The notes beneath the pieces are model-generated. The model was not told the origin of the DNA. It saw only the letters and a program-made list of their open reading frames with translations, and did no database searches. Position numbers and translations under genes: made by a program. A stretch of DNA of 33,917 nt, from the NCBI GenBank assembly GCA_947174385.1, contig CAMWIU010000008.1, forward strand, positions 1 through 33,917. Direction: 5' to 3'. The stretch comes from an uncultured Treponema sp. (lineage in GTDB: Bacteria > Spirochaetota > Spirochaetia > Treponematales > Treponemataceae). Below, piece after piece: positions 1 to 33,917 of this stretch; position 1 is the first letter of the stretch; each line of letters begins with the position of its first letter.

Positions 1-148
1 TTTTTTCAAGACTCGCGGAATTCGGGCCGCTTGCAGGAAAATCGATGATTTCCTGTTCGTTGAAAAAGCGTCGAAGCATTTCAGGATCTTTCACCCATTT
101 TTCAAAGCGGCTCGTTTTTGCCAAATCAATTCCAATTCCGAAAATCAT
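1..148 (-). CDS. acpS: holo-[acyl-carrier-protein] synthase, N-terminal part (truncated by window edge)
   Basis: Minus-strand translation from ATG at 148: MIFGIGIDLAKTSRFEKWVKDPEMLRRFFNEQEIIDFPASGPNSASLEK; the GIGID and F-E-E motifs are typical of AcpS. The start overlaps the cdaR stop as ATGA. Confidence 0.85.
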   Translation of the reverse strand, partial: MIFGIGIDLAKTSRFEKWVKDPEMLRRFFNEQEIIDFPASGPNSASLEK

Positions 149-1116
149 CGTCTGCCACTTTCATCTAAAATCACAGGAATTTTTTCGCGCACAGAAATCG
201 GAATGTTTTCCACGGAAATTGATTCCAAATGGAATTCCTGCGGAAGCAACACGGTAACAGGAATTTCGTACTCGCCGATTTCAGAAATCGCGCCTAAATC
301 TGCGGAAAGCACGCCCGGCAAAATCTCGTATTCGTCAAGATCAAGCTGTGCGCCCATGATTGAAAAGTCGGCGAAAAAATTTCCTTCAACATCAAATTCG
401 GGATTGAGATTTTTCAATTCAATCGGAACATTGTTGAAAAACTTTGTTCCTTGGAGAAGCCCCACTTCCACTTTGACTTCAACTTCGGAAGAGCCGTCGA
501 TTCTTATAAGACGATTGCGGTTGATGATGCGCTTTCGTTCGGAAAAACTTTCGGTTTTTTCATCAATGACGATCGCTCCAACTTCGAGTGCATTCACGCT
601 TTCCACAATTGAGCGCGGTCCGAAAATCTCGATATATGGAGGAACAACAGAAATTTTTTTGACCATGTAGCCGTAAGGACTTCTGCCAATTTCGTATGGC
701 ACGACTTTCACCGAACGTGAAATATTTTTTTCGAGATGAACTTTGATTTTCTCGGGATAAACCGTAACTTCAAGAGGATCGAGATTTTCCAAATTCGAAG
801 GCAGGCTCACCAAGACCGGCGCATCGAAATTGCCTTCTTTCGTGATGTAATTCAAGTCAAGCGTGGCGCTGATTCCTTCGGCGTTCACATGCGCGATGTT
901 TTCGGCGTTCGTGCGAATAGTTACGCTCACGCTTGAAGGCAAGTGCGTCGTGCAAAGCATTTCGCCTTCCTGCAAAACATTCAACCTTACGGCGATACTC
1001 CTTCGCTCAAGAGAAGTGTGCTGGTTAAACATATATAGAACGCAGGCAGCTACAATGCAAATCGCCTTCGCCGGCCACCTGTCATTCAGCTTTTCCAAAA
1101 GCGGCTTTATTTTCAT
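145..1116 (-). CDS. cdaR: YbbR-domain protein (CdaA regulator-like)
   Basis: Single N-terminal TM followed by YbbR-like repeats; lies directly downstream of and overlaps the diadenylate cyclase gene. Confidence 0.85.
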   Translation of the reverse strand: MKIKPLLEKLNDRWPAKAICIVAACVLYMFNQHTSLERRSIAVRLNVLQEGEMLCTTHLPSSVSVTIRTNAENIAHVNAEGISATLDLNYITKEGNFDAPVLVSLPSNLENLDPLEVTVYPEKIKVHLEKNISRSVKVVPYEIGRSPYGYMVKKISVVPPYIEIFGPRSIVESVNALEVGAIVIDEKTESFSERKRIINRNRLIRIDGSSEVEVKVEVGLLQGTKFFNNVPIELKNLNPEFDVEGNFFADFSIMGAQLDLDEYEILPGVLSADLGAISEIGEYEIPVTVLLPQEFHLESISVENIPISVREKIPVILDESGRR

Positions 1117-1909
1117 CCACTGTATCCTCGATTGTATATTGTTCGCTCGTTATGCCAAGCAAATAGACTAGCGTTTCCGAAAGTTCCCTCATCGACAAAT
1201 TGTAATGCAGACGCGAATTATATGAAAGGCTTATCGCGCCAGTTTCCTCCGAAACGACGAGCACAACAGCGTCCGTAGTTTCGGCAAGACCGAGCGACGC
1301 GCGGTGTCTAGTGCCGAAAGTTTTCTTTATGTCGTACTGTTCGCTCAACGGAAGAAAACATCCCGCGCTTAAAATTTTTCCGCCCTGAATTATCACCGCG
1401 CCATCATGCAGCGGCGTGTCGTGCCCGAAAATCGTCACGAGCAGGCTTGAAGAAAGATCCGCATTTATGAGCGTTCCTGTTTTTATTATGTCGTCAAGTT
1501 TTGTGTGACGCACAAAAACCACGAGCATTCCGCGTTTTTGCTTGGAAAGAATTTCCGCCGCCATCAAAATAGAATCAACGTATGAATGCTTTGAACGAGT
1601 TCCGAGCGAAAACCATTCCTTTTGTCCGAGCCGCAAAAATATTTTTCGAATTTCAGGCTGAAAGACCACTGCGAAAACCACGAGAAATCCAGGCGCGAGC
1701 GATCCGAGAATCCAAAGCAAAGTTTCCAAATGAAAAATAATCGCGGTGAGATACGCCACCACAATTATGAGTGCGCCCCGCAAAATTTGAATCGAGTTCG
1801 TGCTGATAATGATTTGATACGCCTTGTAGAGAATGAACGCCAAAATTGCCATGTCCAAAAACGGACGCACGGCATCGTAAATTGTCCAAAGTTTTTCAGC
1901 AGCAAACAT
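1082..1909 (-). CDS. cdaA: diadenylate cyclase, membrane-bound CdaA type (DisA_N domain)
   Basis: N-terminal TM helices; DGAVIIQGGKI and GTRHRASLGLAETTDAVVLVVSEETGAIS motifs. Confidence 0.95.
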   Translation of the reverse strand: MFAAEKLWTIYDAVRPFLDMAILAFILYKAYQIIISTNSIQILRGALIIVVAYLTAIIFHLETLLWILGSLAPGFLVVFAVVFQPEIRKIFLRLGQKEWFSLGTRSKHSYVDSILMAAEILSKQKRGMLVVFVRHTKLDDIIKTGTLINADLSSSLLVTIFGHDTPLHDGAVIIQGGKILSAGCFLPLSEQYDIKKTFGTRHRASLGLAETTDAVVLVVSEETGAISLSYNSRLHYNLSMRELSETLVYLLGITSEQYTIEDTVDENKAAFGKAE

Positions 1910-2750
1910 TTAAAATTTCCTTCAAAACTTTTACCGTATCGACCGCAGCGTTCACGTCGTGCACGCGCACAATCGAAACTCCGCTCAAAATCGAATAGGC
2001 GTTGGCGGCGATTGTTCCCCAAAGCCGCCCGGCGACTTTTCTTCCGCAAACTTTTTCAAAAAAACTTTTTCGCGAAAGAGCCATCAAAACCGAATATTTT
2101 CCGCCGCATAATTTCGCGGCATTCGCAATCAAGGCGGCGTTTTGCGCCGTGTCCTTGCCAAATCCGATTCCAGGATCCACGATGATTTTTTCAGCGGCGA
2201 TTCCATTTTGCAAGGCGAACTGCGCGCGCTGCGCCAAATATTCGTCCACTTGCGAAAAAATATTTTCCTCGCCGCATTCATTCATTATAGCAGAATTCCG
2301 CCCCGGTTTGCAACTGTTTTTTTTCATCGCGTTGTGCATAAGGATCACGGGAATTTTTTCGCGCGCCGCAAATTTCGCCAAGCGCGGATCGTCCTCCAAT
2401 GCCGAAACGTCGTTCAAAATGTCCGCGCCGGCATCGAACGCCGCGCTCATCACATCGTATTTCCGCGTGTCGATCGAAATCGGAACGTCGGAAAATTTCC
2501 TGATTTTTTTTACGAGCGGAATCACGCGGCGCAGTTCTTCCTCCGCGTCAATGTATTCGCTTCCCGGGCGCGTGGATTCTCCGCCGATGTCAAGGATGTC
2601 CGCGCCCTGCTCGACAAGGCGTTTTGCAAGGCGCGTGCCGCCGCGACTTTTTTCCCAAAACGAATCTCCGTTCGCGTTCACGATTCCCATCACGAACGCG
2701 GGATTTTCGGTCGAGAGGATTTTGTCTTTCAAAAAAATCGGCCTTGCCAA
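1896..2750 (-). CDS. folP: dihydropteroate synthase
   Basis: MGIVNANGDSF, DIGGESTRPG, VDPGIGFGKD motifs; overlaps the cdaA start. Confidence 0.95.
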   Translation of the reverse strand: MARPIFLKDKILSTENPAFVMGIVNANGDSFWEKSRGGTRLAKRLVEQGADILDIGGESTRPGSEYIDAEEELRRVIPLVKKIRKFSDVPISIDTRKYDVMSAAFDAGADILNDVSALEDDPRLAKFAAREKIPVILMHNAMKKNSCKPGRNSAIMNECGEENIFSQVDEYLAQRAQFALQNGIAAEKIIVDPGIGFGKDTAQNAALIANAAKLCGGKYSVLMALSRKSFFEKVCGRKVAGRLWGTIAANAYSILSGVSIVRVHDVNAAVDTVKVLKEILNVCC

Positions 2751-2762
2751 ATTTTCTCCAAA

Positions 2763-4748
2763 TTAAATTTCTTCGCCACGGAAATTGAGCTGATTCAAAA
2801 TTCCCAAGACTTCTTTTTGAATGTCGTTCGGCGAGAGGAACGCGGCTTCGAGAATTTCTTCCCTCGAGCCTTGCGCGGGAAATTTTTTCGCGAAAGCCAA
2901 AACGCCCGTAGAAAAATATTTTCGCTTGAAAAGAGCGGCTTCCAATTCTTCCCCCACCCCGCCCGATTTCACGCCGTCCTCCACAATCACAACCGCGTCA
3001 TAGCGAGCGCAAGTCTCGCAGAAAAAATCTTTGTCGAGCGGAGAGACGAAGCGCAGATTGTAGATGTCCACGTAAACGCCTTGCAGCAAAAGCGAGCGCG
3101 ACGCGACGACGCATTCGGAAAACATCGAGCCAAGCGTTACAAGCAGAACGCGCCGGAATTTTTTTCCGTCATCCTCCCAAGAAGCATCTTCAATCCGGCC
3201 GCTTTCCAAATTGAATCTCACAGCCAAACTCGGCGCGAAGCGTTCCGCGCGAACAAGCGTTCCCCTCCCCGATTGCAGCGGAGCGAGGAATTCTTCCATT
3301 TCCGAAGGCGAAGTTTTTTTCGGATAGCGAATCACGCAAGGCGCGTCCAAAGCCAAAGCGTATTCCAGCATCAGTTCCAATTCCGCGCCGCTCGCAGGTG
3401 CAAGAAAATTTATGGCGGGAATATTTTTTATCAGCGCGATGTCAAAAATTCCTTGGTGAGTTTCGCCGTCGTTCGGAACCGCGCCGCTTCTGTCCAAAAC
3501 CAAAATCGCGTGCAAAGAAGGAAGCGCGATGTCGTGGATGATTTGGTCGATCGAACGCTGGATGAAAGTTGAATAAATGCAGACGACTGGAATCATTCCG
3601 CCCTTCGAAAGTCCCGCCGCGAAAGTCACGGCATGCTCTTCCGCGATTCCCACATCGAAAAACCTTTCGGGAAATTTCCGCTCAAACGCCGCAAGCCCCG
3701 TGCCTTTGGACATCGCAGCCGTAATCGCGACAATCTTTTTGTTCGACTCGGCAAGGCGCACGATGGACTTTGAAAAACATTCGGTGAAACTTCTTCCGTA
3801 GAATTTTTCCGCAGAACCGTCGCTGATATTGAAAGGCCCGATTCCATGGAACATTTCGGGATTGTCCTCGGCGGGCGAATAGCCCTTTCCTTTTTTCGTC
3901 ACGACATGGACAATCACGGGATTTTTCAATTTTTTCACGCGCGTGAAAATTTTTTCCATTTCGCGAATGTCGTGCCCGTTGAGCGGACCGACATATTCAA
4001 ATCCCAAATCCACGAACAAATTGTTCGTAAGGAAAAAGCCTTTGATTCCGCGCTTGAGGCGAAAAATCACTTTTTGCAAAAAGCGGCTGAGCGGCAAATG
4101 CTCGACAATCTTGTCGATGCCGCGCCGAATCGACTGGTACTGAATCGACATCGTGAGGCGGCTCAAATATCGCGAAAGAGAGCCTTCGCTCGGCGAAATC
4201 GACATTCCGTTGTCGTTCAAAACGATTATGAGATTCGACGGAATCGTTCCGAGACGAGAAGCGATTTTTTTTCCGGCGTTGAGCAAGCCTTCGTAGGCAA
4301 GCCCGCCAGTGAGCGCGCCGTCTCCGATGACGGCGATGACTTTTCCAGGAACGCCTTGAATTTCGCGCGCCTTCAAAAGCCCGAGGCTTTGCGAAATCGA
4401 AGTGGAAGCGTGCCCGTTGTCAAAAAAATCGTGCTCGCTTTCGCGCCCTTTCGTAAAGCCGGAAATTCCCCCGCCCAGCCGAATCGAAGCGAAATCCCCG
4501 TAGCGGCCGGTGAGCAATTTGTGGGCGTAGCATTGATGGCTCACGTCCCAAACAATCGCGTCGCTCGGCGAAGAAAAACTCCTGTGAAGCGCGAGAGTGA
4601 GTTCCACCACGCCGAGATTGCTCGCCAAATGTCCGCCATTGTGCGCGACGGTATCTATTATGTGCCGCCGGATTTCCTCCGACAACGCGCGAAGTTCTTT
4701 TTGGGAAAGATTTTTTATCTGTTCAGGCGAATTGATTTCAGCAAGCAA
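2763..4748 (-). CDS. dxs: 1-deoxy-D-xylulose-5-phosphate synthase (probable TTG start)
   Basis: HNGGHLASNLGVVELTLALH, GDGALTGGLAYEGLNN-like, VTKKGKGYSPAE, DRSGAVPNDGETHQGIFD. Confidence 0.96.
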   Translation of the reverse strand: MLAEINSPEQIKNLSQKELRALSEEIRRHIIDTVAHNGGHLASNLGVVELTLALHRSFSSPSDAIVWDVSHQCYAHKLLTGRYGDFASIRLGGGISGFTKGRESEHDFFDNGHASTSISQSLGLLKAREIQGVPGKVIAVIGDGALTGGLAYEGLLNAGKKIASRLGTIPSNLIIVLNDNGMSISPSEGSLSRYLSRLTMSIQYQSIRRGIDKIVEHLPLSRFLQKVIFRLKRGIKGFFLTNNLFVDLGFEYVGPLNGHDIREMEKIFTRVKKLKNPVIVHVVTKKGKGYSPAEDNPEMFHGIGPFNISDGSAEKFYGRSFTECFSKSIVRLAESNKKIVAITAAMSKGTGLAAFERKFPERFFDVGIAEEHAVTFAAGLSKGGMIPVVCIYSTFIQRSIDQIIHDIALPSLHAILVLDRSGAVPNDGETHQGIFDIALIKNIPAINFLAPASGAELELMLEYALALDAPCVIRYPKKTSPSEMEEFLAPLQSGRGTLVRAERFAPSLAVRFNLESGRIEDASWEDDGKKFRRVLLVTLGSMFSECVVASRSLLLQGVYVDIYNLRFVSPLDKDFFCETCARYDAVVIVEDGVKSGGVGEELEAALFKRKYFSTGVLAFAKKFPAQGSREEILEAAFLSPNDIQKEVLGILNQLNFRGEEI

Positions 4749-4771
4749 GATGGCAGCCCTTAATTCAAATC

Positions 4772-4820
4772 AAAAAAAGACCGCTCACAGAGCCAACGCA
4801 TGGCATCATAAGCGGCCTTT
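4772..4820 (-). terminator. intrinsic terminator downstream of the small basic ORF
   Basis: Minus strand AAAGGCCGCT...AGCGGTCTTTTTTT: 10-bp stem with one G.U pair, then a T7 run. Confidence 0.75.
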
Positions 4821-4828
4821 GGCACAGA

Positions 4829-4918
4829 CTACTTGCTCTTATGCCGATTTCTTCTAAGCATCTTCTTACGCTTATGTGTGGCCATCTTCTGACGCTTTCT
4901 TTTTTTACCGCAAGGCAT
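4829..4918 (-). CDS. 29-aa highly basic COX24/AURKAIP1-like small ribosome-associated protein
   Basis: ATG at 4918 translates MPCGKKRKRQKMATHKRKKMLRRNRHKSK*; upstream SD-like AGAGGAG and a promoter; terminator downstream. Not in the supplied ORF track (too short). Confidence 0.8.
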   Translation of the reverse strand: MPCGKKRKRQKMATHKRKKMLRRNRHKSK

Positions 4919-4955
4919 TTAGAACTCCTCTAAAAATAGTATCGATACTCTTTTT

Positions 4956-4984
4956 ATTATATAATTTTTGCGCAATTTGGTCAA
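4956..4984 (-). promoter_or_regulatory. sigma70-type promoter of the 29-aa ORF
   Basis: Minus strand TTGACC-N17-TATAAT. Confidence 0.75.
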
Positions 4985-5169
4985 GTGTTTTACACTTTCT
5001 CTGCAAGGAAATTTATTTCAATTGCCGCTCGCGCGGCGGGCGGGTCAAGTGCTTTAAAAAAATTTGAGTTTTCTGCACTTGTTGCGCAAGTGGAAATTAT
5101 TTTACTCTGTGCTCGCGCACATTGGCATCAAGTGCTTTACACTTGTTCTGTAAGGAAATTTATTTCAAT
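4981..5169. repeat. three-unit hairpin-rich intergenic repeat
   Basis: TCAAGTGYTTTA occurs at 4981, 5045 and 5128; 4981-5022 and 5128-5169 match at 38/42; GCTCGCGC hairpins follow the first two units. Confidence 0.8.
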
Positions 5170-5182
5170 CGTTCCAGTTTAT

Positions 5183-5206
5183 TTTTTTGAAGCCCTTTAC
5201 GGAAGC
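5183..5206. repeat. 24-bp exact dispersed intergenic repeat, copy 1
   Basis: TTTTTTGAAGCCCTTTACGGAAGC, identical to 7427-7450. Confidence 0.8.
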
Positions 5207-5290
5207 GAAACGGTGCAGAAGCTATTTCCAAAGGAAGTGAAGCTTTCTGTTCCTCTTTTGTAACACGCCGCGTTTTTCAAAAAATCTGAA

Positions 5291-6112
5291 TCATCTTGCC
5301 ATCACAGGAAGCACCTGCTGTTCGTTTTGAATATAGTGGCTCAAAACCTCTTCGGCAAAGCGCGATTCCAAATTGGCGCGGTAACTTGCGATGCGTCCCA
5401 CATAACGCAGCGTTGAAGCCGGAGTCCTGTCGTTGCGGACGCGACTTATGCCCGCGTTGTACATCGCAATTGCCGTGGTTTCGTTGTCCGCAACGCTCAG
5501 GCAATATCTCAAATGCGACATTCCGAATTTCGCGCTAGTTTCGGGATTATAAAAATCTTCGTTCCCAAGGTGCGGAAAACTCCTGTCGTTCAACTGGAAA
5601 AGTCCGCGGTCAATAGAGCCGTTCACATTGGTATTGCGAGCCGCGCGATTGAATCGGCTTTCGGCATAACAAAGCGCGAAGGCAAGCGAAAGCGGAATGT
5701 CCTCGCGATTTGCGGCATCCAAAATCGCCATTGTAACATCGCGGTTTCCCGTCACGCGCAAATAGAACCATTCCACCGCCACTCGCGTGAGCGGATTCCG
5801 ATAAAGTTCAAGTCCTTTGTCAGCGGAAGGCTCTTTTCCGTCATCGCTTTCGATTTTAATCGTGTTGAAAGAATCTTTTTCGGCAAGCCATGAAACATTT
5901 TGCGCGTGCGAGCCAGCTTCTTCCTTGAGCGGAGTATCCTCCAAAATCTGCGGAATTTCCGCCGTTTCAATCAAAGCGACTTCTTCCTGCTGGGCATTTT
6001 GACGCGGCATGAAAAGCACAACCGCCAACGCAGCGATTGCGAACGCCGCGCAAATGCACGACGCGGCTATAATCGTCTTGTAAAAATTCGACTGTTCTCT
6101 TACGTTTGCCAT
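5291..6112 (-). CDS. lytic transglycosylase (SLT domain), membrane-anchored; start taken at MANVREQ
   Basis: ALCYAESRFNRAARN, GLFQLND, AMYNAGISRV motifs; N-terminal TM segment. The track start at 6181 is also possible. Confidence 0.85.
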   Translation of the reverse strand: MANVREQSNFYKTIIAASCICAAFAIAALAVVLFMPRQNAQQEEVALIETAEIPQILEDTPLKEEAGSHAQNVSWLAEKDSFNTIKIESDDGKEPSADKGLELYRNPLTRVAVEWFYLRVTGNRDVTMAILDAANREDIPLSLAFALCYAESRFNRAARNTNVNGSIDRGLFQLNDRSFPHLGNEDFYNPETSAKFGMSHLRYCLSVADNETTAIAMYNAGISRVRNDRTPASTLRYVGRIASYRANLESRFAEEVLSHYIQNEQQVLPVMAR

Positions 6113-6350
6113 ACTTAAATAATTGCAAATTTTTGAAAAAAAGGCAAGAGTTTTTTTGAATAAAATGCGAAAATTCGGCATTTTTCGCGAAATTTATCGA
6201 TATTTTTACATTTTCAAATGTTTTCCGCATCCATCGCGTTAAATTAAAAAATACCGCAAACAATGAAATTTTCCGCATTTATGCGAATATTTTGCAAACA
6301 ACGCAGTTTTGTTGAAAAATTCGCACCGAATATTTTTCCAAATTCCGCAA

Positions 6351-6800
6351 TCATTTTTCGCGGAAAAAAAGATATTTCGGATGCTTTTCCGCCAATTCCT
6401 GCATGAAATTTTCCACCAATTCATCCGCGCGCTCAAGGCTGGAAAACGCGCGAGGAATTTCAAATCCCACGATATTTTCGCAGTCCTTAATGCGCCGCGC
6501 GCAATGCTTGAACGCCGCCGTCATTTCAAGCGCATCGTCTATCGAAGAAAGCGCGTTTTTCGAAAAAGGCGAAATCACGAAATTCGCAAGCAAAGCCTCC
6601 GCCGACTTCAAATTTTCGCGCAAAGACGCGAGAAAGGATTCGTTGTATTTTTCCGCGCCAAACGCAACGTCCGAAAAAGCCACGATCAGCCGATATTTTC
6701 CGCCTTTTTCAATTTTTTGCGAAAATTCCGCCCTCGCGCCGTCCACACAAGCAGCCGCAATTTCAGTGAAATTTTCGTTTTGCAAAGAAATGATTTCCAT
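6351..6800 (-). CDS. hypothetical protein (start MEIISLQ)
   Basis: Open frame in codon register typical of the window; SD-like AGAGGA upstream of ATG at 6800. No recognised family. Confidence 0.6.
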   Translation of the reverse strand: MEIISLQNENFTEIAAACVDGARAEFSQKIEKGGKYRLIVAFSDVAFGAEKYNESFLASLRENLKSAEALLANFVISPFSKNALSSIDDALEMTAAFKHCARRIKDCENIVGFEIPRAFSSLERADELVENFMQELAEKHPKYLFFREK

Positions 6801-6919
6801 ATTTTCAATTCCTCTTAATTTCTCAATTTGCAAATTCGCTTTTAAAACACAGACAGCCTCTGCCCAAAGCCTTTTTGCAAAACTTTTGGCAAAGGCGCAT
6901 CAAGGAAAATATTTTTTTT

Positions 6920-7366
6920 CTATTCCGTGAGAATTTTTATAACCTCAGCCTTGTCCTGCGTTTCAAGAATTTGCTGTCGCTTGTCCGCGCTCTTGAACAA
7001 AAGGCTCACTTCCGCCAAAAATTGCAAATGCGGCCCGGTTTTGTTCACGGGAGAAAGCGTCATGATAAAAATACGGCACGGCTCTTGATCCAGCGAATCA
7101 AAATCCACAGGATTGTCGGAAATGCCAATGCACGCCACGAGATCGGAAACAGTGTCCGTCTTGCCATGCGGAATCGCGATGCCGTGCTTCATTCCCGTGG
7201 ACATTTTGCGCTCGCGTTCAAGCACACATTCCCGGGCGGACGCTTTGTCCGTAACTTTGCCCGAAGCCTCCAAAATGTTGAGCATCTCGTCAATAATTTC
7301 TTCTTTTGTCGTTCCCTTCAAGTGAAGGTTTACCGTGTCAGGTGTAAGTACAGTCTTGAAATCCAT
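6920..7366 (-). CDS. PTS sugar transporter subunit IIA (fructose/nitrogen EIIA family)
   Basis: GIAIPHGKTDTV phospho-histidine motif; full-length EIIA domain. Confidence 0.9.
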   Translation of the reverse strand: MDFKTVLTPDTVNLHLKGTTKEEIIDEMLNILEASGKVTDKASARECVLERERKMSTGMKHGIAIPHGKTDTVSDLVACIGISDNPVDFDSLDQEPCRIFIMTLSPVNKTGPHLQFLAEVSLLFKSADKRQQILETQDKAEVIKILTE

Positions 7367-7373
7367 AATCTAT

Positions 7374-7402
7374 AGTGTAAAATCAGTTTGATGAAAAGTC
7401 AA
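7374..7402 (-). promoter_or_regulatory. sigma70-type promoter of the EIIA gene
   Basis: Minus strand TTGACT-N17-TACACT, then 7 nt, then ATG. Confidence 0.65.
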
Positions 7403-7426
7403 GTAAAAAATGTAACAATTTTTGAA

Positions 7427-7450
7427 TTTTTTGAAGCCCTTTACGGAAGC
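7427..7450. repeat. 24-bp exact dispersed intergenic repeat, copy 2
   Basis: Identical to 5183-5206. Confidence 0.8.
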
Positions 7451-7479
7451 AAATATTTTTGTTCCGCATCGCAAATCAA

Positions 7480-7508
7480 CAACCCCCGACGCTTTGCGTC
7501 GGGGGTTG
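7480..7508 (-). terminator. terminator-like hairpin downstream of murD
   Basis: CAACCCCCGACGC-TTT-GCGTCGGGGGTTG, 13-bp perfect stem, 28 nt past the murD stop; poor T tract. Confidence 0.65.
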
Positions 7509-7536
7509 AAGTCTTCAACACAAATCAAAATTTCGC

Positions 7537-9063
7537 CTAAAAAATTTTCTTCGCGATTTCCATGAATTTTTCTCCGCGATCAAATTCGTTCGCGAACATT
7601 CCGAACGATGTCGCGCCCGGCGAAAATACGATTGTGTCGCATCTGCATTCGCCTTTTTCAAAATCCGCTTTCATTGTTCCAAGCAAATCTTCCAGCGATG
7701 CGAATGGTCCTTTGTATACGACTTTGTGTTCGTCCAAAAGTTTTGCGAGAATGTCGGTGCCGTTTCCAGCCAAAAGGTAGAGCGAAGCAAGCGGCGTGGA
7801 ATTCGATTTTTTCGAATCAAGCGTGTCTGCCAAAACCGAAAAGTCAAGTCCTTTGTCCGTGCCGCCCGTGATAAAAATTACTGGCTTTCCGAACGCTTGG
7901 CTTGCGGCGGCTGCGGCTTCGGGAACGGTGGAACAAGAGTCGTTGTAAAAGCGCACGTTTTTTTGCGCGGCGGGATTTTTCCAAGAATGAAAATATTGCA
8001 GACGATGCGGAATGCCGTTCCATTCGCCGAGAACGCTTTGAATTTTTTCGGCATCGCATCCCATCAAATAAAGTACGAGAGCCGCGTTCATTACATTTTG
8101 TCTCATGTGGCGGCCAGGCACATTCACGCTTCCCAAAATTTTTGTGTCGAAAGGTTTGTTTGGAATTCGTGCGAGCGCGCACAAATTTTCTTGCTCGTCG
8201 AATTCAAGCCACACGCCGTATTGAGAATCTTCGAGTTTATCTTGACTGTAGCGCAGAACTTTCGCGCGGCTTTCCTTTGCGAACAAGTCGCCCCAAGTGC
8301 CGCCTTCGGCAGGTCCAGTTCCGATTTCATCCGAATCCGCGTCGCAAATCAAAAAATCATTTTCATCTTGGTCGGCATAAATGAGCCGCTTGTCCGCGAT
8401 GTATTCGCCCATGTTCGCATACCAATTCTGATGGTCTGGAACGATTTTCGTGATGAGCGCGATTTTCGGTTTTAGAATTTCCCTCCCTCGCAAATCGGCG
8501 AGCTGCCAGCTGGAAAGTTCCAAAATCACGGGAGTGGATTCGTTCGTCTGCTCCAAAAAAGTGAGCGGGCTTACTGTGATGTTTCCGCCCAAAAAAGAAT
8601 TGAAGCCGCATTTTTTAAGGCCGTATTGAATTGCGCTCACGGTGGAAGATTTTCCCTTGCTTCCAGTAATCGCAATAATCGGCGATTTTGTAAAACGCAA
8701 AAAAAGGCTTATGTCCGTTTCAATCGCGCGCGCTTCGGCAAGAAAAGGATTGCCTTGAATTTTCACCCCGGGATTTTTTATGACGCAATCGGCATTGCGA
8801 AAATCTTCTTTGCGATGTTCGCCCAAAACATAAGTGAGGCGCGACTTATCGAGCGAAGAATCGTAAGCAATTGAATTGAGCGTAGGCTTTAACTGCTCTT
8901 CAGTTTTCATGTCCGTGACAAGAACTTCCGCGCCATGCTTGAGCAAAAATCGCACAGCCGCTTCGCCGCCGCCGTTCAGTCCAAGCCCCATCACGGTGAT
9001 GCGCTTTCCTTTTATTTCGTCAAGCGAATTGAAGCAACAGCCTTTCGGATAAGTGAACGTCAT
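7537..9063 (-). CDS. murD: UDP-N-acetylmuramoylalanine--D-glutamate ligase
   Basis: ITGSKGKSSTVSAI P-loop, LELSSWQL, HRLQYF and NDS-STVPEAAAAA motifs. Confidence 0.94.
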   Translation of the reverse strand: MTFTYPKGCCFNSLDEIKGKRITVMGLGLNGGGEAAVRFLLKHGAEVLVTDMKTEEQLKPTLNSIAYDSSLDKSRLTYVLGEHRKEDFRNADCVIKNPGVKIQGNPFLAEARAIETDISLFLRFTKSPIIAITGSKGKSSTVSAIQYGLKKCGFNSFLGGNITVSPLTFLEQTNESTPVILELSSWQLADLRGREILKPKIALITKIVPDHQNWYANMGEYIADKRLIYADQDENDFLICDADSDEIGTGPAEGGTWGDLFAKESRAKVLRYSQDKLEDSQYGVWLEFDEQENLCALARIPNKPFDTKILGSVNVPGRHMRQNVMNAALVLYLMGCDAEKIQSVLGEWNGIPHRLQYFHSWKNPAAQKNVRFYNDSCSTVPEAAAAASQAFGKPVIFITGGTDKGLDFSVLADTLDSKKSNSTPLASLYLLAGNGTDILAKLLDEHKVVYKGPFASLEDLLGTMKADFEKGECRCDTIVFSPGATSFGMFANEFDRGEKFMEIAKKIF

Positions 9064-9077
9064 AATTTCTCCTAGTT

Positions 9078-10208
9078 TCAGCGCGAAGTCAAAAGCGTTT
9101 TTTTCTGCTCGAAAACTTCCAGGGCTTCTTCAATCAAAAGCGTAATCAATTCTCCGTATTTTAATCCCCCCGCTTCGCACATTTTCGAAAACATGCTGAT
9201 CGAAGTGAAGCCCGGAATCGTGTTGATTTCGTTCAAAAAAAGTTCGCCGGAATTTTTGTCGATGAAAAAGTCCACGCGAGAAAGCCCGGAGCAATCCAAA
9301 ATTTTGTAAGCCGTTTGCGCGAGCGTGCGTACTTTTTCGATTTGCGCTTTTTCGAGCATCGCGGGGATTTTCAAAACCGCGCCGTCAGGATCTGTGTACT
9401 TTGCGTCGTAATCATAAAAATCGTGATTAGGAAGAATCTCGCCCGGAATATACGCGGCGACTTTTCCGCACTGGCTTTTTTCATTTTGAATTGTCGCGTT
9501 TCCAGTGACGCTGCATTCAATTTCACGCGCGTCGATTGATTTTTCAATCAAGACTTTGTTGTCCCACAAAAACGCTTTGTCGAGCGCGTCGGAAAGTTCC
9601 TGCGCGTTCGTGGCTTTTGCCGCGCCCACGGAAGATCCTGCGTTGCAAGGTTTTACGAAAAGTGGAAATCCGAATTGCGAAATCGCGCCATCGATAATTT
9701 TTTTGAATGCCGCGCCGTCGTTCAAATCCGCGCGCCGAACGCAAACATAAGGCACAATTGGAAGCCCGGCGTTTTGCCAAACTTGCTTTGTTTTTTCTTT
9801 GTCCATCGTGAGCGCGCTCGCCGCCACCGAGCATCCGACGTAAGGAATGTTGGCGGCTTCGAGCAAGCCTTGCAAAATTCCGTCCTCGCAATTCGTTCCG
9901 TGCACGCAAGGAAAAACCGCGTCAATTTCAAGCGGCTTGCCGCCGACGCAAAAAGAATTTTTTCCGCGCCCAGGAATCACGCTCACGAGATTTTTTTCAT
10001 CTTCAACTATATTGAAAGAATTTTTTTCATCGGAACGCACTCGCTCCAATTCTTCATCGCTTTGCAAAAACCAAACGCCGCTTTTGGAAATTCCAATTGG
10101 CACGATTTTGAATTTCTTCGAATCGATATTCCGAACGACAGAACTTGCGGAAATCAAAGAAACTTCGTGCTCGCCAGATTTTCCTCCAAATAAAATCGCT
10201 ATGTTCAT
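9078..10208 (-). CDS. ddl: D-alanine--D-alanine ligase
   Basis: LFGGKSGEHEVSL, VFPCVHGTNCEDGILQGLLE, EINTIPGFTSISMF. Confidence 0.96.
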   Translation of the reverse strand: MNIAILFGGKSGEHEVSLISASSVVRNIDSKKFKIVPIGISKSGVWFLQSDEELERVRSDEKNSFNIVEDEKNLVSVIPGRGKNSFCVGGKPLEIDAVFPCVHGTNCEDGILQGLLEAANIPYVGCSVAASALTMDKEKTKQVWQNAGLPIVPYVCVRRADLNDGAAFKKIIDGAISQFGFPLFVKPCNAGSSVGAAKATNAQELSDALDKAFLWDNKVLIEKSIDAREIECSVTGNATIQNEKSQCGKVAAYIPGEILPNHDFYDYDAKYTDPDGAVLKIPAMLEKAQIEKVRTLAQTAYKILDCSGLSRVDFFIDKNSGELFLNEINTIPGFTSISMFSKMCEAGGLKYGELITLLIEEALEVFEQKKTLLTSR

Positions 10209-10247
10209 TTTATATTCCCTCCATTGCCACTTTACATCACCGGCAGT

Positions 10248-11978
10248 TCAATCCCTATATCCCAATTCCGCCAACGCTTTTTTTGCCTCGGAAACTTCGT
10301 CGTATGGCATGACGAAATCTTTGTAGATGATTGTGTTTTCGTGGCCTTTGCCCAAAAGCAAAACTATGTCGCCCGCCTTTGCCATGCTGAACGCCTTGCG
10401 AATCGCTTTTGGACGCTCTGTAATAATCAGCAAATTTTCGTCCAGCGACATTCCGGCTTTTATTGCGCCGTTCGCGATGTCCATGCAGATTTTTTGCGAA
10501 TCCTCGCCGCGCGGATCTTCGTCGCACAAAATTATCGTGTCGCAATATTTTGCCGCAACCTCGCCTTGCAACGGTCGCTTTGTAACGTCGCGCTCGCCGC
10601 CGCTTCCGAACAACGCGATTATTTTGCCTTCGCAACGCGCGCGCAATGGCGGAAAAATCACTTCGAAACTTGAAGGCGTGTGCGCGTAATCCGCGATCAC
10701 TTCGAAAGGCTGCCCGCAATCTATTCGCGTCATTCTTCCTGCCACTGGAATCAGCGACGTTGATTTTTGAAGCAAATCTTCAATCGGAATTGAAGCCGAC
10801 TTGCTCACGACAATGAGCGAAGCCATGATGTTGTACGCATTGAACGCGCCGTTCAATTTTGTTTTCACGAAAAAAGTATTTTCGTCTTTCGCAAAATTTT
10901 TTGGAACGTCAATTTCAAACGAAAGCGAATTTTCGTTCGCGCTGATATTTTGCGCCGTAAGGAATTCGACGTTTTTAGGAATTTCAGGAAGCGGAATGTT
11001 TGATGCGTTTGTCGCCGCGCGTCCCGCCTTGCCGAGCGAAGTGAATCCGTAAACTTTTTTCGTCGTCGCCTCGCAAAAATATTTTGCGTTCGCGTCTTCC
11101 AAATTCACGACCGCGAAAGATTCGGCTTGAACTTCTACATTGTTCAAAATTTTTTTGTGATTGTGCTCGTCAAGCGCGCGAAAAAGATTCGACTTGTCGC
11201 TGCGATATTGTTCGAAAGTTTTGTGAAATTCCAAATGCTCGAGCGTAACGTTCATAAAAACCGCAATGTCAAAAAAAACGTTCGAAAGCCGCCCGAGCTT
11301 TTTTGAAAGCCCGTGGCTCGAACATTCGAGCACGGCATATTCGCAGCCTTCTTGAACCATGTCAAAAAGATGCCGCTGGATTATCGGACTTTCGGGCGTG
11401 GTCGTGTGCTGCGGATTTGCGAGCGCGCCTTCTCCAATCGAATATTCAACGGTGGAAACGAAGCCCGCCTTTTTTCCCATCAAACGCAAAAGCTGCCAAA
11501 TGAATGAAACTGTGGAAGACTTTCCTTCCGTTCCAGTAACGCCGATGACGATGAGTTTTTTTGAAGGATTGTCGAAAAAATCCGCGGCAACAATCGGCAT
11601 CACTTGCCTGCAATCTTCGACTTTAAGAAAAACCGGCATCACGATGTCGGAAACTTTTTTTTGCGGATTGCCGATATTTTCGAGCGAGCGGCAGACAATC
11701 GATTTCGCGATTTGCGCGCTTTCATCTTTGGAAAGTTCGCCCTGATAAATTATGACGCTTGCGCCCAAGTCGATTGCCGAGGCGATGAATTTATTTCCGT
11801 TTTGATGAATTCCCGGCAATGCGAAAAACAAAAAATTTTCTTTTACTTCGCGCGAATCGAACGCAAGCCCTTCGATTGGAGTTGCTCCAATCACCGAGCC
11901 GTCAAGCGGAGTCGTGCCGTCTGCGGCCACCGCCTCGTGTTCGAACAAATCCAAAAGCGAAGACAGTTTTTTTTGCAT
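10248..11978 (-). CDS. murE: UDP-N-acetylmuramoyl-tripeptide synthetase
   Basis: VTGTEGKSSTVSFI, ECSSHGL, YAHTPSSFE, DEDPRGED motifs. Confidence 0.94.
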   Translation of the reverse strand: MQKKLSSLLDLFEHEAVAADGTTPLDGSVIGATPIEGLAFDSREVKENFLFFALPGIHQNGNKFIASAIDLGASVIIYQGELSKDESAQIAKSIVCRSLENIGNPQKKVSDIVMPVFLKVEDCRQVMPIVAADFFDNPSKKLIVIGVTGTEGKSSTVSFIWQLLRLMGKKAGFVSTVEYSIGEGALANPQHTTTPESPIIQRHLFDMVQEGCEYAVLECSSHGLSKKLGRLSNVFFDIAVFMNVTLEHLEFHKTFEQYRSDKSNLFRALDEHNHKKILNNVEVQAESFAVVNLEDANAKYFCEATTKKVYGFTSLGKAGRAATNASNIPLPEIPKNVEFLTAQNISANENSLSFEIDVPKNFAKDENTFFVKTKLNGAFNAYNIMASLIVVSKSASIPIEDLLQKSTSLIPVAGRMTRIDCGQPFEVIADYAHTPSSFEVIFPPLRARCEGKIIALFGSGGERDVTKRPLQGEVAAKYCDTIILCDEDPRGEDSQKICMDIANGAIKAGMSLDENLLIITERPKAIRKAFSMAKAGDIVLLLGKGHENTIIYKDFVMPYDEVSEAKKALAELGYRD

Positions 11979-11983
11979 AATTC

Positions 11984-12012
11984 ATTATAGCGCAATCGCC
12001 GAATTTGTACAA
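11984..12012 (-). promoter_or_regulatory. sigma70-type promoter of murE
   Basis: Minus strand TTGTAC-N17-TATAAT, 5 nt before the murE ATG. Confidence 0.65.
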
Positions 12013-12020
12013 GAAGAAAT

Positions 12021-13685
12021 TTATTTTGAAAGCCGGATTTCCTTGAATCGAATTCCTTTTGTAATTTTCGCGCCTTCGTTGCTGAACGCGATTTGCAGAA
12101 TGTCGCTCCAATCGAAAAGTCCGCGCGAAGAAATCCATTCTTTTTTTTCGTCGTTCCATGCGCCGATGTCCTGAAAATCTTTCAAAGGAATTTTCACTTT
12201 GTGCCACTCGCCGTCCGGAGGCAGAATCTTGCTTGTCACGTTTGCGGCGCATCGCCATTTTTCTTGCGAGCGTTTTCCGTTTTCAAAATAAACTTGAATT
12301 TTCACGCCGTCTTGTTTCGTGCTCGCTTCGAATTCGAGAAAATAATTTTGCGCGCGCTCGTTTGAAAAATCCGCGTCGCCCAAAAAATCAATATAAAGTC
12401 CATTGTAAGTTTTGAGTTTTCCAAACTCGACGAAATTTTCGCCGTGAGAATCTTGCTTTTCAAAATGGCAAGATTTTTCATCGCCGTCAAACCAAGTTCG
12501 CGCGCGCAATCCTTGCGCAAACGAATTTTCATAAATCGAAAAATCGCCGCTTTTTTTCGCGCGCTCGTACCAAGAAAGATTTTGCGCCGTCTTTTTCGGA
12601 ATGTCATATTTTAAACTTCGCAGAATTTCTTCGTCCAAATCATCGGGAAAAAATTCGCCGCTTCCTTTTTTGAAAAGCCCGAACGAATTGCGATAATCCC
12701 AATTGGTGCGCGCGATGTTCGCGCCGTCCAAATATTCCGCAACGATTTCATACCATTTCACGCGATCTTCGTGCGAAGCGAAATTCATAAACACGCCGAA
12801 TTCGCCGCACCAAACAGGCGCGTTTCGTTCCACGGAAAATTTCGCCAATTTTTCAAACGGCGCGGTCATCGATTTTGGGCTGGAAACTTTTTCATAATTT
12901 TCGTAATACCAATTTTCGGAAGCACTTGGATTTTTCGGCTTCGGCGGAATTTTTTCTTTTGCATAAGGAAACGGAACGCCTTTTATTCGTCCCAATCCTT
13001 CCGACCAATCCGCGCCTTGATGCGTGAACATCATTGGCTCGTAATAATGAAAAGTGTAAATCAAATTTTCATCTTGAAATTTTGGAAGCGCGAGCAAAGA
13101 TTCGACCGAATTCCAATCCGCGCCGCCGACTACGATTGCGTGCGTTTTGTCAATTGCGCGAATCGCTTTGATTACATTTTGTTGAATTTTTCCCCATTTC
13201 GCATTTTCGATTCCGTGCGGCTCGTTCAGAATTTCGTAGGCGAGATATTTTCCGCTGTCCTTGTAACGTTCGGCGATTTGCGACCAAATTTTGAGCAATC
13301 GTTTTTCGATATCTTTCGCAGTGTTTTCGGCAGGACTCCAAGAATGATTGTCCAAAATCAAAAAAATTTTTTGTTCCGCCGCCCATTTTACGGCGTTGTC
13401 CAAAATCGAAAAAATGTACGGATCGATTTTGTATTCGCCAGCTCCGCTCGAAAAATTTTCAAAATGAACAGGCAAGCGAATCGCGTCGCATCCCAATTCG
13501 CGCACGTCCTTGAAATCCTGTTCGCAGAAAAAATTTTTTTGCACAAGTCCGGCATGCGGCCTTTCGAGCCAATCGGAAAAATTCACGCCTTTGGAAAACG
13601 GCGCATTCACGGCTTTCGTCTGGCTTTTCGCGCCAGCAGCCAAAGAAAAAAGAATTGTCGTCAAAACAAGATTTTTTATTTTCAT
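12021..13685 (-). CDS. secreted GH5-family glycoside hydrolase (endoglucanase-like) with C-terminal carbohydrate-binding-like region; start MKIKNLVLTT
   Basis: Signal peptide; LILDNHSW, YEILNEPHG (acid/base) and PVWCGEFGVF (nucleophile) motifs. Confidence 0.88.
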   Translation of the reverse strand: MKIKNLVLTTILFSLAAGAKSQTKAVNAPFSKGVNFSDWLERPHAGLVQKNFFCEQDFKDVRELGCDAIRLPVHFENFSSGAGEYKIDPYIFSILDNAVKWAAEQKIFLILDNHSWSPAENTAKDIEKRLLKIWSQIAERYKDSGKYLAYEILNEPHGIENAKWGKIQQNVIKAIRAIDKTHAIVVGGADWNSVESLLALPKFQDENLIYTFHYYEPMMFTHQGADWSEGLGRIKGVPFPYAKEKIPPKPKNPSASENWYYENYEKVSSPKSMTAPFEKLAKFSVERNAPVWCGEFGVFMNFASHEDRVKWYEIVAEYLDGANIARTNWDYRNSFGLFKKGSGEFFPDDLDEEILRSLKYDIPKKTAQNLSWYERAKKSGDFSIYENSFAQGLRARTWFDGDEKSCHFEKQDSHGENFVEFGKLKTYNGLYIDFLGDADFSNERAQNYFLEFEASTKQDGVKIQVYFENGKRSQEKWRCAANVTSKILPPDGEWHKVKIPLKDFQDIGAWNDEKKEWISSRGLFDWSDILQIAFSNEGAKITKGIRFKEIRLSK

Positions 13686-13691
13686 AAAATT

Positions 13692-13699
13692 ATTATAGC
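13692..13699 (-). promoter_or_regulatory. extended -10 promoter of the GH5 gene
   Basis: Minus strand TGCTATAAT followed by AATTTT-ATG. Confidence 0.55.
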
Positions 13700-13715
13700 A
13701 AAAAAATTCGATTTG

Positions 13716-13724
13716 TGCTACGAT
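13716..13724 (+). promoter_or_regulatory. extended -10 promoter for the hisF transcript
   Basis: TGCTACGAT followed by GATTTT-ATG. Confidence 0.45.
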
Positions 13725-13730
13725 GATTTT

Positions 13731-13790
13731 ATGTACGAAGTTCGCCTTGAAGCGGGATTGAAGATTTTGCGGAATTTTTTGGAGATTTAA
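13731..13790 (+). CDS. 19-codon upstream ORF (MYEVRLEAGLKILRNFLEI) preceding hisF
   Basis: Stop is 1 nt before the hisF ATG; the hisF SD-like TTGGAG lies inside it; its first residues match the QueD N-terminus. Confidence 0.45.
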   Translation: MYEVRLEAGLKILRNFLEI

Positions 13791-13791
13791 A

Positions 13792-14556
13792 ATGTTAAAA
13801 AAACGAATAATAGTTTGCCTCGACGTGAAGGACGGGCGCACGACGAAAGGCGTGAAATTTCAAAACAATTTGGACATCGGCGATCCCGTGGAAATGGCCG
13901 CGCAATATTATGCGCAAGGCGTTGACGAACTTGTGTTCTACGACATCATGGCTTCGGCGCGAGGAAGAGGTCCGATACTCGAACTGATTTCAAAAGTCGC
14001 AAGTCAAGTTTTCATTCCGTTTTGCGTGGGCGGCGGAATCGGAACAATCGATGAAATTCGCTCGGCGATTTTGGCAGGCGCGGAAAAAGTTTCGCTCAAT
14101 TCTCAGGCAGTAAAAAATCCCGCGCTCATAAGCGAAGGCGCGCGCGTTTTCGGAAACCAATGCATCGTCTTGGGAATGGACGCGGCTCGAGACGAAGCAA
14201 TGCCGAGCGGCTACCGAGTTTTCATAAATGGCGGCCGCACAAAAACGGAACTCGACGCGCTCGAATGGGCGAAAAAAGCCGTTTCGCTTGGCGCGGGCGA
14301 AATTGTGCTTAATTCGATTGACGCGGACGGCACAAAATCAGGCTACGAAATTCCGCTTACAAAAATGATCGCGCAAAACGTCGCCGTTCCAGTGATTGCT
14401 TCGGGAGGGGGCGGCACAGTCGAACACATGGCGCAAGTTTTGACAGAAGGACGCGCAGATGCCGCGCTCATCGCGACGATGGTTCATTCAGGACAATACA
14501 CTTTGCAGGGAATAAAAAAAGATTTGTCAAAAGCGGGCGTTCCCGTGCGAATCTAA
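13792..14556 (+). CDS. hisF: imidazole glycerol phosphate synthase cyclase subunit
   Basis: IIVCLDVKDGRTTKGVKF, FCVGGGIGT, ASGGGGTVEHM motifs. Confidence 0.96.
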   Translation: MLKKRIIVCLDVKDGRTTKGVKFQNNLDIGDPVEMAAQYYAQGVDELVFYDIMASARGRGPILELISKVASQVFIPFCVGGGIGTIDEIRSAILAGAEKVSLNSQAVKNPALISEGARVFGNQCIVLGMDAARDEAMPSGYRVFINGGRTKTELDALEWAKKAVSLGAGEIVLNSIDADGTKSGYEIPLTKMIAQNVAVPVIASGGGGTVEHMAQVLTEGRADAALIATMVHSGQYTLQGIKKDLSKAGVPVRI

Positions 14557-14557
14557 T

Positions 14558-14577
14558 TTTTTGGAAATTTCCAAAAA
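14558..14577. terminator. bidirectional terminator between convergent hisF and queD
   Basis: Perfect 20-bp palindrome TTTTTGGAAATTTCCAAAAA. Confidence 0.65.
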
Positions 14578-14584
14578 TGGAATT

Positions 14585-14980
14585 TCATTCTGCGAAATAA
14601 GTCGCGCGGCTCGTTTCGGTTTCAAAAACATCGACCGAATGCAAATACGCACCGCCGTTTTTTTTGTCCAAAGAAATCCCTTCCGCGTTCAATTCGGCGG
14701 AAAGTTTTTCATGAATGAAAAACGCGATTCGTTCCGCGCTGGGATTTTGATCGAAAAATTCAATGTCGTTCAAATTCGTGTGATCAAGCGCGGCGCAAAC
14801 TTTTTTCAAGGCGGATTTGAGTTTGGAAAAATCCAAGAGCATTCCGCCTTCGTTCAAATTTTTTCCCCTGACATGCGCGAAAACTTTGTAATTGTGTCCA
14901 TGCAAATTTTCGCACTTGCCATTGTAATCGCGCAAAAAATGCGCCGCAGAAAAATCAGCTTCAACCCGAACTTCGTACAT
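14585..14980 (-). CDS. queD: 6-carboxy-5,6,7,8-tetrahydropterin synthase family
   Basis: DFSAAHFLRDYNGKCENLHGHNYKV, LDHTNLND motifs. Confidence 0.92.
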   Translation of the reverse strand: MYEVRVEADFSAAHFLRDYNGKCENLHGHNYKVFAHVRGKNLNEGGMLLDFSKLKSALKKVCAALDHTNLNDIEFFDQNPSAERIAFFIHEKLSAELNAEGISLDKKNGGAYLHSVDVFETETSRATYFAE

Positions 14981-14991
14981 AAACTATCCGA

Positions 14992-16230
14992 TTATTTTTT
15001 CGCGTCTTTTTTCCACGGATTTATTCTCATATACGTTTCGCCGCGTTCGCTTCCGACGGAAACAATTCCGACCGGCGTGTTCGTGAACTCTTCGATGAAC
15101 TCGATGTACGCCTTGGCGTTTTTGGGCATCTTGGAATACGAGCCGCATTCCTTGAGATTTTTCTTCCATCCCGCGAACTTCTGCAAAACTGGCTTCGCCG
15201 CGTTGAGTGCCGGAATGCTCGTGGGAAATTCCGTGACGATTTTTCCGTCGATTTCGTAGGCGACGCACGCTTCGATTTCGTCCATCGTGTCGTAAATGTC
15301 CAAATGCGTGAGCACGAGCGAATCGATTGAATTGACATGGCATGCGTAGCGAAGCGCGACCAAATCCAAATATCCGCAACGGCGCGGACGGCCAGTCGTC
15401 ACGCCGAATTCGTTTCCGGTCTTGCGCACGAAATCACAAAGTTCGCCTTCGCTTTCCGAATTGAATTCGCTCGGCATAGGTCCATTTCCCACGCGAGTTT
15501 CATACGCCTTAAACACGCCGAAAATCCTGTCAATCGCGCGCGGTCCGATTCCTGAACCTGTCGAAGCCCCTGCGGAACAAGATGCGCCGCTCGAAACATA
15601 AGGATAAGTTCCGCTGTCGATGTCGAGCATCGCGCCCTGCGCTCCTTCGAACAAAATATTTTCTTTGCGGCATTCCCACATTTTTTCCGCGATGTTCACG
15701 CGCATTGAAAGAAGCCGCGCCATATAAGGCTCGAGGAATTTTTTGTCCGCAGCATCCAAGTCGTCCATCTTTTCCTGCCAATCCAAATCGGCAAGGCGAA
15801 TTCCATCGCGCTCGGATTTCTGCGAATATGTCGTTCCGATTCCGCGCCCTGTCGTGCCGATGGGACGCTTGCGGGCGGCATCGCGTTTTTTGTCCATCTC
15901 GCGGTAGCCGGGCAAAACGATGTGCGCTCTGTCCGAAATGAAAACGCGACCTTCCCATTTTATTCCGTTGTCCTCAAGCATTTTCAACTCTTCGAAAAGT
16001 GCCTCAGGATCGATTACCATTCCAGAGCCGAGAAACACAGTTTTTTCAGGATAAAGAATTCCCGAAGGCACTTGGTGCAGCGCGTACTTTTTTTTGCCGA
16101 CAACAATCGTGTGGCCGGCATTCGCGCCGCCCGCGAAACGCACAACGTGCTTTGCCTTCTCCGCCAAAAAATCAACAATCTTACCTTTGCCTTCGTCGCC
16201 CCATTGAGCGCCCATCACAACAACATTCAT
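14992..16230 (-). CDS. purA: adenylosuccinate synthetase (start MNVVVMGAQWGDEGKGK)
   Basis: GAQWGDEGKGKIVD, GGANAGHTI, GTTGRGIG motifs; SD GGAGG upstream of ATG at 16230. Confidence 0.97.
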   Translation of the reverse strand: MNVVVMGAQWGDEGKGKIVDFLAEKAKHVVRFAGGANAGHTIVVGKKKYALHQVPSGILYPEKTVFLGSGMVIDPEALFEELKMLEDNGIKWEGRVFISDRAHIVLPGYREMDKKRDAARKRPIGTTGRGIGTTYSQKSERDGIRLADLDWQEKMDDLDAADKKFLEPYMARLLSMRVNIAEKMWECRKENILFEGAQGAMLDIDSGTYPYVSSGASCSAGASTGSGIGPRAIDRIFGVFKAYETRVGNGPMPSEFNSESEGELCDFVRKTGNEFGVTTGRPRRCGYLDLVALRYACHVNSIDSLVLTHLDIYDTMDEIEACVAYEIDGKIVTEFPTSIPALNAAKPVLQKFAGWKKNLKECGSYSKMPKNAKAYIEFIEEFTNTPVGIVSVGSERGETYMRINPWKKDAKK

Positions 16231-16252
16231 CAAAAGGCCTCCAAACGAAAAG

Positions 16253-16281
16253 AGTATATCACAAAACGCGCGTTTGTGCAA
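16253..16281 (-). promoter_or_regulatory. sigma70-type promoter of purA with a palindrome in its spacer
   Basis: Minus strand TTGCAC-N17-TATACT; plus strand CACAAA-ACGCGCG-TTTGTG at 16260-16278. Confidence 0.65.
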
Positions 16282-16341
16282 GGATGAAATTTGTATTATG
16301 AAAAGATTTGAAAAACCGCCGCGAGATTGATAGAAACCAGT

Positions 16342-17310
16342 TTATAAAATCCGCTCTTCGCCGACAACATCATCTTCGTACATGTCATTCGTGTGTAAAA
16401 AATCGAATGCGCCCAAATACACTGTTTCAATTTCTTCCGCGACAGAATCTTCGCATTCGTAATCTATGGAATATTTTAATTTTTCCATGAGAAAATGCGG
16501 TATCTCGGATTCTTGTTTTTTGCCTTGCGCATTTCCGTTGAGACTTTGCGCCGATGAATCGAAAAGCGAATTTACAGCCGCGTCTTTGTCTTCTATCGTG
16601 AACGGCAGAAACAAATAGAGATCGTCTCTGTGCGTTTTAAAATTTAGTTCGTTGTTCAAAAGTTTCACAAGGCACTTGTTTTCGCAAATGCAAACTTTTT
16701 CATCGTTTTCAATCGTGCGCCTTTGCACAAAAAAGTGATTGCGCAAAAATATTTGTCCGCCATCGGAAACAGTCGTTCCGGAAATATCCATCCGAGCTTC
16801 CTTGACTTTTCCAAGGCTTCCGTCATTCCGCTTTTCTCGCTCGACAAGTCCGTATTTGTCCGCAAGCTCGTTTAAATATGCAATCCAAGCATCGGAAAGT
16901 GCCTTGCTCGCGCCGCTTTCTTTGCCTCTATACTTTTCACGAATCGCGACAGAAATTATGTAGATGTGACAGCCCGGCACATAGTCCGTCATTTCTTCCG
17001 GCTCAATGTCGTCATCGCGGATTTGCTCGCTTCCGCACATTATATCATGGAATGTTTCTTCGTTGACGGGGAAAAAGTTTATGTAGCCCGCAGTTTCGCC
17101 CGTCTCCGCATTTTCCAGCACGACAAACGTTTCCTTGTTTTTGCGATAACGCTTTTCCATCTGCTCGAGCGCGCCTTCCATGCCGAGGTCGGAGTAAACT
17201 TCTTTGTCTATGTCCATTATCTTTTTAAGATAATCAAAACCGAGTTCCTCGCCTTTCAGGATTTTGTAGGTCATAAAGTCCTCCTTAGAAAAATCATTTA
17301 TATTGACCAT
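16342..17310 (-). CDS. GNAT-like N-acetyltransferase domain protein with long C-terminal extension
   Basis: VVLENAETGETAGYINFFPV...IISVAIREKYRGKESGASKALSDAWIAYL resembles GNAT motif A. Confidence 0.6.
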   Translation of the reverse strand: MVNINDFSKEDFMTYKILKGEELGFDYLKKIMDIDKEVYSDLGMEGALEQMEKRYRKNKETFVVLENAETGETAGYINFFPVNEETFHDIMCGSEQIRDDDIEPEEMTDYVPGCHIYIISVAIREKYRGKESGASKALSDAWIAYLNELADKYGLVEREKRNDGSLGKVKEARMDISGTTVSDGGQIFLRNHFFVQRRTIENDEKVCICENKCLVKLLNNELNFKTHRDDLYLFLPFTIEDKDAAVNSLFDSSAQSLNGNAQGKKQESEIPHFLMEKLKYSIDYECEDSVAEEIETVYLGAFDFLHTNDMYEDDVVGEERIL

Positions 17311-18236
17311 TACATTGTGCGGTCGTCAATACTTTGAATATTGGTTTTTTCATCCACTGTATAATCGTAAAGCGTTTCAAGACTGCGGTTAGGAAGGGCA
17401 TTGTTGATATTGACATCATTTGTCTTCGCAAAATCGTGCAGACCATACAAACTTTCGTTATACAAGGCTAACTCTACAACTTTTTTTAATACCGCGCTAT
17501 CTATACCTGTGTTAAGACTAATTGAAGTTAATTCTTCATTCATAATTTCTTTGGCTTTCTTGTTGTTATCAGCAGTTAGGTCGTCGTAATTAAGGTTACC
17601 AGCATTTTTTAACTCCAACTTGAAAAAGGAGTTATCAGCACCAGTTATTTCTTTATTTGTTGTAAATCCTTTGGCATTTTTCCAATCACCCATTGATTCA
17701 TTATAGGCATTCGCTGCTAATAAATGGTAAGTGGCTCGGTATCGGTTAAGTTTAGTGGTAGTAGAAAGATTTTTTTCAAATTCGGCAAAAACTTGGGCAA
17801 TGGCAAGATTATTTGCGTCGATATTATCGGCTATATTTTGATTATAGTTAAAACTATTTAACACTGTTTTGATTTTTTTACCCAAGGTAGAAGATTCATA
17901 CTGCAAGTCTTGGTTTAATGCGTTAACTTTTTGGTTCATAAATGTTTTAGCGTTGGTGTAGCGAGTTTCAAATTCTGTATCTTGGTTAATGTCGTATGAA
18001 GTCCAATCGGCATTGCTTTCCACAAATCGTTGTCCGCCAAATTCTTCGTTGATATAGTATGTAGGTTGCGTGTTTTGTCCGTTACCACCATTGCCGCTGC
18101 CATCTTGTTCGATAACATTGCCACCTGCCGGTTGGCTGCAACCCGCGGTACCCGCCATTAACGCGGTCGCCAAAACGCCCGTTAATAATCCTTTGGTGAA
18201 ATATTTGCCTAATTTCTTTAATTTATTATTTTCCAT
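17310..18236 (-). CDS. predicted lipoprotein, function unknown (start MENNKLKKLG)
   Basis: N-terminal basic/hydrophobic segment with lipobox MAGTAGC; SD AAAGGAAG; stop overlaps the downstream GNAT ATG (TAATG). Confidence 0.75.
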   Translation of the reverse strand: MENNKLKKLGKYFTKGLLTGVLATALMAGTAGCSQPAGGNVIEQDGSGNGGNGQNTQPTYYINEEFGGQRFVESNADWTSYDINQDTEFETRYTNAKTFMNQKVNALNQDLQYESSTLGKKIKTVLNSFNYNQNIADNIDANNLAIAQVFAEFEKNLSTTTKLNRYRATYHLLAANAYNESMGDWKNAKGFTTNKEITGADNSFFKLELKNAGNLNYDDLTADNNKKAKEIMNEELTSISLNTGIDSAVLKKVVELALYNESLYGLHDFAKTNDVNINNALPNRSLETLYDYTVDEKTNIQSIDDRTM

Positions 18237-18270
18237 TCTTCCTTTGTCCACTCACTTCTTTCTTCTCAAC

Positions 18271-18350
18271 TACGAAAAATTAAGTGTTCGCAAAGAATAT
18301 ACACGAAAAATAACGTGTAGTCAAGCAAATTTTACGAAAATTGAAGTATT
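18271..18350. promoter_or_regulatory. triple 18-bp operator-like repeats, 31-bp spacing
   Basis: 18271 TACGAAAAATTAAGTGTT; 18302 CACGAAAAATAACGTGTA; 18333 TACGAAAATTGAAGTATT. Confidence 0.8.
18296..18324 (-). promoter_or_regulatory. sigma70-type promoter of the lipoprotein gene
   Basis: Minus strand TTGACT-N17-TATATT; the spacer is operator repeat 2. Confidence 0.75.
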
Positions 18351-18358
18351 TTTTTACT

Positions 18359-18703
18359 ATGAGTTCGGAATTCAAAGCAAATTTGCGAGACCAGCTTTCA
18401 TATTTGGGAATGACGGTTCAAGAACTGGCAGATAAATCCAAGATTTCAAAGCGCACAATCGAAAATTATCTAAGCAAGCGTGGCACGATTCCGCCTGCCG
18501 ATTATGCCTGCCGCATTGCGAGCGTGCTGGGCGTTTCGGTGGAATGGCTTGTTATGGGGCACAATGAAAAGAAATGTCAAGAAAATTCAGAAGAAACGGA
18601 ATTGCGCTCGTTCATAAAAAAGCTGTCTTCTCTTTCGCCCGAAGTGAGAGACGCAATAAGGACACTCGTTTTTGCAGCTTACAAAGCCCATCGCGAGTTT
18701 TGA
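18359..18703 (+). CDS. XRE-family HTH transcriptional regulator
   Basis: LRDQLSYLGMTVQELADKSKISKRTIENYLSKRGTIPPADYACRIASVLGVSVEWLV; ATG at 18359. Confidence 0.88.
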   Translation: MSSEFKANLRDQLSYLGMTVQELADKSKISKRTIENYLSKRGTIPPADYACRIASVLGVSVEWLVMGHNEKKCQENSEETELRSFIKKLSSLSPEVRDAIRTLVFAAYKAHREF

Positions 18704-18800
18704 TGGAAAGCCTACGAATTTTCAATGATTAAAATTTTTAATGATTAAAAATTTGCATGAAAAACCGTATGAATTTGTAAACATTAAAAATTTTGAAGAA

Positions 18801-18961
18801 TTTTTAATGATCTATTACGAGCGTTTTTAATAGTCTATAACGTACGTTTTTAATGATCCATCACGGTCGTTTTTAATAGTCTATCACGTAGGTTTTCAAT
18901 GATTGAAAAGTGCCGTTTTTAACAGTCCTTAACAAGGGTTTTCAACGATTGAAAATCGCAT
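18801..18961. repeat. seven-unit degenerate tandem array, exact 23-bp period
   Basis: TTTTY at 18801, 18824, 18847, 18870, 18893, 18916 and 18939. Confidence 0.88.
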
Positions 18962-19073
18962 GTTTTGCATTCCATAAACACTCTGCCAAATACTCTGCCA
19001 ACGACTGACTTTCTAACTTCGTAAGATACCTTGATTTTAGATTATAATTGCGACAAATGCGCCTCAAAGCCAC

Positions 19074-19102
19074 TTTACAAAATCCGCGCGATTTGATATA
19101 AT
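19074..19102 (+). promoter_or_regulatory. sigma70-type promoter of guaB
   Basis: TTTACA-N17-TATAAT; SD AGGAG before ATG at 19173. Confidence 0.75.
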
Positions 19103-19172
19103 ATTTGCCAAATTTATCTAAAAAGCAAATCTTTTTCGTGTGCAAAACACGCATTGAATATTAGGAGAAATT

Positions 19173-20684
19173 ATGGCGTATTTTTTTGAAGAACCTTCAC
19201 ACACTTTCGACGAATATCTTTTGATTCCGGGCTACACTTCCGCGGAATGCATTCCGTCAAATGTTTCTTTGCGCACGCCGATTGTGCGTTTCAACAAGCG
19301 CGCGGGCGAGCAAAGTTCCCTCTATATGAACATTCCGATGGTGAGCGCGGTGATGCAGTCGGTTTCCAACGACAAGATGGCGATCGCGCTGGCAAAGGAA
19401 GGCGGCGTTTCGTTCATTTTCGGCTCGCAAAGCATCGCAGACCAAGCCGCAATGATTGCCCACGTCAAAATGTACAAGGCTGGTTTTGTCACGAGCGACA
19501 CGAACATTCGTCCGAATCAGACTTTGGCGGAACTCACGAAAAAAATCGCCGAAACCGGGCATTCTACCGTCGCAGTCACCGAAAACGGCGAGCACAACGG
19601 AAAGCTTGTCGGCATTATCACCGAGCGCGATTTCCGGCTTGGACATTGCTCAAGCGATGCGACTGTAGGCGAATACATGACGGCTCTCAAGGATTTGGTC
19701 GTGGGGCACAGCGACATCACTCTTGAAGAGGCGAACGAGTTGATTTGGAAGCACAAAATCAATCAGCTTCCCGTGGTGGACAAAGACGGCAATTTGCAAT
19801 ATTTGATTTTCCGCAAGGATTACGAAAGCCACGAGGAGCACCCGAACGAACTTTTAGACAGCGACAAGCGTTACATCGTGGGCGCGGGAATCAACACGCG
19901 CGACTATATGGAAAGAGTGCCGATGCTTCTTTCGGCTGGCGCGGACATTTTCTGCCTTGATTCTTCCGAAGGTTTCACCGAATGGCAGCGCAGGGCGTTG
20001 AACGACATTCACACGAAATTCGGAAAGGACGTGAAAGTGGGCGCGGGAAATGTCGTGGACGCGGAAGGCTTCCGCTTTTTGGCTGAGGCTGGCGCGGACT
20101 TCGTGAAAATCGGAATTGGCGGCGGCTCAATTTGCATCACGCGCGAGCAAAAGGGAATCGGGCGCGGACAGGCTACTGCCACAATCGAAGTTGCCAAGGC
20201 GCGCGACGAATATTTCAAGGAAACAGGAATCTACGTTCCGATTTGTTCGGACGGCGGAATCGTGCACGACAACCACATCACGCTCGCGCTTGCTATGGGC
20301 GCGGATTTCGTGATGCTCGGCCGATATTTTGCGCGCTTCGACGAATCGCCAACAAACAAGCTCATTGTCAATGGAAACTACGTCAAAGAATATTGGGGCG
20401 AAGGCTCGAACCGCGCGCGCAACTGGCAACGCTACGATTTGGGCGGCGCGAAAAAAATGGCGTTCGAAGAAGGCGTGGACAGCTACGTTCCTTACGCGGG
20501 AAGTTTGCACGACAATGTTCAAATTACGCTCAGCAAAATCGTTCACACGATGTGCAATTGCGGCGCGATTTCGATTCCTGAATTGCAGGAAAAAGCGAAA
20601 ATCACTTTGGTAAGCCCCGCGTCAATTCGCGAAGGCGGCGCGCACGATGTTGTCGTAAAGAACACTACCATTCGCGCGGAATAA
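19173..20684 (+). CDS. guaB: inosine-5'-monophosphate dehydrogenase with CBS domains
   Basis: [58 protein letters not shown]. Confidence 0.97.
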
Positions 20685-20704
20685 GGATTTTTTAACGTTG
20701 AGCG

Positions 20705-20730
20705 TGACAGCCTTTGCAAAGGCTGCGTCA
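20705..20730. other. palindromic hairpin between convergent guaB and pbpC
   Basis: AGCCTTTGCAAAGGCT perfect palindrome with flanking TGAC/GTCA; no T tract. Confidence 0.5.
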
Positions 20731-20734
20731 AAAA

Positions 20735-23026
20735 TCACATTCCGTCTTCGACAATCTTGAATTGCCTTGTTCGCCGAGTTCCGTTGGAATCGGTTATGGT
20801 GAGCGTGTGCCATCCCACTTGTGGACGCAGAGCCATTGTATGCTCGCCTTGAGTTTCTCCCAAAAACTCGCCGTCCAAATCCCAATACAGCACGGCGGAT
20901 TTCGAACGAGAAGCCGCCTGCATCACGGTACTGCCTGGCGTTCCGTCAATTTCAATCGGAAGAATTATTTGCGCGCCTTGTTCAGGAAACAAAATCGAAA
21001 GTTCATCCCTTTGCGCAAATTGATGCTCCGGCAAAAACGGCGGCAAGTGCTTGTAGCCCAAAGCCTGCTTCGTGTAATAATATTCGATTGACGGAGGAAG
21101 CACAAAGCGTTTTTCGATTATGGGAAGAAAGCCTTCGTATTCGCCTTTCATGTCGGATACTGTCGCTTGGAATTTTCTATCGGGAGTGAGCGAAATGATT
21201 TTGCAATACGGACAAAGTTTGCCCAAAGGCGCGGCGGACGGGCACAACACAATTTTTGTTTCGTTGCAATTTTCACTCGCCACAAATCCCGAATCGGCGC
21301 AAACAGTTTGTTCGCAAAGCGCATCGTTCGGAACGGAAATTTTTTCTTTTGGAGGCGGCATAATCGAAAACAAATCAAAAAGCACTGGAGCGGCCGTCGC
21401 CATGCTGCGCAAATTTTCGCTTCCCTGCCCTTCTGCATTGCCAACCCACACACCGATCGTGTAGTCCGCCGTCACTCCGATTGCCCAAGCATCGCGCTTT
21501 CCGTTTGACGTTCCTGTTTTCCAAGCGATTTTTCTTGATGCAGCGTAAGATTGCCAAAGTGCTTCTTCCGCAGGACGAGTTCCTTTTTCAAGCGCGTTCA
21601 AAGTAAGATACGCCGCACCCGCGCTCACAGGAAATTGTTTATTGAATATATGAACACTTGAACATATATTCATAAATGACGCATAAGACAAGACCGCTTC
21701 ACGGAGCGTAATTTCGCCGCCGCCCAAAATCAAAGGAAGCCCATAGTATTCCGCCGAACGGTCAAGCGTGGTAAAGCCGCAAAGTTTTAGATAATCCAAA
21801 AACTGCGTGATTCCATACTCGCGCAATTCGCGCACGGCAGGAATGTTCAAAGAGCGGCTCAAAGCTTCGTCCGCGCGCAACGCTCCGCAATATGTGTTGA
21901 CATTGTTTTCAGGCTTGTAATTCCCAATTCGCGTGGGAACGTCCATCACCAATTGTTGCGGCAGAAGCATTCCGTTGTCCAACATCGCCGCGAATAAAAA
22001 CGGCTTTAAAAGGCTTCCCGAACTTCGGCGTGAATTCACAATGTCCACGCTGTAATTTTTCGAATTGCGTTCGCGGCCAGTATTTCCAATGTAGGCGAGC
22101 GGCTCTCCAGTTTTTGTCCGCACAATCAGGCAAGCCAAATTGTTTATTCCCTGCCGCGAAAATTCCTGCGACCAATATTCCGCAATCCGGGCGGCATTTT
22201 GTTGAAGCGAGGAATCCAAAGTGGAATGGAATTTATTTTTGCGAGGCGAAGTCGATTTCAAATACTCAAGATAATGCAACGCGCCATTCGGGATAGGACG
22301 CGCTTTTTTCGGAAGCGGCTCGCTCAAAGCAAGAGCATATTCTTCTTCGCTCAAATATTTTTTTTTGAAAAGTTTTGTCAAAAGAGAATTGCGTTTTCGA
22401 AGAAAAATCTCGTCGTTAGTTCCGGGAAAAACAAGCGAAGGCTGATTTGGAAGCACCGCCAAAGCCGCGCTTTCCGCCCAAGTCAAATCTTTGCTCGGCC
22501 GCGCGAAATATCTCCAAGAAGCCGCCTCCAAGCCCACGACGTTTCCGCCAAACGGAGCGAGCGCACAATATAGCTCCAATATTTTTTTCTTGGAAAATCG
22601 TGCGTCAAGCAAAATCGCCAAAAACACTTCCTTTATTTTTTGCCCGTAAGTTCGCTTCGGATAATTTTGCAAAAGCCTAATTGTTTGCATCGTGATTGTC
22701 GAGCCGCCCGAAACTATTTTTCCCGCCCTTTTGTTGGAAGCGAACGCTCGCGCCACAGAAATAAAATCCACCCCCGGATGAAAATAAAATCTTTTGTCCT
22801 CAAAATTGACCAGCGCGATTTTAAAACGTTCGGACACTTCGTCAGGCTCAAACCGCCATTGCCCGTCGCTCGCACAAGTCGCGCCCAAAAGAATTCCGTC
22901 CTTGTCATACAACGCAAAAGAATACGGCAGATTTTTCGGCAAGAGAAAATGCGGAAGCGCGAAAAACAATGCGAGGAATGTTGCCAGCGCAACGCAAATT
23001 GATTTCATCGGACGTGGAATTGACAT
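20735..23026 (-). CDS. pbpC: penicillin-binding protein 1C (transglycosylase/transpeptidase); start taken at the second in-frame ATG
   Basis: GGSTITMQTIRLL (GT51), SGSLLKPF (SxxK), KTGTSNGKRDAWAIG; C-terminal BiPBP_C-like domain. The track start at 23032 abuts the -10. Confidence 0.93.
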   Translation of the reverse strand: MSIPRPMKSICVALATFLALFFALPHFLLPKNLPYSFALYDKDGILLGATCASDGQWRFEPDEVSERFKIALVNFEDKRFYFHPGVDFISVARAFASNKRAGKIVSGGSTITMQTIRLLQNYPKRTYGQKIKEVFLAILLDARFSKKKILELYCALAPFGGNVVGLEAASWRYFARPSKDLTWAESAALAVLPNQPSLVFPGTNDEIFLRKRNSLLTKLFKKKYLSEEEYALALSEPLPKKARPIPNGALHYLEYLKSTSPRKNKFHSTLDSSLQQNAARIAEYWSQEFSRQGINNLACLIVRTKTGEPLAYIGNTGRERNSKNYSVDIVNSRRSSGSLLKPFLFAAMLDNGMLLPQQLVMDVPTRIGNYKPENNVNTYCGALRADEALSRSLNIPAVRELREYGITQFLDYLKLCGFTTLDRSAEYYGLPLILGGGEITLREAVLSYASFMNICSSVHIFNKQFPVSAGAAYLTLNALEKGTRPAEEALWQSYAASRKIAWKTGTSNGKRDAWAIGVTADYTIGVWVGNAEGQGSENLRSMATAAPVLFDLFSIMPPPKEKISVPNDALCEQTVCADSGFVASENCNETKIVLCPSAAPLGKLCPYCKIISLTPDRKFQATVSDMKGEYEGFLPIIEKRFVLPPSIEYYYTKQALGYKHLPPFLPEHQFAQRDELSILFPEQGAQIILPIEIDGTPGSTVMQAASRSKSAVLYWDLDGEFLGETQGEHTMALRPQVGWHTLTITDSNGTRRTRQFKIVEDGM

Positions 23027-23032
23027 TGCCAT

Positions 23033-23061
23033 AATTTAGCCCAAAGCGAATTTTTTTTCAA
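23033..23061 (-). promoter_or_regulatory. sigma70-type promoter of pbpC
   Basis: Minus strand TTGAAA-N17-TAAATT. Confidence 0.6.
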
Positions 23062-23108
23062 GCGGATTTGTATCGCACTGAACGACACACCCGCTCGTAA
23101 AAAATGCG

Positions 23109-26100
23109 TCACATTTTCTGCGCGTTCATAATCAGCATTTGCAGGCGATTTTCGATGTTCGCAAAACTCACATCGGGATCATAATCCAAAGGAAGAATTT
23201 GCGCGTCCGGAAAAAGTTCCTTGAGCCGCTTGGTAACGCCGCGCCCGATTATGTGATTCGGCAGGCAACCAAAAGGCTGCAAAATTATGAAATTGCGGCA
23301 ACCTTCTTTCGCATAGTGAATGATTTCGCCGGGAATAAGGATTCCTTCTCCCGAATCGAACGTGTGGTAAATTATTTCGTCCGACCCTTTCGCAATTTCC
23401 TTGAGACGCGCGGCGTTTCTGTAAAGCGGATGCCGCGCCGCGATTTTGTCCGTCCAAACATGCGCGATTTCAAAAAAGTAGTTCGTCATCGCCATAATGA
23501 TTTTTTCGGCGAGCGGCCGCGTAAGCGAATTTTCTTTTATCTGCGCGTTCTGTGCAAAATAATTTTTTTGAATGACATCGCTCATTCGCGCTTCGATGAT
23601 TTCAAATCCGTTTTTCTCGAGGTAAAGTTCGATGTCGCGATTCGCGCCTTGATGGAAATTCAAAAGGTATTCGCCGACAATCAAAACTCGCGGACGCAAA
23701 TTCGTCCTGTCGTATTCGACTTCGTTCATCAAGTCAATCGCCTTGGCAAAACCTTTTTTCGTCGCGCCAATTCCTTCGGAAATTCCTTGCACGATAAAAT
23801 CCATTCCTTTTTCAAAGGCAGCTTCGGTGCTTCCCGCAATTTTTTCGTAAGGCCGGATTTTCCGCAACAATTCTTCCATCACGTCGATCATCGGAAGCGC
23901 GGTCGCCATTTTCAGCGCGGTGAACATATTGAGGCGGAAACCGGGATGAAGGCGGTGGAAGTCCGCGTCGTCATTCGTAACAATCGCGACATTCTGAAAT
24001 CCCGAATCGTCCAAAGCCTTCCGCAAAAGCGCGGCGTAATGCGTAAGGCGGCAGTCGCCGATGTATTTTCCAGTGCCCACCGCCACCTGCGCATTATCGT
24101 ACTTGCCGCTTTCGAGCGCGTCCAAAACTTCGCCAATAACAATTTGCGCCGGAAAGCAAATGTCGTTGTGCACATATTTTTTTCCAAGCCGAATCGCGTT
24201 CTCGCGCCCGACAGGGAGGGGAACGGTTTTCAATCCTTGCGTCGCCATCGCCGCCGCCATAATTCTGCTGAACGCATGCGAAGTGTTCGGCACAAGGACG
24301 ATTTTTTCGCGCGCGTCTTTTTTTGTGAATTTCACTTTGTAAGGCTCAGGCAAATTCTTCACTTCGATTTTTTTGTTCAAGTCGCGCTTCATTCCAATCG
24401 TCTGCAAAAATGAGCGCACCCGAATTCGCAAAGGACCTTGCACGTCGCTTTCGTCCATTTTCAAAATGAGCGGTGACTTTCCAGAAATTTCTTTCATCAC
24501 GCGAATGATTTCGTCGCTCAAATACGCATCGTGCCCGCAACCGAAACTCACGAACTGCACGAATTCCAAATTGGGATTTTCTGCCGCCAAAATCGCCGAG
24601 CCAATCATTCGCGCGTGAAAATTGTTCACGATTTCCAAACGGCTTTTGCTCAAATCGACATTCTCAAGTCCGGGAATCGAATCCGCTGTCAAGACAGGAA
24701 TTCCTTCCTGCGTGAAAAGCTCGGAAAGCGAATGATTCACAAGCGGATCGTTTTGATACGGACGCGAGGCGAGAACTACGGCGAAACTATTTTTTTGCTG
24801 AACGTCATCCAAAATTTCCTGCGCGGCGTTTTGCAAACTTTGCTTGAAATTCGCCATGGCTTTGTCCGCATAATAAATCGCCCTGTCAATGCGGAATTTA
24901 GAAACGCCGAAATTTTTTATGAAATACGATTCGAGCTGTCTGTTGCGGTCAGTGGTGTTGTACCAGAAAAAAATCGGCGCGTCATAAGGAATGTTCCAGC
25001 GGCGCAAAGGATTGTCGGAATTTTTTATCACCCAAGAATAGCCTTTTACGATCGCGCACATGTAGCGGCTTGTTTCCTGCGAATTCTGCGATTCGTAAGT
25101 AGCTATAATCGGCATGAAAATCCTGTCAACTTTTTTCGCGGCAAGATTGCGCAAATGCCCATGCACCAATTTCGCGGGAAAGCAAACCGTGTCGCTCGCC
25201 ACCGCGCCAAGTCCGTCCTCGTACATTTTGCGCGTGCTGACATCTGAAAGTTTTACATCAAAGCCCATCGATTTTAGGAACGTCGTCCAAAACGGCATTG
25301 TTTCCCAAAACGAAAGCACTCGTGGAATTCCGATTGTGATGTTCCGCTTTTTCGCGTGACGAGAAATCCTGTAATCCTTGAACAAAAGTTCCTGCCGCAA
25401 TTTGAACAAGTCTTTCGCCTTCTGCGTCCTTTGTCCTTTGAGTTTTTGAATCACGATTTCGTCTTTTGGATCGCCGAGAATTTCGCCGCGCTCGCAACGA
25501 TTGTTCGTTATGAATTCGTTTCCGTTTGAAAATTTTACAAGCGTGCGTTTGCAATGGTTTGCACAAAACGGGCAAGGAAGATTTGGCGTCTGCGTATACG
25601 AAAATTCGTCCAGCGCGTCAAGCCCGATGAAAGTGCGAGGAACTTGCGCGGAATTCGAATTCGTCAATTTTTCTTTTGTCAAAAGCGCCGCACCAATCGC
25701 GCCCATTATTCCGGGGTAAGGAGCGCGAATCACTTGGCGGCCAGTGTATTCTTCCATCGCGCGAATCACGGCATCGTTTTGGAAAGTGCCGCCCTGCACG
25801 ACGATTCGCCTTCCGAGAGATTCGATATTCGAAACGCGGATTACTTTCGTAAAAACATTTTGGATTATCGAACGGCACAAACCCGCCATAATGTCTTCGG
25901 GCAATTTTCCGTTCCGCTGTTCGGTAACGATGCTGCTCGTCATAAAAACCGTGCAGCGGCTTCCAAGCACGGCGGGATTTTTTGAATTGAACGCGGTAGC
26001 CGCGATGTCCTCAACTTTGATTCCAAGGGAGTCCGCAAAATTTTGCAAGAACGAACCGCATCCGGATGAACACGCTTCATTCACCAAAATGTTCGTGATG

Positions 26101-27515
26101 ATTCCGCCCGAAAGCCAAATGGCTTTCATATCCTGTCCGCCGATGTCCAACAAAAAATCCACGTCGCCCACAAAATGGCTCGCGGCGGCGGCATGCGCCA
26201 CAGTTTCCACGACATGACATTCCGTGCCGAACGCCTTGTTGAAAAGCAGTTCGCCATAGCCTGTAGAACCCGCGCCAAGAATTTCCAAGCGGACGCCCTG
26301 CGCCTTGTAACGCTCGCGCATTTTTATGAGCGCGTTTTTCGCCACCAAAAGCGGATCGCCTTCGTTGCTCGAATAAAAGTAGTCGATGATTTTTTCATCT
26401 TCGTCAAGCAAAACAAATTTCGTCGTGGTGCTTCCCGAATCAATTCCCAAATACGCGCGCACACTTTCGCCCGGCGCGAAAGAATAAACTTTCGGCCTTT
26501 TTTTCGCGTGCCGTTCAAAAAAAGAATTCTTTTCTTCCTCGGAATCAAAAAAAGGTTTTGAAGAAGTGCGCTCGCCTTCTTCCATGGATTCGCAATTTTT
26601 TGACGAAGAATTCTGCGAAAGCGAATTTTGCAAAATCGAAATCAAATCATCGAGGGAATTTTTTTGTTCGAAATTTTTGAACAAATCCGAAATCGAAAGA
26701 GCCGCGCCCAAAGCGACCATCGTTTCGGGATGCTCGGGCAAAACGGAATCCCCCGCCTCAAGTCCAAGCCGCTCTTCGAAAACCCGAACGAGCTGCGTAT
26801 TGAAAGTGAGCGGACCGCCTTCAAACGCGACAGGCGGATTTATTTCCAATCCTTGCGCAAGCCCGCCGATTGTCTGCTTCGCTATCGCGTGGAACGCGCT
26901 CAAAGCGATGTCCGCCTTTGCCGTGCCCGAATTCAAAAGCGGCTGAATGTCCGTCTTGGCATAAACACCGCAACGCCCCGAAATATCGTAGACGCAATTT
27001 CCTTTTTGCGAAAGCGCGTCAAATTCCTCGATGGGCGTTTTCAAAATTGAAGCCACTTCGTCTATGAACGCGCCAGTTCCTCCCGCGCAGCTTCCGTTCA
27101 TTCGCATGTCAACGAGCTTAGGCTCGGAGGAATTTTTTTCGGCTGAATTTTCTTCGCGCGAAAAGAAAATCATTTTCGCATCCTGCCCGCCCAATTCAAT
27201 CGCGGTGTTCACTTGCGGATAAAATTTTTTGAGCGCGATGGAATTCGCCACCACTTCCTGCACGAACGGCAAATCCAATTCCAACGCCACAGGTTTCGCG
27301 CCAGAGCCAGTCATCGCGATGCGAATTTCCGCGCCATCAAAACGCGCGCGCAATTCTTCCAATGCCGTAAAAACGCTTTTCTTTTGATGGGCGTGATGCC
27401 GCTTGTATTGCGAATAAATCAATTTTTGCGCCGCACAGTCCCACACCGCAAGTTTAGTCGTCGTAGAGCCAACATCGATTCCAGCAAAAAGCACAGCGTT
27501 TTTTTCCGCATTCAT
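23109..27515 (-). CDS. large acyl-CoA dehydratase activase-type protein (two BadF/HgdC ATPase domains plus HgdB-like/DUF2229 regions)
   Basis: GIDVGSTTTKLAVWD and GIDSGSTTTKFVLLDE; NGSCAGGTGAFIDEVA and EACSSGCGSFLQNFA; start MNAEKNAV at 27515. Confidence 0.9.
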   Translation of the reverse strand: MNAEKNAVLFAGIDVGSTTTKLAVWDCAAQKLIYSQYKRHHAHQKKSVFTALEELRARFDGAEIRIAMTGSGAKPVALELDLPFVQEVVANSIALKKFYPQVNTAIELGGQDAKMIFFSREENSAEKNSSEPKLVDMRMNGSCAGGTGAFIDEVASILKTPIEEFDALSQKGNCVYDISGRCGVYAKTDIQPLLNSGTAKADIALSAFHAIAKQTIGGLAQGLEINPPVAFEGGPLTFNTQLVRVFEERLGLEAGDSVLPEHPETMVALGAALSISDLFKNFEQKNSLDDLISILQNSLSQNSSSKNCESMEEGERTSSKPFFDSEEEKNSFFERHAKKRPKVYSFAPGESVRAYLGIDSGSTTTKFVLLDEDEKIIDYFYSSNEGDPLLVAKNALIKMRERYKAQGVRLEILGAGSTGYGELLFNKAFGTECHVVETVAHAAAASHFVGDVDFLLDIGGQDMKAIWLSGGIITNILVNEACSSGCGSFLQNFADSLGIKVEDIAATAFNSKNPAVLGSRCTVFMTSSIVTEQRNGKLPEDIMAGLCRSIIQNVFTKVIRVSNIESLGRRIVVQGGTFQNDAVIRAMEEYTGRQVIRAPYPGIMGAIGAALLTKEKLTNSNSAQVPRTFIGLDALDEFSYTQTPNLPCPFCANHCKRTLVKFSNGNEFITNNRCERGEILGDPKDEIVIQKLKGQRTQKAKDLFKLRQELLFKDYRISRHAKKRNITIGIPRVLSFWETMPFWTTFLKSMGFDVKLSDVSTRKMYEDGLGAVASDTVCFPAKLVHGHLRNLAAKKVDRIFMPIIATYESQNSQETSRYMCAIVKGYSWVIKNSDNPLRRWNIPYDAPIFFWYNTTDRNRQLESYFIKNFGVSKFRIDRAIYYADKAMANFKQSLQNAAQEILDDVQQKNSFAVVLASRPYQNDPLVNHSLSELFTQEGIPVLTADSIPGLENVDLSKSRLEIVNNFHARMIGSAILAAENPNLEFVQFVSFGCGHDAYLSDEIIRVMKEISGKSPLILKMDESDVQGPLRIRVRSFLQTIGMKRDLNKKIEVKNLPEPYKVKFTKKDAREKIVLVPNTSHAFSRIMAAAMATQGLKTVPLPVGRENAIRLGKKYVHNDICFPAQIVIGEVLDALESGKYDNAQVAVGTGKYIGDCRLTHYAALLRKALDDSGFQNVAIVTNDDADFHRLHPGFRLNMFTALKMATALPMIDVMEELLRKIRPYEKIAGSTEAAFEKGMDFIVQGISEGIGATKKGFAKAIDLMNEVEYDRTNLRPRVLIVGEYLLNFHQGANRDIELYLEKNGFEIIEARMSDVIQKNYFAQNAQIKENSLTRPLAEKIIMAMTNYFFEIAHVWTDKIAARHPLYRNAARLKEIAKGSDEIIYHTFDSGEGILIPGEIIHYAKEGCRNFIILQPFGCLPNHIIGRGVTKRLKELFPDAQILPLDYDPDVSFANIENRLQMLIMNAQKM

Positions 27516-27522
27516 AGTTTCT

Positions 27523-27551
27523 ATTGTAATGCAAAAATCTGAAAAATTCAA
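27523..27551 (-). promoter_or_regulatory. sigma70-type promoter of the activase gene
   Basis: Minus strand TTGAAT-N17-TACAAT, 7 nt before the ATG. Confidence 0.6.
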
Positions 27552-27623
27552 TCGCTTGAATGCATTTAAAAAACGGCGAGAACAAAGCGAATTTTACGCA
27601 AATGCATTTTTTTATTTTTGGTA

Positions 27624-27652
27624 TTGACATTTTTTTTCAAATGGGATATAAT
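27624..27652 (+). promoter_or_regulatory. consensus sigma70 promoter of tRNA-Gln
   Basis: TTGACA-N17-TATAAT, 10 nt before the tRNA. Confidence 0.85.
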
Positions 27653-27662
27653 TGCTAAACTT

Positions 27663-27733
27663 TCCCCGATTGTGTAATGGTAGCACTTCAGATTCTGGTT
27701 CTGACTGTGGGGGTTCGAATCCTCCTTGGGGAA
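27663..27733 (+). tRNA. tRNA-Gln (anticodon CTG)
   Basis: Acceptor TCCCCGA/TTGGGGA; anticodon arm TCAGA-TTCTGGT-TCTGA; T arm GGGGG-TTCGAAT-CCTCC; CCA not encoded. Confidence 0.93.
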
Positions 27734-27756
27734 AAAGCCGCAAGATGCGGCTTTTT
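27732..27756 (+). terminator. intrinsic terminator after tRNA-Gln
   Basis: AAAAAGCCGC-AAGAT-GCGGCTTTTT. Confidence 0.85.
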
Positions 27757-27859
27757 GTTTTGAAAAATTGCAATGCATTTTCCAAAACATTTGCGGGCTT
27801 TGCAGGCGAATCATTTTGCGAGCAAGGCAACGCGCGTGAAAAATCACGAAGTGATTTAC

Positions 27860-27932
27860 GGCTCCATCGAATATCGGTTTAGTTCATCGCCCTCTCAAGG
27901 CGGAGAGATGGGTTCGACTCCCATTGGAGCTA
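27860..27932 (+). tRNA. tRNA-Glu (anticodon CTC)
   Basis: Acceptor GGCTCCA/TGGAGCT; anticodon arm TCGCC-CTCTCAA-GGCGG; T arm ATGGG-TTCGACT-CCCAT; CCA not encoded. Confidence 0.9.
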
Positions 27933-28091
27933 AAACAAGGCTTGTCCGAATAGCGTAGCAATGCGCGGCTAATAACAGCCCGTGACTTTGAAATTGCGTT
28001 CCTCTTTTATGAATATATACTCCTCAAAAATTAAGTCCGCAGGAAATTCGCTGGAAACTTCGCGTCATTTAGTTTAACTCCGCAGAAAACA

Positions 28092-28628
28092 TCAATTTTC
28101 AATGTCATCAGATTTTTGCAAAACGGTGAGAGCCGCCGTGACAAGCGCAAGCACTTCCTCGTCCGGCTCGAAATAGGGGAATCCTTTTTTCCGCAGCCAA
28201 GGATAAGAGCCGTTCATTATGACTTTGAAATTCTTTCCATAAAAATCAAGCATGCAGTAACCGTTCGGGGCGCTGACAAGCGGAAGCATGAAAGGCGATG
28301 TGCGTCGGGCAAAAATCCGCTCGCCCTCAATGAGAACGATGCAGCCTTGCCGCTGTCCGCGCTTGTCTCCGGGCAAGTCGAATATTGCGATCGCAACGTC
28401 GGGGCACGAAATTCCTTTATGCATAAACATTGTGCCGTCCATTCCGGGAACGAGTGCGCGGAGTCGTTCTTTGCGCGAAGGGTTCGCTTCGACCTGCGCG
28501 TAAATCCGCCGTTGCGCAAAATGCCACTGCGCCGCGCACCATGAATATGCCGCCACAAGGAAAATTGCGAACGCGACAAGCATGGCGCGCGCGGAGAATA
28601 TCATTTCTTTTTTCTCTGCTTCTTCCAT
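28092..28628 (-). CDS. hypothetical protein with one N-terminal TM helix
   Basis: Open frame 21 nt downstream of purN; TM segment AMLVAFAIFLVAAYSWCAA. Confidence 0.65.
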   Translation of the reverse strand: MEEAEKKEMIFSARAMLVAFAIFLVAAYSWCAAQWHFAQRRIYAQVEANPSRKERLRALVPGMDGTMFMHKGISCPDVAIAIFDLPGDKRGQRQGCIVLIEGERIFARRTSPFMLPLVSAPNGYCMLDFYGKNFKVIMNGSYPWLRKKGFPYFEPDEEVLALVTAALTVLQKSDDIEN

Positions 28629-28649
28629 TATGACAGTTGTGCGTTTTTT

Positions 28650-29273
28650 TTAATTCGCTTTTTCGCACAGCATAAGGACGGCTTCCACAATCGCCTCGTG
28701 CTCCTTTGGCGCGATTCGCGCGTAAAGCGTTTCCACCGTGTCGCCCGGCAAGACGGGAACTTTCTTTTGAATGAGGATTTTTCCCGTGTCGCAGCCGCCG
28801 TCGGCAAAGTGGACTGTGCAGCCGCTTTCTTTTTCGCCCGAGGCGAGCACCGCGCGGTGCACGTTTTCGCCCCACATTCCCACGCCGCCGAATTTCGGCA
28901 AAAGCGCGGGATGCAAATTGATAATCCTTCCTTCGTATTCCGAAATGATTTTTCCGCTCAAAACCAAAAGCGAGCCTGCAAGCACAATCAAATCCGCGCG
29001 GAATTCTCGGCACACTTCGAGCACGGCATCGCTGACGGCGGCATTTTTTTGCTCGCGGCTCGCGTTCTGCGCGACTTCTTTTCCCATCACGGAAAAAGGG
29101 CTTTTTACGAACGCGGGAATGCCGGCGCTTTTCGCGCGCTCCAAGGCGAACGCATTTTTCGTGTTGGAACAAACCGCGACGATTTTATAAGGACAGTCCG
29201 GGGCTGACTTTTCGTAATCGATGAGAGCCTGCAAATTCGTTCCGCCGCCCGAAACCAAAACCACGACGTTCAT
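28650..29273 (-). CDS. purN: phosphoribosylglycinamide formyltransferase
   Basis: VLVSGGGTNLQAL, NLHPALLPKFGG, CTVHFADGGCDTG motifs. Confidence 0.95.
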   Translation of the reverse strand: MNVVVLVSGGGTNLQALIDYEKSAPDCPYKIVAVCSNTKNAFALERAKSAGIPAFVKSPFSVMGKEVAQNASREQKNAAVSDAVLEVCREFRADLIVLAGSLLVLSGKIISEYEGRIINLHPALLPKFGGVGMWGENVHRAVLASGEKESGCTVHFADGGCDTGKILIQKKVPVLPGDTVETLYARIAPKEHEAIVEAVLMLCEKAN

Positions 29274-29275
29274 TT

Positions 29276-30367
29276 CTAGTCCTCGAAAAGCACGGCGTCT
29301 TTTTGCCCCGCGACTTCGCCTTTGGAATAAGCCACTCGCCCGATTTTGTACGCCTTCATTTCAGGAATTCCCGGCACGGAATAATTCGCGGCGTTTTTAT
29401 TGAACATTTCCAAAATCGCGTCGGCATCTTTATTTTTCACGGCAAGCACGAATCCGATTCCCATGTTGAAAGTATTGTAGACTTTCGAAACGTCCGCGCC
29501 GCGCCGAATCAGTTCGCCGAAAATCGGCGGAATGTCCCACGCATCGCGCTTTATAATAGAAATAAGCTGCTTGTTGGACGAAGCCGCCTTGGGGAACATT
29601 CGCGGAATATTTTCGTAGAATCCGCCGCCAGTGATATGCACCATTCCGTGAACGCTTTCGCGGAATTTTTTCAGCACTTGCATTACGGGCTTTACGTAAA
29701 TGCGCGTGGGCGTGAGAAGAGCCTCGCCGATTGTCTGGCCGGTTTCCTTTCCGTTCAGGACGAACGGCTCGTCAAAATTCTGCACGAGCTTCCTCACGAG
29801 CGAAAATCCGTTTGAGTGAACGCCGGTAGAAGAAAGTCCGATCAAAACGTCGCCGTCGCGGATTTTTTTCCCGGTAATCATTTCGGATTTTTCGCCGATG
29901 CCCACGCCGAATCCCGCGAGGTCGTATTTGCCTTTGTCGTAGAAGCCGGGCATTTCGGCGGTTTCCCCTCCCAAAAGGGCGCAGCCCGCCTGAAGGCAGC
30001 CTTCGCTCACTCCGCGAACGAGGTCGGCCGCCACATCCGCGTCAAGATTTCCGCAGGCGATGTAGTCCAAGAAAAAAAGCGTCTGCACGCCCGAGCACAA
30101 AATGTCGTTCACGCTCATCGCAACGCAGTCGATTCCAACGGTGTCGTATTTTTTCATTTTGAACGCGACGTCAAGTTTCGTGCCAACGCCGTCAGTTCCC
30201 GAAACCATGACAGGATTTTTTATGCCGCTCGGAACGGCGAACATTCCGTTGAACGCGCCCAAGTCCGAAAGCACGCCGGGGATGTGAGTGCGCTTCGCGC
30301 TTTCCTTGTATTTGTCCACGGCGCGATAGCCTTCTTCAACGTCAACGCCAGATTGTTTGTAGTCCAT
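29276..30367 (-). CDS. purM: phosphoribosylformylglycinamidine cyclo-ligase
   Basis: DYKQSGVDVEEGYRAV, VSGTDGVGTKL, LLGGETAEMPGFY, HITGGGFYENIPRM. Confidence 0.97.
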   Translation of the reverse strand: MDYKQSGVDVEEGYRAVDKYKESAKRTHIPGVLSDLGAFNGMFAVPSGIKNPVMVSGTDGVGTKLDVAFKMKKYDTVGIDCVAMSVNDILCSGVQTLFFLDYIACGNLDADVAADLVRGVSEGCLQAGCALLGGETAEMPGFYDKGKYDLAGFGVGIGEKSEMITGKKIRDGDVLIGLSSTGVHSNGFSLVRKLVQNFDEPFVLNGKETGQTIGEALLTPTRIYVKPVMQVLKKFRESVHGMVHITGGGFYENIPRMFPKAASSNKQLISIIKRDAWDIPPIFGELIRRGADVSKVYNTFNMGIGFVLAVKNKDADAILEMFNKNAANYSVPGIPEMKAYKIGRVAYSKGEVAGQKDAVLFED

Positions 30368-30381
30368 TTTTTCTCCTAAAC

Positions 30382-30423
30382 AAAAAGTCGTGAGTGAAAT
30401 TTCAATTTCACGAATGACTTTTT
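30382..30423 (-). terminator. terminator-like hairpin in the purF-purM gap
   Basis: AAAAAGTC-GTGA-GTGAAAT-TTCA-ATTTCAC-GAAT-GACTTTTT; minus-strand T run is immediately followed by the purM SD. Confidence 0.65.
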
Positions 30424-30430
30424 AAATTGC

Positions 30431-30470
30431 GCGTTAGCAACTTGTTGCCAAATCTGCTCGCGCAGAACGC
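30431..30470 (-). other. potential three-way-junction RNA element in the purF-purM gap
   Basis: GCGTT-A-[GCAAC TT GTTGC]-CAAAT-[CTGC TCGC GCAG]-AACGC (plus-strand orientation). Confidence 0.5.
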
Positions 30471-30473
30471 ATT

Positions 30474-32003
30474 TTATTTTTCCAATTTCTTTCCGTTTAA
30501 TTCGCCAGGAACGGACATCGGATATTCGCCTGTGAAACAGCCTTTGCAAAATCCGAAATGCTCAGGGCTGCAAGAACGCAACGCTTCGAGCATTCCTTCC
30601 ACCGAAATGAACGCCAACGAATCCGCACCGATTTCCTTGCGAATGTGCTCCACGTCGTGGCTCGACGAAATCAATTCGGCGCGACTCGGCGTGTCGATTC
30701 CGAAGTAGCACGGAAATTTTACGGGTGGACTTGAAACGCGGAAATGAACTTCCTTCGCGCCCGCGCGTCGCAAAATTTGGATGAGGCGGCGGCTCGTAGT
30801 TCCGCGCACGATCGAATCGTCAATGACGACAACGCGCTTTCCGTTGAGGTCGCTTTTTATCGCGTTCAATTTCAGGAAAACCAAATTTTCGCGTTCGCCC
30901 TGAGTCGGCGCGATGAAAGTGCGTCCGATGTATTTGTTTTTCACGATCGCGTTTGAATACGGAACGCCGCTCGCGTTCGAATATCCCAACGCCGCGCCCA
31001 ATCCGCTGTCGGGCACGCCCACAACGATGTCGGCAGGAACCGGGCTTTCTTTTGCCAAAGTTTCGCCCATTCGAAGCCGCGCTTCTTGAACCGCGATTCC
31101 GTCGATCACAGAATCCGGGCGGGCAAAATAAACGTATTCGAAAATGCAAGAACGCTTGGAAGTTTTTTCGCCGAATTCAAATGAAAGAACTCCGTCGTCA
31201 TTTATGATGACGATTTCGCCAGGATGAATGTCGCGGACAAAAGTTCCATTCACAGCGTCGATGGCGCAAGATTCGCTCGAAAGAATCCAGCCATTCTCAA
31301 GCTTGCCGAGGCAAAGCGGACGAATTCCGTTCGGGTCGCGCGCGCCGACCAAAGCCTTTTCGGTGAGCATGCAAAGTGCGAACGAGCCTTTTATCATTTG
31401 AATCGTGTCAGTGAGCGCGCGGTCAAGCCCTTTTTTGTAACTGCGCGCGATCAGTTTTACGATGACTTCGGTGTCGCTCGAAGAATTGAACGTGCATCCC
31501 GATTCCTCGAGCATTTCTCGCAGTTGCTCGTAATTCACAAGCTGCCCGTTGTGCGCCACCGCCACAGTTCCCAATTTCATTTGGCCGACCATCGGCTGGG
31601 CGTTTTCCATTCCTTCGCCGCCGGCAGTGGGATAGCGCACGTGCCCGATAGTCGCAAAGCCTTTCAAATCGTTTATGTCGTTACCTTTGAAAACGTCGCC
31701 CAAAAGCCCCGCGCCTTTTTTCACTTTGATTTGCTCGCCATCGTAAACGGCAATTCCCGCGCTTTCCTGCCCGCGATGCTGGAGGGAATTCAAGCCATAA
31801 TAAGTGAGGGCGGCGGCCTGCGAACTTTGCGAATTCTGCCCGTCCGAATTTTTAGTAAGGTAAATTCCGAACACGCCGCATTCGTCGTGAAGTTTGTCAT
31901 GCTGCTCCGGTTTGCGGACACGGCATATCGAGTTTGATTCGCAAACATCGCGATTAAAAATTGATTCGCAGAATTCATTTTTTCGGTAAAAATTTTCGCT
32001 CAT
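30474..32003 (-). CDS. purF: amidophosphoribosyltransferase
   Basis: CGVFGIY, GLNSLQHRGQESAG, VIDDSIVRGTTSRRL motifs. Confidence 0.97.
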   Translation of the reverse strand: MSENFYRKNEFCESIFNRDVCESNSICRVRKPEQHDKLHDECGVFGIYLTKNSDGQNSQSSQAAALTYYGLNSLQHRGQESAGIAVYDGEQIKVKKGAGLLGDVFKGNDINDLKGFATIGHVRYPTAGGEGMENAQPMVGQMKLGTVAVAHNGQLVNYEQLREMLEESGCTFNSSSDTEVIVKLIARSYKKGLDRALTDTIQMIKGSFALCMLTEKALVGARDPNGIRPLCLGKLENGWILSSESCAIDAVNGTFVRDIHPGEIVIINDDGVLSFEFGEKTSKRSCIFEYVYFARPDSVIDGIAVQEARLRMGETLAKESPVPADIVVGVPDSGLGAALGYSNASGVPYSNAIVKNKYIGRTFIAPTQGERENLVFLKLNAIKSDLNGKRVVVIDDSIVRGTTSRRLIQILRRAGAKEVHFRVSSPPVKFPCYFGIDTPSRAELISSSHDVEHIRKEIGADSLAFISVEGMLEALRSCSPEHFGFCKGCFTGEYPMSVPGELNGKKLEK

Positions 32004-32497
32004 AGTTCAAAGCCTTTTTCGTTCAATTCTTCCGCGTCGCGCGAAAGCTTTTTTCTGAACTCGCATAATTTTTCTTTGAGTTCAGGATATTTTATCGAAA
32101 GAATTTGCGCGGCAAGATAGCCCGCGTTTTTCGCGTTGCCGATTCCCACCGTCGCCACAGGAATTTGCGGAGGCATTTGCACAATCGAAAGAAGCGAATC
32201 AAGCCCCGCAAGTCCGTTCGACTTTTCGCCCACGCATTCAAGCGGCACGCCGATTACGGGAATCGTCGTAAGCCCCGCAATCACGCCGGGCAACGCCGCC
32301 GCAAGTCCCGCGCCCGCTATCACGACTTCGAACCCTTCGTCCTCGATTTTGCGGACGGTCTTTCGCAAAAGCTCGCCCGCGCGGTGCGCCGAAATCACGA
32401 ACGCCTTGTATTCAATGCCGAATTCGCGCAAAACGTCGGCCGCTTTTTTCATCACGGCAGAATCGGATTTAGAGCCAAAAAAAATCGCAACCTTCAA
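32000..32497 (-). CDS. purE: N5-carboxyaminoimidazole ribonucleotide mutase (start taken at TTG 32497)
   Basis: VAIFFGSKSDSAVM, SAHRAGELL, GAGLAAALPGVIAGLTTIPVIGVP; SD GGAGGA before TTG. The track start at 32539 lies upstream of the predicted TSS. Confidence 0.93.
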   Translation of the reverse strand: MKVAIFFGSKSDSAVMKKAADVLREFGIEYKAFVISAHRAGELLRKTVRKIEDEGFEVVIAGAGLAAALPGVIAGLTTIPVIGVPLECVGEKSNGLAGLDSLLSIVQMPPQIPVATVGIGNAKNAGYLAAQILSIKYPELKEKLCEFRKKLSRDAEELNEKGFEL

Positions 32498-32524
32498 ATC
32501 TTCCTCCAGCAATTCAATACGCAA

Positions 32525-32553
32525 ATGATAGCACATCACAAAAGAAAAATCAA
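32525..32553 (-). promoter_or_regulatory. sigma70-type promoter of the pur operon
   Basis: Minus strand TTGATT-N17-TATCAT. Confidence 0.6.
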
Positions 32554-32646
32554 TATGGAAAATTTTTATCCGCCAATTTTAAACAAGGAAAATGATTAAA
32601 AAAAGTTGAAAAAAAATGGAGGGGTAAGTGAGTTGTCGCCGCACGC

Positions 32647-33243
32647 TCACTGCAAAAAATTGACAGCGGCGTATATCACATGGCACGCCGCAAAGCCCAA
32701 AATCGGGATAAGTGCGATGCCGTTTTTTCGGTCGAGGGCAAAGAAGAGAAATGCCATGCAGGGCGGAACGGTCAGCCCCACGATGACAGCCGCGTTCGCT
32801 GCGCCGCAGGCCACCCAGCTCGCGCCGTAGAGCAGGCAGCAAAGCACCGCGCCTGCGACAAGCGGCGTTGCACGGAATGCGGCGCGTTCTTTGTTCCTCA
32901 CGAGGCAGACGGCGGCAATCATCAGCACTTGAAAGATCGAGCCGATTGTGTCGATGCGTGGCGTGAGCGACGAAGCCCTGAGCACGTCGTTCGGCGCGGG
33001 CATGGCAGACCATATCACGGTAGGAATCATAATCAGCAGGAACAGCGCAAGTCCCCACGGCTCAAAGCCGAATGTATAAAATTGCCGCCTAATTAGCGTC
33101 GTCAATTTTAACTTCGAGTTTCTTTCAGAAACTCGCTTATTGAACTGCGATTTTTCGCTTCTCTGCAAAATCGCTTTTTTAGCGGTTCGAAAGTTGAAAC
33201 TTTCTCCACTGCTAAAAATTAAGGAACGTATATTTTTCAGCAT
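32647..33243 (-). CDS. predicted multi-pass membrane protein, function unknown; N-terminus uncertain
   Basis: Membrane-like from FGFEPWGLALFLLIMIPTVIW onward; the upstream 60 or so codons coincide with a palindrome cluster and may not be coding. Confidence 0.65.
   Translation of the reverse strand: MLKNIRSLIFSSGESFNFRTAKKAILQRSEKSQFNKRVSERNSKLKLTTLIRRQFYTFGFEPWGLALFLLIMIPTVIWSAMPAPNDVLRASSLTPRIDTIGSIFQVLMIAAVCLVRNKERAAFRATPLVAGAVLCCLLYGASWVACGAANAAVIVGLTVPPCMAFLFFALDRKNGIALIPILGFAACHVIYAAVNFLQ
33115..33218. repeat. cluster of three consecutive palindromes
   Basis: 33115 CGAGTTTC-5-GAAACTCG; 33147 GCGATTTT-12-AAAATCGC; 33176 TTTTTAGC...GCTAAAAA with nested GAAAGTT/AACTTTC. Confidence 0.8.
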
Positions 33244-33287
33244 GAATTATTCTCCTTATTCCATTATCGGTACTATGCTTCTTTTAT

Positions 33288-33728
33288 TCAATAATGTTCA
33301 TCTATATTTGCCAAAAAATAAAACGCATGTTTTGTATCATCAAATATTAAAAAATACGCAGAATTTTCATATTGAAAAAACTGCTCATTATTTATTTGTT
33401 CACCACAGCCAAGTTTTATAATTTTCTTTTCCAACTTTTCTTTGTTGACAAAAATATAGTCATTTAATTGATTGTCCGTCTTGGGAATAAATATTTGGGC
33501 ATCAATCGAAAAATATCCCCAGGTCTCATTGGTGTCTAAATCATGACATTCATAATAATTATACACTTGGTTGCTTATTTCATCATCACGTAAAAATTCC
33601 GGAATCCATGCTTTCTTATTTTCCGGAACATCTATTAAGGATTGATATGCCTTGTTTTTGCTACAAGACATAGAGATAAATAATACCGCGAAAACACAAG
33701 TGACATATAGTTTATTTCTCATATTCAT
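33288..33728 (-). CDS. predicted small lipoprotein, function unknown
   Basis: Signal peptide with lipobox FISMSC; start overlaps an upstream in-frame stop (ATGA). Confidence 0.75.
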   Translation of the reverse strand: MNMRNKLYVTCVFAVLFISMSCSKNKAYQSLIDVPENKKAWIPEFLRDDEISNQVYNYYECHDLDTNETWGYFSIDAQIFIPKTDNQLNDYIFVNKEKLEKKIIKLGCGEQINNEQFFQYENSAYFLIFDDTKHAFYFLANIDEHY

Positions 33729-33801
33729 CCCTTGTAAAATATGATTCCTTGGAGTGTTATATTGCCGTCAATTTCAAAGTCATTTTCGGCATCGGCGGAT
33801 T

Positions 33802-33917
33802 TCACACGTTGCCCTGTACGCCCGGCAATGTCTGCATGAGAGCAAAAAAGTGCCGCGCGTCACCCGTGGAAAAATACGCATGCCATGCTTCCAGCGTGTC
33901 GGGGCGGAACACGCCGA
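33802..33917 (-). CDS. C-terminal fragment of a hypothetical protein (truncated by window edge)
   Basis: Minus-strand frame GVFRPDTLEAWHAYFSTGDARHFFALMQTLPGVQGNV*. Confidence 0.5.
   Translation of the reverse strand, partial: GVFRPDTLEAWHAYFSTGDARHFFALMQTLPGVQGNV

Follow-up and report, generated by a model that had tools for sequence, protein, structure and literature searches.

Analysis of a 33,917-nucleotide stretch of DNA (hereafter the window), which makes up a single contig from the metagenome-assembled genome of an uncultured Treponema species, revealed three repeats between a gene encoding a 114-aa regulator of the XRE/Cro-CI type and the divergent genes of a predicted lipoprotein and a GNAT-like protein. 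These repeats are very likely three operators of the adjacent XRE and would form a cooperative switch of the repressor type with autoregulation that is one of a large family. A preliminary description of this DNA had proposed the repeats as operators; its finding was right and understated, the locus exemplifying a three-operator module that extends across a family.

The XRE locus of the window

Features of the locus are collected in Table 1. The close relatives of the source genome are named Treponema and Spirochaetaceae, and some of their isolate names indicate rumen, horse and deer guts, many others giving no source. Regarding the divergent genes, a search of 58 relatives gave one weak match only for the lipoprotein (28% identity, E 2.3e-4), for which padloc found no match either, and the GNAT-like gene was not found in these 58 genomes. 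The two genes probably share one operon. As neither has a convincing homolog among the 58 relatives, they look like accessory cargo.

Table 1. Features of the XRE locus, with positions in the window.
Feature	Position	Strand	Remarks
purA	14992-16281	-	flanks XRE locus
GNAT-like acetyltransferase	16342..17310	-	Acetyltransf_1 just below cut-off; one-base overlap with lipoprotein stop
Divergent cargo, 308-aa predicted lipoprotein	17310..18236	-	no significant match in Pfam, PHROG or NCBIfam
Operator O1 (predicted)	18270..18287		dyad CTACGAAAA/ATTAAGTGT; about +2 to +19 of predicted cargo transcript
-10 box TATATT, lipoprotein promoter	18296..18301	-	best sigma70-like site of region
Operator O2 (predicted)	18301..18318		perfect outer dyad ACACG-8-CGTGT; occupies cargo promoter -35/-10 spacer
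-35 box TTGACT, lipoprotein promoter	18319..18324	-	best sigma70-like site of region
Operator O3 (predicted)	18332..18349		centre 18 nt 5' of XRE ATG; overlaps XRE -10-like box
-10-like box TATTTT, XRE	18347..18352	+	-12 to -7 of start codon; family consensus TAnnnT at -12
XRE/Cro-CI regulator, 114 aa	18359..18703	+	HTH and C-terminal two-helix hairpin, possibly SinR-like fold
guaB	19173-20684	+	flanks XRE locus on other side from purA

The regulator was identified as an XRE/Cro-CI HTH protein by its matches to HTH_3 (PF01381, 36.1 bits, cut-off 23) and the CI-repressor-type HTH (PF07022, 37.3 bits, cut-off 22), and the 434 repressor is its best sequence match in the PDB. In the AlphaFold2 model (mean pLDDT 88), a short flexible linker joins an HTH of five helices to a C-terminal two-helix hairpin, whose placement relative to the HTH is uncertain at a pTM of 0.57. 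The best fold match in the PDB is SinR (Foldseek 1b0n_A, E 4e-4; TM 0.52-0.58, rmsd 9.6 over 110 columns), the good overlap lying mainly within the HTH, and the structure of the controller protein C.AhdI is also among the fold matches.

The direct repeats TACGAAAAATTAAGTGTT, CACGAAAAATAACGTGTA and TACGAAAATTGAAGTATT begin at 18271, 18302 and 18333, respectively, the later two being 78-83% identical to the first, and the exact spacings of 31 and 31 bp claimed in the preliminary description were borne out. The equal-spacing triple score is 41, which none of 2000 dinucleotide shuffles of 18237-18358 reached (maximum 35). Also as described there, repeat 2 occupies the 17-bp spacer between TTGACT and TATATT (18302-18318), and repeat 3 ends 8 nt 5' of the XRE start codon. 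The inverted repeat ACACG-8-CGTGT that had been noted in repeat 2 is indeed present, with the refinement that repeats 1 and 3 are dyads too, since inverted-repeat scoring resolved each repeat as an even-centred 18-bp dyad; a scan for ungapped direct-repeat triples was weaker than the dyad model because the sites are palindromic and imperfect. The overlap of repeat 3 with the -10-like box of XRE is a feature absent from the earlier account.

In the 2.3-Mb genome, the pattern YACGAAAAWTNAMGTRT has exactly three matches with zero mismatches, every one at the window locus. With up to two mismatches, the consensus of the locus gave 46 matches genome-wide vs. 31 for the reversed pattern, two of them upstream of paralogs; a large regulon of the window XRE is not claimed, as the consensus gives little signal in the genome outside its own locus.

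Other repeats were observed downstream of the regulator. The region directly 3' of XRE (18717-18800) holds AT-rich repeats as well as an inverted repeat of 23 nt (AAAATTTTTAATGATTAAAAATT). Between it and guaB, a 23-bp unit (TTTTTAATRRTCYATHACG and 4 further bases) is repeated in tandem (18801-18955), and contigs C113, C126 and C4 of the source genome also have single or few copies of the unit.

A family of XRE loci with a shared three-dyad layout

About 10 XRE paralogs were detected in the source genome. Of 59 related genomes, 33 have relatives of the regulator, and a profile search extended the family to 117 of 244 genomes of the order, with up to 19 copies per genome. Most members share their upstream region with a divergently transcribed, unrelated 'cargo' gene, and these intergenic regions are built alike: there are three dyads, separated by about 30 and 31 bp, with the middle one in the -35/-10 spacer of the cargo promoter and the centre of the third some 18 nt 5' of the XRE ATG. 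The window locus fits this layout (31, 31, 18) with a score of 17.6 against a threshold of 7.71.

The layout was scored with a three-dyad scan that uses a private site model for each locus (d1 27-34, d2 29-34, third centre 14-23 nt before the ATG; pass threshold, the 99% quantile of 500 shuffles), and 72 of the 100 family loci of a first set passed. Because these limits had been picked after a preliminary view of 36 of the 100 loci, the scan was repeated on a replication set of 70 non-duplicate loci from a named genome collection with the threshold and all settings fixed beforehand, and 58 of the 70 passed, compared with 5 of 350 shuffles. Under the same scan, regions upstream of other genes at the same loci passed in 2 of 144 cases and random genomic windows in 12 of 451. 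Among the constrained solutions for 130 loci, O1 and O2 are 30.3 +/- 1.7 bp apart and O2 and O3, with 29-34 permitted, 31.0 +/- 0.9 bp, the latter distance being exactly 31 in 78 loci; unconstrained scans of both sets left the spacing peaks, including that at 31, unchanged. The loci below threshold (28/100 in the first set, 12/70 in the replication set) include many distant homologs, and some of them may carry degenerate or asymmetric sites.

The preliminary description had staked the operator reading on conservation of the repeats with the regulator, and such conservation is seen in the direct ortholog L148 from a water-deer Treponema, which is 79% identical to XRE in the best-matching segment and does not differ from it in the recognition helix. 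Its three TACGAAAATTGAAGTAT-like repeats are spaced by 32 and 31 bp, with the distance to the ATG unchanged. The downstream gene neighbour of L148 differs from that of the window, and the comparison of the lipoprotein there covers the 36 cargo residues present on the contig. In another Treponema MAG (L149), the C-terminal part of the XRE ortholog alone is present, with no HTH, and no operator array was found there. This truncated ortholog (1500-1735) adjoins a gene for an ABC-transporter ATPase, and the repeats of 18717-18800 in the window are partly conserved on the contig at about 1750-1800.

Downstream of XRE, no conserved partner of the antirepressor or SinI type was found at the family loci. 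A phage origin was considered and rejected, as phage records gave one close relative only (37%) and the module is mostly non-viral; viral contigs yielded 12 relatives, one only with a match better than E 1e-10. One copy of the module is on a T. saccharophilum plasmid.

Promoters, transcript of XRE and the proposed switch

Regarding the cargo strand, 36 of 72 loci have a best promoter whose -35 begins 14-16 bases away from the centre of O2, a position seen in 4 of 360 shuffles. On the XRE strand, TAnnnT stands at -12 of the ATG in 65 of 130 loci (next-best position, 22), and a Shine-Dalgarno-like motif was detected at 1 of 130 XRE starts as against 44 of 71 cargo starts. With its -10 box at -12 and a Shine-Dalgarno motif almost never present, the XRE mRNA is probably leaderless, and given such a message O3 would cover the -10 region of XRE.

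In the proposed mechanism, an XRE dimer would sit on each 18-bp dyad, the sites being about three helical turns apart and so presented on one face of the DNA, and the C-terminal hairpin, which may be SinR-like, could join the dimers in a cooperative complex. Occupation of O1, at the start site, and of O2, between -35 and -10, would block the promoter of the lipoprotein and GNAT-like genes, and the overlap of O3 with the -10 of XRE would give autoregulation of the probably leaderless message. Across the family, the layout is fixed, the operator letters diverge together with the recognition helix, and the divergent cargo is interchangeable. As to site strength, O1 is usually the best match and O2 the weakest on average, contrary to the prediction for a pure copy of the lambda O1-O2 arrangement; a lambda-like affinity order O1 > O2 > O3 was checked and set aside, as O2 and not O3 is the weakest match, which is plausibly due to the coexistence of O2 with promoter elements.

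Activation by XRE would be a different use of the same sites. In restriction-modification (R-M) controller proteins and in lambda CI at PRM there are models for an activator or dual regulator, and XRE would then stimulate its own weak promoter from O2 and silence it from O3 at high level. The family profile of the XRE promoter, which has a -10 box and no clear -35, is consistent with this, as are the fixed distance of O2 upstream of that promoter (centre about 49 bp before the start site) and the fold match to C.AhdI. However, O2 also occupies the -35/-10 spacer of the cargo promoter, usually a repressive position, and its distance of -49 is unlike that of lambda OR2 at PRM, which is -42, so that we regard activation as unlikely, if well worth keeping in view beside the repressor-type switch.

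Operator letters follow the recognition helix

Operator similarity was correlated with the identity of the recognition helix in the first set (Mantel r 0.35; partial 0.30) and in the replication set (r 0.46; partial 0.40), in each case with 0 of 2000 permutations reaching the value, the partial tests removing the identity of the remaining protein. In the first set, operator similarity was 0.90 for pairs with a helix identity of at least 0.9 and 0.06 for pairs below 0.12, and the residues most associated with the operators (R32, E35 and K31) all lie within the recognition helix; in the replication set, S14, T19 and V20, outside the helix, associate as strongly as residues inside it. Shared descent explains part of the signal, because operator similarity is predicted by protein identity outside the helix as well. 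Held-out sites were ranked top among all operators of their own genome in 120 of 132 tests, chance being 7.9.

From this covariation and the ranking of held-out sites, the binder is very probably the adjacent XRE, and the same evidence points to paralogs that would be largely insulated from one another in vivo. The proposal of the preliminary description that the repeats are XRE operators is thereby supported at the sequence level, paralogs keeping the geometry and changing the letters of the sites with the recognition helix. As an alternative to the adjacent XRE, for which the case is one of sequence comparison, a different regulator, either global or encoded at another locus, might bind the repeats with XRE as a bystander; this is very improbable, as the sites follow the recognition helix of the adjacent XRE in two locus sets rather than one global motif, and their geometry is tied to the genes of the XRE family.

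Cargo genes

Clustering by similarity placed the 71 cargo genes of passing loci in 49 groups, and a lipobox-like N-terminus was seen in 20 of the 71. Recurrent types among 80 scanned cargo genes include EcoRI-like methylases (5), List_Bact repeat proteins (4), acyltransferases (4), TM2 (3) and LPP20 (3), and glycan enzymes and two PLD-helicase proteins were also present. The five loci with an EcoRI-like adenine methylase (L079, L096, L107, L115, L123) differ in operator type, and L049 and L079 have an identical recognition helix and different cargo. Since the same kind of cargo occurs with different operators and the same helix with different cargo, regulator and cargo reassort, as judged from these comparisons.

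Such reassortment raises the question of whether the repeats are recombination or mobility sites for cargo exchange and not operators. Similar cargo is found with differing regulators, and the neighbourhood of the window differs from those of the contigs that carry the orthologs (L148, L149), as exchange at the repeats would have it. Against this, the sites lie at one side of the cargo only, within promoters and at fixed positions, no recombinase is a recurrent neighbour and the letters track the recognition helix, which makes a recombination function highly improbable. Chance similarity, for which the AT-rich region might give scope, we count as refuted by the shuffles (0/2000), the conservation in the ortholog and the family-wide replication.

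Several small cargo products were also observed. Those of two loci (L082:1122-1283 and L140:1028-1219) are short Cys-containing peptides with a common ...SYAAGCP... motif, resembling precursors of peptide natural products, and a small protein recurs at four loci (L060, L062, L064, L074), three of the four beginning near ...LCGSAPE/D....

Comparison with known systems

Like the right operator of lambdoid CI/Cro systems, the Treponema module has an XRE-type HTH regulator and three predicted dyad operators across divergent promoters, one of them overlapping the promoter of the regulator. It differs in centre spacing (about 31 bp, vs. about 23-24 bp in lambda), in its location among chromosomal genes and not in a recognised prophage, and in its divergent partner, which is not a second repressor. 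Furthermore, the 114-aa XRE consists of HTH and hairpin only and does not have the C-terminal LexA/S24-like domain of lambda-type CI, which serves oligomerisation and cleavage.

R-M controller (C) proteins are likewise small XRE autoregulators, and some Treponema cargo genes encode EcoRI-like methylases, whereas the module has a single divergent cargo, three near-equally spaced sites and cargo that is mostly non-R-M; in the window, neither the lipoprotein nor the GNAT-like protein has an R-M match.

The filamentous phage repressor RstR shares the small size and a divergent partner gene, and its model is the best-scoring curated NCBIfam model (NF041951, E 2e-10, residues 4-106 of 114), the score of 40.7 bits falling below the 80-bit cut-off for membership. 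Tetrameric cooperative binding by RstR is reported (Kimsey and Waldor 2004, as cited in PMC3323433). Unlike RstR, the Treponema regulators have host-type cargo and many paralogs per genome.

SinR/SlrR of Bacillus, the best fold match, combine an XRE HTH with a C-terminal two-helix hairpin to which that of the Treponema regulator may correspond and which in SinR forms dimers and tetramers, and several copies of the SinR consensus occur per promoter (PMC3163267). SinR sites, however, are 7 bp long in varied orientations, with no fixed 31-bp array of three, and no counterpart of SinI is conserved downstream in the Treponema family.

The CI/Cro immunity region of phage phi11 has three homologous operators between divergent genes and an XRE-type HTH, but its operators are 15 bp, its CI is a two-domain protein of 239 aa and its divergent partner is Cro (PMC3991615). 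In a survey of palindromes upstream of XRE genes, binding by XRE proteins was found by EMSA for 9 of 10 tested interactions; neither Treponema nor divergent genes nor arrays of three sites come up in its main text (PMC12565409).

Significance for gut treponemes

The class of mechanism is known from phage-type repressor switches. The open-access literature that was searched contains no description of a Treponema tri-operator XRE family, and within that literature a cargo-reassorting set of such switches in spirochaetes appears to be undescribed.

The recurrence of the three-site layout, with other letters for each regulator, before well over a hundred related regulators of gut treponemes points to a large number of gene switches that are separate from one another. 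Tentatively, it may be that gut treponemes and related spirochaetes use mutually insulated, leaderless, self-contained switches of one repressor and three operators, the family having up to about 19 members in a genome. Such switches would reassort with accessory cargo of surface, glycan, methylase and defence-like types and let each cell set many accessory genes independently, possibly in a bistable manner. If the three-operator reading of the family is right, functional predictions would follow for more than 100 unstudied regulators, and the family would be a natural source of repressor-operator pairs, probably orthogonal, in which residues can be matched to bases and which would be useful for specificity rules and for circuit design. 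It would also offer a candidate explanation for the control of variable surface and accessory genes in treponemes, which are hard to manipulate.
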